From the NCBI GenBank assembly GCA_023381565.1, contig JAMCRR010000052.1:1-64000 (forward strand): DNA of 64,000 nt, read 5' to 3'. Of this stretch, positions 1 through 64,000 are shown piece by piece. The notes beneath the pieces were generated by a model that saw only the letters and a list, made by a program, of their open reading frames with translations, was not told the origin of the DNA and ran no database searches. The first letter of the stretch is position 1; each line of letters begins with the position of its first letter. The position numbers and the translations under genes were made by a program. This DNA comes from Chloroflexota bacterium. GTDB taxonomy: Bacteria > Chloroflexota > Anaerolineae > Anaerolineales > Anaerolineaceae.

Positions 1-56
1 ATCTTATACAGGTATTTCCGCCTTTCATTGATCGTCATGGGGTCCGTTTCGGACAT
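1..56 (-). CDS. Transposase, N-terminal fragment (cut by window edge)
   Basis: On the minus strand an ATG at 56 opens a frame that runs off the left edge and reads MSETDPMTINERRKYLYK. The ERRKYL start closely resembles the N-termini of DDE/integrase-core transposases that begin with a small helical DNA-binding segment, as I recall that family. Only 18 residues are visible, so the family cannot be fixed. The sequence upstream of the start (57-125) carries the repeats and inverted repeat expected of an insertion-sequence end, which supports the call. No ribosome binding site stands out. Confidence 0.6.
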   Translation of the reverse strand, partial: MSETDPMTINERRKYLYK

Positions 57-93
57 GGTTAGCTCCGGTAACATTTTCTTTTGAGCTAACCAT
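55..93. repeat. 11-bp inverted repeat within the IS end
   Basis: ATGGTTAGCTC (55-65) is perfectly complementary to GAGCTAACCAT (83-93) with a 17-nt loop. The left arm includes the first bases of the transposase start codon region, so the structure may affect transposase expression as well as transposase binding. Confidence 0.6.
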
Positions 94-133
94 CTTACTC
101 CAGTAACATTTTAAGTGAACTAACGCGCTATTA

Positions 134-162
134 TTGACGTTCACTTCCCTCGGGCGTATAAT
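134..162 (+). promoter_or_regulatory. Sigma-70-type promoter of tRNA-Leu
   Basis: TTGACG at 134-139 and TATAAT at 157-162 are separated by exactly 17 bp. The predicted start, about 169, is 5 nt before the mature tRNA. This near-consensus promoter is what a stable RNA gene would have, and it could also read into tig. Confidence 0.8.
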
Positions 163-173
163 TCCCGCACTGC

Positions 174-255
174 GGGGAAGTGCTGGAATTGGCAGACAGG
201 CATGACTTAGGATCATGTGCCGCGAGGCGTAGGGGTTCAAGTCCCCTCTTCCCCA
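174..255 (+). tRNA. tRNA-Leu (anticodon UAG)
   Basis: A class II tRNA folds cleanly. The acceptor stem is 174-180 with 248-254, the discriminator is A255, the D stem is 183-185 with 197-199, the anticodon stem is 201-205 with 213-217, and the loop CTTAGGA gives anticodon TAG. The long variable arm (218-230) has a GCC/GGC stem. The T arm is 231-247 with loop TTCAAGT. CCA is not encoded; the next bases are TGT. The large variable arm plus the TAG anticodon identifies it as leucine-specific. Confidence 0.93.
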
Positions 256-296
256 TGTGATCCAGATCATTCTAATCTGACCGAAGGATTCTTACA

Positions 297-1772
297 TTGA
301 AAATCGAAACCGAAACTCGTGACGATCATCAGGTAAAGCTGATCGCCGAAATCGAACCCGAAGTATATGAGAAGAGCAAGAGGCAGGCCGCGCGGAAGAT
401 CGCCCAAACCACAAAAATACCCGGTTTCCGGCCGGGAAAAGCCCCTTTCGAAGTTGTTCGCCGCATGGTCGGCGAAAAAGCCTTGCAGGAAGAAGCGCTC
501 GACATCCTGGTGGATGAGATCTACCCGCAAGCCATCAAAGAAGCCGGCATCAACCCCTCCGGGCCCGGCGCGTTGGAAGAAATCGTCTCGATTGACCCGG
601 TCAAATTTTCCTTCCTGATCCCACTGGCCCCGACCGTCAAGCTGGGGGATTACAGCTCCGTGCGCCTTCCCTACGAACCTACGCCGGTGACCGATGAGCA
701 GATCGATCAGTTCATTGAGCGGCTGCGTACATCCTACTCTACGGTTACCCCTGCTGAACGCCCGTCACAGGAAGGCGATATGGTCTACTTGACCATATCC
801 GGGAGCCTTGTCCATCCCGAAGAAGGCAAGGATCCTTCCGTCATCGAAGAGCGGCCTCTCCAGGTGATGATCCGCCCTACTGACCAGCAGAATGAAGAGG
901 AGTGGCCCTTCCCTGGTTTTGCGCGAGAGCTAATCGGTCTCTCTGCAGATGAGGAAAAAACCATCTCGCATACTTTCTCAGAGGACTCTCACTACGAAAC
1001 GCTGACAGGCAAAGAGATCGAATTTCAGGTAAAAGTCACATCGGTGAAAGGTGTAGAGCTTCCCGAAGTCAACGATGAATTCGCCCAGACTTTGGGTGAA
1101 TTCCAAAATATGGAAGCTCTGCGCAGCTCGATCCGAACTGGTCTTGAGAATAATGGGCGTGAAGAGTACGATCGGGACTACTACGCCAAATTGATCGATA
1201 TGATCGGTGCAGATGCCGAGGTCCAATACCCGCCCCAAATGCTTCAGGAAGAAATCGACTCGCTCCTCCGCAGCCTGGAGAAGGACCTGGCCGACCAGAA
1301 AATGGACCTGGAGACCTACTTGAAGGTTCGCGAAACCGATCGTGAAACGTTCATTGAAAACGAGATCAAGCCCGCGGCAATCAAGCGTCTGGTGCGCTCA
1401 CTCCTGATGGATGAGGTAGCGCACACTGAGAACCTCGAGCTCGGGCAGCAGGAGCTGGACGCGAGTTTCAACGAGACGATGTACGAGCTGCAAAGCTCGG
1501 GCGATTTCGATAAACTACGCAAGAAAGTCCCCAGCAAGCGGCTCGCCAATGCTGTGGCGACGGAAGCCGCCCTACGCGCCCTGAACCGCCGCGTCCTGGA
1601 GCGGCTCAAAGCCATCGCTACCGGCCAGGCCGAGGAAGAAGCTTCAGTAGCACAGGTAACACCGGCAGCTGAAGACAATCCAAACGAAGAACCGGCGGCT
1701 GAAGACACCGCCTCAGAGCAGGCAGAAGCATCCCCACAGGACAATCCTGAACCGCCCAAGCCTGAAAACTAA
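297..1772 (+). CDS. tig: Trigger factor (ribosome-associated chaperone, PPIase)
   Basis: Trigger factor binds near the exit tunnel of the large ribosomal subunit and shields nascent chains. The N-terminal ribosome-binding signature GFRPGKAP is at residues 43-50. A PPIase-like middle domain (about 155-250) and a long helical C-terminal chaperone domain follow. At 491 residues it is longer than E. coli's 432, mainly because of an acidic, Glu/Pro/Ala-rich tail after about residue 440. The start is TTG at 297, chosen because GAAGGA lies 8 nt upstream and the protein then begins at the conserved MKIE-type strand. It precedes clpP, as in many bacteria. The tRNA promoter could supply transcription. 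Confidence 0.95.
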   Translation: MKIETETRDDHQVKLIAEIEPEVYEKSKRQAARKIAQTTKIPGFRPGKAPFEVVRRMVGEKALQEEALDILVDEIYPQAIKEAGINPSGPGALEEIVSIDPVKFSFLIPLAPTVKLGDYSSVRLPYEPTPVTDEQIDQFIERLRTSYSTVTPAERPSQEGDMVYLTISGSLVHPEEGKDPSVIEERPLQVMIRPTDQQNEEEWPFPGFARELIGLSADEEKTISHTFSEDSHYETLTGKEIEFQVKVTSVKGVELPEVNDEFAQTLGEFQNMEALRSSIRTGLENNGREEYDRDYYAKLIDMIGADAEVQYPPQMLQEEIDSLLRSLEKDLADQKMDLETYLKVRETDRETFIENEIKPAAIKRLVRSLLMDEVAHTENLELGQQELDASFNETMYELQSSGDFDKLRKKVPSKRLANAVATEAALRALNRRVLERLKAIATGQAEEEASVAQVTPAAEDNPNEEPAAEDTASEQAEASPQDNPEPPKPEN

Positions 1773-1820
1773 ACCGAGGATCATTTTTATCTGTCACAAG
1801 GACAATAACGAGGGAGGATT

Positions 1821-2426
1821 ATGGAACAGCCTAATATTACATCCGTCATCCCGATGGTCATTGAGAACTCTGGCCGGGGGGAACGCGCTTACGATATCTT
1901 TTCGCTGCTATTTAAAGAGCGGATCGTTTTTGTGGGCACACCCATCGACGATCAGGTGGCAAACTCAATCGTCGCCCAACTACTGGTGATGAGCCGCGAA
2001 GATCCCGAACGCGGCATCCAGATGTATATCAACTCGCCGGGTGGGGTGATCTACGCCGGATTGGCAATCTACGATACCATGCAGATGATCCCGAACCCGA
2101 TCAGCACGGTCGCGGTCGGCGTTACGGCTTCATTCGGTACGGTGCTCCTGGCTGCCGGCAAGAAAGGTCAGCGGTATGCGCTGCCTCATGCCACTATCCA
2201 CATGCACCAACCTCTTGGCGGCGCGCAGGGGCAGGCTTCGGACATCGAGATCCAGGCACGCGAGATCTTGCGCCTGAAAGCCAGCCTGAACAATATCCTC
2301 TCCACAGCCACAGGTCAGTCTATTGAGGTGATCGAACGCGATACCGAGCGGGATTTCTACCTGGACGCAAAAGCTGCCGTTGATTACGGCATTGTCGACC
2401 AGGTGTTGAATTTCCCAGCAAAATAA
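1821..2426 (+). CDS. clpP: ATP-dependent Clp protease proteolytic subunit ClpP
   Basis: This serine peptidase forms the tetradecameric barrel that degrades proteins unfolded by Clp ATPases. The catalytic triad is Ser104, His129 and Asp178, with the same spacing as E. coli mature Ser97/His122/Asp171. The serine motif reads TASFG instead of the usual ASMA/ASMG. The NSPGG oxyanion-loop motif is at 71-75. At 201 residues it is normal length. GGGAGG lies just upstream of the ATG. It follows tig, but clpX, which commonly comes next, is replaced by an unrelated gene. Confidence 0.95.
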   Translation: MEQPNITSVIPMVIENSGRGERAYDIFSLLFKERIVFVGTPIDDQVANSIVAQLLVMSREDPERGIQMYINSPGGVIYAGLAIYDTMQMIPNPISTVAVGVTASFGTVLLAAGKKGQRYALPHATIHMHQPLGGAQGQASDIEIQAREILRLKASLNNILSTATGQSIEVIERDTERDFYLDAKAAVDYGIVDQVLNFPAK

Positions 2427-2469
2427 ACGCCGGCAACAGGCTTTTTGCTGGCTAGCTTTGGATTTTATC

Positions 2470-2505
2470 GAAGCCGGATGGCGCTGCAGGAGGCTATCCG
2501 GCTTC
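2470..2505. repeat. Strong hairpin between clpP and the DUF1028 gene
   Basis: GAAGCCGGAT (2470-2479) pairs perfectly with ATCCGGCTTC (2496-2505), and the stem extends inward by three more pairs including one G-T. There is no T-run after it, so it is not a classical intrinsic terminator. It could stabilise the clpP mRNA 3' end. Its position argues against the long N-terminal extension possible for the next gene. Confidence 0.5.
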
Positions 2506-2526
2506 CTCTACAAATGGGAATCGCCG

Positions 2527-3402
2527 ATGATCCTTTCGACTTTTTCGATCGTGGCATATGACCCAAAAGAACCTGCCTGGGGCATTGCTGTGGCCTCCAA
2601 ATTTCTGGCGGTGGGTGCGGTCGTTCCCTGGGCTCAGGCGGGCGCAGGGGCAATTGCCACCCAATCTTATGCGAACACATCTTACGGCCCAGTTGCTTTA
2701 TCCAGGTTAGCTGCCGGCGCCTCAGCCGAGGAGACCCTGAAGGGATTGATTGAGAATGATCCCCAGGCCAGCGTGCGCCAGGTCGGGATCGTCGATTCCT
2801 ACGGAAACGGAGCAACCTATACCGGCAAAGATTGTCCGGCATGGGCGGGAGGCGTTTCCGGGCCGGGATTTGCGGCTCAAGGCAATACACTGGTTGAAAA
2901 GCAGGTTGTCGATGCGCTTATGAAAGAGATCAAGCAGGCTGATGGCGATCTGCCTTCGAGACTGTACGCAGCGTTACTGGCTGCCGACCGGGCCGGGGGT
3001 GATCGCCGCGGCCGCCAAAGCGCTGCGCTGTTAGTGGTGAAGGCTGGTGGGGGCTACGCTGGGTTTAACGACCGCTGGGTCGATTATCGGGTCGACGATG
3101 ACCCCGATCCGGTGGCAAAGCTCGGTCAACTCCTCCAGCTACACCGACTTTACTTCGGGCAAAGTCCCAAGACCGAACGGCTCAAGCTCTCTGGAGAGGT
3201 CCTGCGCAAACTCCAGGGCTTGATGGCAGATCTGGGTTATTATCGCGGCCCCCTACACGGCGAATATGATGCCGCGACGAAAAAAGCTTTCGAAGCTTTC
3301 ATCGGGAATGAGAATTTTGAGGATCGCGCCTGGCCTGACCGGGGCCTGGTGGACCCGCCGGTGCTGGATTACTTATTCCATCACTTCGGAGGGAATGGAT
3401 GA
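2527..3402 (+). CDS. DUF1028 (Ntn-hydrolase-like) protein with peptidoglycan-binding-like C-terminus
   Basis: The N-terminal ~220 residues match DUF1028, which starts with TFSIVA and has an Ntn-hydrolase-like fold. Family members are often annotated as putative hydrolases without a proven substrate. The last ~70 residues (from about the LKLSGEVL stretch) resemble a peptidoglycan-binding helical domain, a fusion seen in this family. The frame is open from TTG at 2458, but that extension overlaps a strong hairpin, and the domain begins at the ATG at 2527, so 2527 is preferred. The ribosome binding site is weak. No signal peptide is seen. The stop overlaps the next start by 4 bp. Confidence 0.75.
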   Translation: MILSTFSIVAYDPKEPAWGIAVASKFLAVGAVVPWAQAGAGAIATQSYANTSYGPVALSRLAAGASAEETLKGLIENDPQASVRQVGIVDSYGNGATYTGKDCPAWAGGVSGPGFAAQGNTLVEKQVVDALMKEIKQADGDLPSRLYAALLAADRAGGDRRGRQSAALLVVKAGGGYAGFNDRWVDYRVDDDPDPVAKLGQLLQLHRLYFGQSPKTERLKLSGEVLRKLQGLMADLGYYRGPLHGEYDAATKKAFEAFIGNENFEDRAWPDRGLVDPPVLDYLFHHFGGNG

Positions 3403-4181
3403 TCGAGACGCTGCAGCCCCCCATCCGGGGAATGATTCTGGATATGGACGGCGTCTTGTGGCGCGGCAACGAAGCCATCGGCGACCTGCCTGCATTTTTC
3501 GAGCATCTGGCGCAAGCCGGGATCAAAGTCGTGCTGGCAACCAACAATGCCACCCGTGACGCCGAACAATACCTGGAAAGGCTGGCCGGCTTCGGCCTTC
3601 ACCTGGCCCCCTGGCAAATCGTCAACTCTGCTGAAGCTGCGGCTTTTTACTTATTACAGAAATTCCCCAAGGGAAGCCCGGTATATATTGTGGGAGAAGA
3701 CGGTCTGGTCAATACACTCAATGCGCATGGGTTTTCGCAGGCTGCTGACGGCGCTCTGGCAGTTGTCGCCGGGATGGACCGGGGGATCAACTACGAGAAA
3801 CTACGCCAGGCTTCCGGACTGATCCGCGGTGGCGCTTTGTTTCTCGGCACAAACCCCGACACGACCTTCCCTACCCCGAACGGATTGATCCCCGGAGCGG
3901 GAGCCATTCTGGCGGCGATCCAGGCCGCCAGCGGAATAGAGCCGGTGATTGCCGGCAAACCCGAACGAGCCATGTTTGACCTGGCGTTGAAGCGCCTGGG
4001 CACATCTCCTCAGGAAACCCTGGTCGTCGGCGACCGCCTGGAAACCGACATTGCCGGCGGGCAAAAGGTCGGCTGTCGGACTGCGTTGGTGCTTTCTGGC
4101 GTCACCAGCCTGGAAGAAGCCGAGAAATGGCAGCCTGCCCCCGACGTGATTGCCAGGGATATCATGGCTTTGTTAGAATGA
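3399..4181 (+). CDS. HAD-superfamily IIA phosphatase (NagD/PGP-like)
   Basis: The four HAD motifs are present: DMDGV (nucleophile Asp15, acid Asp17), ATNNAT, the lysine in AGKPE, and [10 protein letters not shown]. The C2-type cap between motifs II and III and the 260-residue length fit the NagD/4-nitrophenylphosphatase/phosphoglycolate phosphatase group. The substrate cannot be read from sequence. The ATG overlaps the previous stop as ATGA, so the pair is probably translationally coupled. Confidence 0.88.
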
Positions 4182-4195
4182 GATTGTTCTTTTAA
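4174..4195 (+). promoter_or_regulatory. Possible -10 element giving a very short leader for rlmN
   Basis: TAGAAT at 4174-4179 would start transcription near 4186, only 9 nt before the rlmN ATG, and there is no Shine-Dalgarno. No convincing -35 is visible, so this is tentative. Confidence 0.3.
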
Positions 4196-5295
4196 TGTCA
4201 ATTGTTAATTCAGCGAGAGACCAGAAGCACCCTGTTGACGAATCCTTGAACGCTGGTTCGGTTCTACCGTTAATCTACGATCTCAGCCTCCAGCAATTGG
4301 AGAAAGTGGTTGCCGAATGGGGCGAGCCGGCTTACCGGGCGCGCCAGATCTGGGAAGGTATTTATCAGCACCTATGGAGCAAGCCGGAGGAATTTACATT
4401 CCTGCCGAAGCCGCTCAGAGAGAAGCTATTTACCTGGTTTTCTTTCTCTGCTCTGGCGCCCGGGATGGTGAAGTCCTCCGCCGACCGGCAAACGATCAAA
4501 ACCCTGTTCAGGCTGCGCGACGGGCGGGCCATTGAAGCTGTGTTGATGCTCTATGAGCACCGGCGAACTCTGTGTATCTCCACCCAGGCAGGGTGTGCCA
4601 TGGGCTGTGTTTTCTGCGCCACCGGGCAGATGGGTTTCAAACGCAATTTGAGCAGCGGTGAGATCGTCGAACAGGTGCTTTACTACGCCCGCCAGCTGAA
4701 TCTGCAGGGGGAGAAGGTCAGCAATGTGGTGGTGATGGGCATGGGAGAACCATTCCACAACTACCAGAATACCTTGGAAGCGATCGACCGTTTGAACGAT
4801 GCCCAGGGTTTCAACCTGGGCTCTCGACGCTTTACCATTTCTACCGTCGGACTCGTGCCGATGATCCGCCGTTTTGCCGCTGAGAAGCGCCAGATCAACC
4901 TGGCGGTCTCATTGCATGCCGCTAACGACGAGCTACGTTCTTCCATGCTGCCGATCAATCGGAAGTACCCGATAAATTCTTTGCTGGCTGCCTGCCGCGA
5001 TTATGTCGACCAGACTGGCCGCAGGATCACCTTCGAATGGGCGCTGATCCGCAACGTTAATGACACCCCTGAGGATGCCCGCCAGCTCGCTCGCCTGCTG
5101 CACGGGCTGCTGTGTCACGTGAACGTGATCCCACTTAATCCCACGAATCGTTACAGCGGCCAGGCCACCACCCGTGAGCGAGCCGAAGCCTTCCGCCAGA
5201 TTCTGGAGGAGGCCGGGATTCCCTGCACGATCCGCCTGAGACGTGGCATCGATATTCAGGCGGGCTGCGGGCAGCTTGCCAGCCAGGCGGAATAG
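4195..5295 (+). CDS. rlmN: Dual-specificity 23S rRNA/tRNA (adenine-C2)-methyltransferase RlmN
   Basis: This radical-SAM enzyme methylates C2 of A2503 in 23S rRNA and of A37 in some tRNAs. The CxxxCxxC cluster motif is Cys134, Cys138 and Cys141 (CAMGCVFC), followed by GQMGF. The second catalytic cysteine is Cys358 in the C-terminal AGCGQL motif. GMGEPFHNY and the later NPTNR-type motif are also family hallmarks. Length is 366 residues. RlmN rather than Cfr is preferred on the housekeeping context (ftsY, prfB). The N-terminal ~22 residues are poorly conserved, so a slightly later start cannot be excluded. Confidence 0.93.
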
Positions 5296-5311
5296 CCCGG
5301 CAGAATCCGCA

Positions 5312-5328
5312 TGATATAATTTTTGCCA
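5312..5328 (+). promoter_or_regulatory. Extended -10 promoter predicting a leaderless ftsY mRNA
   Basis: TGATATAAT at 5312-5320 is an extended -10 (TGnTATAAT). The predicted start falls at 5327-5328, on the ATG itself, and no ribosome binding site precedes the ATG. This would yield a leaderless message. Confidence 0.5.
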
Positions 5329-6242
5329 TGGTTGATCTCTTCAATAAATGGAAAGAAGGTCTTGCGCGCACCCGGAAAGTAACTTTCGGGCGCATAGTCA
5401 ATCTTTTTGGCGCCGGTGAAATTAGCGACGAGACCTGGGACGAGCTCGAGGCATCGATGATCCAGGCAGATGTTGGCCTGGATACGACGAACGAGGTCGT
5501 GGAGGCATTAAAGCAGCGCGTATACGACGAAGGACTTACACAGACCGCCGACTTGCAGCGCGTGCTACATTCCGAGCTGGTATCTCGCCTGCTGTCCCCA
5601 CCCGCGCTTAACCTCGACCATCGCCCGACCATCATTCTGGTGGTGGGTGTCAACGGATCGGGAAAGACCACCACGATTGCCAAACTTGGCAAACAATATT
5701 CTGGGACTGGCAAACGCGTGCTCCTGGTGGCGGCAGATACGTTTCGGGCGGCGGCTGTCGATCAGCTTCAGGTGTGGGGCGAGCGGTTGAATTTGCCGGT
5801 GATCGCCGGGCAGCCCAACGCTGATCCTGGTGCAGTGGCTTACGACGGCATCCAGGCTGCATTGTCCCGTAAGGTCGATATCGTTATGGTCGATACTGCC
5901 GGCCGTCTCCATACTCGCATGAACCTGATGGAAGAGCTGAAGAAGGTCAATCGTGTGGTCGGCAAAGCCCTGCCCGGTGCACCACATGCCGTCTGGCTGG
6001 TCATGGATGCCACTACCGGTCAGAACGCGCTGCATCAAGCGCGTGCATTTAAAGATGCAGTCCAGGTCACCGGCGTGATCCTGGCAAAACTAGATTCATC
6101 AGCCAAGGGAGGCATGGCATTCGCCATCCAGAAAGAGCTGGGCCTCCCCATTCTGTATGCCGGCTTAGGGGAAAAACCCGAAGATATCCAACGCTTCGAC
6201 CCGGAAGCCTTTGTGGATGGAATTCTGACTAATCGATCTTAA
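5328..6242 (+). CDS. ftsY: Signal recognition particle receptor FtsY
   Basis: This SRP-family GTPase docks SRP-ribosome complexes at the membrane. It has an N-terminal four-helix N domain (1-95), the P-loop GVNGSGKTT at 107-115, the DTFRAAA motif, DTAGR and the TKxD-equivalent AKLD. At 304 residues it lacks the long acidic A domain of E. coli FtsY; a short amphipathic N-terminus remains, as in many non-proteobacterial FtsY proteins. It is followed 15 nt later by prfB. Confidence 0.95.
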   Translation: MVDLFNKWKEGLARTRKVTFGRIVNLFGAGEISDETWDELEASMIQADVGLDTTNEVVEALKQRVYDEGLTQTADLQRVLHSELVSRLLSPPALNLDHRPTIILVVGVNGSGKTTTIAKLGKQYSGTGKRVLLVAADTFRAAAVDQLQVWGERLNLPVIAGQPNADPGAVAYDGIQAALSRKVDIVMVDTAGRLHTRMNLMEELKKVNRVVGKALPGAPHAVWLVMDATTGQNALHQARAFKDAVQVTGVILAKLDSSAKGGMAFAIQKELGLPILYAGLGEKPEDIQRFDPEAFVDGILTNRS

Positions 6243-6257
6243 GAATACGGAGGCACC

Positions 6258-7347
6258 ATGCAAGACCTGATCGCTCGCCTGCAAAGCATCGCGGAGATAA
6301 CTCAACGCTTACTGGAGCGTCTTTGACCTGGCGGCAAAAGAAAACGAGCTGCAATCTCTGGAGAAACAATCTGAAGACCCGCACCTTTGGGACGACCGCG
6401 ATTCTGCCCAACGGTTGATGAAGGACCTGTCCGAGCTGCGCGACGAAGTCGGCGGGTGGAAATCTCTCGCCAAACGCATCCAAGATACCCTCGAGTTGGC
6501 CGAAATGGGGGATGAAAGCCTGCGCCCCGATCTCGAGAAGGAAATTGGCGATTTGGAAACAGAAGTCGCCCGGCGCGAGCTGGCTTTACTGCTTTCAGGA
6601 CCCTATGATAAGGGCAATGCCATCCTTGAGATTCACGCCGGCGCCGGAGGCACAGAGGCTCAAGATTGGGCGGCCATGCTCGAGCGTATGTACCTGCGCT
6701 GGTCTGATAATCGCGGCTACCAGACAGAGATCCTCGACATGACCGAGGGAGAAGAAGCCGGGATTAAGAGTGTCACGATTGCCGTCTCCGGCCGCTACGC
6801 CTATGGCTACCTGCGCGCCGAGAAGGGGGTTCATCGGTTGGTACGTCTCTCCCCGTTTGACGCCGCCCACCGCCGGCACACCTCATTCGCCCAGGTCGAA
6901 ATCTTACCGGAAATCAATGAAGACGACGGCGCAATCGAGATCAACCCGGATGACCTGAAGATCGATATTTACCGCTCATCCGGCGCAGGAGGGCAGAACG
7001 TGCAGAAAAATGCCACTGCGGTCCGCATCACCCACCTGCCGACCGGCCTGGTGGTCTCCTGTCAGAACGAGCGCTCCCAGCTTCAGAACCGCGAAAATGC
7101 CATGCGCGTCTTGCGGGCACGCCTGCTGGAAATCAAACGCGAAGAGCAGGAGAAGCATCTCGCCGATTTGCGCGGTGAGTACGTGAAAGCAGAATGGGGC
7201 AGCCAGATCCGTTCATACGTGCTGCACCCCTACCAGATGGTCAAAGACCACCGGACAGAGTATGAAGTTGGCAACAGTCAGGGTGTTTTAAATGGGGATA
7301 TCGATGGGTTTATCGAAGCCTACTTAAGGTTGGGAAATCACAAATAA
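6258..7347 (+). CDS. prfB: Peptide chain release factor 2 (programmed +1 frameshift)
   Basis: RF2 recognises UGA and UAA stops. Translation starts at the ATG at 6258 (GGAGG 5-9 nt upstream), reads 22 codons to CTT at 6321-6323, then meets an in-frame TGA (6324-6326). A +1 shift on CTTTGAC continues at GAC 6325 to the stop at 7347, giving about 362 residues, the normal RF2 length. The main part carries the SPF discriminator motif (VRLSPFD) and the GGQ hydrolysis motif (SGAGGQN). The zero-frame product would be a 22-residue stub. This is autoregulation, not a broken gene. Confidence 0.96.
6313..6327 (+). promoter_or_regulatory. prfB recoding site
   Basis: The slippery CTTTGAC at 6321-6327 is preceded by an internal Shine-Dalgarno-like GGAG (ending 6317), separated from CTT by three bases (CGT). 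This is the same geometry as the AGGGGG-TAT-CTTTGAC signal of E. coli prfB. Low RF2 stalls the ribosome at TGA and promotes the shift. Confidence 0.92.
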
Positions 7348-7355
7348 GTGAATTT

Positions 7356-9497
7356 TTAATTACCTTTCTCCACCCACCCCAGGCCGATGCGCCCGCGGTC
7401 GATATCTATACGCAATATCTTTACTGTAAGCACATCCCCAACTTTCAAGTAGGTCCCAGAAGGAACCTGGCTGCGGTGCAGGAGACCGTCTTGTTTGACG
7501 CCGATATCGATAAACGCGCCAAAATCGACCACGTTACGCACGGTGCCCTGCAGCGTCATTCCCGGGTTAAGATCCTCCATGGAGAGAACGTCGCTGCGTA
7601 AAATCGGGGCGGGCAGGTCCTGCCGCGGGTCGCGGCCGGGACGGACCAGCTGCTCGCAGATATCAACCAGGGTCGGCTCGCCTACATTCAATTCTTCGGC
7701 AAGAGCCGGGAGAGAAGTTCGCTCCAAGAGGTGATCCAACAGACGTTGGCGGTCTTCCAATGCACTTGCCAGTGCAATTTTGCCTTTCTGCAAAAGCGCC
7801 TCTGCAGCCGGGTAGCTTTCAGGGTGGATCGCGCTGGAATCGAGCGGCTGGTCGCCTCCCAGGATACGCAGAAAACCGGCTGCCTGCTGAAACGCTCTGG
7901 GTCCCAACCCGGACACTTTCTTGAATTCGGTCCGGCTGCGGAACCCGCCCTTTTCATTACGGTATGCCACAATCGCCTCAGCCAATTTCGGGCCGATGCC
8001 TGATACGTAGGTGAGCAGGGCTGGAGAAGCCGTGTTCACGTCCACTCCCACCCGATTCACCACGCTTTCAACCACGCCTTGAAGGGTCTCGTCGAGCTGT
8101 TTCTGGTTTACATCGTGCTGGTAGAGACCGATTCCGATCGATTTCGGGTCAATCTTTACCAGCTCGGCCAGCGGATCCTGCACACGCCGGGCGATCGAAA
8201 CTGCGCCGCGCAGGCTAACATCCATACCGGTCAGTTCGGCCCTGGCAAGGGGGCTGGCGGAATAAACGCTCGCCCCGGCTTCGCTGGTAATCAGGTAGCG
8301 CACGCCAGGCTCTTCCCGGATAAGTTCAACCGCAAGCTGTTCAGTTTCACGTGAGGCCGTGCCGTTCCCAATCGAGAGAATTGAGACACCGAACCGGTGA
8401 ACGAGTTGCTTGAGCGCAGCAAGAGCCGCCTGGCGCTGCTGCTGCGGTTCATGCGGGTAAATCGTCTCGGTCGCCAGGACTTTCCCGGTTGCATCGACGA
8501 CAGCCACCTTGCATCCGGTCCGAAAGCCGGGATCGATCCCCAGCACCACATGCCCGGTGATTGGCGGCTGGCTAAGCAAGGCGCGCAGATTGTCTGCGAA
8601 TACCGCGATTGCACGCGCTTCTGCCTTCTCGGTTAAGAGGCTGCGGATATCCCGTTCGATTGCAGGGAGCAGGAGTCGTTCTGCGCCGTCGGTAATCGCC
8701 AGGATAAGCTGGTCGGCAAGTGGTGAGCGCCGGTCGACGCGGAATTCAGAAGCCACGGCAGCCTGCCAGTCTCGCTCGGCTATGTCCAACCGTATACGCA
8801 GTGCTTTCTCGGCCTCTCCCCGATTTAATGCCAAAACTTGATGTGGGCGAAGCAGGTCTACCCGGCACTCATACTGGTAATAGAGCGCATACACCTGGCG
8901 AGGGTCATCGGCAGCATCGATCTTTTCCGAACGTATCAAACCCCATTGCAGAGCTTTATCTCGGGTTTTCCTCCGCACTTCGGGGTTATCGCTGATCGTT
9001 TCGGCAACGATATCCCTGGCGCCTTCCAAAGCGGCATCGACCGAGGGAACAGCATCGTTGACGAACCTTGAGGCAATCTTTTCAGCGCTCTGGTTTTCGT
9101 GAACCTGCTGCAGGATTAAATCCGCCAATCCTTCCAGGCCCTTTTCTCGGGCAATGCTCGCTCGGGTGCGCCGTTTGGGTTTGTAAGGTTGGTAGAGATC
9201 TTCCAAAGCCGTGCGTGTCTCGACAGCCCGAATTTGGGCCTCTAACTCGGGGGTCAGCTTACCCTGCTCCTGGATCGAGCCCAGGATGGTTTCGCGGCGT
9301 TGGTCCAGCTCACGCAGGCGCCGGAGGGATTGTTCAATCGTACGGATCTGCTCCTCATCCAGCCCGCCGGTGGCTTCTTTGCGGTAGCGGGAGATGAAGG
9401 GTACCGTGTTCCCGTTGTCGATCAGCTCGACCGCCGCGGCGACTTGCCGGGGTAGGGCTTTGATTTGGACGGCGATGGAGGCTGAATAGTCGCTCAT
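7356..9497 (-). CDS. tex: Tex family transcription accessory protein (S1 RNA-binding)
   Basis: Tex/YhgF proteins bind nucleic acid and associate with transcription complexes. The 713 residues show the family order: an N-terminal helical/HTH domain, a YqgF/RuvX-like fold beginning GIDPGFRTG (about 320), tandem helix-hairpin-helix motifs (SGIGPKLA and SGLGPRAF, about 500-540), and a C-terminal S1 domain (about 635-705, VDFGAFIDIG). The start ATG shares one base with the pfkA stop codon (TAATG), so it is probably coupled to pfkA in a two-gene operon. Confidence 0.94.
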   Translation of the reverse strand: MSDYSASIAVQIKALPRQVAAAVELIDNGNTVPFISRYRKEATGGLDEEQIRTIEQSLRRLRELDQRRETILGSIQEQGKLTPELEAQIRAVETRTALEDLYQPYKPKRRTRASIAREKGLEGLADLILQQVHENQSAEKIASRFVNDAVPSVDAALEGARDIVAETISDNPEVRRKTRDKALQWGLIRSEKIDAADDPRQVYALYYQYECRVDLLRPHQVLALNRGEAEKALRIRLDIAERDWQAAVASEFRVDRRSPLADQLILAITDGAERLLLPAIERDIRSLLTEKAEARAIAVFADNLRALLSQPPITGHVVLGIDPGFRTGCKVAVVDATGKVLATETIYPHEPQQQRQAALAALKQLVHRFGVSILSIGNGTASRETEQLAVELIREEPGVRYLITSEAGASVYSASPLARAELTGMDVSLRGAVSIARRVQDPLAELVKIDPKSIGIGLYQHDVNQKQLDETLQGVVESVVNRVGVDVNTASPALLTYVSGIGPKLAEAIVAYRNEKGGFRSRTEFKKVSGLGPRAFQQAAGFLRILGGDQPLDSSAIHPESYPAAEALLQKGKIALASALEDRQRLLDHLLERTSLPALAEELNVGEPTLVDICEQLVRPGRDPRQDLPAPILRSDVLSMEDLNPGMTLQGTVRNVVDFGAFIDIGVKQDGLLHRSQVPSGTYLKVGDVLTVKILRIDIDRGRIGLGWVEKGN

Positions 9498-10465
9498 TAG
9501 TCCAGAATATTCGCCAATTCGAATAAACGCAGATCGATTTTTTTCTTGTTGTTGACCACTTCTTCAAGAGAAGTGGGTGAGACCTCACCGTGTAGTAAAC
9601 CCATCAAGACACCAGCCTCACCTTTCTCAAGCTGGTCGACTGCTCCAGCGCCTAAACGGCTGGCTAAAATCCGGTCGAATGCGCTGGGGTTGCCTCCCCT
9701 TTGGATATGCCCCAAGATGGTCACCCGTAGATCGAACCCGATGCGTTCGTGATGCTCATCGAAATAAGCTGCCAGTTTTGTGGCGTTATATTTGGCGCCT
9801 TCAGCAACGACAATAATCGCGTGGGCTTTTCCTTTTTCATAGGCTTTATGAATATGATCGACTACATCTTCGGGATCCAGCGGTACTTCAGGGATAATGA
9901 TGCTTTCGGCGCCGCCGGCAATACCGGTCATCAGCGCCAGGTAACCACACTCTCGCCCCATAACTTCCAGGAGGAATGCCCGCTGGTGCGAAGAAGCTGT
10001 GATCTTCAAACGATCCAGAGCCTCCAGAGAGATATTCAAAGCGGTATCCACTCCAATGGTCATCTCGGATCCATACAGATCGTTATCGATGGTTGAAGCC
10101 ACGCCTACAATCGGGAATCCCATTTTAGAAAGCTCGTACGCTCCAGTTTGCGAACCGTTTCCGCCAATAACGATCAGGGCTTCGATGTCGAATTGGCGCA
10201 GCGAGCGCAGGGCTTTAGCTCGCCCGGCCTCCGTCTTGAATTCGACACAGCGCGCGCTCCCCAAAACTGTGCCGCCCCGCTGGATGATACCGCCAACCTC
10301 TCTTGCTCCCAGGGGAATGATATTGCCAGAAATTAACCCAGCATATCCCAGTCTGACGCCGTATACTTCCCACCCTTTATGCAGGCCGTTGCGAACAACT
10401 GCTCGGATGGCAGCATTCATTCCGGGGGCATCTCCTCCGCTGGTCAATACGGCAATTTTCTTCAT
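9497..10465 (-). CDS. pfkA: 6-phosphofructokinase
   Basis: It phosphorylates fructose 6-phosphate, the committed glycolytic step. The start is set at 10465, where MKKIAVLTSGGDAPG begins and AGGAGG (10471-10476) lies 5 nt upstream; the frame extends further but without family sequence. Length is 322 residues. Numbering matches E. coli PfkA: GGDAPGMN (10-17), catalytic Asp127 in TIDND, and MGRECGY. The ATP-site motif reads GGNGS (101-105), with Asn103 where E. coli has Asp103. Gly104 is retained, which in this superfamily favours ATP over PPi as donor. Confidence 0.94.
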   Translation of the reverse strand: MKKIAVLTSGGDAPGMNAAIRAVVRNGLHKGWEVYGVRLGYAGLISGNIIPLGAREVGGIIQRGGTVLGSARCVEFKTEAGRAKALRSLRQFDIEALIVIGGNGSQTGAYELSKMGFPIVGVASTIDNDLYGSEMTIGVDTALNISLEALDRLKITASSHQRAFLLEVMGRECGYLALMTGIAGGAESIIIPEVPLDPEDVVDHIHKAYEKGKAHAIIVVAEGAKYNATKLAAYFDEHHERIGFDLRVTILGHIQRGGNPSAFDRILASRLGAGAVDQLEKGEAGVLMGLLHGEVSPTSLEEVVNNKKKIDLRLFELANILD

Positions 10466-10759
10466 CGTAACCTCCTGATCTACTCCCTTCAGATGATCCC
10501 GATTCTGTTGAACCCAAAACAAGGACCAATTGAGCATTTTATCACGGTTAAAGGAAGGAAAAGAATTGCGCATGGTAAACCTGGCCAGATAAACCACAGA
10601 TAAATAAGATGGTACCCTTAAACCCGTTGGGGTACAATATGGGGTGCTTCTCCTCTATTTAGGCCATGAAAATCCTCTTCTTTATTCATGGTCAATTGTC
10701 TAGCGGCGGTTCAATCAAGGGGTATTGACCCGCACAGAAGCAATCAAGAGGATTCTTGA

Positions 10760-12862
10760 ATGCCCAATCATCGCCTTCAAATCCATCCGATTTTACCTAT
10801 CCCCCAACGAGAAGGTTTTGAATTTTACTGGGAGGAAAATCGCTTCACCGGCCTGCCCGGCGAGACAATTTCCGCGGCCCTCTTCGCTAATGGTGTACAT
10901 GTCTTCGGTCACCACCTGCGGGACGGCTCACCTCAAGGCATCTACTGCGCCAACGGCCAGTGCGCCCAGTGCCTGGTTCTGGAAAACGGCAAGCCGGTTA
11001 AAGCTTGCATGGAGCTGGTTAGCCCAGAGGCGCGGATTGAGCCACTCAACACCCTTCCAAAGCTCCCCGAGAGCCCCGCTACTTCATATATGCAGCCAGT
11101 CGAAGAATTGCGCATTCCAGTACTGATCATCGGCGGTGGCCCGGCGGGATTATCGGCAGCCATTGAATTAGGCAAACTGGGGGTGCCAACCCTTTTGATA
11201 GATGATAAGCACCACCTTGGGGGAAAGATGGTGCTGCAAACCCACCGTTTCTTCGGCTCCAGGGAGGCGGTCTATGCAGGCACACGCGGTATCGATATTG
11301 CCGCACGCATGGCTGATGAGGTCAAATCGCTGTCCCCTTACGTTCAGGTATGGCTGAACTCCACCGCTTTGGCGGTATTTAGCGACCGAAAAGTCGGTAT
11401 CTTGCGCGATGGAAGCCAATATGTGCTGGTTAAACCAGAGGCATTACTAGTCGCCTCGGGTGCACGCGAAAAATCGCTCGCTTTTCGAGGTAACTGGCTG
11501 CCGGGGGTCTACGGAGCCGGGGCGTTCCAAACTCTTCTGAACCGCGACCTGGTCTTACCGGCGCAGCATCTGTTTATCGTCGGGGGCGGGAACGTGGGGT
11601 TGATTGCGGCTTACCACGCACTGCAAGCAGGGGTCGAGGTTGTCGGGTTGGTAGAAGCCCTTCCGGAATGCGGTGGGTACAAAGTCCATCAGGATAAACT
11701 CAAGCGCCTGGGAGTGCCCATCTTCACTTCGCACACAATCTTGAGCGCCAATGGAGACCAAACGGTTGAATCGGCAACCATCGCTCAGGTCGATGCTCGC
11801 TTTCAACCCATCCCGGATACCGAGAAAACCTTTGCCTGTGACGCTATATTGATCGCCGTTGGGCTGGATCCAGTTAATGAATTCTACACGAAGGCGCGTG
11901 AGTTCGACCTGCCCGTATTCACTGCGGGAGATGCCGGCGAAATTGCCGAAGCATCGGCAGCCATTTATTCCGGCAAAATTCAGGGATTCGAAATAGCTCG
12001 CTCATTGAGCTATCCAGCACCCGAGATCCCCGAGGAATGGCGGCGCCAGGCAGAGATCCTGAAATCAAAACCGGGCAAACTCATCGACTCCGATGGGCCA
12101 GATGCAGAGCCTGGCGTTTATCCCATGATCCACTGCCTGCAAGAGATCCCCTGCGACCCCTGTTCCAGCGTCTGCCCGCGCGGGCTGATCCAGATCAACC
12201 GGGAAGATATCCGTAAAACGCCGGTGTTCGACACCACCCAGGGCGTGTGCTCAGGATGCGAACGCTGTGTGGCGATCTGCCCGGGGTTAGCGATCACCCT
12301 GGTAGATTCCCGGAAAGACCCCGAACATCCGCTGATCTCTCTGCCTTTCGAATTTCCGGAGACCCTTTTTCCAGAAGGCGAGTTGGTCACCGTTGTAGAT
12401 ATCGAGGGTAATTTTCTGGCTGATCTGCCGGTAGTAAAGATCCGTCACATCAAAGCCAACGATCGCACCCGAATCGTGCGGGTTCAAGCGCCACGAGAGC
12501 TTGCTCGCAAAATTGCCGGGATCCGTTTGCTAAATCAATCTGCAAACCCTCTAAAGGAAGACCAATCGGCTGATGCCAGGGAAGCCATGATCTGCCGCTG
12601 CGAGAGAGTATCGGCTGCCGAAATTCGTTCCCTGATCCGCGCGGGGATCCATGACCTGAACGAAATTAAAGCCGTCACACGAGCAGGAATGGGGGCATGC
12701 GGATCGAAGACTTGCGGGCCGTTGATCCGGCGTCTGCTCCTAGAGGAAGGAGTTCCTTCTGCCGAAATCATGGACCTGACCCGCAGGCCTTTATTTGTCG
12801 AGGTCCCTCTGGGAGTCTTCGCGGGGGTGAAACCAGATTCGGGAGGGGACGGTGACCGGTAA
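10760..12862 (+). CDS. Fe-S/FAD dehydrogenase fusion (HcnA-HcnB / D-hydroxyproline dehydrogenase-like, with 4Fe-4S insert)
   Basis: Domains in order: a HcnA-like [2Fe-2S] domain with Cys63, 68, 71 and 83; an FAD/NAD(P) Rossmann pair starting GGGPAG (125-130); a two-cluster ferredoxin insert at about 455-510 (CxxCxxxCP near 464-473 and CxxCxxCxxxCP near 496-506); and a BFD-like [2Fe-2S] C-terminus (CRC near 611, CGSKTCG near 650). This joins in one chain what HcnA/HcnB, opine oxidase and hydroxyproline dehydrogenases spread over two subunits, and adds a ferredoxin relay. It probably passes electrons from the DAO-type partner encoded next. AGAGGA precedes the ATG. The substrate is unknown. Confidence 0.85.
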   Translation: MPNHRLQIHPILPIPQREGFEFYWEENRFTGLPGETISAALFANGVHVFGHHLRDGSPQGIYCANGQCAQCLVLENGKPVKACMELVSPEARIEPLNTLPKLPESPATSYMQPVEELRIPVLIIGGGPAGLSAAIELGKLGVPTLLIDDKHHLGGKMVLQTHRFFGSREAVYAGTRGIDIAARMADEVKSLSPYVQVWLNSTALAVFSDRKVGILRDGSQYVLVKPEALLVASGAREKSLAFRGNWLPGVYGAGAFQTLLNRDLVLPAQHLFIVGGGNVGLIAAYHALQAGVEVVGLVEALPECGGYKVHQDKLKRLGVPIFTSHTILSANGDQTVESATIAQVDARFQPIPDTEKTFACDAILIAVGLDPVNEFYTKAREFDLPVFTAGDAGEIAEASAAIYSGKIQGFEIARSLSYPAPEIPEEWRRQAEILKSKPGKLIDSDGPDAEPGVYPMIHCLQEIPCDPCSSVCPRGLIQINREDIRKTPVFDTTQGVCSGCERCVAICPGLAITLVDSRKDPEHPLISLPFEFPETLFPEGELVTVVDIEGNFLADLPVVKIRHIKANDRTRIVRVQAPRELARKIAGIRLLNQSANPLKEDQSADAREAMICRCERVSAAEIRSLIRAGIHDLNEIKAVTRAGMGACGSKTCGPLIRRLLLEEGVPSAEIMDLTRRPLFVEVPLGVFAGVKPDSGGDGDR

Positions 12863-14018
12863 TCCATCTTCCAGCTATGACGCGATCATCATTGGAGCCG
12901 GTTCGGTTGGAGTCCCGGCTGCGTTTTCCATGGCTCGAGATGGCTTGCACGTCCTAGTCTTGGATGGGAATGCCAGCGTAGGACAGGGGTCGAATAAATC
13001 AGCCATCGGTGGGATCCGCGCTACCCATTCCGACCCGGCCAAGATCCACCTGGGGTTGCGCAGCATCGAGACCTTCTCGACCTGGGAAGACCAGTATTGC
13101 GAGGATATCGGATGGCGGCGGGGGGGTTATTCTTTTGTTGCTTACACAGCAGAACAAGAAGAGGCTTTTAAAAGCCTGATCGTCCTGCAAAAATCGTATG
13201 GTCTCGAAATTTTGTGGCTGGATAGACCCGAACTTCTCGAATTGATCCCTGGTGTAAACCCTGAACACTTGCTCGGCGGTACCTATTCGCCAAATGACGG
13301 CAGCGCATCCCCCCTGCTAGCCATCCACGCCATGTATTCACACGCCTGCAAGCTGGGTGCGAGTTTCCACTTCAATGAGCCGGTCACCGAGATCAGGGTA
13401 GAGCACGGGCGTGTCGCAGGCGTTGGCACTCCTTGCGGTTATTATTCTTCTCCGATTGTCATCAACGCCGCCGGCGCCCATGCCGCTCAGATGGCCAAGC
13501 TGGCAGGGATCGATATCCCGGTGACACCTGATGCGCACGAAGGTGGTATCACCGAGCCTGTTGCCCGCTTTCTGGAGCCAATGATTGTCGATACACGCCC
13601 GGCAGATGGGTCGGCTAACTTTTATTTCTACCAAAACGATCAAGGGCAAATCGTTTTCTGCCTCACCCCTCATCCTAGTATTTGGGGATACAATATACGC
13701 GAAACCAGCAGCTTTCTGCCGATGGTCGCCCGGCGTATGGTGGAAGTAATCCCCAGATTAGCCCACCTGCGCGTGCGACGCACCTGGAGAGGCCTGTACC
13801 CGATGACCCCTGACGGATTCCCGATCATCGGATGGGCGCAAGATGTTGAAGGCTACCTCCTTGCAGTGGGCATGTGCGGGCAGGGTTTTATGCTTGGGCC
13901 GGGATTAGGGGAGCTGCTTTCTCGGATGAGCCAGCACCAGTTGATGGACGAGGACGAGCGGGTTTTGAAGATCTTATCTCCAGCCCGGGCTTTTACCGGG
14001 CAGGAAAAATTAAAATAG
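12852..14018 (+). CDS. FAD-dependent amine/amino-acid oxidase (DAO family)
   Basis: It begins with an FAD-binding motif IIGAGSVGVPAA and has the DAO-family C-terminal motif around RTWRGLYPMTPDGFPIIG. Length is 388 residues. The family includes sarcosine oxidase beta, HcnC, glycine oxidase and hydroxyproline dehydrogenases. The GTG start at 12852 overlaps the end of the fusion dehydrogenase by 11 bp and has GGGAGGGG upstream, so the two are probably subunits of one complex. It would be the substrate-oxidising subunit. Which amine or amino acid it takes is not visible. Confidence 0.85.
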   Translation: MTGNPSSSYDAIIIGAGSVGVPAAFSMARDGLHVLVLDGNASVGQGSNKSAIGGIRATHSDPAKIHLGLRSIETFSTWEDQYCEDIGWRRGGYSFVAYTAEQEEAFKSLIVLQKSYGLEILWLDRPELLELIPGVNPEHLLGGTYSPNDGSASPLLAIHAMYSHACKLGASFHFNEPVTEIRVEHGRVAGVGTPCGYYSSPIVINAAGAHAAQMAKLAGIDIPVTPDAHEGGITEPVARFLEPMIVDTRPADGSANFYFYQNDQGQIVFCLTPHPSIWGYNIRETSSFLPMVARRMVEVIPRLAHLRVRRTWRGLYPMTPDGFPIIGWAQDVEGYLLAVGMCGQGFMLGPGLGELLSRMSQHQLMDEDERVLKILSPARAFTGQEKLK

Positions 14019-14043
14019 GGGCAAATGATAAGGAGATAATCTG

Positions 14044-15150
14044 ATGGCGCAAGAAACGGTTTTGATTCCAGTAGATACCCTGCAGCAATTCATGATCGAT
14101 GTATTCACCGCTCTGGGTGTTCCACAGGAGGACGCCAGAGTAACCGCAGAGGTGCTGCTTGCTTCAGACCTACGCGGGATTGAATCGCACGGTGTCGGGC
14201 GGCTGAAGATGTACTTCTCGCGGATTAAGAATGGTCAGCAGAAACCAGTGACGGAATTCGAAGTGGTACGCGAGGGTCCCACCACGGCGGTGGTTGACGG
14301 GCACCATGGCATGGGCCAGGTGATCGGCAAACGCTCCATGCAGATGGCGATCGATAAAGCCAGAAACTATGGGATGGGAGCTGTGGCGGTGCGCAACTCC
14401 ACCCATTTTGGTATCGATGGGTACTATGCCCTGATGGCGGTAAATGCCGGTATGATCGGTATGAGCTTCACCAATGCCCGCCCATCTATAGCGCCCACCT
14501 TTGGCACTATGCCGATGCTAGGCACAAACCCAATTGCCTTCGGCGCTCCCACGGACGAAGAATGCCCATTCCTTTTCGACGCAGCTACGTCAATTATCCA
14601 GAGAGGCAAAGTAGAGGTGCACGACCGGGAGGAAAAATCACTAAAGAGCGGCTGGGTGATAGACAAGAATGGGAACCCGGCGATGGATCCTCCAGCTATC
14701 CTCGGAGGATTAGAAAAAGGAGATTACGCACTTCTTCCTCTGGGCGGCGCCGGGGAAGAATTCTCCGGATATAAAGGGTACGACCTGGCAACTATCGTCG
14801 AAATACTTTCTGCTTCTCTGCAGAACGGCGCATTCTTATACGGCCTGATCGGTTTCGATAAGGATCATCACCTGCAGCCGTTCAAACTCGGGCACTTCTT
14901 CATGGCGATGGATATCGGACATTTTGTTCCCCTTCAGGATTTCAAAATAACGACCGGCAACATTCTCCGCGAGCTCAGACAATCCCGCAAAGCCGTAGGT
15001 AGTGAGAGAATCTACACCGCGGGAGAAAAAGAATACGAGAACGAGAAGCGCATCCGCAAGGAAGGCATCCCCATTGTCCCTAACTTGCAGAAGGATCTTA
15101 AGAACATCCAGATGGAATTGGGGTTGAGCAAATATCATTTTCCATTTTAA
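14044..15150 (+). CDS. Malate/L-lactate dehydrogenase family (Ldh_2) oxidoreductase
   Basis: The 368 residues match the Ldh_2 NAD(P)-dependent family: SDLRGIESHG near the N-terminus, VAVRNSTHFG with the putative catalytic His, and GTNPIAFGAP. The family includes malate, ureidoglycolate and sulfolactate dehydrogenases and the cyclic-imine reductase DpkA (delta1-piperideine/pyrroline-2-carboxylate reductase). Next to a DAO-type dehydrogenase, an imine or 2-oxoacid reductase role is attractive but inferred. AAGGAG lies upstream of the ATG, 25 nt after the oxidase. Confidence 0.85.
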   Translation: MAQETVLIPVDTLQQFMIDVFTALGVPQEDARVTAEVLLASDLRGIESHGVGRLKMYFSRIKNGQQKPVTEFEVVREGPTTAVVDGHHGMGQVIGKRSMQMAIDKARNYGMGAVAVRNSTHFGIDGYYALMAVNAGMIGMSFTNARPSIAPTFGTMPMLGTNPIAFGAPTDEECPFLFDAATSIIQRGKVEVHDREEKSLKSGWVIDKNGNPAMDPPAILGGLEKGDYALLPLGGAGEEFSGYKGYDLATIVEILSASLQNGAFLYGLIGFDKDHHLQPFKLGHFFMAMDIGHFVPLQDFKITTGNILRELRQSRKAVGSERIYTAGEKEYENEKRIRKEGIPIVPNLQKDLKNIQMELGLSKYHFPF

Positions 15151-15194
15151 TTAGACAGATAGCGGTTTCACTATTAAAATTTACGCTAGTCGGG

Positions 15195-15219
15195 AGCGGA
15201 GCTGAAAAGCGGCTCCGCT
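15195..15219 (+). terminator. Hairpin after the redox operon
   Basis: AGCGGAGC (15195-15202) pairs with GCTCCGCT (15212-15219) around a 9-nt loop. A T-rich run is missing directly after it, so it is a weak terminator or an mRNA-stabilising stem. Confidence 0.4.
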
Positions 15220-15251
15220 TCATGGTTTAGTTGGTTTAAGGTGGAGATATA

Positions 15252-17925
<2,674 letters not shown>

Positions 17926-17929
<4 letters not shown>

Positions 17930-20796
17930 CGAAAATTCATCTCGTTGCACACACACATTGGGATCGGGAATGGTATCTGACTTACCAGATGTTCCGGTTG
18001 AAACTTGTCTCCCTTATCGACAAACTGCTCGATATCCTGGCAAACGACCCCGAGTTCCTTTATTTCATGCTGGATGGGCAGACGATCGTTTTGGATGACT
18101 ACCTGCAGGTACGTCCATCGCGGGCAGCAGAGCTTGAAGAGTTCATCCGTCAGGGAAGAATCATGATCGGGCCCTGGTATATATTGCCGGATGAGTTCCT
18201 GGTCAGTCCGGAATCGATTATACGGAATTTGCTGCAAGGCAGCCGCATGACCTCCCAATACGGGGTCAGAATGAACGTTGGTTACGTCCCCGATCCCTTC
18301 GGGCATATCGCCCAAATGCCGCAGATTTTACGGGGCTTTGGAATTGAATCTGCATCGGTTGAGCGCGGTCTATCGGATGAGCCCTGCGAATTCTGGTGGC
18401 AAGCGCCGGATGGTTCCCAGGTGTTGATGGCATACCTCCGTGATGGATATGGCAATGCGGCCAACCTCTCCTTCAATGATCCGGAGATGCTTTTCGATCA
18501 GGTCTGCCAGCGGAGAGATGCTCTGCTTCCACATTCTTTGACCGGGCAGCTCTTGTTTATGAACGGCACCGACCACACCGAGCCAGATGCTGCCATGCCG
18601 CAGGCTCTCTTTGCTCTGAATCAACGCCTGGAACAGGATCAGGTCGTTCAATCCACTCTGCCTGAATTCATCGCCTCGCTTCGTACCGAAATAGAAACCC
18701 GCTCCCCTGCCCTCCCGATTGTCAGAGGAGAGCTGCGCGACCCAAAGCGCTTCCATCTCCTGCCCGGTGTGCTTTCTACACGCATGTGGATCAAACAGCG
18801 CAACCACGCATGCGAGACACTGTTGGAAAAATGGGCTGAACCTTCGATCGTTATGGCAGGGCTGGCAATATCTAATCGGCCTCCAGAGTGGAAGGATAAG
18901 GCAATCTCCTCCCTCGCCGGGTGGATAAGACAGCCTGGAGAAATCTTGCAGGAAGCATGGAAGCTGCTGCTGCAGTGCCAACCCCACGATTCGATCTGCG
19001 GCTGTTCAATCGATCAGGTGCACGAAGAGATGAAATCCCGCTTCGACCAGGTAGAGCAGATTGGTGAAGAGATCACCCGGCAGAACCTGGCCCTCACCAG
19101 CGCGCTGATCGAAACCCAAAAATCTGCCCCACAAGGAGCGTTGGGCAGCATCGTCGTGTTCAACCCTCATCCATTTCGCAGCACCGACATCGTTCGAGTC
19201 ACCATCCAGCAAGACCTGGGACATGCAGGTGTCATCCTGGTGACAGAAAAGGGAGAGGAGCTACCTTATCAGATCACCTCTACTTCCCGAATGGATGTTG
19301 CTAATTTTACCGGCAGCAGAGATGAGCTGGAAGCGGTGCTTCCGGTATTTTTATCTGGTCGTTATGGCGATACCGTTGTTCAAGACGTGTCTTTGCGAGT
19401 CAACAACAAGGTGCTGGCCGTCGACGCGATCATGAAAAATAACGGACAACCAAATGAAGCCGCCATCCAGAAAGGTTTGACCGAGCTCTCTGAGCTGATG
19501 AAAGAAAAATCTTTCGACCAGATTTCTATCCATGCATACACTTCAGAGACAAAAGAAATTTCTTTTTTGGCAAAAGATGTGCCCGGGCTGGGTTATCGTA
19601 CCATTTGGATGCAACCCACCCAAAAACCTGCTACTGTCCTCAAACCACCTTCAACGACGGGTAGGATCGAGAATGAATATTTCACCGTGGATGTGGATCC
19701 GTACAATGGAACGGTTTCCATTTACGACCACAGGACAGGGCAGCGCTATTTCGGCTTGAACCGCTTTGTCGACGGCGGCGACTGTGGGGATGAATACAAT
19801 TACTGTCCACCCCAAGAAGATCAGTTCTATACCCCTCGCGTCGAAGAGGTCCAAACAAGCCAGGAAGATGGACGCCAAACTCTCCGAATCAAGTTAGTGA
19901 TGGACGTTTCCTCCGGCCTTGCCCCTCAGCGAATTCGAAGGTCGCAAGAAATTGTCACCCAGGAGATTCTTACGACGATTTCACTGTTTAATGGAGTTGC
20001 ACGTGTAGATATCCACACCGAGGTAGAAAATCGGGCGCAAGATCACCGCTTACGAGTGCATTTCCCGGCTCCATTTTCTGCCGGCACGGCCAGGTATGAC
20101 AGTCACTTCGATATCATCGAACGACCCACTGCCGCACCCACAATTGACGCCGCCTGGGTCGAGCAGCCACGACCGGAGAAGCCTCAGCGCCTCTTCGTTG
20201 ACCTTTCCACTCCGCAAGCGGGTTTAATGATCGCCAACCGCGGTCTCCCTGAAGTAGAGGTCGTTACTTTACCGGAGGAAGCTTCCGAGATCGCCCTGAC
20301 CCTCTTGCGCTGTGTGGGGTGGCTTTCACGCAGCGATCTTACCAACCGGAAGGGAGATGCCGGGCCGTCTCTGGAGACCCCCGGGGCGCAGATGCCCGGA
20401 AGATGGGGCTTCGACTATGCCATCCTGCCGCACACGGGAGATTGGGAAGCTGTTCTTCCTCTGGCTTATAGCTTTAATTCCCCCATGCGCGCGGTGCCCG
20501 ATATTTTGCACGATGGCTTTCTGCTACATGAAGCTACCTTCTTCGCGATTGAGCCTTCTTCTTTCATCGTGACCTCCCTTAAACCATCTGAGGATCAGTT
20601 GGGTTGGGTCTTACGCGGCTATAATGCTCTCGCTGAGCGGAGGACGTACACCATCGGCACTCTCTTCTCCTATCAACGGGCATTTCGGACAAGGCTCGAC
20701 GAAACGATACAAAACCCATTGACCAAGGAAAAAGATGGTAAAATTTCTATCGAGCTCCGTAGCCACGAAATAGCCACGATTAAGTTTGTGGAATAA
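17926..20796 (+). CDS. GH38 alpha-mannosidase
   Basis: A 956-residue class II alpha-mannosidase. AHTHWDREW near the N-terminus supplies zinc ligands His11 and Asp13. The nucleophile is Asp123 in YVPDPFGH. The central helical segment and the C-terminal beta-sandwich domains are full length. No signal peptide is present, so it is cytoplasmic. It overlaps the previous stop as ATGA. Together with GH1 it points to use of mannosides and glucosides; specificity within GH38 (2-O-glycerol mannoside or oligomannose) cannot be read. Confidence 0.93.
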
Positions 20797-20843
20797 CCTA
20801 TGGGTGATGAAGTAAGCTGTTTCGATTTATCCGAAAGAGGATA

Positions 20844-20869
20844 ATATCGACCTAATAATTTATATCGAC
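20844..20869. repeat. Direct repeat upstream of the rel promoter
   Basis: ATATCGAC occurs at 20844-20851 and 20862-20869, an 18-bp period, just upstream of the -35 of rel. It may be an operator; support is only the repeat itself. Confidence 0.3.
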
Positions 20870-20872
20870 ATC

Positions 20873-20902
20873 TTGTATAGTTTTAGATGGAGATAGTATA
20901 CT
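20873..20902 (+). promoter_or_regulatory. Putative promoter of rel
   Basis: TTGTAT (20873-20878) and TATACT (20897-20902) are separated by 18 bp. The predicted start near 20909 would give a leader of about 63 nt. The rest of 20797-20971 holds nothing else I can identify. Confidence 0.5.
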
Positions 20903-20971
20903 TAAAGGCATGCGGGAAAATCCAGGCAGGTTGGCCTGAACAAGGCGCGTGACCCTGGCAGGCGAGCGCAC

Positions 20972-23221
20972 ATGAAAATCGAGAACCTTATTGAATCTCT
21001 TCCGGAGAGCTACAGTCCTGTCGATCGGGAGATGATTCTGCGCGCTTACAAATTCGCTGAGCAGGCCCACACCGGTCAGACACGCGCCTCCGGAGAACCG
21101 TATATCACCCACTGCCTTTCCGTCGCGGCTATCCTGGCAGAGTTGCGCGTACCCCCGGCAGTGGTCATCGCCGGCCTGCTGCACGACACCGTCGAAGATA
21201 CACCCGTCACCATGGACCAGATCCGCAAAGAGTTTGGCGAAGAGGTCGCACGTCTCGTCGATGGCGTCACGAAGCTGACCAATTTGCCGCGGGTCTCTCG
21301 GGGCGACCAGCATGCCGAAGAGATCTTTGCAGACAATCCAGTTGAAACGGCTGTTGGGACTCGCGGGCGTTCAGGCCAGTCAGGCACCTCCAGTTACGAC
21401 GCAGCCTCTCGCAGCCGCAGACGTGATTTGACATCAGAAACCCTGCGCAAGACTTTCATTGCTATGGGTGATGACGTTCGGGTAGTGCTGATCAAGCTGG
21501 CCGACCGTCTCCATAATATGCGCACTCTGGGCTACATCCCTGAAGCAAAACGGCGCCGGATTGCGCAGGAGACCCTCGATATCTTTGCCCCATTGGCGAA
21601 TCGTCTGGGTATTTGGGAAATCAAGTGGGAGCTGGAAGACCTGGCTTTCCGTTACGTGAATCCGGAAAAATATAAAGAGATCGCCGAAAACCTCGCCGAG
21701 CGGCGCGCCGACCGCGAGCATCAAATCGAAGACATCATCGAGAACTTACAAAGCCTGCTAGCACAATCCGGAATCCAGGCAGAGATAACCGGTCGGCCCA
21801 AGCATATCTATTCGATCTATCGGAAGATGATCGATAAAGGTAAAGCCTTCGAGATGGTAAGGGACCTGCGCGCCGTCCGCCTGATTGTCCCGGACGTTCC
21901 TTCTTGTTACGGCGCTTTGGGTGTGATCCACACGCATTGGCGTCCTATCCCCCACGAGTTCGACGATTACATTGCCGCCCCAAAGGATAATTTCTATCAA
22001 TCCCTGCATACGGCTGTTATCTACGACGATGGCAAGCCACTGGAAGTGCAAATCCGCACGCCTGAGATGAACCAGAACGCTGAATACGGGATTGCCGCGC
22101 ACTGGCGTTACAAAGAGGGCGGCCCGCGCGACGAGAATTACGAGCAGCGTATCAATTGGCTGCGGCGTCTGATGGATTGGCGGCAAGATGTTGATGATGC
22201 CCAGGAATTCGTGGATGGGATGAAGACGGATGTCTTCCAGGACCGCGTTTATGCCTTTACCCCGCGGGGGGATATCATTGACCTTCCAGCCGGTTCTACC
22301 CCGATCGATTTTGCATACCACGTCCATACCGAGATCGGCCATCGCTGCCGGGGTGCAAAAGTCAATGGTAAATTGGTAACGCTCGAATTTGTCCTGAAAA
22401 CCGGCGATCAGGTTGAGATCCTTACTGCCAAGCAAGGAGGCCCAAGCCGCGATTGGCTGAACCCCAACCTGAATCTGGTTAAAACTCAAAGAGCGCGTTC
22501 CAAAATCAAGCAGTGGTTCAAGCGGCAAGACCGGGAGCAAAACCTCGTCCAGGGAAAAATGCTTCTGGATCGAGAATTCCACCGCCTGGGGCTTTCTGAC
22601 ATCGAACTGGACCCCCTGTCGCGCGAATTGGATTATCGTACCCTCGACGATCTTTACGTCGCCCTGGGTTGCGGGGATATATCCGTCGGTCGCATCGTCA
22701 ACCGTATCTCAGACGCTGATAAGGAAGAACAAGACCGGCTGCTCACAGGACCCAGAACGCCCAGCGAATCAAAACCACCCGCCGATACAGTCACTGTACT
22801 CGGATTGAAGGGCATTCTTACCAGCATTGCCCGTTGTTGCAAGCCTGCACCGGGTGACGAGATCATCGGCTATATCACCCGCGGGAGAGGAGCGACGATC
22901 CATCGTAAGGATTGTCCGAATATTCTCAGATTGCGCGAGCACGAGCGTCTCGTAAAAGTCACATGGGGAGAACCCCAGGCCACCTACCCGGTACCTGTGG
23001 AAATCAAAGCTTATGACCGCCAGGGATTAATGGGGGATATTTCCAATGTTCTGACCAATGAGGGGATCAATTTACTTGACATTGGATTAAAAGTGAATCA
23101 TAATCTGGCAGCAATTAATCTGGTGCTGGAAGTGGGAGATATCGCACAGCTAAGCCGGATTCTTACCCGGATCGAGAGCCTGCCGAATGTTATGGAAGCT
23201 CATCGCATGCATCCAGGTTAG
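20972..23221 (+). CDS. rel: Bifunctional (p)ppGpp synthetase/hydrolase (Rel/SpoT)
   Basis: The 749-residue RSH protein has the usual order. The HD hydrolase domain has His47, His71-Asp72 and Asp178 in LADRLHNM, all present, so hydrolysis should work. The synthetase domain follows (about 230-400) with EVQIRT. TGS (about 420-480) and a C-terminal ACT domain (about 670-745) complete it. The linker between VDGVTKL and ETLRKTF (about 105-155) is roughly 35 residues longer than normal and rich in Gly, Ser and Arg. As the only RSH here it is probably the main stringent-response enzyme. Confidence 0.93.
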   Translation: MKIENLIESLPESYSPVDREMILRAYKFAEQAHTGQTRASGEPYITHCLSVAAILAELRVPPAVVIAGLLHDTVEDTPVTMDQIRKEFGEEVARLVDGVTKLTNLPRVSRGDQHAEEIFADNPVETAVGTRGRSGQSGTSSYDAASRSRRRDLTSETLRKTFIAMGDDVRVVLIKLADRLHNMRTLGYIPEAKRRRIAQETLDIFAPLANRLGIWEIKWELEDLAFRYVNPEKYKEIAENLAERRADREHQIEDIIENLQSLLAQSGIQAEITGRPKHIYSIYRKMIDKGKAFEMVRDLRAVRLIVPDVPSCYGALGVIHTHWRPIPHEFDDYIAAPKDNFYQSLHTAVIYDDGKPLEVQIRTPEMNQNAEYGIAAHWRYKEGGPRDENYEQRINWLRRLMDWRQDVDDAQEFVDGMKTDVFQDRVYAFTPRGDIIDLPAGSTPIDFAYHVHTEIGHRCRGAKVNGKLVTLEFVLKTGDQVEILTAKQGGPSRDWLNPNLNLVKTQRARSKIKQWFKRQDREQNLVQGKMLLDREFHRLGLSDIELDPLSRELDYRTLDDLYVALGCGDISVGRIVNRISDADKEEQDRLLTGPRTPSESKPPADTVTVLGLKGILTSIARCCKPAPGDEIIGYITRGRGATIHRKDCPNILRLREHERLVKVTWGEPQATYPVPVEIKAYDRQGLMGDISNVLTNEGINLLDIGLKVNHNLAAINLVLEVGDIAQLSRILTRIESLPNVMEAHRMHPG

Positions 23222-23225
23222 TAGG

Positions 23226-23234
23226 TGGTATAAT
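23226..23234 (+). promoter_or_regulatory. Extended -10 promoter upstream of moeA
   Basis: TGGTATAAT (23226-23234) fits TGnTATAAT. Transcription would start near 23241, giving a leader of about 89 nt with no clear Shine-Dalgarno before the moeA ATG. Confidence 0.5.
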
Positions 23235-23329
23235 CTCGGCGCTTGAAAACCAAATATTAACCACTAAGGCTCGTGTGACTCGGAAATTTGCCTTAATAAA
23301 GAACTGGCTCAATTATTCTGCAATCTATC

Positions 23330-24598
23330 ATGATCGCGATTTTGGAGAAGACACCTTTGGCGCCGTATCTATCTGTCTCTGAAGCGCAACAACGGATGCT
23401 CCAATCCATTCGTCCGGTGGATGAGACGATCATTCCTCTGGAACAATCGCATAGCAGGGTGATTTCTCAAGATATACGCTCGCAGATCGATTGGCCGCCG
23501 TTTGCAACATCGGCTATGGATGGCTTTGCCGTCCAGGCAGAGGATATCCTTCAAGCTGCACCGAACTCACCCGTCACCCTCGAAGTGATCGCCGATATCC
23601 AGGCGGGGTCGACAATCTATCAACGTGTTCTGGCCGGGCAGGCAGCCCGCATCATGACCGGCGCAGCGGTGCCGGCTGGAGCCGACACTGTTGTTCCGGT
23701 GGAAGAGACCAATTTTACCGACCGGTCTCCGGGTGCCAGAGCACCCGATTCAGTTCAGATTTTTCGGGTATTCAATACCGGCGAGTATGTCCGTCCGCGC
23801 GGGCAGGACTTGCTTTCTGATCAGGTCGTCTTGAGCGCCGGTCACCGTTTGCGTCCTCAAGACGCCGGATTGTTAGCGATGTTGGGGATTGCTCGCGTCC
23901 CAGTGTTCCGTAGGCCGCGTGTGGCTATTTTCTCGACCGGCGATGAGCTTCTTGCGCCCGACCAGCCGCTCTCACCGGGGAAGATTCATGATTCGAATTC
24001 TTATACGCTGGCAGCTCAGCTGGCAAAACACGATGTTGAAGTGTTCCCATTGGGGGTCGTTCCTGATAACTTTAATGCCATCCAACAACGGCTGGATTGG
24101 CTACAAGATCACCCGGTTGATTTGATTGTCACCACAGCCGGAGTCAGTGTGGGGAATTTCGATTACATGCGGTCCGTCATCGAGGCCCAGGGAAAGATCG
24201 AGTTTTGGCGTGTAAACATGCGTCCGGGAAAACCGGTCACGTTTGGGTCGTATCGAGGCATACCAATCATCGGCCTGCCGGGAAACCCAGTATCGGCTTT
24301 TGTGGGCTGTGAGGTATTTGTGCGACCGGTGATTTCTCGTTTGAGTGGAGAGGCTCAAGCTACCCGGAGAGCAACCCGCGCCGAGTTGGCAGAGCCGATC
24401 GAATCGGACGGCCGGGAGAGTTATCTGCGTGGAATATTGACGTTTCAGCGTGGCAAATATCTTGCACGGTTGACAGGTCATCAGGGTTCAGGGAATTTAT
24501 TCTCATTGGTACAGGCAAATGCTTTACTGATTGTCCCGTCGGGTGTAAAATCGCTCCCTGCTGGAGCAGAGGTGGAAGCGTGGTGGTTGGAGGGGTAA
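23330..24598 (+). CDS. moeA: Molybdopterin molybdenumtransferase MoeA
   Basis: It inserts molybdate (or tungstate) into adenylated molybdopterin. The 422 residues show SAMDGFAV, TGDEL, the TTAGVSVGNFDY motif (usually TTGGVSVG), GKPV and GLPGNPVSAFV, followed by a C-terminal MoeA domain IV. It could serve the aldehyde:ferredoxin oxidoreductase encoded at 59871. There is no convincing ribosome binding site; the TTG at 23342 is an alternative start. Confidence 0.92.
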   Translation: MIAILEKTPLAPYLSVSEAQQRMLQSIRPVDETIIPLEQSHSRVISQDIRSQIDWPPFATSAMDGFAVQAEDILQAAPNSPVTLEVIADIQAGSTIYQRVLAGQAARIMTGAAVPAGADTVVPVEETNFTDRSPGARAPDSVQIFRVFNTGEYVRPRGQDLLSDQVVLSAGHRLRPQDAGLLAMLGIARVPVFRRPRVAIFSTGDELLAPDQPLSPGKIHDSNSYTLAAQLAKHDVEVFPLGVVPDNFNAIQQRLDWLQDHPVDLIVTTAGVSVGNFDYMRSVIEAQGKIEFWRVNMRPGKPVTFGSYRGIPIIGLPGNPVSAFVGCEVFVRPVISRLSGEAQATRRATRAELAEPIESDGRESYLRGILTFQRGKYLARLTGHQGSGNLFSLVQANALLIVPSGVKSLPAGAEVEAWWLEG

Positions 24599-24607
24599 CA
24601 GACTGTA

Positions 24608-25054
24608 ATGAATGAAAGACACGGGTTACGAATTGCATTGTTAGTGGTAACGCTCTTAGGTTTGGCAGATGCATCGTATTTGACCTGGATTAAACTCACA
24701 AATAATGTTGCATCCTGCATCAAAGGCATAGGGGATTGCTATACGGTCAACACCAGCCCATACTCCGAATTTCACGGTATTCCAATTGCCATCTTTGGGG
24801 CTGGTGCTTACCTTCTTATATTGATCTTTTTGGTTGCAGAAGGAATAAACCGCTTTTGGCAAGAGAACGCGAATCTGTTTGTGTTTGCTATTAGTCTGTT
24901 CGGTGTGCTGTATTCGATGTATTTGACCTATATAGAAATAGCCGTCTTAAAAGCGATCTGTCCGTTCTGTGTCGCCTCAGCTCTAGCCATGGTCATCTTA
25001 TTAATCTTATCGATTGTACGTATGACCCAAGGCCATTTTATGCCTAGTACTTAG
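24608..25054 (+). CDS. VKOR family membrane thiol-oxidising protein
   Basis: VKOR homologues pass electrons from Trx-like oxidases to quinones, supporting disulfide formation outside the cytoplasm. The 148-residue protein has four or five hydrophobic segments, the loop cysteines Cys37 and Cys44, and the quinone-proximal CPFC pair Cys118/Cys121. It is the stand-alone form with no fused thioredoxin domain, and no DsbA-like partner is visible nearby. It begins 10 nt after moeA. Confidence 0.9.
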   Translation: MNERHGLRIALLVVTLLGLADASYLTWIKLTNNVASCIKGIGDCYTVNTSPYSEFHGIPIAIFGAGAYLLILIFLVAEGINRFWQENANLFVFAISLFGVLYSMYLTYIEIAVLKAICPFCVASALAMVILLILSIVRMTQGHFMPST

Positions 25055-25068
25055 GCAGGAGGATAACT

Positions 25069-25305
25069 ATGCCACGAATTCGCTGTCACTACCTCGATTG
25101 CGTTTTTTTGGATGATGGGTACTGCAGTGCCGCAGCTGTCGAGATCGATCCGGACGCAGGGTGTATGACATATTCGCCGACTTCCGAGGTCGCATCTGAA
25201 GACGCATGGGAAGATGAAGAAGAATTGGAAGAATGGGAAGACCTGGAATCAGAGGAAGATGAGGAAGAAGATGTATGGTTAGATGACGAGGATGAGGAAT
25301 ATTAG
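25069..25305 (+). CDS. Small Cys4 (DUF1540-like) protein with highly acidic tail
   Basis: Residues 1-35 contain Cys6, Cys11, Cys19 and Cys32 with spacing and surroundings (HYLDC, GYCSA, GC.TY) like DUF1540 metal-binding domains. Residues 41-78 are almost entirely Glu/Asp with scattered Trp. AGGAGG 7 nt before the ATG supports real translation. The fold is probably a small zinc or iron site. The function is unknown; the acidic tail could mimic nucleic acid or bind metal. Confidence 0.7.
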   Translation: MPRIRCHYLDCVFLDDGYCSAAAVEIDPDAGCMTYSPTSEVASEDAWEDEEELEEWEDLESEEDEEEDVWLDDEDEEY

Positions 25306-25360
25306 GATTATAACCTCGGAATCCTATCCCATTTAGGGCTTTGCCACTCGATTTCCATTC

Positions 25361-25390
25361 GCCCCGTAAGAAGATTGCGGGGCATTTTAT
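25361..25390 (+). terminator. Intrinsic terminator
   Basis: GCCCCG (25361-25366) pairs with CGGGGC (25378-25383), followed by ATTTTAT. It ends the moeA-VKOR-DUF1540 transcript and lies inside the upstream open frame of the MFS gene, arguing for the later MFS start. Confidence 0.7.
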
Positions 25391-25410
25391 TGATAAAATC
25401 AGATATCTGC

Positions 25411-26682
25411 ATGGATGACAGCATGGATACCCAGCAATACAAACATCTCCGCCATAACTTTATTGTGAATATTATGGATGGCGGTTTTTTTGGTTTTGCT
25501 CTCGGGTTTGCTTCTTTCACTACTGTGTTGCCGCTTTTCGTCAGCAGTCTGACCAGTTCGGCTATTTTAATCGGGCTGATCCCGGCGATCCACTCCATGG
25601 GCTGGCAACTGCCTCAACTTCTCACCGCAAGACAAGTCTCCAGACTCACGCACATAAAACCATCTGTCCTCCTGCTCACGATCCAAGAACGGGTGCCATT
25701 TCTTGGCCTGGCGGTAGTTGCCTGGTTTGTACCTTTAATCCACCGAAATTTGGGCTTGGTATTAATCTACGCTCTGCTCATCTGGCAGGGTTTGGGCGGA
25801 GGGTTAGCCGCGAACGGCTGGCAAAATATGATTGCAAAAGTAATTCCGTCTGAAAATCGAGCAACCTTCTTCGGCCTTCAATCGGCGGCTGCCAGCTTGC
25901 TTGCCGGCGCTGGAGCTATCGCGGCGGGTTACATTTTAGATCGGCTCCCATCGCCGTTGGATTTTTCGTTATGTTTCATCTTTGCCAGCGGTATGATGGT
26001 CTTCTCATGGTTCGCGATGAGCTGGACGAAAGAACCGATTCAACCGGCTACAGGGTTGCCCCAAATCAATTCTTCGCTCAGAAAAGAAGTTTTATCGATT
26101 ATCAAGAGGGATCGCCCGTTCACCTGGTATCTAATAGCGCGTATGCTTTCACAGTTTGGGACAATGGCTTTTGCGTTCTATACGGTGTACGCGGTTCACC
26201 ATCATGGGATGAGCGAACTAGCTGCCGGCTATCTGACAGGAGTGCTGTTCATCACTCAGGTGATTGCCAATCCCGTGCTGGGCTGGTTGGCAGACCGTTG
26301 GAGCAAGAAGGCCGCGCTTGAGCTCGGCGCAGTCTGCGGGGCTTTCAGCGCCCTGATTGCCTGGCTGGCCCCAAATGTGAATTGGTTTTTTCTTGTTGTG
26401 ATCCTGGGCGGAATTGCCAGCACGAGCTTTTGGACGATTGGTTTGGCATATACAATGGAATTTGGTACGGAGGCTGACCGCCCTACTTATATCGGTCTGG
26501 CAAACACGTTAATTGCGCCAAGCACCATCCTGGGTCCCCTGTTAGGTGGTTGGGCGGCAGATGCTATGGGGTATTCTTATACATTTATTATTGCTGCAGG
26601 TTTTTGCTTGGTGACAGCGGTTGTTCTTCATTTGATTGTAAAAGACGTTCGAACAGTAGATCAAGAAATAAATTTTGTTTGA
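25411..26682 (+). CDS. MFS transporter
   Basis: A polytopic protein with about 12 hydrophobic segments and MFS-type loops (GWLADRWSKK between TM8 and TM9). The frame opens at 25375 inside a terminator stem, so the ATG at 25411 is preferred; 25423 is a further option. A TAAAAT at 25394-25399 may be its -10, giving a very short leader. No substrate can be assigned; the overall feel is of the uncharacterised Chloroflexi MFS proteins rather than a sugar or drug subgroup. Confidence 0.8.
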   Translation: MDDSMDTQQYKHLRHNFIVNIMDGGFFGFALGFASFTTVLPLFVSSLTSSAILIGLIPAIHSMGWQLPQLLTARQVSRLTHIKPSVLLLTIQERVPFLGLAVVAWFVPLIHRNLGLVLIYALLIWQGLGGGLAANGWQNMIAKVIPSENRATFFGLQSAAASLLAGAGAIAAGYILDRLPSPLDFSLCFIFASGMMVFSWFAMSWTKEPIQPATGLPQINSSLRKEVLSIIKRDRPFTWYLIARMLSQFGTMAFAFYTVYAVHHHGMSELAAGYLTGVLFITQVIANPVLGWLADRWSKKAALELGAVCGAFSALIAWLAPNVNWFFLVVILGGIASTSFWTIGLAYTMEFGTEADRPTYIGLANTLIAPSTILGPLLGGWAADAMGYSYTFIIAAGFCLVTAVVLHLIVKDVRTVDQEINFV

Positions 26683-26815
26683 TTAATAGATTGGCTATGC
26701 GCATTAATCAAATACCGTAAATTCCATTAAGGGTTTCCCAATTGTACATTGCAACTTTCCTCCATTTTTTACGTATATAGTAAAGGATGTTCTGACAATC
26801 AGACAGAAAAAAGAG

Positions 26816-27346
26816 ATGAGTGAAAAATCAGTCGCCTTCCTTCCTTTCAGGGCTATTAATGAATTCATGCGCGAAGACTATCGCCAGACCGTAGTCTCCA
26901 CCGTCCTGCATGCATTGCCGGACCTTCCCGAGGCTCGCAGAAATGCACTCAACCGGCAGATAAAAAAGTATGTCCAGATCCCCGGTTTTCGTAATAGCGC
27001 ACTGGCGCCCCTTTCATTGAAAATTAAAATATCCATCAGCACTTTTCAAAAAAGCTCTGATTTCGCGGCAAATTTGTTAGCCGAGTGGTCCAACCAAAAT
27101 GAGGAGCTCCGGCAAAATGTCCTTAACCTCTTGACCTCCCGGGGATGGGAACTCCTACCTTCCGACGCAGATCGTACGAAACTCCCCGGATTCTTAACCA
27201 GATGGCCTGCGGGTGAAGATTTCGAGGTGTTATACAAGGCATATCAGGAAATGTATCCCGATTCTCATAGCTCGTCAGATGATGTCAGCCTCATGACTGT
27301 GTGGTTAAGCGGCAGGCTTCCTGTTGAGAAAGTAGAACGGGAATAA
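26816..27346 (+). CDS. Uncharacterised protein
   Basis: I do not recognise this 176-residue protein. It is soluble, with no signal peptide or membrane segment. It has a basic N-terminal half with predicted helices, a central helix rich in Asn/Gln/Glu, and a C-terminal block DDVSLMTVWLSGRLP that looks conserved in character. The frame is long, its codon use resembles its neighbours, and it sits in a clear gap before the LiaF-like genes, so it is likely real. AAAGAG is the only ribosome binding site candidate. Confidence 0.6.
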   Translation: MSEKSVAFLPFRAINEFMREDYRQTVVSTVLHALPDLPEARRNALNRQIKKYVQIPGFRNSALAPLSLKIKISISTFQKSSDFAANLLAEWSNQNEELRQNVLNLLTSRGWELLPSDADRTKLPGFLTRWPAGEDFEVLYKAYQEMYPDSHSSSDDVSLMTVWLSGRLPVEKVERE

Positions 27347-27382
27347 TCCATCGTTTTTAATTTCGATGCACGGAGGTTCACG

Positions 27383-28183
27383 ATGAGAAGCGGAAGATTG
27401 TTCTGGGGAGCCTTGATTTTGCTGGTCGGATTACTTTTCCTCCTGCAAAATCTGGGAATTGTTACGGGCAGTATATGGGGGATTATCTGGCCTCTGGTGA
27501 TTATTCTGATCGGACTCCAGCTCCTATTTGGGCGGGTTTTATACCGCAACCGGTACGAATCTCAGCAATTATCGATTCCCCTGGAAGGTGAGCGCCAGGC
27601 TGCAATTGAGTTCCAGCATGGAGCCGGGCGATTGACGGTCAGAGCCGGCTCTGACCCGAACCTGTTATTATCAGGAGTATTTAACGGCGGTGTCCAGCAT
27701 TCCTCGAGGCGAGAGGGTGATCGCAGCCGGATCACACTGAGTTCTTCTGCAGAGATTTATTTTGGATTTCCATGGTTTTTTGGCCCGCCTCCAGATCTCA
27801 ATTGGGATGTTACCCTTAATCCTTCTACTCCATTGGACCTGGAATTTAAAACCGGGGCTAGCAAATCGGAATTGGACCTCCGGCAGCTCAAAGTACAATA
27901 CCTCAGGCTGGGAACGGGAGCCAGCTCGACGGATATCACTCTTCCAGAAAATGCCGGCATCACGCAAGTTCGTGTGAGTGCAGGCGCTGCCTCGATCGGT
28001 ATACGCATCCCCGATAAGGTTGCCGGCCGCATTGAAGCCAAAGGTGGGATTGCCAGCATTCACATTGACACAACCCGTTTTTCGCAATCTGGGAATGTGT
28101 ATCAATCCAGTGATTTTGAGACGGCTGCAAATCGCGCCGACATTTTTATCGAAGCGGGCGTCGGTTCGATTGACATTCGCTAG
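27383..28183 (+). CDS. LiaF-like/DUF5668 membrane protein with toast-rack domain
   Basis: Two N-terminal hydrophobic segments (about 6-27 and 31-48, LiaI/DUF5668 type) are followed by a beta-rich domain with short repeated strands (for example TGASKSELDL, TGASSTDITL, AGAASIGIRI and GGIASIHIDT), characteristic of toast-rack/LiaF C-terminal folds. GGAGG precedes the ATG. It is the first of three tandem related genes; such proteins sense or respond to envelope stress in Firmicutes. No LiaRS-like kinase is adjacent. Confidence 0.75.
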   Translation: MRSGRLFWGALILLVGLLFLLQNLGIVTGSIWGIIWPLVIILIGLQLLFGRVLYRNRYESQQLSIPLEGERQAAIEFQHGAGRLTVRAGSDPNLLLSGVFNGGVQHSSRREGDRSRITLSSSAEIYFGFPWFFGPPPDLNWDVTLNPSTPLDLEFKTGASKSELDLRQLKVQYLRLGTGASSTDITLPENAGITQVRVSAGAASIGIRIPDKVAGRIEAKGGIASIHIDTTRFSQSGNVYQSSDFETAANRADIFIEAGVGSIDIR

Positions 28184-28236
28184 ATACTCCCTATTGACAT
28201 TCAGATACAACTGCCAGGAAGAAGGAGGGTGATTGT

Positions 28237-28881
28237 ATGAGAAAGTTTAGTAATCACTGGTTGTGGGGTGGCTTGTTGGTCCTGGTCGGGATCATCCTGC
28301 TTGGGCAAAACCTGGCGATTTTTCGTTCTGAATTTATCAGTTTTGTCTGGGGAGTGATCCTGGGCGCAGCGGGTTTGGTCTTTCTCTCGGTTGTGATTGC
28401 CGACCGCAGGCAATGGTGGGCAGCCATTCCAGGCCTCATCCTTGTATATCTCGCGGCGCTCATAATTCTCGGTCAGTTCCTTCCTGCCCAAATCACCCGA
28501 TTCGGCGGTTCCTTCTTCCTGGCGGCAATTGGCATCAGTTTTTGGATTGTGTATTTCTTGAATTTCGCCAACTGGTGGGCAATTATCCCTGGAGGGGTGT
28601 TACTGACCCTGGCGGTGGTGTCTTTGATTGAAAATGCTGTGACAGGGCTGGCAAGCGGAGGCATCTTTTTCTTGGGATTGGGCCTCACCTTTGCTTTGTT
28701 ATCCATTGTGAACACCCCAAATGGGAAGATGAGATGGCCATTAATTCCAGCAGGAATCCTGTTGGCGATAGGATTATTAATCTCCCTGGCGGCATCCTCG
28801 ATTTTGAATTATATCTGGCCAATCGTATTGATCCTGATCGGGTTATATCTTCTGTTCTTTAGAAAATCCCCCAAGCGTTAG
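28237..28881 (+). CDS. DUF5668-like polytopic membrane protein
   Basis: A 214-residue, almost wholly hydrophobic protein with six to eight membrane segments in hairpin pairs of the DUF5668 (LiaI_TM1) type, and no C-terminal beta domain. AAGGAGGG lies 8 nt before the ATG. It lies between two toast-rack proteins in the same orientation, so it is probably a membrane partner in one operon. Confidence 0.7.
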   Translation: MRKFSNHWLWGGLLVLVGIILLGQNLAIFRSEFISFVWGVILGAAGLVFLSVVIADRRQWWAAIPGLILVYLAALIILGQFLPAQITRFGGSFFLAAIGISFWIVYFLNFANWWAIIPGGVLLTLAVVSLIENAVTGLASGGIFFLGLGLTFALLSIVNTPNGKMRWPLIPAGILLAIGLLISLAASSILNYIWPIVLILIGLYLLFFRKSPKR

Positions 28882-28925
28882 GTATATTTATGTATCTAAT
28901 GGCTATGCGAAAATAGGAGCTAGAA

Positions 28926-29993
28926 ATGAACACTTACCCTCGCCGTTCCCTTTTTTGGCCTCTTTTTTTGGTCGCTATCGGTGTTGTTTTTTTACTCAAT
29001 AACATCAGCATGCTCCCAGGGAATTTCTGGGACATGGTTATCCGCTACTGGCCTATCCTGCTGATTGTTGCCGGGTTAGATTCAATCTATCGCGGAGAAG
29101 GCTTATTCGGTTCCATTTTTATCATCGCCGTGGGCACCTTCATCCTCATAGCAAACCTCGGATATGTTACCGGCGATATTTGGGGATTGCTGCTCCGCTA
29201 TTGGCCGTTGTTGATCATCACCATCGGTCTGGACGTCATCTTATCCCGCGTCCGGCGTTCAACCTGGGTGTCGATCGCAGGATTGGTTTTAGCCGTTGTT
29301 GTCATCGGTGTCATTGTTTGGTTCGCCGGTTTGCGCACCACGAGCTACCAGAAACTGGCTTCAACCAATGTGAGCCAGGCGCTCTCCGGTGAAGTCAAGC
29401 AAGCTGATTTGAATTTCATTGCCGGGATCGGTAAACTTACCATCAGCCCTCAGCCCGATGCATCAAAGTTGGTCAGCGGTACAGTGCACACCCAAACCGG
29501 GACGGCACCCTTGGAGAGTTACAGCCAGGATGGAATGGTTGGGAATTATTCCCTGACCAGCCAGGGAGCAACCTTCGCAGCAAATTATACGAGTTCAACC
29601 CAGGATGAATGGAACCTGGGGATAACCACCGCCATTCCGGTGCAGATGGAAATCAAACTTGGCGCTGGCGAATGCAACATATCTTTGAATGGCATTCAAA
29701 TCACCAGCCTGGCAGTGACTAACGCGGTCGGCAAATGCACCGTGGCTCTTCCCCAGAAAGGTAATTTTTCAGCCCAGGTCACCGGGGTTATCGGCGAGAC
29801 GCTCATCATCGTGCCCAACAGCCTTCCTGTAAGCATTCACGTGAATCCCGGCCTTTCCAGCCTGCAAATTCCGGCAGGTTTTACCCGCAGCGGAGAGACG
29901 ATCACTTCTCCCAATTACAACCCACAAACGAACCATATCGACCTGGAGGCTCAGCAGGTAATCGGGGAATTGGTTATCCAATCAGGGTCTTGA
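28926..29993 (+). CDS. DUF5668 tandem-TM protein with C-terminal toast-rack domain
   Basis: The N-terminal ~125 residues contain two DUF5668-like hairpins plus a further TM near 115-135. The C-terminal half is a predicted extracytoplasmic beta domain (toast_rack_N type: AGIGKLTISPQP, GAGECNISLNG, NAVGKCTVALP). It resembles the 27383 gene in layout. AGGAG lies 7 nt before the ATG. Confidence 0.72.
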   Translation: MNTYPRRSLFWPLFLVAIGVVFLLNNISMLPGNFWDMVIRYWPILLIVAGLDSIYRGEGLFGSIFIIAVGTFILIANLGYVTGDIWGLLLRYWPLLIITIGLDVILSRVRRSTWVSIAGLVLAVVVIGVIVWFAGLRTTSYQKLASTNVSQALSGEVKQADLNFIAGIGKLTISPQPDASKLVSGTVHTQTGTAPLESYSQDGMVGNYSLTSQGATFAANYTSSTQDEWNLGITTAIPVQMEIKLGAGECNISLNGIQITSLAVTNAVGKCTVALPQKGNFSAQVTGVIGETLIIVPNSLPVSIHVNPGLSSLQIPAGFTRSGETITSPNYNPQTNHIDLEAQQVIGELVIQSGS

Positions 29994-30002
29994 AAAGAAT
30001 AC

Positions 30003-30031
30003 TTGACGGGTCCTTCGATTACCGGTATAAT
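30003..30031 (+). promoter_or_regulatory. Promoter of rpmF
   Basis: TTGACG (30003-30008) and TATAAT (30026-30031) are 17 bp apart, near consensus, predicting a start near 30038 and a leader of about 68 nt. It begins 10 bp after the membrane-protein stop, so rpmF is transcribed independently. Confidence 0.8.
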
Positions 30032-30105
30032 CTGCCAGCTTTGCTAAAATCGACGAATGTGGTAACCGGATTTTGGGATCCGGAAGCTAAGACAGGAGTG
30101 CAGGG

Positions 30106-30303
30106 ATGGTTCCACAACCCAAACGAAAACTTTCTAAAGGACGGCGAGATCGCCGCCGGGCGCACGACGCTTTACAGGCAATCAACCTGGTGCAGTGCAG
30201 CAACTGCGGGGAAATGCGCCTCGCCCATACTGTTTGCCCCAGTTGCGGATATTATGAGGGCCGCGAAGTAATCGCCATCGCCAAGGAAGAAAAGAAGAAA
30301 TAA
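30106..30303 (+). CDS. rpmF: 50S ribosomal protein L32
   Basis: The 65-residue protein has the L32 start ([17 protein letters not shown]) and the zinc-ribbon form CxxC-x10-CxxC (CSNC and CPSC) used by zinc-dependent L32. AGGAG (30094-30098) lies 7 nt upstream of the ATG. The N-terminus is MVPQPKRK rather than the common MAVPKRK. A dedicated promoter and terminator flank it. Confidence 0.93.
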
Positions 30304-30359
30304 GCTTCCGGAAGAAAATATCCACCGGCTTGGTCTAGAGATAATCGGCAATCAACCCA

Positions 30360-30390
30360 CCCCTCCTTCGGGAGGGGTTTTATTTTTTAT
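30360..30390 (+). terminator. Intrinsic terminator of rpmF
   Basis: CCCCTCC-TTCG-GGAGGGG (30360-30377) has a UUCG tetraloop followed by TTTTATTTTTT, a textbook intrinsic terminator. The minus-strand side lacks a T-run, so it mainly stops rpmF transcripts; the hflX stop codon lies in the T-tract. Confidence 0.88.
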
Positions 30391-31714
30391 CATTCTCTCC
30401 ACGGACAAAGGGCTGGAATCGCGACATCAACCGTCCTGGGATCATGCCCTCCATCAGAACCCCACCCCGACCGTGTTCGACCCGCTCGACCTGCCCTTGC
30501 TCGTGGAATAGAGAGATCAGTTGCCCCTCCTGATACGGTAAGCGCACTCGCACCGGCAGGTAAGATTCAAACAGCTCTACCTCAATCTTGTTTAACAGAT
30601 CGGTGATCCCCACCGATTTCAAGGCAGATATCGCCACCGCCTTAGGGAAGTTGTCTAAAGTTTGGCGTGCTAACTCGGGATCTTCAAAACGGTCGATTTT
30701 ATTCAATACCGTCACCACAGGAATGTGACCGGCGCCGATCTCATTCAGGGTGTCGTGCACCGCTTTAGCTTGCGCATCCGCATTCGGGTGGGTAATATCG
30801 ACGATATGGATAAGCAGGTCGGCTTCTGCAATCTCTTCCAAGGTTGCCCTGAACGCCGCCACCAACTGCGTGGGCAGCTTCTGGATAAAACCCACGGTGT
30901 CGGTTAATAAAACCAGGTGACCACCCGGAAGTTCCACCCGCCTTGTGGTCGGGTCCAGGGTGGCGAAAAGCTGGTTAGCCACCAATACATTCGTTTTCGC
31001 CAGCACGTTGAGCAGAGTGGATTTCCCTGCATTGGTATATCCAACCAGGGCAATTGTCGGGATGTGAGATCGTCTCCGCTGGGCGCGGTAGTGCATGCGG
31101 TGAGTGCGAACCTTCTCCAGCTCCTGTTTCAGGTGAGAGATCCGCCGCCGGATCTCCCGGCGGTCCACCTCTAGCTGCGTCTCGCCCGGACCGCGCAGAC
31201 CTACACCGCCTGCTGTCCCCGTTCGCCCACCGCCGCCACCTGTCTGTCTTGCCAGGTGTGTCCACGCTCGGGTTAATCGGGGCAGCCGGTATTCGTATTG
31301 CGCCAACTCCACTTGCAGGTAACCTTCTCGCGTGCTGGCGTGTTGAGCGAAAATATCCAGGATGAGCGCTGTCCGGTCGATAATCCGAATAGAATCATGG
31401 AATTTTTCTTCCAGCTCGCGCTGGTGCCGTGGGGATAACTCATTATCGAAGATAATGATCTCGGCTAAATTCTCTTCCACTAATGCTTTTACTTCTTCGA
31501 TTTTTCCAGATCCGATAAACGTTTCAGGCGAAGGCGCATCTAATCGTTGAGTTACCTGCCCGACCACCTGCAAGCCGTCTGTATCGGCGAGCAGAGCCAG
31601 TTCGTTCAGGGAATCATCTAACGACAGCAGGTGTTCCGCGCTACGGAGTTCAACCCCTACCAGGAAAGCTCGTTCTTTAGGACCCCTTGTCGGCTCAGGT
31701 ATTTTTTTTGACAT
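30380..31714 (-). CDS. hflX: Ribosome-associated GTPase HflX
   Basis: HflX splits or rescues stalled 70S ribosomes. The 444 residues include the HflX-specific N-terminal domain, the glycine-rich GGGGGRTG and RGPGETQLE signature, a coiled-coil, then the G domain with P-loop GYTNAGKST, DTVGF and NKID. A -10-like TACAAT (31725-31730 read on the minus strand) would start transcription only about 4 nt before the ATG, and there is no Shine-Dalgarno. Confidence 0.94.
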   Translation of the reverse strand: MSKKIPEPTRGPKERAFLVGVELRSAEHLLSLDDSLNELALLADTDGLQVVGQVTQRLDAPSPETFIGSGKIEEVKALVEENLAEIIIFDNELSPRHQRELEEKFHDSIRIIDRTALILDIFAQHASTREGYLQVELAQYEYRLPRLTRAWTHLARQTGGGGGRTGTAGGVGLRGPGETQLEVDRREIRRRISHLKQELEKVRTHRMHYRAQRRRSHIPTIALVGYTNAGKSTLLNVLAKTNVLVANQLFATLDPTTRRVELPGGHLVLLTDTVGFIQKLPTQLVAAFRATLEEIAEADLLIHIVDITHPNADAQAKAVHDTLNEIGAGHIPVVTVLNKIDRFEDPELARQTLDNFPKAVAISALKSVGITDLLNKIEVELFESYLPVRVRLPYQEGQLISLFHEQGQVERVEHGRGGVLMEGMIPGRLMSRFQPFVRGENDKK

Positions 31715-31735
31715 CGATTGTTAAATTGTACTCGT

Positions 31736-32635
31736 TTATTCGGGTTGCTGCAGCCAGGATTGGAGGGTATCGCCAACAATTTTCAAGCTTTTCGCCGATA
31801 CCTTATCTGCGGTGTCCATCGTCGTATGCCAGTAGGGATAATCGAAATCTATGATATCTACTGCGGGGATTCCAGCTTTCAGGAAAGGGGTATGGTCGTC
31901 GAGCATGCTGTACTTGAATTTTGGAATAAATTGTTGTTGATAACCTAAGTCTGCCGCTTGTGCCCAGATTTGCTGGGTAATGGTCAGGTTCGAGTTGCGT
32001 TCCATGTAAATATCCAGGTTAGCGTCACCAATCATATCGATGATCACTGCTTCATCGGGTTTTACATCCAATTGGCTGACAAAAAAGCGCGATCCCAGCA
32101 GCCAATCCCAACCAGGAATATCCCCATTATCCTCCGCATCGAAAAAGACCAGCCACACTTGCTTATTCAGATTGGCCGGTAAGACGCGGGCGAGCTCTAA
32201 TAAGACTGCCACACCAGAAGCGCCATCGTTCGCGCCCGGAACAGGCAGGATACGATTTGCCGGGTTAGGATCTTGATCGGCTGCCAGCCGGGAATCATAG
32301 TGCGCTCCTAAGATGATCCAGGGATGCCCACTGCCTCGCCTGGCAATCACATTTTGGATCGGGTGTCCCATGGATATGCCATCTTGCACATCCACCTCCC
32401 AGCCTGCTTTCTCGAGTTCAGCAACCATCCACTTTACAACATTGGCGTGCGCCTGGGTACCCACCACTCGCGGTCCTAAGGACATTTGATAAAGAACGTC
32501 CTGACTTGCCTTGCTCCCATCAAACGGGTTCATCGCTCCAGGCATCAATCCTCGTCCGGCGATCCAGCCTCCAGACGCAATTAAAACCATGCAGGCGATA
32601 ATGATCAATTTAGAGAACAGGTTTTTCAATTTCAA
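31736..32635 (-). CDS. M28 family metallopeptidase, glutaminyl-cyclase-like
   Basis: A 299-residue protein with an N-terminal signal anchor (about 8-27) followed by an M28 zinc-hydrolase fold: [29 protein letters not shown] and YWHTTMDT supply the metal and active-site positions. The DDH..F..G.P and HTT.D pattern and the single-domain size are closer to secreted glutaminyl cyclases (pyroglutamate formation) than to typical aminopeptidases, but both remain possible. It starts with TTG, overlapping the trmFO stop by 4 bp. Confidence 0.8.
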
Positions 32636-34014
32636 TCCTCTCTAGAAAGGCTGGGCGAATGTGTCCCTTGACCGAGTTGATCGATGTAGGGCACTAACCT
32701 CTCCAGGGATCTTTGGCTGTACGCCGCCGCTCGCTGTCGTTTGTTCAACCTTGTCGTGCCGTCCAGGGGTGGCAGGATGCCAAAGTTCGCCTTCATGGGT
32801 TGGAATTCCTCCAAAGGTACTCGCGTGATGTACCGGCACAACGCGCCGAGCATCGTGGTTTCTGGAAGCTCCACCGCATGCTTTCCCTGCAGGACGCGGG
32901 CAGCATTCAAGCCTGCCAGCAGTCCGGTAGCAATATTCCCCATGTAACCTTCTACTCCGGTTATCTGCCCGGCAAAGAACAGATCTTCCCTGCGGGTAAA
33001 CTGCAGAGTCGGAAGGAGCAGTTTTGGCGATGCGATAAACGTGTTGCGATGCATTTGTCCGTAACGCACAAACTCCGCCTTCTCGAGCCCGGGGATCATG
33101 CGTAGGATCCTCTTTTGCTCAGGGTAGGTGAGATTTGTTTGGAATCCAACCATATTATAGAGGGATCCGGCCAGATTATCCTGGCGAAGCTGCACCGCCG
33201 CATGAGGTCGCCTACCCGTGCGCGGATCCTTCAATCCTACCGGTCGCATCGGACCGAAAGCTAAAGCTTGCCGGTCGCGTAGGGCCAGAATTTCGATCGG
33301 CAGGCAGCCCTCAAAGAATTGGCCTGCGCCTGCTTTTACTCCTGTAAATATCTCGTTTTCGAAAGGTTTGATCTGGATTCTCTCTGCGTTGGTCAGAGCC
33401 TCAACAAAACGGTCGTACTCTTCTCGATCCAGCGGGCAATTAATGTAATCCCCTTCCCCATCCTCCTGGAAGCGGTATCGAGACGCACGAAATGCGATTT
33501 GCAGATCGATCGACTCCAGGCTCACAATTGGCGCAATGGCGTCGTAGAAATATAGCCGGTTTTCTCCGGTGAGCCTGCCAATAGCCTGCGCCAGAAGATC
33601 CGAGGTCAGCGGTCCCGAGGCAATAATAGTGGGCGTCTCGGGAATAGTAGTTATCTCCCGGCGGATCATTTTGATCATCGGGTGGGTAGAGATACGTTGG
33701 GTTACCATCTGCGAGAACGCCTTCCGGTCAACTGCCAGCGCGCTGCCGGCAGGAAGCGAAGTCGCTTCGGCGCAGGTCAGCAGCATCGATCCCAATCGCC
33801 GCGCTTCTTCTTTCAATAGTCCCGAAGAGCGGTCAATCAGGTTGGAGCCCAGTGAATTCGAGCACACCAGTTCGGCAAGATCAGAGGTGACATGGGCGCC
33901 GGTCGACATTTCAGGTCGCATTTCATACAACTGAACCGAGATGCCCCTCTCCGCTGCCTGCCAGGCGGCTTCGCTTCCTGCTAGACCTCCGCCGATCACC
34001 GTCAAACTATCCAT
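32632..34014 (-). CDS. trmFO: Folate-dependent tRNA (uracil-54-C5)-methyltransferase TrmFO
   Basis: TrmFO methylates U54 of the tRNA T loop using methylenetetrahydrofolate and FAD. It begins with the FAD motif [14 protein letters not shown] and has the family blocks [27 protein letters not shown] and [12 protein letters not shown]. It is 460 residues. It is divergently transcribed from the sigma-54 gene across a 121-bp gap, and heads a minus-strand operon with the M28 gene and perhaps hflX. Confidence 0.95.
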
Positions 34015-34073
34015 CGATACTCCATTTTATCTAACTATGCGTAAATTTTACCACTTGGCAAGCTGCGTAAATT

Positions 34074-34089
34074 TGGCACAATACTTGCA
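34074..34089 (+). promoter_or_regulatory. Sigma-54 (-24/-12) promoter upstream of rpoN
   Basis: TGGCACA-ATAC-TTGCA matches the consensus TGGCACG-N4-TTGCW with one difference, and GG (-25/-24, 34075-34076) to GC (-13/-12, 34087-34088) spacing is exact. The predicted start is about 34100, 36 nt before the rpoN ATG. It suggests sigma-54 activates its own gene. Confidence 0.75.
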
Positions 34090-34135
34090 ACATTCTCCAT
34101 ATCCGACTATACTTCGTTCATCTCCAGGGTGACCT

Positions 34136-35548
34136 ATGCTGCAGACACATTATCAAGTCCTCCGCCCCCTCACCACCGCTCATCTGGCTCAGACGATGAC
34201 CCTGTTGAGCCTGACTGCAGAAGAACTTCGCCAGCAGATCGATTCGGAGCTCGCGGCGAACCCCGCTTTAGAGCTAATTGAAGAACGCCGCTGCCCTAAC
34301 TGCGGGCGACCTCTGCCACCGCGCGGTCCCTGTCCGATCTGCAGCCGTCCGGTCAGTCTGGACCCCGACGAACCCATCGTCTTCATTTCTCCTCGTGAAG
34401 ATTTCTACACCGGCAGCGGGATGTCCCAAGAAGATTATCCCGAAGATAATACCTCTCCTGCTACGGAAGATCTGCCGGCTTTCGTCCTGCGCCAGATTGC
34501 TCCCGAGCTGGAAAAACCGGATCGCCTTCTCGCCGCTTACATCTTGACCCATCTGGACGAAGACGGCTTCCTGACCACCACGCTTGCCGAAGTGGCTCGT
34601 TACCATCACGTGCCGCTTTCTCAGGTTGAGGCGATCTTGCACCTCATTCAGCGCGCTGAACCGGTGGGTGTCGGTTCCGCGAACCCCCAGGAAGCTCTTC
34701 TCGTCCAGCTGGAAGTCCTATCAGAAACCGTAACGGTGCCTGCTCTGGCCGAACAAGCGATCCGTGAAGGCATGGATCTTCTCAGCCGGCACCAATACTC
34801 AGACCTGGCTCATCTCCTTAAGATTAATCTGCGCCAGGCTCAAGAAATCGCCCGTTTCATCGGGGACAATCTGAACCCATTCCCCGCCCGTTCTCATTGG
34901 GGCGACGCTCGCGCCCACAGCTCCCCCGCCTTCCAGGTTTATAATCACCCTGATATCCTGATCAGCCGTCTCAATGACCGCCCCGAGAATCCCCTGGTCG
35001 TCGAGATTATCATGCCATTGGCGGGCACCCTGCGTGTAAATCCATTATTCCGGCAGGCAATCCACCAGGCTTCGAATGAAAAAGTCGACGATTGGAAATC
35101 GGATCTCGATCGCGCCTCCCTTTTCGTCAAGTGCTTGCAGCAGCGCAACCATACCATGCAGAGGCTCATGCAGCGGATTGCTTCACTCCAGGCTCAATTT
35201 ATCCTCTACGGTGAGAAGCAGCTCATCCCACTCACCCGCGCTCAGCTTGCCGAAGAATTAGAAGTGCACGAATCGACCATCTCTCGTGCAGTATCGAATA
35301 AAGCCGTCCAGCTTCCCAACGGGCGCATCGTCCCGCTCTCCATGTTCTTTGATCGCAGCCTGAACGTCAGGACGTTCTTGCGGAATATTATCGATATGGA
35401 AACCCGGCCGCTCAGCGACATGGAATTGGTCTCGATGCTGGCCGAGAAGGGCTTCAGTGTAGCTCGCCGCACTGTGGCCAAATATCGTGCCATGGAAGGA
35501 ATCTTACCAGCTCACCTGCGACACCATCATGCTATGGCCCATGCATGA
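34136..35548 (+). CDS. rpoN: RNA polymerase sigma-54 factor with Cys4 insert
   Basis: The 470 residues follow RpoN order. Region I (about 1-48) is leucine-rich and ends in ELAANPALE, which contacts activators. A Cys4 zinc-ribbon-like insert (Cys53, 56, 66, 69; CPNC-x9-CPIC) lies between Region I and the core. The core-binding domain runs about 110-260, and the DNA-binding region has an HTH (ELEVHESTISRAVSN) and the RpoN box ARRTVAKYR at about 443-451, which reads the -24 element. The Cys insert is not a standard sigma-54 part. It overlaps the next gene by ATGA, forming an operon with its kinase and activator. Confidence 0.9.
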   Translation: MLQTHYQVLRPLTTAHLAQTMTLLSLTAEELRQQIDSELAANPALELIEERRCPNCGRPLPPRGPCPICSRPVSLDPDEPIVFISPREDFYTGSGMSQEDYPEDNTSPATEDLPAFVLRQIAPELEKPDRLLAAYILTHLDEDGFLTTTLAEVARYHHVPLSQVEAILHLIQRAEPVGVGSANPQEALLVQLEVLSETVTVPALAEQAIREGMDLLSRHQYSDLAHLLKINLRQAQEIARFIGDNLNPFPARSHWGDARAHSSPAFQVYNHPDILISRLNDRPENPLVVEIIMPLAGTLRVNPLFRQAIHQASNEKVDDWKSDLDRASLFVKCLQQRNHTMQRLMQRIASLQAQFILYGEKQLIPLTRAQLAEELEVHESTISRAVSNKAVQLPNGRIVPLSMFFDRSLNVRTFLRNIIDMETRPLSDMELVSMLAEKGFSVARRTVAKYRAMEGILPAHLRHHHAMAHA

Positions 35549-37505
35549 GTAATGTAGTACCTCCACGTTCCACATTTGGATCCGCCTGGCGCGGAAAAGC
35601 GCCAGGTCTTGTTGAGTTTAACGTGCTGTTGAACTTGTTCGACGATCCGGCTCTGATGGTTGACATGCATAAGGGTCAGATCGTGAGTGCCAACAGCCAA
35701 CTGCTCAAATTAACGGCTTTTACTCACGCTGAATTAGTCGGTGCCGACTACGGCGCCCTGGTCCCCGATCTCGCCAGCGCAAAACTGATTCCGGGTGAAG
35801 AAAAAGAAACCCTGCTAAAACGGCGCCAGCGCGAGCCTTTATCGGTAATCTCTCACATTTTTGCGCTAGACAGCAATAATATCTGGATGCTTATTGTCCT
35901 TACCCCCCTGGTCGTTATCCAGCAGACACAAACCAATGAGAAGCGCCAGGATCAGCTGCTCCAGGCTTTGATCGACCTCTCAAAGTTGGCCGATCAGCCC
36001 GATCTCGCTTCGACCAACACGATGGCTATGCGCATCGGGAGAGGCTTGTTCGACGCCAACCTCTTGTGCATCTACCAGGCAGATCCCCTCTCCTCTCGCC
36101 TCCAAAAAATCGCCTCCTGGGAACCCGGACCGACACCATTTTTCCCCGACTTCCTACCTTCTCTCAGCATCATCCGCCTCGATGCGCCTTACATCTGGCT
36201 CCCCGGGAAAAAAGCTAACGCCGATATTCACCGTGCTGCCCGGATCGCAAACATGTATTATCTTGCCTCATTCCCGTTAGGCCAAGAGAACGGTTGGCAA
36301 GGCTTGCTTCTGGTCGGTGATGACCACAGCGCGCCTGTAGATAATCTAATCCCCCTGATGGAAATCTTGGGCGATAACCTGGTTTCAGCCTACCATCATC
36401 ACGACCTGTTAGAAAATCTGAACCGGACCGTTCAAAACGATCTTTATTCCCAGGCAATCCATAACACGGTATCGGAATACGCCCAAGAAGGCATCATCCT
36501 GCTCAAACCAGATCTATCTATCAGCCAGATGAACCCGGCTGCCGAGCTGATCTTGGGCTATGCCAGCCAGGAAGTGATTGGAAAACCGGTGGACAATGTT
36601 TTAATCGGCGCAGAAACGATATCATCTGCTCTCAAATCGGCTTTGCAGGGCATCCCCACGCACAATCTGGGGAATATCACCCTTCACCGCCGCAGCGGCC
36701 AGTCTTTTCTCGCTCATATTCAGACGATCCCGGTGATCCCCGATAACACGCTCTTAAATATCGTCGTTTTCCTCTCCGATGTGAGTGAAAACGAGCAGAT
36801 CCGCGTGCGAACTCAACAGCTCGAGCAAAGGGCTGTTTTGGGCGAAGTGACTGCAATTTTCGCTCACGAGGTGCGCAACCCGATTAACAATCTCAGTACC
36901 GGGCTGCAACTAATGAGCATGAATTTGACGCCTGAAGATCCCAACCAGGAGGTTATCGACCGGCTGCAGCACGATTGCTCCCGGCTAACCCATCTGATGG
37001 AATCGGTTCTCTCGTTCTCGCGCCCGATGGAATATAAACTTGAGCCGACCGATCTTTCCCTCTTGCTAAAACGGATCCTCGATCGCTGGCAGCCGCGCAT
37101 GTCCAGGGTAAACATCACGCCCTTCTTCCAGGCCGCTCCGGAATTGCCAATGGTGGATGGCGACCCGCGCGCTCTCGAGCAGGTCTTCACCAATTTGATC
37201 AGCAATGCGGTTCAGGCAATGACTTCATCAGGAGGAACTTTAGCGGTTAAAATAGCTTCAGTGAAACCACCCCAGGAACAGACGCAGGTTGAAGTGACCG
37301 TTTCGGACAGCGGGGCGGGGATTCCAGATGAAATTCGTGATCACATCTTCGAACCCTTCGTGACGACCAATCCGCAAGGAACCGGGCTGGGTCTGGCGAT
37401 CACTCGCCGGATCGTTACCGCCCATAAGGGCAGCATAAACGTCACAAGCTTTCCAGGAGGGACAATGTTTAGCGTTTGTTTCCCAGCCATTACAGGAGAG
37501 GACGT

Positions 37506-37524
<19 letters not shown>
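35545..37524 (+). CDS. Soluble PAS/GAF histidine kinase
   Basis: No membrane segment is seen, so this 659-residue kinase should sense a cytoplasmic signal. Order: PAS1 (about 30-110), GAF-like domain (140-290), PAS2 (305-415), HisKA with phospho-acceptor His441 in FAHEVRNPI, and HATPase_c (540-650) with DSGAGIPD and GTGLGLAI. This NtrB-like layout pairs naturally with the NtrC-like regulator that overlaps its end by 19 bp. Confidence 0.9.
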
Positions 37525-38699
<1,175 letters not shown>

Positions 38700-38708
38700 G
38701 AACTTCCC

Positions 38709-38724
38709 TGGCATATTTATTGCA
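38709..38724 (+). promoter_or_regulatory. Sigma-54 (-24/-12) promoter of the TPR-protease operon
   Basis: TGGCATA-TTTA-TTGCA keeps both invariant pairs, GG at 38710-38711 and GC at 38722-38723, with exact consensus spacing. The predicted start is 38735, inside the left arm of the hairpin at 38728-38757 and 25 nt before the ATG at 38760. It is immediately downstream of a sigma-54 activator gene, which raises its credibility. Confidence 0.8.
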
Positions 38725-38727
38725 TCT

Positions 38728-38757
38728 AAGCCTCCTGAAATCTAATTCAGGAGGCTT
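38728..38757 (+). terminator. 12-bp hairpin: terminator overlapping the next ribosome binding site
   Basis: AAGCCTCCTGAA (38728-38739) pairs perfectly with TTCAGGAGGCTT (38746-38757) around a 6-nt loop and ends in a short T-run (38756-38759). Its right arm holds AGGAGG (38749-38754), the Shine-Dalgarno of the gene at 38760. Read-through RNA from the rpoN operon would terminate or hide the site; RNA starting at 38735 lacks most of the left arm and leaves it largely open. Confidence 0.7.
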
Positions 38758-38759
38758 TT

Positions 38760-39083
38760 ATGTTCCCCGTCACAATCCCCGATTTCATCTTCACCATGGC
38801 TGCTGGCCTGTTTCTGATGGCGTTGATCTGTCTCTCCACAGGCATTTACCTCCTGGTATCCAAAGCCGGGGGACGTGATGTCAAGGCGATTGCCGACCAG
38901 GCAACTAAGCTGGCTCAAAAAGGGTTAGCCGAGGAAGTTGCCGGACTGGTCGGAAATGCTTCTTCTCTGGTGGATGCGCTCAATCAGCTTGCCCGCACCG
39001 GCGCAGGAATTGGTGTGTTCCTGGTATTGGTCAGCTTCCTTCTCACCGGGGTGGCTTATTTTCTGGTCGTCAATATTCCCTGA
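38760..39083 (+). CDS. Small two-TM membrane protein
   Basis: The 107-residue protein has hydrophobic segments at about 10-32 and 83-104. A soluble, helical, Ala/Gly-rich middle (about 35-80) contains heptad-like spacing. AGGAGG lies 5 nt before the ATG. I recognise no family. As the first gene after the sigma-54 promoter it may anchor the downstream TPR and protease-like proteins at the membrane. Confidence 0.75.
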   Translation: MFPVTIPDFIFTMAAGLFLMALICLSTGIYLLVSKAGGRDVKAIADQATKLAQKGLAEEVAGLVGNASSLVDALNQLARTGAGIGVFLVLVSFLLTGVAYFLVVNIP

Positions 39084-39181
39084 TCAGATTGGCTTCCCAC
39101 TTGCTTCAACTGACCCCGGTTAAGATCGCCTACCTCTGTAATGCCAGAGAGTCCCCATTCAATTCGGAAAAAGGAGCGCAA

Positions 39182-42100
39182 ATGCAGCTCACTTCCTTTT
39201 TGGCTGACCTAAAGCAAATCATTCCCCAGGATGATTTTGGTCCTGTTATCGCCGGTTTAAGGCAAGATCCCCTGGTTTGGCAGGCTTTGTCACAACCAGA
39301 GATTCTCGCCCAGGCAGTTGAGAATGCCGATGGACTATCGAAATTATGGAACCCGGCAACCCTATCGTTGATATTCCTTGGGAAGATCATTCCGCTGGAA
39401 AATCTGCGCAGCCTGCCGCTCCTACCCATCAGCACCGATCTGCGCCAAAGGGCAGCCCGCACTTACGAAGAAACAATCAAAACCAGCGCCGCTCCTAAAT
39501 CTCTGGGTGAAGCCGGCTTACTGGCCCTCGCATTACGCGAACGTCGCCGCCTCACTGATTCCTGGCAGGGCCTGGTCGACGAGCTGCAGTTTACACCCGC
39601 GAATCCCTCCTTGAACTGCTGGGGGCTCTGGCATACCCCTCTCGCCTGCCTGTATGCCATGTCACCCGATCCGGTTGACCTGCTGAAGGCGCTTCTCCCT
39701 GATTCAGCCTCTTACCGCATTCCCGAGCAGGTAGCTCTCGCCCAGCATGCCATTCTGAGCAATCCTTTGACCTTGCACCAACAGGTTACCGTGATGGTCG
39801 ATCTCTTGTCCGAGGTAGACCCAGAAGCGCAGCTTGCCTGGCTGACCGGTTTATCCGATCGAGGCCGATTTAAACTCGCCGGGCAACTGGCTACCGTTTT
39901 GCTCCAATCTAATCCGGCAACTGCGGTTCTTAAATCTGCCAGCCGGCAAAAATCCGAAAAATCTCTCGACCGTTACGTAACCGACAACCTCCTGAGCTTA
40001 CGGGATACGGTGGATACGATTATCGTCCAGCGTCAGTTGGCCAAGTTTTATCAGACCAGCGGCCGGCTGAACGAGGCGGTATCTTTACTTCACAATGCCC
40101 AGCAAGAGTTAAAAGCCCTCCAGGCTGATTTATCCTCTCAGATTGCCGCAACTGCCGTACATAACCAGGACCACGAGGGGGCGATCGCCGCATTGAAACA
40201 GGCGGTGCAGGCGCTTCCCGATTCCATCCAGGTCCGTGCTGAGCTTGCCTCGCTGCTGATTGATTCCGGCAGGGTCGATGAAGCGGCTGCCATCCTCCCT
40301 CCCCACGGCGAACATCCTCTCGCTTTGCTGGCTTCCGCCCGGTTAGCTTCGAATTCAGGAGATCTCCCTCATGCCAAAGAAATTGCTTTGGGGTGCGCTC
40401 GCACTGTTTCGAATGCATCACAGGAGAAATCATCGCCATCCTCACTCCTGAATCATGACCACCTGGTTGAGTTGGGCAGGCTCTTATCAGAACTGCAGCT
40501 GGTAGAACAGAGCATTCAGGTTGCCAACCAGGCCCTCGCCATTTATCCTGAAGATCCGGCTTTCCTGGATATCTTAAGCCATGCTCACCAACTCGCCGGC
40601 AATCTTTCAGCAGCCTCTCACGCAATCCAGCTGGCGCTCTCTTTTGCGCCGGATGATGTTGACCTGCACCGCAACTATGCCTCTATTCTGGGCGATGACG
40701 GGGATTGGGAATGCTCGCTTGCCGAGCGTCTCGGTGTCATACGCCTTGCCTCGCAGCCTACATCAGCTGATTTCCTTTCGGCTGCGCAGGCTGCCATCCA
40801 GGCAAAACAACCGGCTCAGGCGGTCTCCATCTGCCAGGATATTCTCCAATCGGACCCAGAAGAGGGCATGGCGCACGCCTATCTCGGCGAGGCTTACGCA
40901 CTGATGGATGACCCCGATCAGGCAATCCTGCACTTCACCCAGGCGACACTGCTCAATCCCGAGAATCCCTCTCCATGGTTAGCGATGGCGAGGATATACG
41001 AAGAATCCGGAGATCATTACAAAAACCTCGATACACTCCGTTCAGCGGCGCTGGCCTCGCCTGATTCTGCCGAAATCCATCTCGGTTTAGGGCAGGCATA
41101 CCTGGCGGATGGCTCGCCGACAGAAGCCCTGCCCTCCCTACGTAGAGCTGCCGATCTTTCTCCGCAAACCCCACTGATCTCTCTGCGGTTGGGCGAGACG
41201 CTTATAGACTTGGGACGCCTCTCCGAAGCTAAATCGGTTCTCGAGCGAGGTCGTGAATTCTGGCCTGCTCATAAAGACCTGGCTTTTTCCCATGCGAAAA
41301 CTCTGCTTGGTTTAGGGGAAACCGAAACAGCCTTATCTGCTCTGGAGACCACCCTGCAGGCTAACCCGGATCAGGCTGAGCCCTACTTAACCTATGGCCG
41401 TGCTCTGGTTGAGCTTGCCGATAAGCAAGGCACCTGGGGGAATTTATCGAATGGCGAAGTCGGCGGAACTCCAAATAAAACCGCCGCCGCTGTTCCAGCG
41501 CTGCGCAAAGCCATCGAAATCGATCCTGATAACCTCGAAGGGCACGTCTTGCTTGCTGAAGCTCTCGCAGCCAGCGGAGATCTCCAGGAAGCCTTCTCCA
41601 CCTATCAAGAGCTCTCTGAGCAGGAAATCACGCAAACCCCGGAATGGAGTTGGCGGATTCATTTAGGTCTCGGTCGAGTAGCGATCGCATTGAAGCAGAT
41701 GGATACTGCCATCGCTGCCCTGCAAGAAGCCGCCCAGATTAAACCAGAGAACTTGCAGATCCACCAATCATTAGCCGAGGCTTACCTGGCTGCGAATTTG
41801 CCGGATGATGCTCTACAGAAAGGGCGAGATGCATTGCACCTGGCGCCACACGATATCCAGAATCTGGCATGGTATTCGCGCTTGGCAGTCGGCCTTAAAA
41901 ACCCCGCCGAAGCCATCCAGGCTCTCGAGCAAGCTGCTCAGGTCACCCCTCACCGGTCAGATTTGCTCCTGCAGCTGGCTTCGATCCAGATCCAGCAGCA
42001 AGACACCGATTCCGCTCAGGATACCCTCAAGTCGATCTTATTCAATGAGCAAGCCTCTACCGAAGAGCTCCAGCAAGCGGCTCGCTTCTTCAGATCCGTG

Positions 42101-44755
42101 GGCGATACACCTTCGGCTATCCTGGCTTTGGAGAAAGCTCTGGGCAGGTCGCCTGCCAAACCAGCCGAAATCTGGGCTGAGCTGGCTTCTCTACAGAGGT
42201 CAGCCGATAACCAGCCGGCTGCATTAGAGGCAATCCAGAAAGCTGTTGAGATTAATCCGGATGCACCGGAGTATTACGTCATCGAGGGCGATCTGCAGTA
42301 TGCCTTGAACCAACCTCAAGCAGCCTTGTCCAGCCTGGAGAGTGCCTTACAATCGCTCGAGATGACCAAACAATCCCATCAGGATACCCTCCAGGGAGAT
42401 TCTTCATCAAGCTCAAAAACAGAGAGCGATACTGCACCCTGGAAAGTCCACCTGCGGGTAGCGAAACTCCAGCGGGCCATGGGAGATCTGGTTTCTGCAG
42501 GCGCCCACGCTGAAAAAGCAGTTGAATTGGCTCCTGACCAACCTGAAGCCCGCTATTTCAGCGCTGACCTGGCGCACGCTCTCCTGGAATTCGATCGGGC
42601 CATCAGCCTTACAGATGGCTCCTTTACCGGTGATCCGTATAACATATTCACATCCAGCGAAGGGAAAACCCCAGAAAGCCAGCAAGCACGCGGGGTTGAA
42701 TCCCAACGCATGTTGAAAATGCTCTGCTTGCAGGCCGAACTAAGGTTGGAAAATGATGATCTCGAACCGATCGCCTACTCTATATCCAGGGCGAGTGACC
42801 TGTCTTCTACATACCCCAGGTTATTGGCAGCCCAGGCGCGGCTGGAGGCCCGCTGCGGAGATTATAAGGCGGCCGAACAGCTGCTCGAAAAGGCGATTTC
42901 CAACTTAAACGGCACAGAGAATAGCGCAGATGGCTCCAGCTCATCCCAAAATGCTGCCTCTTCGCCTAATCCGGAGACCCTGATCAACGGGATACATTCC
43001 GAATATCCTACCCTGGCAATCGCCGAGGCCGCCCTTGAGCTCCAGCAATGGGAAGTGGCCATGCCGCTGTTCTTCCAGGCAGCCCGCACAGCCCCCCTCG
43101 AACCGCTGCCGCATCTCTCCCTGGCACGTGCTCTGGTACGAGCTGCCGAGAAACAGCACGAATACCAGATGCTGCACGCCTCGCAACATGCTCCTGGCGA
43201 GGATCGACTGAAAGAAACCTGGTACCAGCAGTTCGAGAAAGCAATCCTGACGGCAAACAGGCTTTCCAGCTCAGAGGAGATCGCCCGCTGGCATAAACGC
43301 GGCCAGGCGGTCTTCCATCCCGGTCCGCATACCGCCAAATTAATCGACGCTGCCTCAACCGATCTGGAAGATATCCAGGCTCTGATCAGCGCTTTGGTGC
43401 AGATGGGCAATAAGACCGGTGGAATAGACATTTCCCGCCCCTTCGATGATCACCGTGAAGTGCTCTTCCAGCAAGCGTTGATCCAAATTGAAACCGACCC
43501 GCAAAAGAGCCTCACCGCCGCGAAAAGTGTTGTAGAAAGACAACCCAACCATCCGCTTCACCAGGCACTCCTGGCATTCTCAGCTAATGCCGCAGGAGAT
43601 CGCCAGACCGCCATCCAGGCTATCGAAAGAGCATTGGAATATTGGCCGAACGAACCCGAATGGCATGCTTTTGCAGCCGGTTTATACACCCAGCAATACC
43701 AGCCTGATAACGCGTTGACGCATTGGAAGCACGCCTTCAACCTCGATCCCGAAAATCCAATCTTTGCCCTGCAGCTCGGCGAGACCTTCCTGGAATGCGG
43801 AGATTCGACCAGGGGCATTCAAACCCTGGAACAGGCTACCCAACTGGATCCCCGCCAGATCGAAGCCTGGACTGCCCTGGCGCATGCTTATTCATCGGAG
43901 AGTAACTATACTCAGGCTACCGCCTGCGCCGAACGCGCCATCGCTCTGGCTCCGCATCAAACGGCCCCGCTGGTCTTGAGCGGGGAGATTGCCCTCGAAT
44001 CAGGCCAGATTGACCTGGCGGTCGAACGCGCCGAGGCTGCCCTGGCTGCCGACCCGGCGGATGCGCGGGCTTTACTCTTGTTCGCCCTGACCAAAAAAGC
44101 ATCCGGAAAACCGGAAGAAGCGCTGAATACAATCGAGACCTCGCTGCCATCCCTGGCAAATCCATATCCGGTATTATTGGAGCGCGCTCACCTCATCCGC
44201 ACGCTGCGTTCTGCAAATGCTGCTCTCGAGGTGTTGCATGAATTGGTCGAACAATATCCAGACGAGCCTGAGTCTCTTGGGTTGCTGGCAGATGTGCTCG
44301 CCGAAACCGGGCAGCGCGAGGCTGCCGAGAAAGCCGCCCAATCTGCCATCATGCTGCAGCCCAACCATGCCTCGCTCCACCTTCTTTTAGGCCGCATCCA
44401 GCGCTCGAGCGGTCAGCTGGATCAAGCCGTGCACCATTTGGCAGAAGCAGTTCGTCTTGAACCCGGCAATATCGAGGCGCTCATCGAGCTTGGACGGGTT
44501 TATCAAGACCGGCGAGAGCATTCTCAGGCACTGAAGGTCTATCAGCAAGCCTACGAGATTGCCCCAACTGACGCTCGCCCTTATTATCAAGCCGGCCTCG
44601 CTTTCAAAGACAGCAAAGATTACGTCAACGCAGAGGCCAAATTCCGCCGTGCCGCAGAACTGGCTCCCGAGGACCTGAATATCCGCCGGCAGCTGGGGGC
44701 CATGATCGCCCTCAATCTGGTGCACAACCCACAGGAGGCATCGATTTCTCAATGA
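39182..44755 (+). CDS. Giant TPR-repeat protein
   Basis: About 1857 residues, nearly all tetratricopeptide repeats after the first ~270: the spacing of small and large residues in helix pairs such as A.AYLGEAYALMDDPDQAILHF recurs throughout. There is no signal peptide or enzymatic domain. Ser/Asn-rich interruptions (near residues 430, 1095 and 1255) break the array. The open frame extends to 39089, but the ATG at 39182 has AAGGAG 5 nt upstream and is preferred. TPR superhelices act as protein-binding scaffolds. It overlaps the next gene by ATGA, so the two products are probably made together. Confidence 0.9.
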   Translation: MQLTSFLADLKQIIPQDDFGPVIAGLRQDPLVWQALSQPEILAQAVENADGLSKLWNPATLSLIFLGKIIPLENLRSLPLLPISTDLRQRAARTYEETIKTSAAPKSLGEAGLLALALRERRRLTDSWQGLVDELQFTPANPSLNCWGLWHTPLACLYAMSPDPVDLLKALLPDSASYRIPEQVALAQHAILSNPLTLHQQVTVMVDLLSEVDPEAQLAWLTGLSDRGRFKLAGQLATVLLQSNPATAVLKSASRQKSEKSLDRYVTDNLLSLRDTVDTIIVQRQLAKFYQTSGRLNEAVSLLHNAQQELKALQADLSSQIAATAVHNQDHEGAIAALKQAVQALPDSIQVRAELASLLIDSGRVDEAAAILPPHGEHPLALLASARLASNSGDLPHAKEIALGCARTVSNASQEKSSPSSLLNHDHLVELGRLLSELQLVEQSIQVANQALAIYPEDPAFLDILSHAHQLAGNLSAASHAIQLALSFAPDDVDLHRNYASILGDDGDWECSLAERLGVIRLASQPTSADFLSAAQAAIQAKQPAQAVSICQDILQSDPEEGMAHAYLGEAYALMDDPDQAILHFTQATLLNPENPSPWLAMARIYEESGDHYKNLDTLRSAALASPDSAEIHLGLGQAYLADGSPTEALPSLRRAADLSPQTPLISLRLGETLIDLGRLSEAKSVLERGREFWPAHKDLAFSHAKTLLGLGETETALSALETTLQANPDQAEPYLTYGRALVELADKQGTWGNLSNGEVGGTPNKTAAAVPALRKAIEIDPDNLEGHVLLAEALAASGDLQEAFSTYQELSEQEITQTPEWSWRIHLGLGRVAIALKQMDTAIAALQEAAQIKPENLQIHQSLAEAYLAANLPDDALQKGRDALHLAPHDIQNLAWYSRLAVGLKNPAEAIQALEQAAQVTPHRSDLLLQLASIQIQQQDTDSAQDTLKSILFNEQASTEELQQAARFFRSVGDTPSAILALEKALGRSPAKPAEIWAELASLQRSADNQPAALEAIQKAVEINPDAPEYYVIEGDLQYALNQPQAALSSLESALQSLEMTKQSHQDTLQGDSSSSSKTESDTAPWKVHLRVAKLQRAMGDLVSAGAHAEKAVELAPDQPEARYFSADLAHALLEFDRAISLTDGSFTGDPYNIFTSSEGKTPESQQARGVESQRMLKMLCLQAELRLENDDLEPIAYSISRASDLSSTYPRLLAAQARLEARCGDYKAAEQLLEKAISNLNGTENSADGSSSSQNAASSPNPETLINGIHSEYPTLAIAEAALELQQWEVAMPLFFQAARTAPLEPLPHLSLARALVRAAEKQHEYQMLHASQHAPGEDRLKETWYQQFEKAILTANRLSSSEEIARWHKRGQAVFHPGPHTAKLIDAASTDLEDIQALISALVQMGNKTGGIDISRPFDDHREVLFQQALIQIETDPQKSLTAAKSVVERQPNHPLHQALLAFSANAAGDRQTAIQAIERALEYWPNEPEWHAFAAGLYTQQYQPDNALTHWKHAFNLDPENPIFALQLGETFLECGDSTRGIQTLEQATQLDPRQIEAWTALAHAYSSESNYTQATACAERAIALAPHQTAPLVLSGEIALESGQIDLAVERAEAALAADPADARALLLFALTKKASGKPEEALNTIETSLPSLANPYPVLLERAHLIRTLRSANAALEVLHELVEQYPDEPESLGLLADVLAETGQREAAEKAAQSAIMLQPNHASLHLLLGRIQRSSGQLDQAVHHLAEAVRLEPGNIEALIELGRVYQDRREHSQALKVYQQAYEIAPTDARPYYQAGLAFKDSKDYVNAEAKFRRAAELAPEDLNIRRQLGAMIALNLVHNPQEASISQ

Positions 44756-47385
44756 AACACGCCATCTCCAATCCCTTGAATTTTGACCGTCCGGTCAGCC
44801 GGGCAACCATCCTTGCGCTTCTGAGCACGGCGACGAGAGTGAAAGAATATCGATTTGCCCGGCAGGCATCACTCGCCTGGCTGGCGACGTTCCCTGGAGA
44901 CCTGCGAGTCAGCCTGATCCTGGCGCAAACCTATATCGCTGAAGAGCGGTTTTCACAAGCTGCTCCACTGATTGAGAGCCTGTGCCAGAAAGACCCAGAG
45001 TTCCTCCCGGCACAAAAGATCCGGGGCAACCCTCAGGTATATAAAAATCCAGACCTGCGCACCATTGCTCGGGGATGCATTTACGCTTTGGGCGGTGAAG
45101 ACAAGAATGAAATGGCCCTACCCTCCTGGAGCCGCCAGGCACGCGCCGCTCGAGAAGCACTCCAGGTTGGGGACCTTGCACGAGCGAGCGAGCTGATTCA
45201 CCAGGCGATGGCGGTCGATCCCCCCACACCGATCCCGGCAATCCTGCACGTACAGATTACCCGCGCCGGTTCTGATCGCCAGGCAATGTACAACCTGATC
45301 GATGTCTACTATACTCGCTGGCCAGAATGCCTCCAATTCAAATTGTTCAAAGCCGAGAAGCTGAGCGAAACCGGCGACGATGAAGGTTCGGTGGCTCTTC
45401 TGCACCAATGCGCCGCTTTAGACGCTGCCGGGCAGGTTCCAGGGCGTTTATGGGGCCCGGACCACCCCTACCGGCCGCTGTGGCCCACCAGCATGGAAAT
45501 CCCATTCGATATCGCCGTCCCGGCGCCGATTGCCGGGCCGATGGGTTGGAACCAGCTCGCTGTGGGTCCGGCTACGCCTGAGCCTGAGATCGATACCTTC
45601 AACGAAGAGGCAACAGAAACCCAGCAAGCTGAACCTACCTCTCCCGAAGCAAAATTGGCCGAAGCAAAAGCGGCTGCATCCTTCAAGAATTTCCCTGATC
45701 TCTTGAGGGCAATCCAGATGGAGTTTGAACGTCTGGCCCAGCGCCTGCGCCGCCCCGAGGTCATTCAATCCGATGGTCGCTTCCCAATCTACGTCATCTT
45801 TACCACGCGGATGGGGCTTGAAAACCAGTACGGCCCTCAGACCGCCAAGGTTCTCGAAGCGGAGATGAAACGGCTGTCAACCGCCGTTTCTCGCCGGCAC
45901 AACTGGGGATCGATCTTATTCTATGCCGATGATTCTTCCAGTACGGCAGCCTTTGGATTGAAACCTGTGCCATACAATGACCCCTGGAAGCTGAAGCTCG
46001 CTATCGCCGACCTGGATGCCGCTCTGGCCAAGAAAGGTGAAATGATCGGCGCTATGCTGATCGTCGGCAATTCTCAGGTAGTCCCCTTCCATCGCCTTCC
46101 CAACCCCACCGACGACGGCGACCCAGACGTAGCCTCCGATAATCCCTACGCCAGCCTTGACAGCAATTTCTTCATCCCAGAATGGCCGCTCGGGCGTTTG
46201 CCGGGCGCAGCCGGCACGGATGCAGGCCTGCTGCTGGATTCCCTGCGCAAGATGACCTCCTACCACGCGGCTCATTCCCAACCTGTCCCCTGGTGGCAGA
46301 GAAACGGCCTTTTGAAGAATTTTACCAAGCGCTCCAAGCAGGCCGGGATGACTTATCGGGTGGGAAAATCACTGCGGTCCAGCTTCGGGTATTCAGCCGC
46401 AGTGTGGAAGCAATCCTCGATTGCCGTATTCAAACCGATCGGGGAATCTCAATCCCTTCTAACTTCTCCGCCGATCTCTTCGACAAATTTGTTGGGCACC
46501 AAATACTTACCCGCCCAGCTTGGCTATTACAACTTACACGGACTGCCAGATGAACCCGAATGGTACGGTCAGCGCGATGTCGCCGACCGTTCAACCGGTC
46601 CAGATTATCCGGTTGCCTTGTGCACGAAAGATATTTTGAACTCAGGCTCGGCTTCCCAATTCGTGTTTAGTGAAGCCTGCTACGGTGCCTTCATCGAAAA
46701 CAAGACCGAAGAACAGGCCCTGGCGCTCAAATTCCTGGCTACCGGAAGCTCCGGCATGGTTGGGTCTACCGGCATCTCGTACGGATCAGTCACCACGCCC
46801 TTGATTGCCGCGGATCTCTTGGGTTTCACCTTCTGGGATTTGCTCAAACAGGGGTATCCGGCAGGAGAAGCCTTGAAACAGGCCAAAATTAATCTGGTGC
46901 AGGAAATGAAAAAACGACAAGGGTTTTTAGACGGCGAAGACCAGAAAACCTTGATCTCGTTCGTTCTCTACGGCGACCCGCTGGCTTCGCTTGAAGATGT
47001 GACCCCTAAACGAAGGATATTTTACCGGCAGCATTCTTTCCCAGCCATCAAGATGATCAGCGACCAGAAAGATGATCCCTTGCGCCTGGAACCCTTGCCC
47101 GACGACCTGGTGGCTCAAGTTAAACAGATCGTCGACCAATATCTCCCCGGCTTGAAAGACGCCGATCTGTCGATCTACCAGCAAGCCGCCTTGAATGGGG
47201 AGTTGGACACGGTTGCCGCAGGAGGGAAGCGCGGATCCAAGCACAAGAAGCTGCAAAATAATTCCGCCCGCACTGTGGTAACCCTGAGCAAGAAGGTTGA
47301 ATCGGCCAAACAGGTCCACCACCACTATGCTCGCATGACATTGGACGGCAATGGCAAAGTGATTAAAATCTCGATGTCTCGCTGA
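44752..47385 (+). CDS. TPR plus C25-like (caspase-fold) cysteine peptidase
   Basis: The 877-residue protein has an N-terminal helical/TPR-like part (about 1-230), an acidic linker (about 275-310) and a C-terminal domain resembling gingipain-type C25/CHAT peptidases of clan CD. Evidence for the latter: the strand IGAMLIVGN, the SDNPYASLD...PLGRLPG block, His596 in YNLHG at the end of one strand, and Cys643 in FSEACYGAF at the end of the next, the clan's His-Cys order. The GDP motif near the end (YGDPLASL) also occurs in C25. No signal peptide is present, so unlike gingipains it is intracellular. The substrate is unknown. It is the last gene of the sigma-54 operon. Confidence 0.75.
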   Translation: MKHAISNPLNFDRPVSRATILALLSTATRVKEYRFARQASLAWLATFPGDLRVSLILAQTYIAEERFSQAAPLIESLCQKDPEFLPAQKIRGNPQVYKNPDLRTIARGCIYALGGEDKNEMALPSWSRQARAAREALQVGDLARASELIHQAMAVDPPTPIPAILHVQITRAGSDRQAMYNLIDVYYTRWPECLQFKLFKAEKLSETGDDEGSVALLHQCAALDAAGQVPGRLWGPDHPYRPLWPTSMEIPFDIAVPAPIAGPMGWNQLAVGPATPEPEIDTFNEEATETQQAEPTSPEAKLAEAKAAASFKNFPDLLRAIQMEFERLAQRLRRPEVIQSDGRFPIYVIFTTRMGLENQYGPQTAKVLEAEMKRLSTAVSRRHNWGSILFYADDSSSTAAFGLKPVPYNDPWKLKLAIADLDAALAKKGEMIGAMLIVGNSQVVPFHRLPNPTDDGDPDVASDNPYASLDSNFFIPEWPLGRLPGAAGTDAGLLLDSLRKMTSYHAAHSQPVPWWQRNGLLKNFTKRSKQAGMTYRVGKSLRSSFGYSAAVWKQSSIAVFKPIGESQSLLTSPPISSTNLLGTKYLPAQLGYYNLHGLPDEPEWYGQRDVADRSTGPDYPVALCTKDILNSGSASQFVFSEACYGAFIENKTEEQALALKFLATGSSGMVGSTGISYGSVTTPLIAADLLGFTFWDLLKQGYPAGEALKQAKINLVQEMKKRQGFLDGEDQKTLISFVLYGDPLASLEDVTPKRRIFYRQHSFPAIKMISDQKDDPLRLEPLPDDLVAQVKQIVDQYLPGLKDADLSIYQQAALNGELDTVAAGGKRGSKHKKLQNNSARTVVTLSKKVESAKQVHHHYARMTLDGNGKVIKISMSR

Positions 47386-47424
47386 TTTTCCACAATCATT
47401 CTCAACATCATTTGTAACAATCTC

Positions 47425-47458
47425 AAAACCACGGCTTTACGAAAAGCCGTGGTTTTTT
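47425..47458 (+). terminator. Intrinsic terminator of the TPR-protease operon
   Basis: A 14-bp perfect stem (47425-47438 with 47443-47456) around ACGA is followed by T's to 47458. It ends transcription 40 nt after the protease-like gene. Confidence 0.9.
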
Positions 47459-47508
47459 CTATGTCTGTCCCATATAGAGAACACCCACACTACTGATTTC
47501 CGGCAAAC

Positions 47509-47524
47509 ATGTTCGTTCGAACAT
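47509..47524. promoter_or_regulatory. Palindromic operator-like site
   Basis: ATGTTCG-TT-CGAACAT is a perfect 7-bp inverted repeat with a 2-nt centre. It looks like a dimeric regulator site (GTTCG/CGAAC half-sites, somewhat LexA-like in composition but in the opposite half-site order to the Gram-positive box). No nearby promoter is assigned. Confidence 0.35.
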
Positions 47525-47778
47525 ACCCATAACGCGCCGGTTCGGTCCCGTTTATTGCCCTTTCCGTGAGAATTATCCACAGTTATCCACAAGCTCCAAA
47601 TAGCCATCCCCCCGGTGCCAGCAACAATTAAGTGTATACGCTCGATATTTACCTGGCACATTAAATTAATATAACCAGATTATCTACACGAAATTACCAT
47701 TCAGACCATCGCGGGCTTTTCCACTGTTTCAAACAGTTATCCACACCCCAGAGCGGGGTTGACCCGATAATTCGATTT

Positions 47779-48504
47779 TTATTTGATGGGGGTTAGAATG
47801 TTCTTGAACCGGTGCGCGTCTTCCCACAAGAAGACGTTATTAAATAAACAATAGACTTCGTCGAACTGCTCGCACCACGTTCTTAATTGCCCAAGCTCGG
47901 CATCGGTATGTTGGTGCTGGTAATCTGGGCCCCCGTGCATGCGGAAATACCCTGTAGAACCGGTAACTGATTTATTCTGGAAGGGATCGACACAGTGAAT
48001 CAGCTCTAAATCCGAACACAGGTCCTTGATCTTTCCTTCCGCCCACCTGCCTCTCGGTTCCCAGGCGCAGACCAGGCTGCCTCGCTCGATGGTTGAAAAG
48101 AATTTGCGCATATTTTCGATATTCTGCTGGTTGGCGTCAAACCAAGGGGGACATTGAAAAACAACGACTTTAGCGCCTAATTCAAGGGCTGCGGCGTAGG
48201 TTCGCTTCCAGGCCTCGTGCACCTCAGGAGTCGGCCGGAATGCCCCATATTGCTCCCACGCGACTCTCGGGATACCCCTTTCCATCCGGCGATATGTGGG
48301 GCTGAACGGTTCGTGAGTGATCAACTGCCAGGCTTTCAGCGTAAAAATAAAATCCGAAGGCGCGTGCTCCCTCCAGCGAGCAACGGTTTCTAATTTTGGC
48401 AGTTTATAGAAGGTTTGTTCGATCTCTACTAATTTAAAATGCTCGTAATACACCTGTTGGGATTTTTGAAAACCGCAGCAGCCAACCCTGATCGTTGAGC
48501 TCAT
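47779..48504 (-). CDS. DUF72 (YecE-like) protein
   Basis: The 241-residue TIM-barrel-like DUF72 protein begins IRVGCCGF and has the family blocks Y..HF..VEI..TFYKLP, F.FTLKA, QCPP, WEPRG and YFRMHGG. Family function is not established. It is divergent from sucA across 58 bp. No unusual features are seen; the start at 48504 has no strong ribosome binding site. Confidence 0.88.
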   Translation of the reverse strand: MSSTIRVGCCGFQKSQQVYYEHFKLVEIEQTFYKLPKLETVARWREHAPSDFIFTLKAWQLITHEPFSPTYRRMERGIPRVAWEQYGAFRPTPEVHEAWKRTYAAALELGAKVVVFQCPPWFDANQQNIENMRKFFSTIERGSLVCAWEPRGRWAEGKIKDLCSDLELIHCVDPFQNKSVTGSTGYFRMHGGPDYQHQHTDAELGQLRTWCEQFDEVYCLFNNVFLWEDAHRFKNILTPIK

Positions 48505-48550
48505 TGGCCATTTCCCTCCGGTTCGTCCAACGGAAATTGTACAGGTATGT

Positions 48551-48563
48551 TATCATAATAGTA
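48551..48563 (+). promoter_or_regulatory. -10 element predicting leaderless sucA
   Basis: TATCAT at 48551-48556 would place the transcription start at 48563, the A of the sucA ATG. No Shine-Dalgarno and no clear -35 are seen. Confidence 0.35.
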
Positions 48564-51361
48564 TGGATATATGGAGCGATTATTACGGCCCAAATGCCGG
48601 CTATGTGATTGAACTTTACGAGCGTTACCTCGATAATCCCCAATCTGTTGATGCCGTTTCACGCAGTATCTTCGATAGTTGGCAGATTCCTGAGTCGGAA
48701 AAGCATGTTCCTGATGCTAACATCCACCAGATCGTCGCTGCTGTGAATTACATTCAAGCAATACGCAGCTACGGCCATTTGAGCGCCCGGCTCGATCCCC
48801 TCGGCCACACCCCTCCGGGGGACCCTTCTCTGGATTTAGCGACATACAACCTGACAGAATCCGATCTGCTAAGCCTGCCGGCTTCCATCGTATCAAGCCC
48901 CGTCGCATCGAAAGCATCCAATGCACTGGAGGCCATACGTGACCTGCGTGCGGTGTATTGCCAGAGCGTCGGGTATGACTACGGGCATATCCACATCACA
49001 GAAGAAAGAGATTGGCTGAGGGAAACGGCTGAAAGCGGCTGTTTTTGCCCTCCAAACGATCCGGTTGACCCATTGAGCCTGCTCGATCGTCTCACCCAGG
49101 TTGAGACATTTGAGCAGTTCCTGCACCGCATCTTCCCCGGCAAAACGCGTTTCTCCATCGAAGGCCTGGATATGCTCATCCCGATGCTGGATGAAGTCAT
49201 CGGATCAGCTGTCGACGGTGGGATCTGCACCATCTTGATCGGGATGGCGCATCGCGGCAGGTTAAACGTTCTGGCGCACGTCTTGGAAAAATCCTACACC
49301 CAGATCCTGGCGGAATTCCGTGATGCCACCCATTACCCCAACAGCCTGGACCAGCTTGGCTGGACCGGAGATATTAACTATCATAAAGGCGCTCGCCGGG
49401 CTCTTCAGGAAGGTAAAGAAATCAAGCTGATCATCACGATGCCGCCCAACCCCAGCCACCTGGAGTACGTGAACCCTGTGATCGAAGGGATGGCCCGAGC
49501 CTCTGACAGCAATGTGCAAAAACCCGGCGCTCCTGAAATCTATCCCATGGCTGCCCTGCCAATTCTGATCCATGGCGATGCTGCCTTTCCGGGGGAAGGC
49601 ATTGCCGCTGAAACTCTCAATTTTAGCCGTCTACCCGGTTACACGACCGGGGGAACGATTCACATTATCGCCAACAATCAGTTAGGATACACCACCCCGC
49701 CTCAACAGGGGCGCAGCACGCTGTACGCCAGTGACCTGGCCAAAGGGTTCGAGATCCCCATCATTCACGTCAATGCCGATGATCCCCTGGCTTGTATCGA
49801 GGCTGCGCGCACGGCGTTTGCCTACCGCAATCGCTTCGGGAAAGATTTTCTTATCGACCTGGTCGGTTACCGTCGCTATGGTCACAACGAAGGTGATGAA
49901 CCAGGCTTCACGCAGCCCTTGATGTATACTGAGATCGATGCTCATCCCTCGGTCAGGAAAATCTGGGCAGATAGGCTCATCCAACAAGAGTTGATCGCTC
50001 CCGAAGAACCAGATGCGAAGCAAAATGCAGCCATGCGTAAGCTGCAGCAAACCCTGGAGCAGCTGAAATCGGACCAGGAAACTAAACCTCCTGCTCAGGT
50101 CAAACTCGGCGCCAAGGCCATGGAATCCACCTCTACCGGGGTTGCCTTGCCACTCCTCGAAGCATACAACCAATCCCTGCGCAGTTTCACCCAGGGATTC
50201 ACGATCAACCGGAAATTAGAACGCTCGGTCCAGCGCCGCTTGAAGATCTTCGAGGACCCCGACCAGCCTTCGATCGATTGGTCAACTGCCGAGGAGCTTG
50301 CCTTGGCCTCAATCCTGGCGGACGGTGTACCCATCCGCATGACCGGTCAAGACGTCGAACGCGGCACATTCAGCCAGCGCCACGCCGTCTTTCATGATCC
50401 AGAAACCGGCTTGACCTACACCCCTTTGCAATCATTTGAGCAATCAAAAGCGGCTTTTGAAATCCAGAACAGCCCCCTCTCAGAGAGCGCCGCTTTGGGT
50501 TTCGAATACGGCTACAGCATTATTGCTCCTTTCCGCCTGGTGATCTGGGAAGCTCAATATGGTGACTTCGTCAATGGGGCTCAGACAATGATCGATGAGT
50601 TTATCTCCTCGGCAAAAGCCAAATGGGAGTTGAATCCTTCGCTGGTGTTGCTTTTACCCCATGGTTATGAAGGACAAGGGCCCGATCATTCCAGTGCCAG
50701 GCCAGAACGATTTCTGAGTGTGGCAACCGCTCACACCCTCAGAGTTGCCAACCCCACGACAGCGGCGCAATATTTTCATTTACTCCGCCTGCAAGTAGCA
50801 CTCTTAAAGAGGGAGCCCCTCCCCCTGATCGTATTTACCCCCAAGAGCCTCCTGCGTAATCCTTTCGTGGCTTCGTCTCCCCGCGAGTTATCGGATAGCA
50901 GATGGATGCCCGTCCTGGACGATCCCGGGATACAGGAGGCCGAGGCCATCCGGCGAGTGCTCTTTTGTACCGGTAAAATCGGCGTCGAGCTGCTAACCCA
51001 TGAGCTCCGCAAACAACATGGGGAGGTCGCAGTGGTTCGGGTGGAGCAGCTGGTTCCTTTTCCGGATCGGCAGATAAAAACTCTTCTGGAGCGCTACCCC
51101 GGAATGAGAGAGGTATTTTGGGTTCAAGAAGAACCCGAAAATATGGGCGCGTGGAACTACATTCATGAAAAACTCGCTCAATTGATGCCTGTAAAATTGC
51201 CATTAGGCTATGCTGGTCGTCCGGAAAGCTCTAGCCCATCAGAGGGTTCGCATACCTGGCATGAAGCCAACCAGCAGGCCATTATCAACCAGGCTTACAA
51301 CGGGAAGAACCTGGCCTTGGAAACAACCGGGGTCACCAGAGGGGTAAAGAATGTCAACTAA
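48563..51361 (+). CDS. sucA: 2-oxoglutarate dehydrogenase E1 component
   Basis: A thiamine-diphosphate enzyme that decarboxylates 2-oxoglutarate and transfers succinyl to E2. The 932 residues include an N-terminal [17 protein letters not shown] segment similar to the E2-binding start of Suc[15 protein letters not shown], the ThDP motif GDAAFPGEG...[16 protein letters not shown], and the transketolase-like pyrimidine domain with EAQYGDF. It lacks the fused E2-type catalytic domain of actinobacterial Kgd. It overlaps sucB by 11 bp. No E3 gene is in the window. Confidence 0.94.
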
Positions 51362-52664
51362 AATTGTTGTTCCAAGTTTGGGCGAATCAATTATCGAAGC
51401 TACCGTTAGCAAGTGGTACAAAAAAGAAGGTGATCGCGTCAACGTCGGAGACCCCCTTCTGGAGCTGGAAACCGACAAAGTGAATTTGGACGTTGGCGCT
51501 GAAAAGAGCGGCGTAATAGCGCAAATCCAGAAAAAAGAAGGCGAAGACGTCAAAGTAGGGGATGTCCTTGGTGTGATCGATGAGACTGATCAGGGCCGGC
51601 CTTCAACCGAGGCGGTTAAGCCGGAAACCCTCAAAGAAGAAGCTGCTGGTGCGTCGTCTCCTTCGGGAAATGCGTCTCGGTCGAGGATGAGAGTCGAGAC
51701 TGCACCCACCTCCATTACGGAAGCTCCCGCTGACGCTCTGGGCTTAGCTGAAGGAAAGAAGGATTCCGAGCGGGTAACCCCCGTCGCCCGCCGTATGGCG
51801 CAGGAACATGGGGTTGACGCTACCCAAGTGCCACCTGCTAAACCCGGAGCACGGGTGACCAAGCAGGATATCGAGCAATACCTGCAGCAGCAAGGACAGG
51901 CTGCCTCCGCTCTATCCGAGATGCCAGCCGTAACCCCAATTTCAGTCTCTGGCAAGCTCGCTGAGGAGCGCGAAGAAAGGGTCTTGATGTCGCGGCGGCG
52001 CAGGACGATCGCCCAACGCCTGGTTGAGGCTCAGCAAACGGCAGCCATGCTGACAACGTTCAATGAAATTGAGATGAGCGCAGTCGTGAAAATCCGCCGG
52101 CAGTGGAAGACTGAGTTTAACGAAAAATATGGCGTCAATCTCGGCATCGTTTCGTTCTTCGTCAAAGCCGTAATCGCTGCTTTGCGTGATTTCCCCATGG
52201 TGAACGCAGAGCTGCGGGGAGAAGAGATCATCTATAAACATTATTACGACATCGGCGTTGCCGTCGGAGCGGCAGAGGGTTTGGTGGTGCCGGTGCTGCG
52301 TGATGCTGATCGAATGTCTTTCGCCGAAATCGAGCGACAAATCCGCCAGTTTGTAAAAAAGACAGAGGACGGAACGCTGAGCCTGGAAGACCTGCGCGGC
52401 GGCACTTTTACGATCACCAACGGCGGGGTATTTGGCTCCCTTTTGAGCACGCCTATCTTGAATCCACCTCAGGTGGGGATTTTAGGGCTTCACAAGATCG
52501 AAGACCGTCCGATAGCTATCAATAACCAGGTAGAAATTCGCCCCATGATGTACGTCGCCTTATCCTACGATCACCGACTGGTGGATGGGCGCGAGGCTGT
52601 TCAATTCCTGGTGAAAGTTAAAGAGGGAATTGAAAACCCTGAACTCTTGCTCTTAGAAAGTTGA
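51351..52664 (+). CDS. sucB: Dihydrolipoyllysine succinyltransferase (E2)
   Basis: One lipoyl domain with Lys43 in ETDKVNLDV, an acidic/Ala/Ser linker, a peripheral subunit-binding domain (about 140-180, [13 protein letters not shown]), then the catalytic domain ending in [13 protein letters not shown] with the HxxxDG acyltransferase motif. At 437 residues it is a normal SucB. With sucA it implies an oxidative TCA step from 2-oxoglutarate to succinyl-CoA. Confidence 0.94.
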
Positions 52665-52832
52665 TCTCCCTTAAATACACACAACCAGCTACCCGACCAG
52701 CTATAATAAGGCTAGAATTTATTGCACACCTTTATCAACGGAACCAAATCGCTTTCTAAGTCGTCATTATATGGGTGAGGTTTTCACGGATTGACCTAAC
52801 CATCTTAATAATTCTTTCAGAAAGGTCGGGAA

Positions 52833-53777
52833 ATGAAACGCAGAACCATTCCCCTGCTCAGCCTTGCACTTCTCCTTGCCGGTTGTGCTCTCCCGATGCA
52901 ACCCGTCGTAACGCCTACCAGCACCACCTCCACCGGCCAAATTCAAACCCAGGTCAGCTATATGTTGACCCAGTTGCCTACCGAGACGGCGCCCATATCA
53001 ATAACACCTGCCGCACCTACCATGGTCATCCCAGCGCCAACGTTTACCCCGGTTGTCGCGCCTACGACTGCACCGGTTGTCACAATTACAGAGACACCCA
53101 CTATCCAGCCGGTGAATTCGCCCACACCCGCCCCCACTCTGGCCCCCTCCGCCACCCCGATTAGCACTGCTACACCTGCCGTAACCTCCCCGGCAACTGA
53201 TCCCAGGCTAAAACTCGGCGTCCCGACCTGGGAGGATAAATTCGCCAATGGAAATAACTGGGATTTAAGCGAAGGTGAGCACACCAATGCCTCGCTCGAG
53301 TCTGGTGGGATGCAGCTGACCGGTTTAACCCCCCTCGACGGCTGGCGGATCACCTGGCCCGAAATACAGAATTTCTACCTCGAAGCGACTATTAAACCCG
53401 GAACATGCAGCGGTACCGACCGTTACGGACTGATTTTTAGAGTTCCGGACCTGAAAACGGCCAATCAGGGTTACCTGTTTGGATTGACATGCGATGGGCA
53501 TTATTCGCTGCGCAAATGGGACGGCAAGAATATGACCGAGCTGATCACCTGGCAAACCAGTGCGGCGATCCATTCAGGTTCAAACCAGACGAACCGGTTA
53601 GGGATTCTCGCCGTAGGCAATCACCTTTCGCTTTATGTTAACGGAGTCTTCCTCAATGACACAACCAATAATGCCTATGCGCAAGGTGGCTTTGGTTTCT
53701 TTGTCGGCGCCAATAAAACCCCTGACTTCTCCATCCTGATCTCAGACGTCGCCTATTGGGAAAACCCGAACCTGTAA
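52833..53777 (+). CDS. Lipoprotein with Thr/Pro linker and LamG/DUF1080-like domain
   Basis: A signal peptide with lipobox LLAGC (Cys18) is followed by a Thr/Pro/Ala-rich linker (about 20-125) and a C-terminal beta-sandwich-like domain (about 125-314) of the concanavalin/3-keto-disaccharide-hydrolase sort (DRYGLIFRV, GYLFGLTCDG). It is anchored outside the membrane. It is a paralogue of the gene at 58930: both share the SGxDRYG, GYLFGxTCDG, IHSGxxQTNRLGI and TPDF motifs in the same order. Ligand unknown. Confidence 0.82.
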   Translation: MKRRTIPLLSLALLLAGCALPMQPVVTPTSTTSTGQIQTQVSYMLTQLPTETAPISITPAAPTMVIPAPTFTPVVAPTTAPVVTITETPTIQPVNSPTPAPTLAPSATPISTATPAVTSPATDPRLKLGVPTWEDKFANGNNWDLSEGEHTNASLESGGMQLTGLTPLDGWRITWPEIQNFYLEATIKPGTCSGTDRYGLIFRVPDLKTANQGYLFGLTCDGHYSLRKWDGKNMTELITWQTSAAIHSGSNQTNRLGILAVGNHLSLYVNGVFLNDTTNNAYAQGGFGFFVGANKTPDFSILISDVAYWENPNL

Positions 53778-53780
53778 AAG

Positions 53781-55067
53781 ATGCCTACTTTTCGTGACCT
53801 CCTTGACAGCCTCCCCTCCGATACGCAGGAAATGCTGCGTACGGTCTGGGAGTCTCTGCCCTCCACCGAGCGAGAAATCCTGCAATCGATGTTCAAAGGA
53901 TTCCCCAACGAAGCCAACTTGATGCGCTTGCTGATCAATCTTGCCCAGGTGCAATTTAAATACGCCTTTGGGAAGAAACAAAAAGTCGCCATTATCGGTC
54001 CGGCAAATGTGGGGAAATCCACCCTGTACAACCACTTGATCCGCCTCAAAACTGATCGGGCTGAAGTCAGCCCCTTGCCAGGAACTACCCGGGCAAACCA
54101 GACTGCGGACGCCGGTCTTTTCTCCGTCGTCGATACGCCCGGGGCAGACGCTGTGGGAGAAGTGGGAGAGCGTGAAAAAGAGCAGGCCATGTCTGCCGCG
54201 CAAGAAGCAGACTTCCTAATAATCCTGTTTGATGCCATCCAGGGGGTCAAACGTACCGAGCACGACTTGTTTGAAGAACTGAAGACTCTCGAAAAGCCGT
54301 ATATCGTGGTCCTGAATAAGATTGACCTGGTTGGTAAGGATAGTAAAAAAGTGGCGGGCCATGTCGCTGAAAACCTGCAACTAAAACCGGAGCAGGTCAT
54401 TTCAATTTCGGCTAAAGAAGACCGGAACACCGATAAAGTCCTCATGGCAGTCGCTTTGACAGAGCCCTCCATCGTCGCGTCCCTGGGAAGAGCCTTGCCC
54501 GCCTACCGCTGGCAGCTTTCCTGGAGGGTGATTGTTAGCGCGGCGTCGATCTCGGCGGTTATTGCACTCACACCCCTGCCCTTCATCGACTTCATTCCCC
54601 TGATCACCACGCAATCGGTGATGGTTTTAGGCATTGCCCGGATCTATTCCTACAACATCACCCTGGCGCGTGCTCGCGAGTTGGCAATCACATTTGGCCT
54701 GGGTTTCGTTGGGCGCACGCTTTTTCAAGAGCTCAGCAAGTTTGGGGGCATCCCAGGGTGGGTATTATCAGCTGCGATTGCCTCTTCGACGACCGTCGTC
54801 ATGGGTTATGCCGCGGCCGCCTGGTTTGAAAAAGGAGAGAAGCTCTCTGGCGAGACCCTGCGCTCCATGACTCGTAATCTGACCACAGCTCTCCTGGCTT
54901 CTTTGCGCGATTTGGGTAAAAATGTGCCGAACAAAGAAACCCTGCAGCAGCGGATCTCCGAATCGCTTTCGAAGACTTCCCTTTCCAAATCGCCTGCCTT
55001 GCCTGATGTGCCCCCTGAAGAACCTCCGCCGGGAGAAAGTCAAACCGCCGAAGACACCCATGGTTGA
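53781..55067 (+). CDS. Era-like GTPase with DUF697-type membrane domain
   Basis: The N-terminal helical region (1-65) is followed by a G domain with P-loop GPANVGKST, DTPG and NKID (about 70-225), then two to four hydrophobic segments (about 250-355) of DUF697 character, and a Pro/Glu-rich tail. 428 residues. Such proteins are membrane-associated GTPases of unclear function. It starts 3 nt after the lipoprotein stop, so it is probably co-translated. Confidence 0.8.
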   Translation: MPTFRDLLDSLPSDTQEMLRTVWESLPSTEREILQSMFKGFPNEANLMRLLINLAQVQFKYAFGKKQKVAIIGPANVGKSTLYNHLIRLKTDRAEVSPLPGTTRANQTADAGLFSVVDTPGADAVGEVGEREKEQAMSAAQEADFLIILFDAIQGVKRTEHDLFEELKTLEKPYIVVLNKIDLVGKDSKKVAGHVAENLQLKPEQVISISAKEDRNTDKVLMAVALTEPSIVASLGRALPAYRWQLSWRVIVSAASISAVIALTPLPFIDFIPLITTQSVMVLGIARIYSYNITLARARELAITFGLGFVGRTLFQELSKFGGIPGWVLSAAIASSTTVVMGYAAAAWFEKGEKLSGETLRSMTRNLTTALLASLRDLGKNVPNKETLQQRISESLSKTSLSKSPALPDVPPEEPPPGESQTAEDTHG

Positions 55068-55082
55068 TCGGCGCCATTCAAT

Positions 55083-55110
55083 TTGAATCAAAAATAAATT
55101 TGAGTATAAT
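55083..55110 (+). promoter_or_regulatory. Promoter of the AIF-like reductase gene
   Basis: TTGAAT (55083-55088) and TATAAT (55105-55110) with a 16-bp spacer. The start near 55117 gives a leader of about 70 nt ending in a consensus AAGGAGGTGG. Confidence 0.6.
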
Positions 55111-55186
55111 TATCTGAGAGGTAAAGGCAATATGGGGGATTCTCGAGGTCATTTTTCATATATAGTAGTTCGCCAAGGAGGTGGTT

Positions 55187-56362
55187 ATGCCTCACTATAA
55201 ATATTTGATTATCGGCGGCGGGATGACCGCAGATGCGGCAGTCCGGGGTGTAAGAAAAATCGATCCAGAGGGCACCATCGGGTTAATCAGCAAAGAATCG
55301 CAACCGCCTTATAACCGGCCGCCCCTCTCCAAAGCATTATGGAAGGGGAAACCTGTCGATACGATCTGGCGCGGGACTTCAAATCTGAATGTTGAGCTGC
55401 ACCTCAGGCAGTCGGCGGAGCAGATCAATCCATTGGAAAAGATGGTTATTGACAGGGAAGGGACGAGGTATGTTTATGATAAATTGCTCCTGGCTACCGG
55501 CGGCAAACCTCGCCGGCTGCCTTTCGGAGAGGATCACATCCTGTACTATCGCACGTTCGATGATTATCGGCGTCTACGGGATTTGACCGAAAAATACAAC
55601 CGTTTTGCCGTCATTGGAGGTGGGTTTATCGGTTCAGAAATCGCCGCAGCCCTGCGTATGAATGGGAAGGACGTGGTCATGCTCTTTCCAGAAGATGGGA
55701 TCTGCAGCCGAAATTTCCCGAAAGATTTATCCGCATATGTTAGTGAATATTACCGCCAGAAAGGGGTCCGGGTAATGGCGAATGTGATGATCACCGGGGT
55801 AGATGCGAGCGATCACCACCTATCCTTGATTACCAGAGCTGGCGAAAAGATAGACGCCGATTCGGTGATCGCCGGTGTAGGCATCCAACCCAATACCGAA
55901 TTGGCTGAGGGAGCGGGTATTAAAGTGGATAATGGTATCCTGGTGAACGAGTTCTTGCAGACCAACCTGCCGGATATTTACGCGGCGGGCGATGTCGCAT
56001 CTTTCTACAACCCTTACCTCGGCACGCGCATGCGCGTCGAACACGAAGATAATGCCAACACGATGGGTGAAACCGCAGGCAAAAACCTGGCCGGAGAGCA
56101 TATCCCCTATAACCACCTGCCGTATTTTTATTCCGACCTGTTCGAACTGGGATACGAAGCTGTTGGCGAATTAGACCCCCGCTTAGAGATCGTATCCGAT
56201 TGGGAGGAGCCCTTCCAGAAAGGTGTTGTCTATTTCTTGAAAGACGCCAAGGTTCGCGGCGTGCTCCTGTGGAATGTCTGGGGAAAGGTCAACGCGGCTC
56301 GCGATCTGATTGCTTCCCCCGGTCCATTTCGAAGTGACGAGCTGATCGGGCGGATTTCATGA
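55187..56362 (+). CDS. FAD/NAD(P)-dependent reductase (AIF/ferredoxin-reductase-like)
   Basis: Two Rossmann motifs, IIGGGMTADAA near the start (FAD) and VIGGGFIGSEIAAAL at about 145 (NAD), plus the FAD-closing IYAAGDVA. There is no redox-active CxxC, so it is not a disulfide reductase. The C-terminal part resembles the AIF/BenA-type ferredoxin reductase dimer domain. 391 residues. The ATG at 55187 is chosen over a GTG 6 nt earlier because it lies 5 nt from AGGAGG (55176-55181). The electron acceptor is unknown. Confidence 0.88.
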   Translation: MPHYKYLIIGGGMTADAAVRGVRKIDPEGTIGLISKESQPPYNRPPLSKALWKGKPVDTIWRGTSNLNVELHLRQSAEQINPLEKMVIDREGTRYVYDKLLLATGGKPRRLPFGEDHILYYRTFDDYRRLRDLTEKYNRFAVIGGGFIGSEIAAALRMNGKDVVMLFPEDGICSRNFPKDLSAYVSEYYRQKGVRVMANVMITGVDASDHHLSLITRAGEKIDADSVIAGVGIQPNTELAEGAGIKVDNGILVNEFLQTNLPDIYAAGDVASFYNPYLGTRMRVEHEDNANTMGETAGKNLAGEHIPYNHLPYFYSDLFELGYEAVGELDPRLEIVSDWEEPFQKGVVYFLKDAKVRGVLLWNVWGKVNAARDLIASPGPFRSDELIGRIS

Positions 56363-56380
56363 TCGGGAGGATATTCCGTT

Positions 56381-56911
56381 GTGGCGCAAAGCATTTTGAC
56401 GATCGGGCATTCCACGCGCAGCATCGATGAGTTTATCAACACCCTCAAGGCTCACGATATTGCCGAAGTAATTGATGTTCGTACGGTACCGCGATCACGG
56501 CGAAACCCTCAATTCAATCGCGAAACCCTGCCGGGTTCGCTAAAAGCCGTTGGCATAGACTATACCCATTTGCCAGAATTGGGTGGATTCCGTCCGGTAC
56601 AACCCGAATCACCAAATTCGGGTTGGAAGAACCCTTCTTTTCGTGGTTTTGCAGATTATATGCGCAGCGCTGATTTCGAATCCGGAATCCAAAAATTAGT
56701 CACCCTGGCAGAGGGAAACCACACAGCCATCATGTGCGCCGAGGCAGTTCCCTGGCGCTGCCATCGCTCCCTGATTGCGGACGCTTTAATCATCCGGGGG
56801 ATCCAGGTGGAGCATATCCTCAGCCAGGCGCGCGCTCAACCACATAAGCTAACACCCTGGGCAGAGGTCACCCCGTCCGGGTTAATCTATCCTGCGAATA
56901 TAGAGACCTAG
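56381..56911 (+). CDS. DUF488 protein
   Basis: A 176-residue DUF488 member: IGHSTRS at the start, VIDVRTVPRSRRNPQF, and the C-terminal CAEAVPWRCHRSLIAD with two Cys that characterise this family. The GTG start at 56381 has GGGAGG about 10 nt upstream, 18 nt after the reductase. Family function is not established. It converges with the next minus-strand gene with a 4-bp overlap at the stops. Confidence 0.88.
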   Translation: MAQSILTIGHSTRSIDEFINTLKAHDIAEVIDVRTVPRSRRNPQFNRETLPGSLKAVGIDYTHLPELGGFRPVQPESPNSGWKNPSFRGFADYMRSADFESGIQKLVTLAEGNHTAIMCAEAVPWRCHRSLIADALIIRGIQVEHILSQARAQPHKLTPWAEVTPSGLIYPANIET

Positions 56912-58086
56912 ATCAACCCGACTTGCTTCCCCACCTGCTCGAAGACATTCAAAACTTGATTTAACTGGTCGTGGGTATGGGTTGCCATGTAGCTGGTGCG
57001 CAAGAGCTGTCTTCCTGGAGCAACCGCCGGGGAGATCACCGGATTAACAAAAACCCCTGCATCGAATAGCAGCTTCCAGGTCAGGAAAGTGCGCTGGTCA
57101 TCGCCAATGATGATGGGGATTACCGGCGTCACAGAGTTGCCGGTATTAAATCCAAGCTGTTTAAACCCGCGGCGCATCAACTCGGCATTCTCGTTGACCT
57201 TTTGCGCCCATTCCGGCTCATCGCGCATGATACGCAATGCTGCCAGGGCTGCGGCCGCGTTGGCAGGCGGCAGGCTGGCACTGAAAATGAGCGCCCGAGC
57301 GTGATGTTTGACGTAATGAATGACATCATCGTCCCCGGCGATAAATCCTCCCAGGGAGGCAAAAGATTTGCTGAAAGTGGACATGATTAAGTCCACATCC
57401 TGAGTGATGCCGAAATGCGCTGCAGTCCCCCTCCCGCCACCCAGGACGCCCATTGCATGGGCGTCGTCGACCATCAACCTGGCCCCATACTGCTTGGCCA
57501 GGCGCGCAATATCGGGCAAGGGTGCAATATCTCCCTCCATGCTGAACAACCCGTCAACGACGATCAGTTTTCCCTTATCTGCAGGCAGATCTTTCAGAAC
57601 TCGTTCAAGGTGTTCCATGTCATTGTGGCGGAAGCGCTGGATATTCCCCCCGCTAAGAAAAGCGCCGTCCACGATGCTGGCATGGTCGTCTTTATCGAGG
57701 ATCACGTAATCGCCACGCGTCACCAAAGCACTGATCGTTCCCAGGTTTACCTGCATACCGGTAGAAAAGGTTAGCGCGGCAGGTTTGCCCACCCATTCAG
57801 CCAGCTCGCGCTCAAGCGTCTCATGCATCTCCAATGTGCCATTCAAAAACCTTGATCCTGTGCAAGAGGTCCCAAAACGAGCAATGGCTTGCTGGGCAGC
57901 TTCGCGTACTTTGGGGTGGCAAGTTAATCCCAAATAATTATTCGACCCACACATAATCAAGCGGCGTCCCTGAAATACTACCTCTGTCCCTTCATTTTCT
58001 GATAAAGGAATGAAAAAAGGGTACGTTCCGGCTGCAATTGCTTCTCTGGCATCTGTCCATTTGAAGCATTTTTCAAAAATGTCCAT
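56908..58086 (-). CDS. Alpha-oxoamine synthase, serine-palmitoyltransferase-like
   Basis: PLP enzymes of this family condense an amino acid with an acyl-CoA (KBL, BioF, HemA, SPT). PLP Lys240 is in TFSKSFASLGGF, with His135 and Asp208-x-His210 around the cofactor. The substrate-region blocks TGSRFLNGTL, STGMQVNLGTIS and VFVNPVISPAV are closer to bacterial serine palmitoyltransferases than to KBL or BioF as I recall them. The start at 58086 follows GGGGAAGGAAA; an ATG at 58104 is in frame but lacks a ribosome binding site. 392 residues. No threonine dehydrogenase or biotin genes are adjacent. Confidence 0.82.
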   Translation of the reverse strand: MDIFEKCFKWTDAREAIAAGTYPFFIPLSENEGTEVVFQGRRLIMCGSNNYLGLTCHPKVREAAQQAIARFGTSCTGSRFLNGTLEMHETLERELAEWVGKPAALTFSTGMQVNLGTISALVTRGDYVILDKDDHASIVDGAFLSGGNIQRFRHNDMEHLERVLKDLPADKGKLIVVDGLFSMEGDIAPLPDIARLAKQYGARLMVDDAHAMGVLGGGRGTAAHFGITQDVDLIMSTFSKSFASLGGFIAGDDDVIHYVKHHARALIFSASLPPANAAAALAALRIMRDEPEWAQKVNENAELMRRGFKQLGFNTGNSVTPVIPIIIGDDQRTFLTWKLLFDAGVFVNPVISPAVAPGRQLLRTSYMATHTHDQLNQVLNVFEQVGKQVGLI

Positions 58087-58226
58087 GATGGTTTCCTTCC
58101 CCATACATAAATTAAGTGATGGGTCGCCACTTCAAACAACCCATATGTTGAAGGGAGTGCCCCCCAAATGAGACCTGTGGCACCTTGTAATAATGTAATT
58201 CTGGAACAAAACCCTCTGCCCCCTAA

Positions 58227-58799
58227 TTATAAACTATAGATCAGGGTTTTGACCTGCCGAATTTCCTGCTTAGTTAGTACTCGCCATTCACCGGGCAATA
58301 AACCTGCCAGCTCGATGGATCCAATCGCCACCCGAACCAGGCGCAACGTAGGCAGCCCTACGGCTGCCGTCAGATGCCGAATTTCTCTTTTCTTTCCTTC
58401 GAACAAAATTATCTTCAGCCAGGATACCGGGCCGTGAGGTGTGATGGGTTTAGGACGAGGAGGCAGCTCGGGTTCGACTACCCGTTTCACTTGAGCTACC
58501 CTAGAGGTATATTTTCCCAGGTCAATCCCCTGGCGGAGGCGTTCTAACGCGGTCTCCGTCACCTCCCCCTCGATCTGCACCAGGTAAGTCTTCGGGTGAT
58601 GGTATCTCGGGTCGGTCAAGCGGTGGATCAATTCCCCATCATTCGTTAACAAAAGTAATCCTTCACTGTCTATATCCAGACGCCCTGCAGCATAGATGCC
58701 TTCCACTGGAACGAAATCTTTGAGAGTCGGCCTTCCTCCCCGATCAGTGAAAGTGGAAAGTACTCCATAAGGTTTGTTGAAGATCAAGTACTGGCTCAC
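58227..58799 (-). CDS. rRNA pseudouridine synthase, RluE-like (RsuA family)
   Basis: It isomerises uridines in rRNA. The catalytic Asp42 is in AGRLDIDSEGLLLLTNDG. It lacks the N-terminal S4 domain, which is characteristic of RluE (23S U2457), and is 190 residues. KKREIRHLTAAVGLPTLRLVR is the expected C-terminal block. The 58105-58226 gap before it holds nothing I can identify. Confidence 0.9.
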   Translation of the reverse strand: MSQYLIFNKPYGVLSTFTDRGGRPTLKDFVPVEGIYAAGRLDIDSEGLLLLTNDGELIHRLTDPRYHHPKTYLVQIEGEVTETALERLRQGIDLGKYTSRVAQVKRVVEPELPPRPKPITPHGPVSWLKIILFEGKKREIRHLTAAVGLPTLRLVRVAIGSIELAGLLPGEWRVLTKQEIRQVKTLIYSL

Positions 58800-58929
58800 A
58801 AGAGAAAGTATACCGGAAGAATATGATAAAATGATCTCACCCAGCGTGGAAAGTTGCTGTAACCGGAACGGTGACCCATCTCCGGAATAATATAATGACC
58901 GTCCAGATCGAAAGGAGATCTCGCCGGAT

Positions 58930-59793
58930 ATGTGTCGAAATATTTTCGCAGCCGCCGTCCTTATATTCTTACTCGCTGCGTGCTCATTACCACAAAACGG
59001 TACTCCAAATCCTCAAGCAGTCTCCACCCAGGTTACACAACTGTTGACTGCCTCTCCCGCCATCCCAACCATCCTAGCGCCGGCCGTACCGCTTCTTTCG
59101 CCCACCCCGCACCCGGTGCCCATTATTGTGCTTCCTTCCCCAACCATAGCGTCTTCAACCACTCCCGTCCCATCCCCGACCACAACCTTAACTCCGATCA
59201 ATACTCCAACCACTTCTTCGATTGATCCTCGCCTGACCCTCGGAGCGCCATCACGCGAAGACCGGATGGATGACGGGGCGGCATGGGGTGTTTTTTCTGA
59301 CGAGCATGTGCAGATTGAGCCCGGGAGCGGTTATTTATCCTTGACTGCCATAAAAACCGACGGTTGGCACAGCTGGACGGTTTCGAACTACGAGCTGGCA
59401 GATTTTTACATGGAGGTGACTGCCACCCCTGAGAACTGTTCGGGGGGCGATCGCTATGGGGTCGTGTTTCGCTCACCAGACGCTTCTCAAGGGTATCTCT
59501 TCGGTTTCACCTGCGATGGGAAATACGCTTTCTACGAATGGGATGGCTCGAAGTTCAACACACTGGTGGACTGGGCCTCTAGCGATAAGATCCATTCTGG
59601 AGCGGGACAAACCAACCGCCTGGGTATAATGGCCAGGGGAGATCAGTTTACCTTTTACGCAAATGGCAGCCAAATTGCAGAAGCACAAGATAGTAAGTAT
59701 GATGAGGGAGTCTATGGACTGTTTGTGGCTTCCTATCAGACCCCCGATTTTACCGTTCAAATCGAACAGGTGGATTATTGGACGCTGCCCTGA
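58930..59793 (+). CDS. Lipoprotein, paralogue of the 52833 gene
   Basis: Signal peptide with lipobox LLAAC (Cys18), a Thr/Pro/Ser-rich linker (about 20-95) and a beta-sandwich-like C-terminal domain (about 96-287) sharing SGGDRYG, GYLFGFTCDG, IHSGAGQTNRLGI and TPDF with the other lipoprotein. AAGGAG (58912-58917) lies upstream and a TATAAT (58891-58896) may be its -10. Unlike its paralogue it is not coupled to a GTPase gene. Confidence 0.82.
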   Translation: MCRNIFAAAVLIFLLAACSLPQNGTPNPQAVSTQVTQLLTASPAIPTILAPAVPLLSPTPHPVPIIVLPSPTIASSTTPVPSPTTTLTPINTPTTSSIDPRLTLGAPSREDRMDDGAAWGVFSDEHVQIEPGSGYLSLTAIKTDGWHSWTVSNYELADFYMEVTATPENCSGGDRYGVVFRSPDASQGYLFGFTCDGKYAFYEWDGSKFNTLVDWASSDKIHSGAGQTNRLGIMARGDQFTFYANGSQIAEAQDSKYDEGVYGLFVASYQTPDFTVQIEQVDYWTLP

Positions 59794-59870
59794 GCGCAGT
59801 TCAGAGATAAAATAGATACCACTATCGATTGACCGCACCTCTCAAAACCTGTATCTCGAAGAGGAGGCCT

Positions 59871-61787
59871 ATGTTATACGGATTTGCTGGCAAGATCTTA
59901 CATGTGGATTTGACTGCACAAACCCTGGCCGTCGAAGAGCCTTCCGAAGCTTTCTATCGAAAATATATGGGAGGCAGCGCTGCCGGGCTCTATTATATTT
60001 TGCGCGACATGCCAGCCGGGGCTGACCCTCTCTCCCCGGAGAATATCCTCACCTTGATGGTCAGCGCACCCACCGGCGCGCCCGTCTCGGGACAGAGCCG
60101 GATTAACGCCAACGCCAGGTCTCCGATGGGTGGAGCAATCGGTGATTCCCAGGGGGGTGGTTTCTTCCCCGCCGAGCTAAAATTTGCCGGCTTCGATGGC
60201 ATTGTGATTACAGGTCGTGCGCCGCACCCGGTATATCTATCCATTCGGGACGGTGAAGCCGCCCTGCACGATGCCTCTCATCTGTGGGGAAAAGTAACCG
60301 GTGAGGTGGATACCCTATTGAAAAACGAGTTTGGTGACGGCAAAGCACAGGTTTTGCAGTGTGGTCCGGCTGGAGAGGTCGGGGTCCGTTTTGCCAGTCT
60401 GGTAAGTATGGCAACACGCAATAACGGCCGCACCGGCATGGGCCTCGTTATGGGCAGCAAGAATCTTAAGGCGGTGGTGGTGCGTGGCACGCACCCGATC
60501 AAGGTCGCTAATCCTCAGGCTTTATCGGCTATCGCCCGCTCTGCACCCAAGAAAGTGTCGGATAACCAGGATACCGACCGGCTTGGGAAATTCGGCACGG
60601 CTGACGGTGTCGCCGGGCAAAACATGTCCGGAACCCTGCCAACGCGCAATTATTCCGAGGGGCAGTTCGAGCTTTTCGATAATATCACCGGGGAGCGCAT
60701 GGCAGAAACCTATTTGCAAGGTCGTGATACCTGCTATGCCTGCGTTATCCGCTGCAAACGGGTCGTCTCTATCGAATCCGGCCCGTACCCGGTTGATCCG
60801 GTGTACGGTGGACCCGAATATGAAACGATCGGCACATTGGGCTCTTACTGCGGTATTGGCGATCTTGCCGCCATCTGCAAAGCAAACGAAATCTGCAACC
60901 AACATGGGGTGGATACGATCGCTGCAGGAGCAACCCTGGCTTTCGCCATGGATTGCTTCGAGAAAGGTGTTATCGGCCTCGAGCAAACCGGCGGCCTCAC
61001 GCTGCGCTTCGGCGACCCGGATATCATGCTTGTCGCCCTCATGCAAATGGTGACAAACCAGGGCAAACTCGGCAAGGTCCTCAGCCAGGGATCAGAGATA
61101 GCCGCCCAGATCTGGGGGAACGGTGCAGAGAAACTGCTCACAACGGTTAAAGGCAGCGAAGCTCCCGCTCATATGCCGCAGGCAAAGAAATCACTTGCGT
61201 TGATTTATGCGGTCAACCCATTCGGCGCCGACCACCAATCTAGCGAGCACGATTTCTTCTACGAGGAAGGCGCTCTGCCCAACAATCTTGTCCATCTATC
61301 CGAAATCGGTCTGACCCAACCTCCAGAGCCGGGCAGCTTTGGACACGAAAAAGTCCGTTTTGCCACCCTGACACAGTGGTTTTACAGTATGCTCGACACG
61401 CTTGAGCTTTGCCAGTTCGTCTACAGCCCTTCCTGGACGATATTTGGTCCCAACGATACCGTGGAGCTGGTCAAAGCTGTAACGGGTTGGGACGTGACGA
61501 TCGAGGAATTAATGCAGGTAGGGCAGCGACGTCTGAACATGCTGCGTATGTATAATGCCCACGAAGGCTTCACCCGGCAAGACGACCGCCTCCCGGCGAA
61601 ATTTTTCACGCCGTTAACCGGAACCGGACCCACCTCGGGAGTGATCGTCAACCCGGAGGATTTCGAAAAAGCCTTAGACGATTATTACAACCTCTCCGGA
61701 TGGTCATCAGAAGGCATACCCACCCCTGAGATATTATCCGAGCTGGGTCTTTCCTGGATTTTCAATCCAGATCTGCAGCCGAACTGA
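59871..61787 (+). CDS. Aldehyde:ferredoxin oxidoreductase (tungsten family)
   Basis: AOR enzymes oxidise aldehydes to acids, passing electrons to ferredoxin via a bis-pterin W or Mo site and one [4Fe-4S] cluster. The N-terminal domain has NARSPMGGAIGDSQGGG (pterin-binding region). The cluster cysteines CYACVIRC lie near residue 285, and the distal Cys is in LELCQF near 520. 638 residues. The ATG at 59871 is chosen for GAGGAGG directly upstream; the frame also extends 14 codons earlier. Subtype is unclear. moeA at 23330 supplies cofactor chemistry. Confidence 0.9.
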   Translation: MLYGFAGKILHVDLTAQTLAVEEPSEAFYRKYMGGSAAGLYYILRDMPAGADPLSPENILTLMVSAPTGAPVSGQSRINANARSPMGGAIGDSQGGGFFPAELKFAGFDGIVITGRAPHPVYLSIRDGEAALHDASHLWGKVTGEVDTLLKNEFGDGKAQVLQCGPAGEVGVRFASLVSMATRNNGRTGMGLVMGSKNLKAVVVRGTHPIKVANPQALSAIARSAPKKVSDNQDTDRLGKFGTADGVAGQNMSGTLPTRNYSEGQFELFDNITGERMAETYLQGRDTCYACVIRCKRVVSIESGPYPVDPVYGGPEYETIGTLGSYCGIGDLAAICKANEICNQHGVDTIAAGATLAFAMDCFEKGVIGLEQTGGLTLRFGDPDIMLVALMQMVTNQGKLGKVLSQGSEIAAQIWGNGAEKLLTTVKGSEAPAHMPQAKKSLALIYAVNPFGADHQSSEHDFFYEEGALPNNLVHLSEIGLTQPPEPGSFGHEKVRFATLTQWFYSMLDTLELCQFVYSPSWTIFGPNDTVELVKAVTGWDVTIEELMQVGQRRLNMLRMYNAHEGFTRQDDRLPAKFFTPLTGTGPTSGVIVNPEDFEKALDDYYNLSGWSSEGIPTPEILSELGLSWIFNPDLQPN

Positions 61788-61797
61788 ACGCAACGCT

Positions 61798-63099
61798 ATG
61801 GTTCCTAGCTCGAATATCTCCGCTGACTGGCAGCCACCAACTGGCTTTGTGCCCGTAGACTCGAAGATCCCCGGAATCCAGGTCTATGCGCCTGCCCCTG
61901 TGGTTGAGAAGGTTCCCGAGGAGCAAACTTTTACCTGCCCCAACTGCGGGGCGACGACCGCCTTCGACCCGGATGCGGCCAGCGTTACCTGCTCTCATTG
62001 CGGCTATGTCCAGAAGCTCCATGCCGATGTCGTCGGCGAAGCGGCTCCGGCAGCCGAGTTCACCGTTTCTACCTTACAGGGGCAGCAGCGAGGCTGGGGC
62101 CAAGAAAGGCGCGAACTGCACTGCAACTCGTGCGGAGCAGACCTTTCGATTGAGGCTAATGATCTCTCCACCACCTGCCCATTCTGTGCTTCGAACCAGG
62201 TAATTAACCGTGCCACTCAAAAGGAGGGCGTTCGTCCTGGTTTCTTGATCCCTTTCAAGATCGATCGTACCGCGTGTGTCCAGAATGCGCGTGCCTGGTT
62301 GGGCAGAGGATGGATGTACCCCAGCGATCTATCGGGGGTCGGCCAGCAGATCAATTTTCAAGGGATCTACCTCCCTTTCTGGACGTTTTCCGCTCAAATC
62401 AGCGCTAAATGGGAAGCCGAAGTTGGCTACGAACGGACCGAACGCTATTACGACGCCGGTTCGAAGAGTTGGCAAACCCGAACGGTGATTGATTGGCGCT
62501 GGCAATCTGGGCAGGTTGAGGTCCCAATTCGCGATCTGCTTGGAATGGGGGCTAAAAACATCAGCCCGCATATCCTGGCGCAGATTGAACCCTACGACCT
62601 GAGCAGCCTCACGGCATATGACCCGGGGTTCCTCGCCGGCTGGAAGGCAAAATCGTACGATATTCCTCTACAGCCCGCCTGGGATGCCGCCCGGGTAGAA
62701 ATGCGCGAGCACGCTCGAGACGCCTGCATGGAAGATATTCCCACCCACCATGTGCGCAATTTCAGCATGTCTGCAGATTTCAACGATGAAAGCTGGCGTT
62801 TGATCTTGCTCCCGGTATATCTGGCCACCTACCAGTTCGCCCAAAAAACCTATCAGGTGATGGTTAATGGGCAAACCGGCTCGGTTGCCGGCCAGAAACC
62901 GGTAGCCTGGTGGAAAGTCTGGCTGGCAATTGCTGCGCTGCTCATTCCCGGAGCTGTAATCGGCCTGATTGGCTTGCCTTTCGTTATGCTTGGCGGCGCA
63001 GGGGTGATCCCGGTGGTGGTCGGCATTTTCTTATTCATCGTCGGGCTGGTAATCAGTGGCATCATATTAAACAAGGCAATGCATGCGGGGCAAGGATGA
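61798..63099 (+). CDS. Double zinc-ribbon membrane protein
   Basis: Two Cys4 zinc ribbons (CPNC..CSHC at about 42-62 and CNSC..CPFC at about 103-123) are followed by a domain with aromatic blocks (YLPFWTFSAQ, LLPVYLATYQF) and two C-terminal membrane segments (about 362-420). There is no signal peptide. The ribbon plus LPFW and PVY blocks resemble uncharacterised zinc-ribbon proteins of helicase-loader-like annotation, but I assign no function. It begins 10 nt after the AOR gene and overlaps the next gene by ATGA. Confidence 0.75.
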   Translation: MVPSSNISADWQPPTGFVPVDSKIPGIQVYAPAPVVEKVPEEQTFTCPNCGATTAFDPDAASVTCSHCGYVQKLHADVVGEAAPAAEFTVSTLQGQQRGWGQERRELHCNSCGADLSIEANDLSTTCPFCASNQVINRATQKEGVRPGFLIPFKIDRTACVQNARAWLGRGWMYPSDLSGVGQQINFQGIYLPFWTFSAQISAKWEAEVGYERTERYYDAGSKSWQTRTVIDWRWQSGQVEVPIRDLLGMGAKNISPHILAQIEPYDLSSLTAYDPGFLAGWKAKSYDIPLQPAWDAARVEMREHARDACMEDIPTHHVRNFSMSADFNDESWRLILLPVYLATYQFAQKTYQVMVNGQTGSVAGQKPVAWWKVWLAIAALLIPGAVIGLIGLPFVMLGGAGVIPVVVGIFLFIVGLVISGIILNKAMHAGQG

Positions 63100-64000
63100 A
63101 CGCCGCAAACGATAGCGCAGATACTTACCCTGTTAAACCAGAAGCCGACCCTTTCTGGAAATTTCCTTTCAAGGCAGCGGTTTGCTCAAACTGCGGCGCC
63201 AGCTACATTCTTGCCGAGCAAGCAAAACAACAGCTCTGCCCGATGTGCTGCAAAGCGGCTCTCGAGCCTCAGTCCAATCCACCGGATATTCCTGTTCCGG
63301 AGCTGCAGATGCCTTTCACCCTGGACAATAGCGCTGCTTCTCGCTCGCTTGCGGGCTGGACGCGCGGCGTGTGGCTACACCCGCCGGAATTCGATCCGGC
63401 GCTGTTATCACGACGTCTTTCACCTCTCTACCTCCCCCAATGGCTGGTCGATGGAAAGATAACCGGCGCCTGGGATACCCAGGTGGGCTTTAATTATCAA
63501 GTAATGAGCTCTCATGAGGCTTACGACGCCGGCCGTTGGACCTCCCAGCAAACTCCCGAAACTCACGTCCGGTGGGAGCCCCGTGCAGGGCAAATCGAAC
63601 GACTCTACAAAAACCTGAGCGTGCCGGGCCTGGAAGAGTTCCCGCGGATGGCGGCAGGGTTGGGAGGATTTCCTATTCAGAATGCTCGGCCTTATGATCC
63701 GGCCCAGGTTCTTCCGGCGGTTGTGCGTTTGCCAAATATTCCTACATCAAAAGCCTGGACCCTGGCAGAGCCTCGGTTCATCCAGGAAGCCGCTCATGAA
63801 TGCCAGGGAGCTGCCGGTGGCCAGCATATCGAACAGTTCAACCTCCAGGCAACCTATCGAGGGCTAAACTGGACGCTGTTATTGGTTCCTGTATTTTCAA
63901 CTTACTACCGGGATGATGCCGGCACAGTTTATCCCATATTCGTGAACGCTCAGACCGGCGAGGTTTTTGGAGTCAAACGAGCTTCGCAAAAAAGCGGTTG
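63096..64000 (+). CDS. Zinc-ribbon protein, paralogue of the upstream gene (cut by window edge)
   Basis: An open frame from the ATG at 63096 runs off the right end (more than 300 residues) with no stop. It has one Cys4 ribbon (CSNC at about 31-34 and CPMC at about 49-52), the YLPQWLVDG block and the LLVPVFSTYYRD block, in the same order as in the upstream protein, so the two are probably paralogues with a shared core domain. The C-terminus, where membrane segments would be expected, is outside the window. Confidence 0.8.
   Translation, partial: MNAANDSADTYPVKPEADPFWKFPFKAAVCSNCGASYILAEQAKQQLCPMCCKAALEPQSNPPDIPVPELQMPFTLDNSAASRSLAGWTRGVWLHPPEFDPALLSRRLSPLYLPQWLVDGKITGAWDTQVGFNYQVMSSHEAYDAGRWTSQQTPETHVRWEPRAGQIERLYKNLSVPGLEEFPRMAAGLGGFPIQNARPYDPAQVLPAVVRLPNIPTSKAWTLAEPRFIQEAAHECQGAAGGQHIEQFNLQATYRGLNWTLLLVPVFSTYYRDDAGTVYPIFVNAQTGEVFGVKRASQKSG

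What the first reader, a model, noticed from the sequence alone, without database searches (positions are those of the whole stretch)
38709..38762. Sigma-54 promoter nested in a terminator that masks the ribosome binding site
The predicted start (38735) falls inside the left arm of a perfect 12-bp hairpin whose right arm is the AGGAGG of the 38760 gene. Transcripts entering from the rpoN operon would form the full stem (termination and/or hidden Shine-Dalgarno). Transcripts from the sigma-54 promoter keep only about 5 bp, leaving most of the site free. One 50-bp element would thus insulate and switch the operon.
Basis: partly seen in the sequence, partly recalled or inferred. Interest (0 to 1): 0.75.

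Follow-up and report, generated by a model that had tools for sequence, protein, structure and literature searches.

The report
Promoter hidden inside a ribosome-blocking hairpin
A 50-base DNA element found before one membrane-protein gene across an order of Chloroflexota bacteria appears to let the gene be translated only when transcription starts at its own sigma-54 promoter, because RNA running in from the neighbouring operon folds into a hairpin that hides the ribosome site and may stop transcription.

Summary
A consensus sigma-54 promoter (38709-38724) overlaps a perfect 12-bp stem (38728-38739/38746-38757). The right arm contains the AGGAGG of the gene at 38760, and the predicted start (38735-38737) lies inside the left arm. 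I collected 177 non-identical loci of the downstream gene; 150 have the promoter. Where the NtrC-type gene lies just upstream on the same strand, 101 of 117 promoter-bearing loci carry a ribosome-site mask specific to read-through RNA; only 2 of 9 with a divergent neighbour do (phylogeny not controlled). The decisive point: base pairs whose left partner lies upstream of +1, absent from the sigma-54 transcript, change in compensation (26 Watson-Crick double changes on a tree at three positions; slid controls mostly 0-1, at most 4). Selection therefore acts on the long-RNA form. A T-tract follows the stem in about half of lineages (53% versus 3% in stemless relatives), so many copies are probably terminators too. 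Similar elements occur at a few unrelated genes. The logic matches T4 late genes (e, I-TevI); a chromosomal sigma-54 version, often fused to a terminator and conserved across an order, is a new variant. No RNA or translation data exist here.

The parts
38709..38724 (+). sigma-54 promoter (-24 GG, -12 GC)
   Evidence: TGGCATATTTATTGCA; a promoter found at 150 of 177 non-identical homologous loci
38728..38739 (+). left arm of the stem; 38728-38734 upstream of predicted +1 (anti-SD)
   Evidence: covariation of its upstream part
38735..38737 (+). predicted sigma-54 transcription start (C38735 by spacing; G38737 nearest purine)
   Evidence: spacing from the -12 GC; elements centred at -12/-24 relative to the start (PMC12316311); not mapped
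38740..38745 (+). hairpin loop, length variable in relatives
38746..38757 (+). right arm of the stem, containing the Shine-Dalgarno sequence
38749..38754 (+). AGGAGG Shine-Dalgarno sequence of the 38760 gene
38756..38759 (+). TTTT at the stem end, possible terminator tract
   Evidence: enriched T after the stem in relatives
38760..39083 (+). 107-aa two-helix membrane protein, no Pfam or NCBIfam family; the masked gene
   Evidence: found in 125 of 147 genomes of the family
37512..38699 (+). NtrC-type response regulator (sigma-54 activator), no DNA-binding domain found; ends 9 nt before the promoter
35545..37524 (+). PAS sensor histidine kinase, upstream operon
34136..35548 (+). rpoN (sigma-54), upstream operon
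34074..34089 (+). second exact sigma-54 site, before rpoN; divergent neighbour, no hairpin
39089..44755 (+). 1888-aa TPR protein, probably in the same transcription unit
44752..47385 (+). C25-type peptidase-domain protein, probably in the same unit
47425..47456 (+). 14-bp perfect hairpin plus T-tract, probable terminator of the 38760-47385 unit

Best explanation
This is a composite promoter/insulator. RNA polymerase reading through from the rpoN-kinase-NtrC operon transcribes both arms, and the RNA folds into a 12-bp stem that buries the Shine-Dalgarno sequence; where a T-tract follows, as weakly here, the same stem should also act as an intrinsic terminator. Polymerase starting at the sigma-54 promoter begins inside the left arm, so the anti-SD half is missing and the ribosome site stays open. 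The downstream unit is thus expressed only when the sigma-54 activator fires, although it lies 60 nt behind the genes for sigma-54 and its activator. Shown here: the anatomy, conservation, phase, covariation and context dependence. Inferred: the start site, the existence of read-through RNA, termination, and the translational consequence.
For: SD opening cost is 19.4 kcal/mol in read-through RNA versus 4.1 from +1 for the window; the medians are 14.0 versus 4.1 over 102 hairpin loci, and 5.6 versus 3.8 in stemless loci. Pairs +3, +4, +5 outward from the SD centre, left partner upstream of +1 in 115-117 of 125 loci, show 11, 5 and 10 WC-to-WC double changes on single branches, against 0-4 (mostly 0-1) for slid columns. 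At 70% protein identity (53 clusters) pair +3 is Watson-Crick in 44, with all four pair types. The anti-SD centre is at -2 in 77 of 125. Mask in 101 of 117 loci with NtrC just upstream versus 2 of 9 divergent (Fisher p 8e-5, not corrected for phylogeny). Promoterless homologues: median fold -5.3 versus -15.1 kcal/mol. A promoter+CTCC..GGAG pattern hits 55 of 147 family genomes and 0 reversed-pattern controls. Similar elements at unrelated genes in L282, L283, L284, L320.
Against: No transcription start, RNA level or translation has been measured. 16 of 117 NtrC-linked loci lack the mask by the 4 kcal/mol criterion. The context association is confounded with phylogeny, since divergent loci sit mostly in other families. 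Two divergent loci reach the mask threshold. Other sigma-54 sites of this genome have no such hairpin. In about half of lineages the T-tract is poor, so termination cannot be the universal function.
Confidence: 0.8

Rival explanations
1. The hairpin is only the intrinsic terminator of the rpoN-kinase-NtrC operon; burying the Shine-Dalgarno sequence is a by-product of compactness.
For: Terminator scanner finds it with 12 pairs. T content after the stem is 4.5 of 8 versus 2.3 at the same positions in stemless homologues; at least 5 of 8 in 53% versus 3%. L154 and L169 have a terminator-like hairpin at the start site that does not cover the SD.
Against: 34 of 91 stems have no T immediately after the stem, and several abut the ATG, yet SD pairing persists. 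When the register changes, the new stem covers the region just before the start codon or the SD (L013, L020, L061, L175, L214, L226).
Confidence: 0.15
2. The inverted repeat is a DNA operator for a protein that blocks or assists sigma-54 polymerase at the start site.
For: The dyad straddles +1 in a fixed phase with the promoter, and its core CCTCC..GGAGG is conserved.
Against: The distance between arms varies widely (9 to 39 nt between pairing centres, apart from one outlier), arm sequences drift with compensation, T.G pairs are common at the inner SD pairs (20 and 34 of 125), and the conserved core is what pairing with the SD requires.
Confidence: 0.04
3. The hairpin acts in the sigma-54 transcript itself, as a 5'-end stabiliser or a condition-sensing switch such as a thermometer.
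For: A short 3-6 bp hairpin remains in many sigma-54 transcripts.
Against: Retained pairs vary from 0 to 9; the strongest covariation is in pairs that the sigma-54 transcript lacks; no Rfam match.
Confidence: 0.04

Closest known systems
Phage T4 late genes (e, soc, 49) and I-TevI: late promoter placed so that only long early/middle transcripts form an SD-sequestering hairpin (PMC3014915, PMC2988022)
   Same: Longer transcripts bury the ribosome site; a downstream promoter starts so that the 5' part of the structure is missing; used to keep a gene silent on transcripts made from upstream promoters.
   Different: Here the promoter is sigma-54 type, on bacterial chromosomes, conserved with covariation across an order, placed behind the operon that encodes sigma-54 and its activator, and often combined with a terminator tract between SD and ATG.
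Insertion-sequence transposase genes (IS10, IS50) whose ribosome site is masked in RNA entering from outside (from memory, not tested)
   Same: Protects a gene against read-through from neighbours by RNA structure.
   Different: Not mobile elements; here the mask is phased with a regulated sigma-54 promoter.
Intrinsic (Rho-independent) terminators
   Same: Perfect G+C-containing stem followed by T-rich sequence in about half of lineages.
   Different: The stem contains a promoter start and a Shine-Dalgarno sequence; the T-tract is the SD-ATG spacer and is absent in many relatives.

Membership tests
sigma-54 promoter | GG-N10-GC with TGGCAY..TTGCW consensus | tested here: met
   Exact match in the window; promoter present at 150 of 177 loci
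sigma-54 promoter | sigma-54 and an AAA+ activator in the genome | tested here: met
   rpoN 34136-35548 and NtrC-type 37512-38699
sigma-54 promoter | mapped start 12 nt after the -12 GC, activator dependence | not testable with these tools
   needs 5'-RACE and an activator deletion
start-site-dependent SD sequestration (T4 e / I-TevI type) | stable structure burying the SD in the longer RNA | tested here: met
   by prediction:
start-site-dependent SD sequestration (T4 e / I-TevI type) | own promoter starts downstream of enough of the 5' arm to free the SD | tested here: met
   by predicted start only; holds for starts from -2 to +3
start-site-dependent SD sequestration (T4 e / I-TevI type) | longer transcript exists and is poorly translated | not testable with these tools
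   no RNA or reporter data
intrinsic terminator | stable G+C-containing stem | tested here: met
intrinsic terminator | T-tract directly after the stem | tested here: inconclusive
   TTTT at 38756-38759, two of them inside the stem; at least 5 of 8 T in 48 of 91 relatives
known RNA family (Rfam 15) | match to a covariance model | tested here: not met
   no match up to E = 1 in 38000-39500

The most novel reading that the evidence does not exclude
A recurrent composite element in Anaerolineales, in which one ~50-bp stretch is a sigma-54 promoter, the terminator of the upstream operon and a read-through-specific ribosome-site mask. It would have arisen independently at several unrelated genes and be a general solution for placing tightly controlled sigma-54 genes directly behind active operons.
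Probability: 0.45. Interest if true: 0.75.

Novelty: new variant of a known kind. Interest (0 to 1): 0.64.

Why it matters
It would be a chromosomal, order-wide case of a gene whose translation depends on where its RNA starts, a logic documented in the papers I could read only for phage T4 and its relatives. It explains how a sigma-54-only gene can sit 60 nt behind the operon for sigma-54 and its activator without leaking. It warns that RNA-seq coverage over such genes need not mean expression. It also gives a compact, testable insulated-promoter design.

Tried and rejected
Other exact sigma-54 sites of the same genome were inspected and have no comparable hairpin. The CCTCC..GGAGG version of the pattern in 301 Chloroflexota genomes hit only this gene plus three matches whose arms are not visibly complementary. 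More distant homologues outside the order mostly lack the promoter. A survey of other phyla was not possible: 'of' needs a genome handle and E. coli is not held there. The DNA-operator and thermometer/stabiliser readings were considered and ranked low. Counting G.U against A.C mismatches as RNA proof was not decisive, because the SD side is invariant and the outer pairs fray. The HMM flag 'fam' for L287 came from a single-sequence E-value and is probably spurious; its product resembles that of L283. The literature library returned no chromosomal precedent; most subscription papers are not held, so absence there is weak evidence.

Full report
What is there. The window lies in a draft genome whose relatives are Anaerolineaceae (Chloroflexota). 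On the + strand rpoN (34136-35548), a PAS histidine kinase (35545-37524) and an NtrC-type response regulator (37512-38699) overlap end to end. Nine bases after the last stop begins an exact sigma-54 promoter, 38709-38724. A perfect 12-bp stem, 38728-38739 with 38746-38757, follows; AGGAGG (38749-38754) lies in its right arm and the ATG of a 107-aa membrane protein at 38760. By the -24/-12 rule (PMC12316311) +1 is C38735, or the nearest purine G38737, inside the left arm. Stem and promoter are both far above chance.

Folding. RNA that contains both arms folds the full stem; from 38735 only 5 weak pairs remain, and with more coding sequence other weak folds compete. Opening the SD costs 19.4 kcal/mol in read-through RNA, 4.1 from +1, 4.0 from +3 and 6.7 from -2, so the conclusion does not hinge on the exact start.

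Relatives. The protein occurs once per genome in 83 of 101 relatives and is found in 125 of 147 genomes of the family. I extracted 177 non-identical loci, drawing on genomes that include Longilinea arvoryzae, Anaerolinea thermolimosa, Ornatilinea apprima, Thermanaerothrix daxensis, Bellilinea caldifistulae, Levilinea saccharolytica and Leptolinea tardivitalis. 150 carry the promoter. In 125 of these at least 4 of 6 SD bases are paired in the -11 to ATG fold; the median fold is -15.1 kcal/mol against -5.3 in the 26 promoterless loci that could be folded. The segment pairing with the SD keeps its phase with the promoter: its centre is at -2 in 77 and at -6 to -1 in 111 of 125, while the loop varies.

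Covariation. I anchored the arms on the SD and asked which pairs change together on a maximum-likelihood protein tree of 102 hairpin loci. Pairs 3, 4 and 5 positions outward, whose left partners lie upstream of +1, show 11, 5 and 10 double changes from one Watson-Crick pair to another on a single branch. The co-occurrence is above expectation for pairs 3 and 5 (p at most 0.0025) and weaker for pair 4 (p 0.08). The same columns slid by 1-2 give 0-4, mostly 0-1. These bases are absent from the sigma-54 transcript, so selection must see the long RNA (or, less likely, the DNA dyad). After thinning to 53 clusters at 70% identity, pair 3 is Watson-Crick in 44 with all four types.

Context. By a register-free measure (extra cost of at least 4 kcal/mol to open SD-to-ATG in the long RNA), 101 of 117 promoter-bearing loci with NtrC directly upstream are masked, 7 of 24 with another same-strand gene, and 2 of 9 with a divergent neighbour (Fisher p 8e-5 for the first against the last; phylogeny not controlled). 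Among unmasked loci some have a separate terminator-like hairpin before the promoter (L073, L079) or at the start site (L154, L169). Some masked loci use a different register that covers the region before the start codon (L013, L020, L061, L062, L175, L212). The rpoN promoter at 34074, whose neighbour is divergent, has no hairpin. All this fits a device against read-through.

Terminator or mask. Of 91 stems of at least 8 bp, 48 have 5 or more T in the next 8 bases, against 3% at matched positions in stemless homologues; 34 have no T directly after the stem. SD pairing is therefore the shared property and termination a frequent addition. In the window the tract is modest (TTTT, two of them within the stem), so termination here is possible but unproven.

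Generality. A pattern of sigma-54 promoter followed by CTCC..GGAG hits 55 of 147 family genomes with no reversed-pattern control hits, and 71 of 400 genomes of the order with 2 control hits. Most hits in the family are this gene. A few are unrelated genes with convincing stems: L282 (lipoprotein), L283 and the related L287 (both behind an HPr-like gene), L284 and L320; the first four lie 5-19 nt behind a same-strand gene and have T-rich SD-ATG spacers.

Comparison. The logic is that of T4 genes e, soc, 49 and I-TevI, where long early transcripts bury the ribosome site and late transcripts start too far downstream to form the structure (PMC3014915, PMC2988022). The differences are the sigma-54 promoter, the chromosomal setting, the order-wide conservation with covariation, the position behind the sigma-54 regulator operon and the frequent fusion with a terminator tract. 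Membership in the mechanism class by experiment is untested.

Limits. All evidence is comparative and thermodynamic. The start site, read-through RNA, termination and translation are inferred. The gene tree rests on about 107 residues; the context test is not phylogenetically corrected; other phyla were not surveyed.

Noticed in passing
window 37512-38699: The NtrC-type activator next to rpoN ends after the AAA+ lid: Pfam finds no HTH DNA-binding domain, so it may activate without an enhancer site, as reported for some truncated activators (from memory).
   Followed up: partly
window 38760-39083: A 107-aa two-helix membrane protein with a conserved core (about AxQTAKLAQKGIxExxSGLVGNAS) is present once per genome across Anaerolineales, mostly under a sigma-54 promoter, and has no Pfam or NCBIfam family: an unnamed core sigma-54 target.
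   Followed up: partly
window 34074-34089: An exact sigma-54 site precedes rpoN itself, suggesting autoregulation of sigma-54.
   Followed up: partly
window 39089-47456: After the small gene come an 1888-aa TPR protein and a C25-type peptidase-domain protein, closed by a 14-bp perfect hairpin at 47425-47456.
   Followed up: no
L250-L259 and other promoterless loci: One genus of the family (handle g18) has lost both the sigma-54 site and the hairpin before this gene, a natural control for co-loss.
   Followed up: partly
L154, L169: In two distant relatives the start site lies inside a terminator-like hairpin (e.g. GATCTGGTTATCAACCAGATC with a following T-tract) that does not cover the SD: apparently the terminator half of the device alone.
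   Followed up: partly
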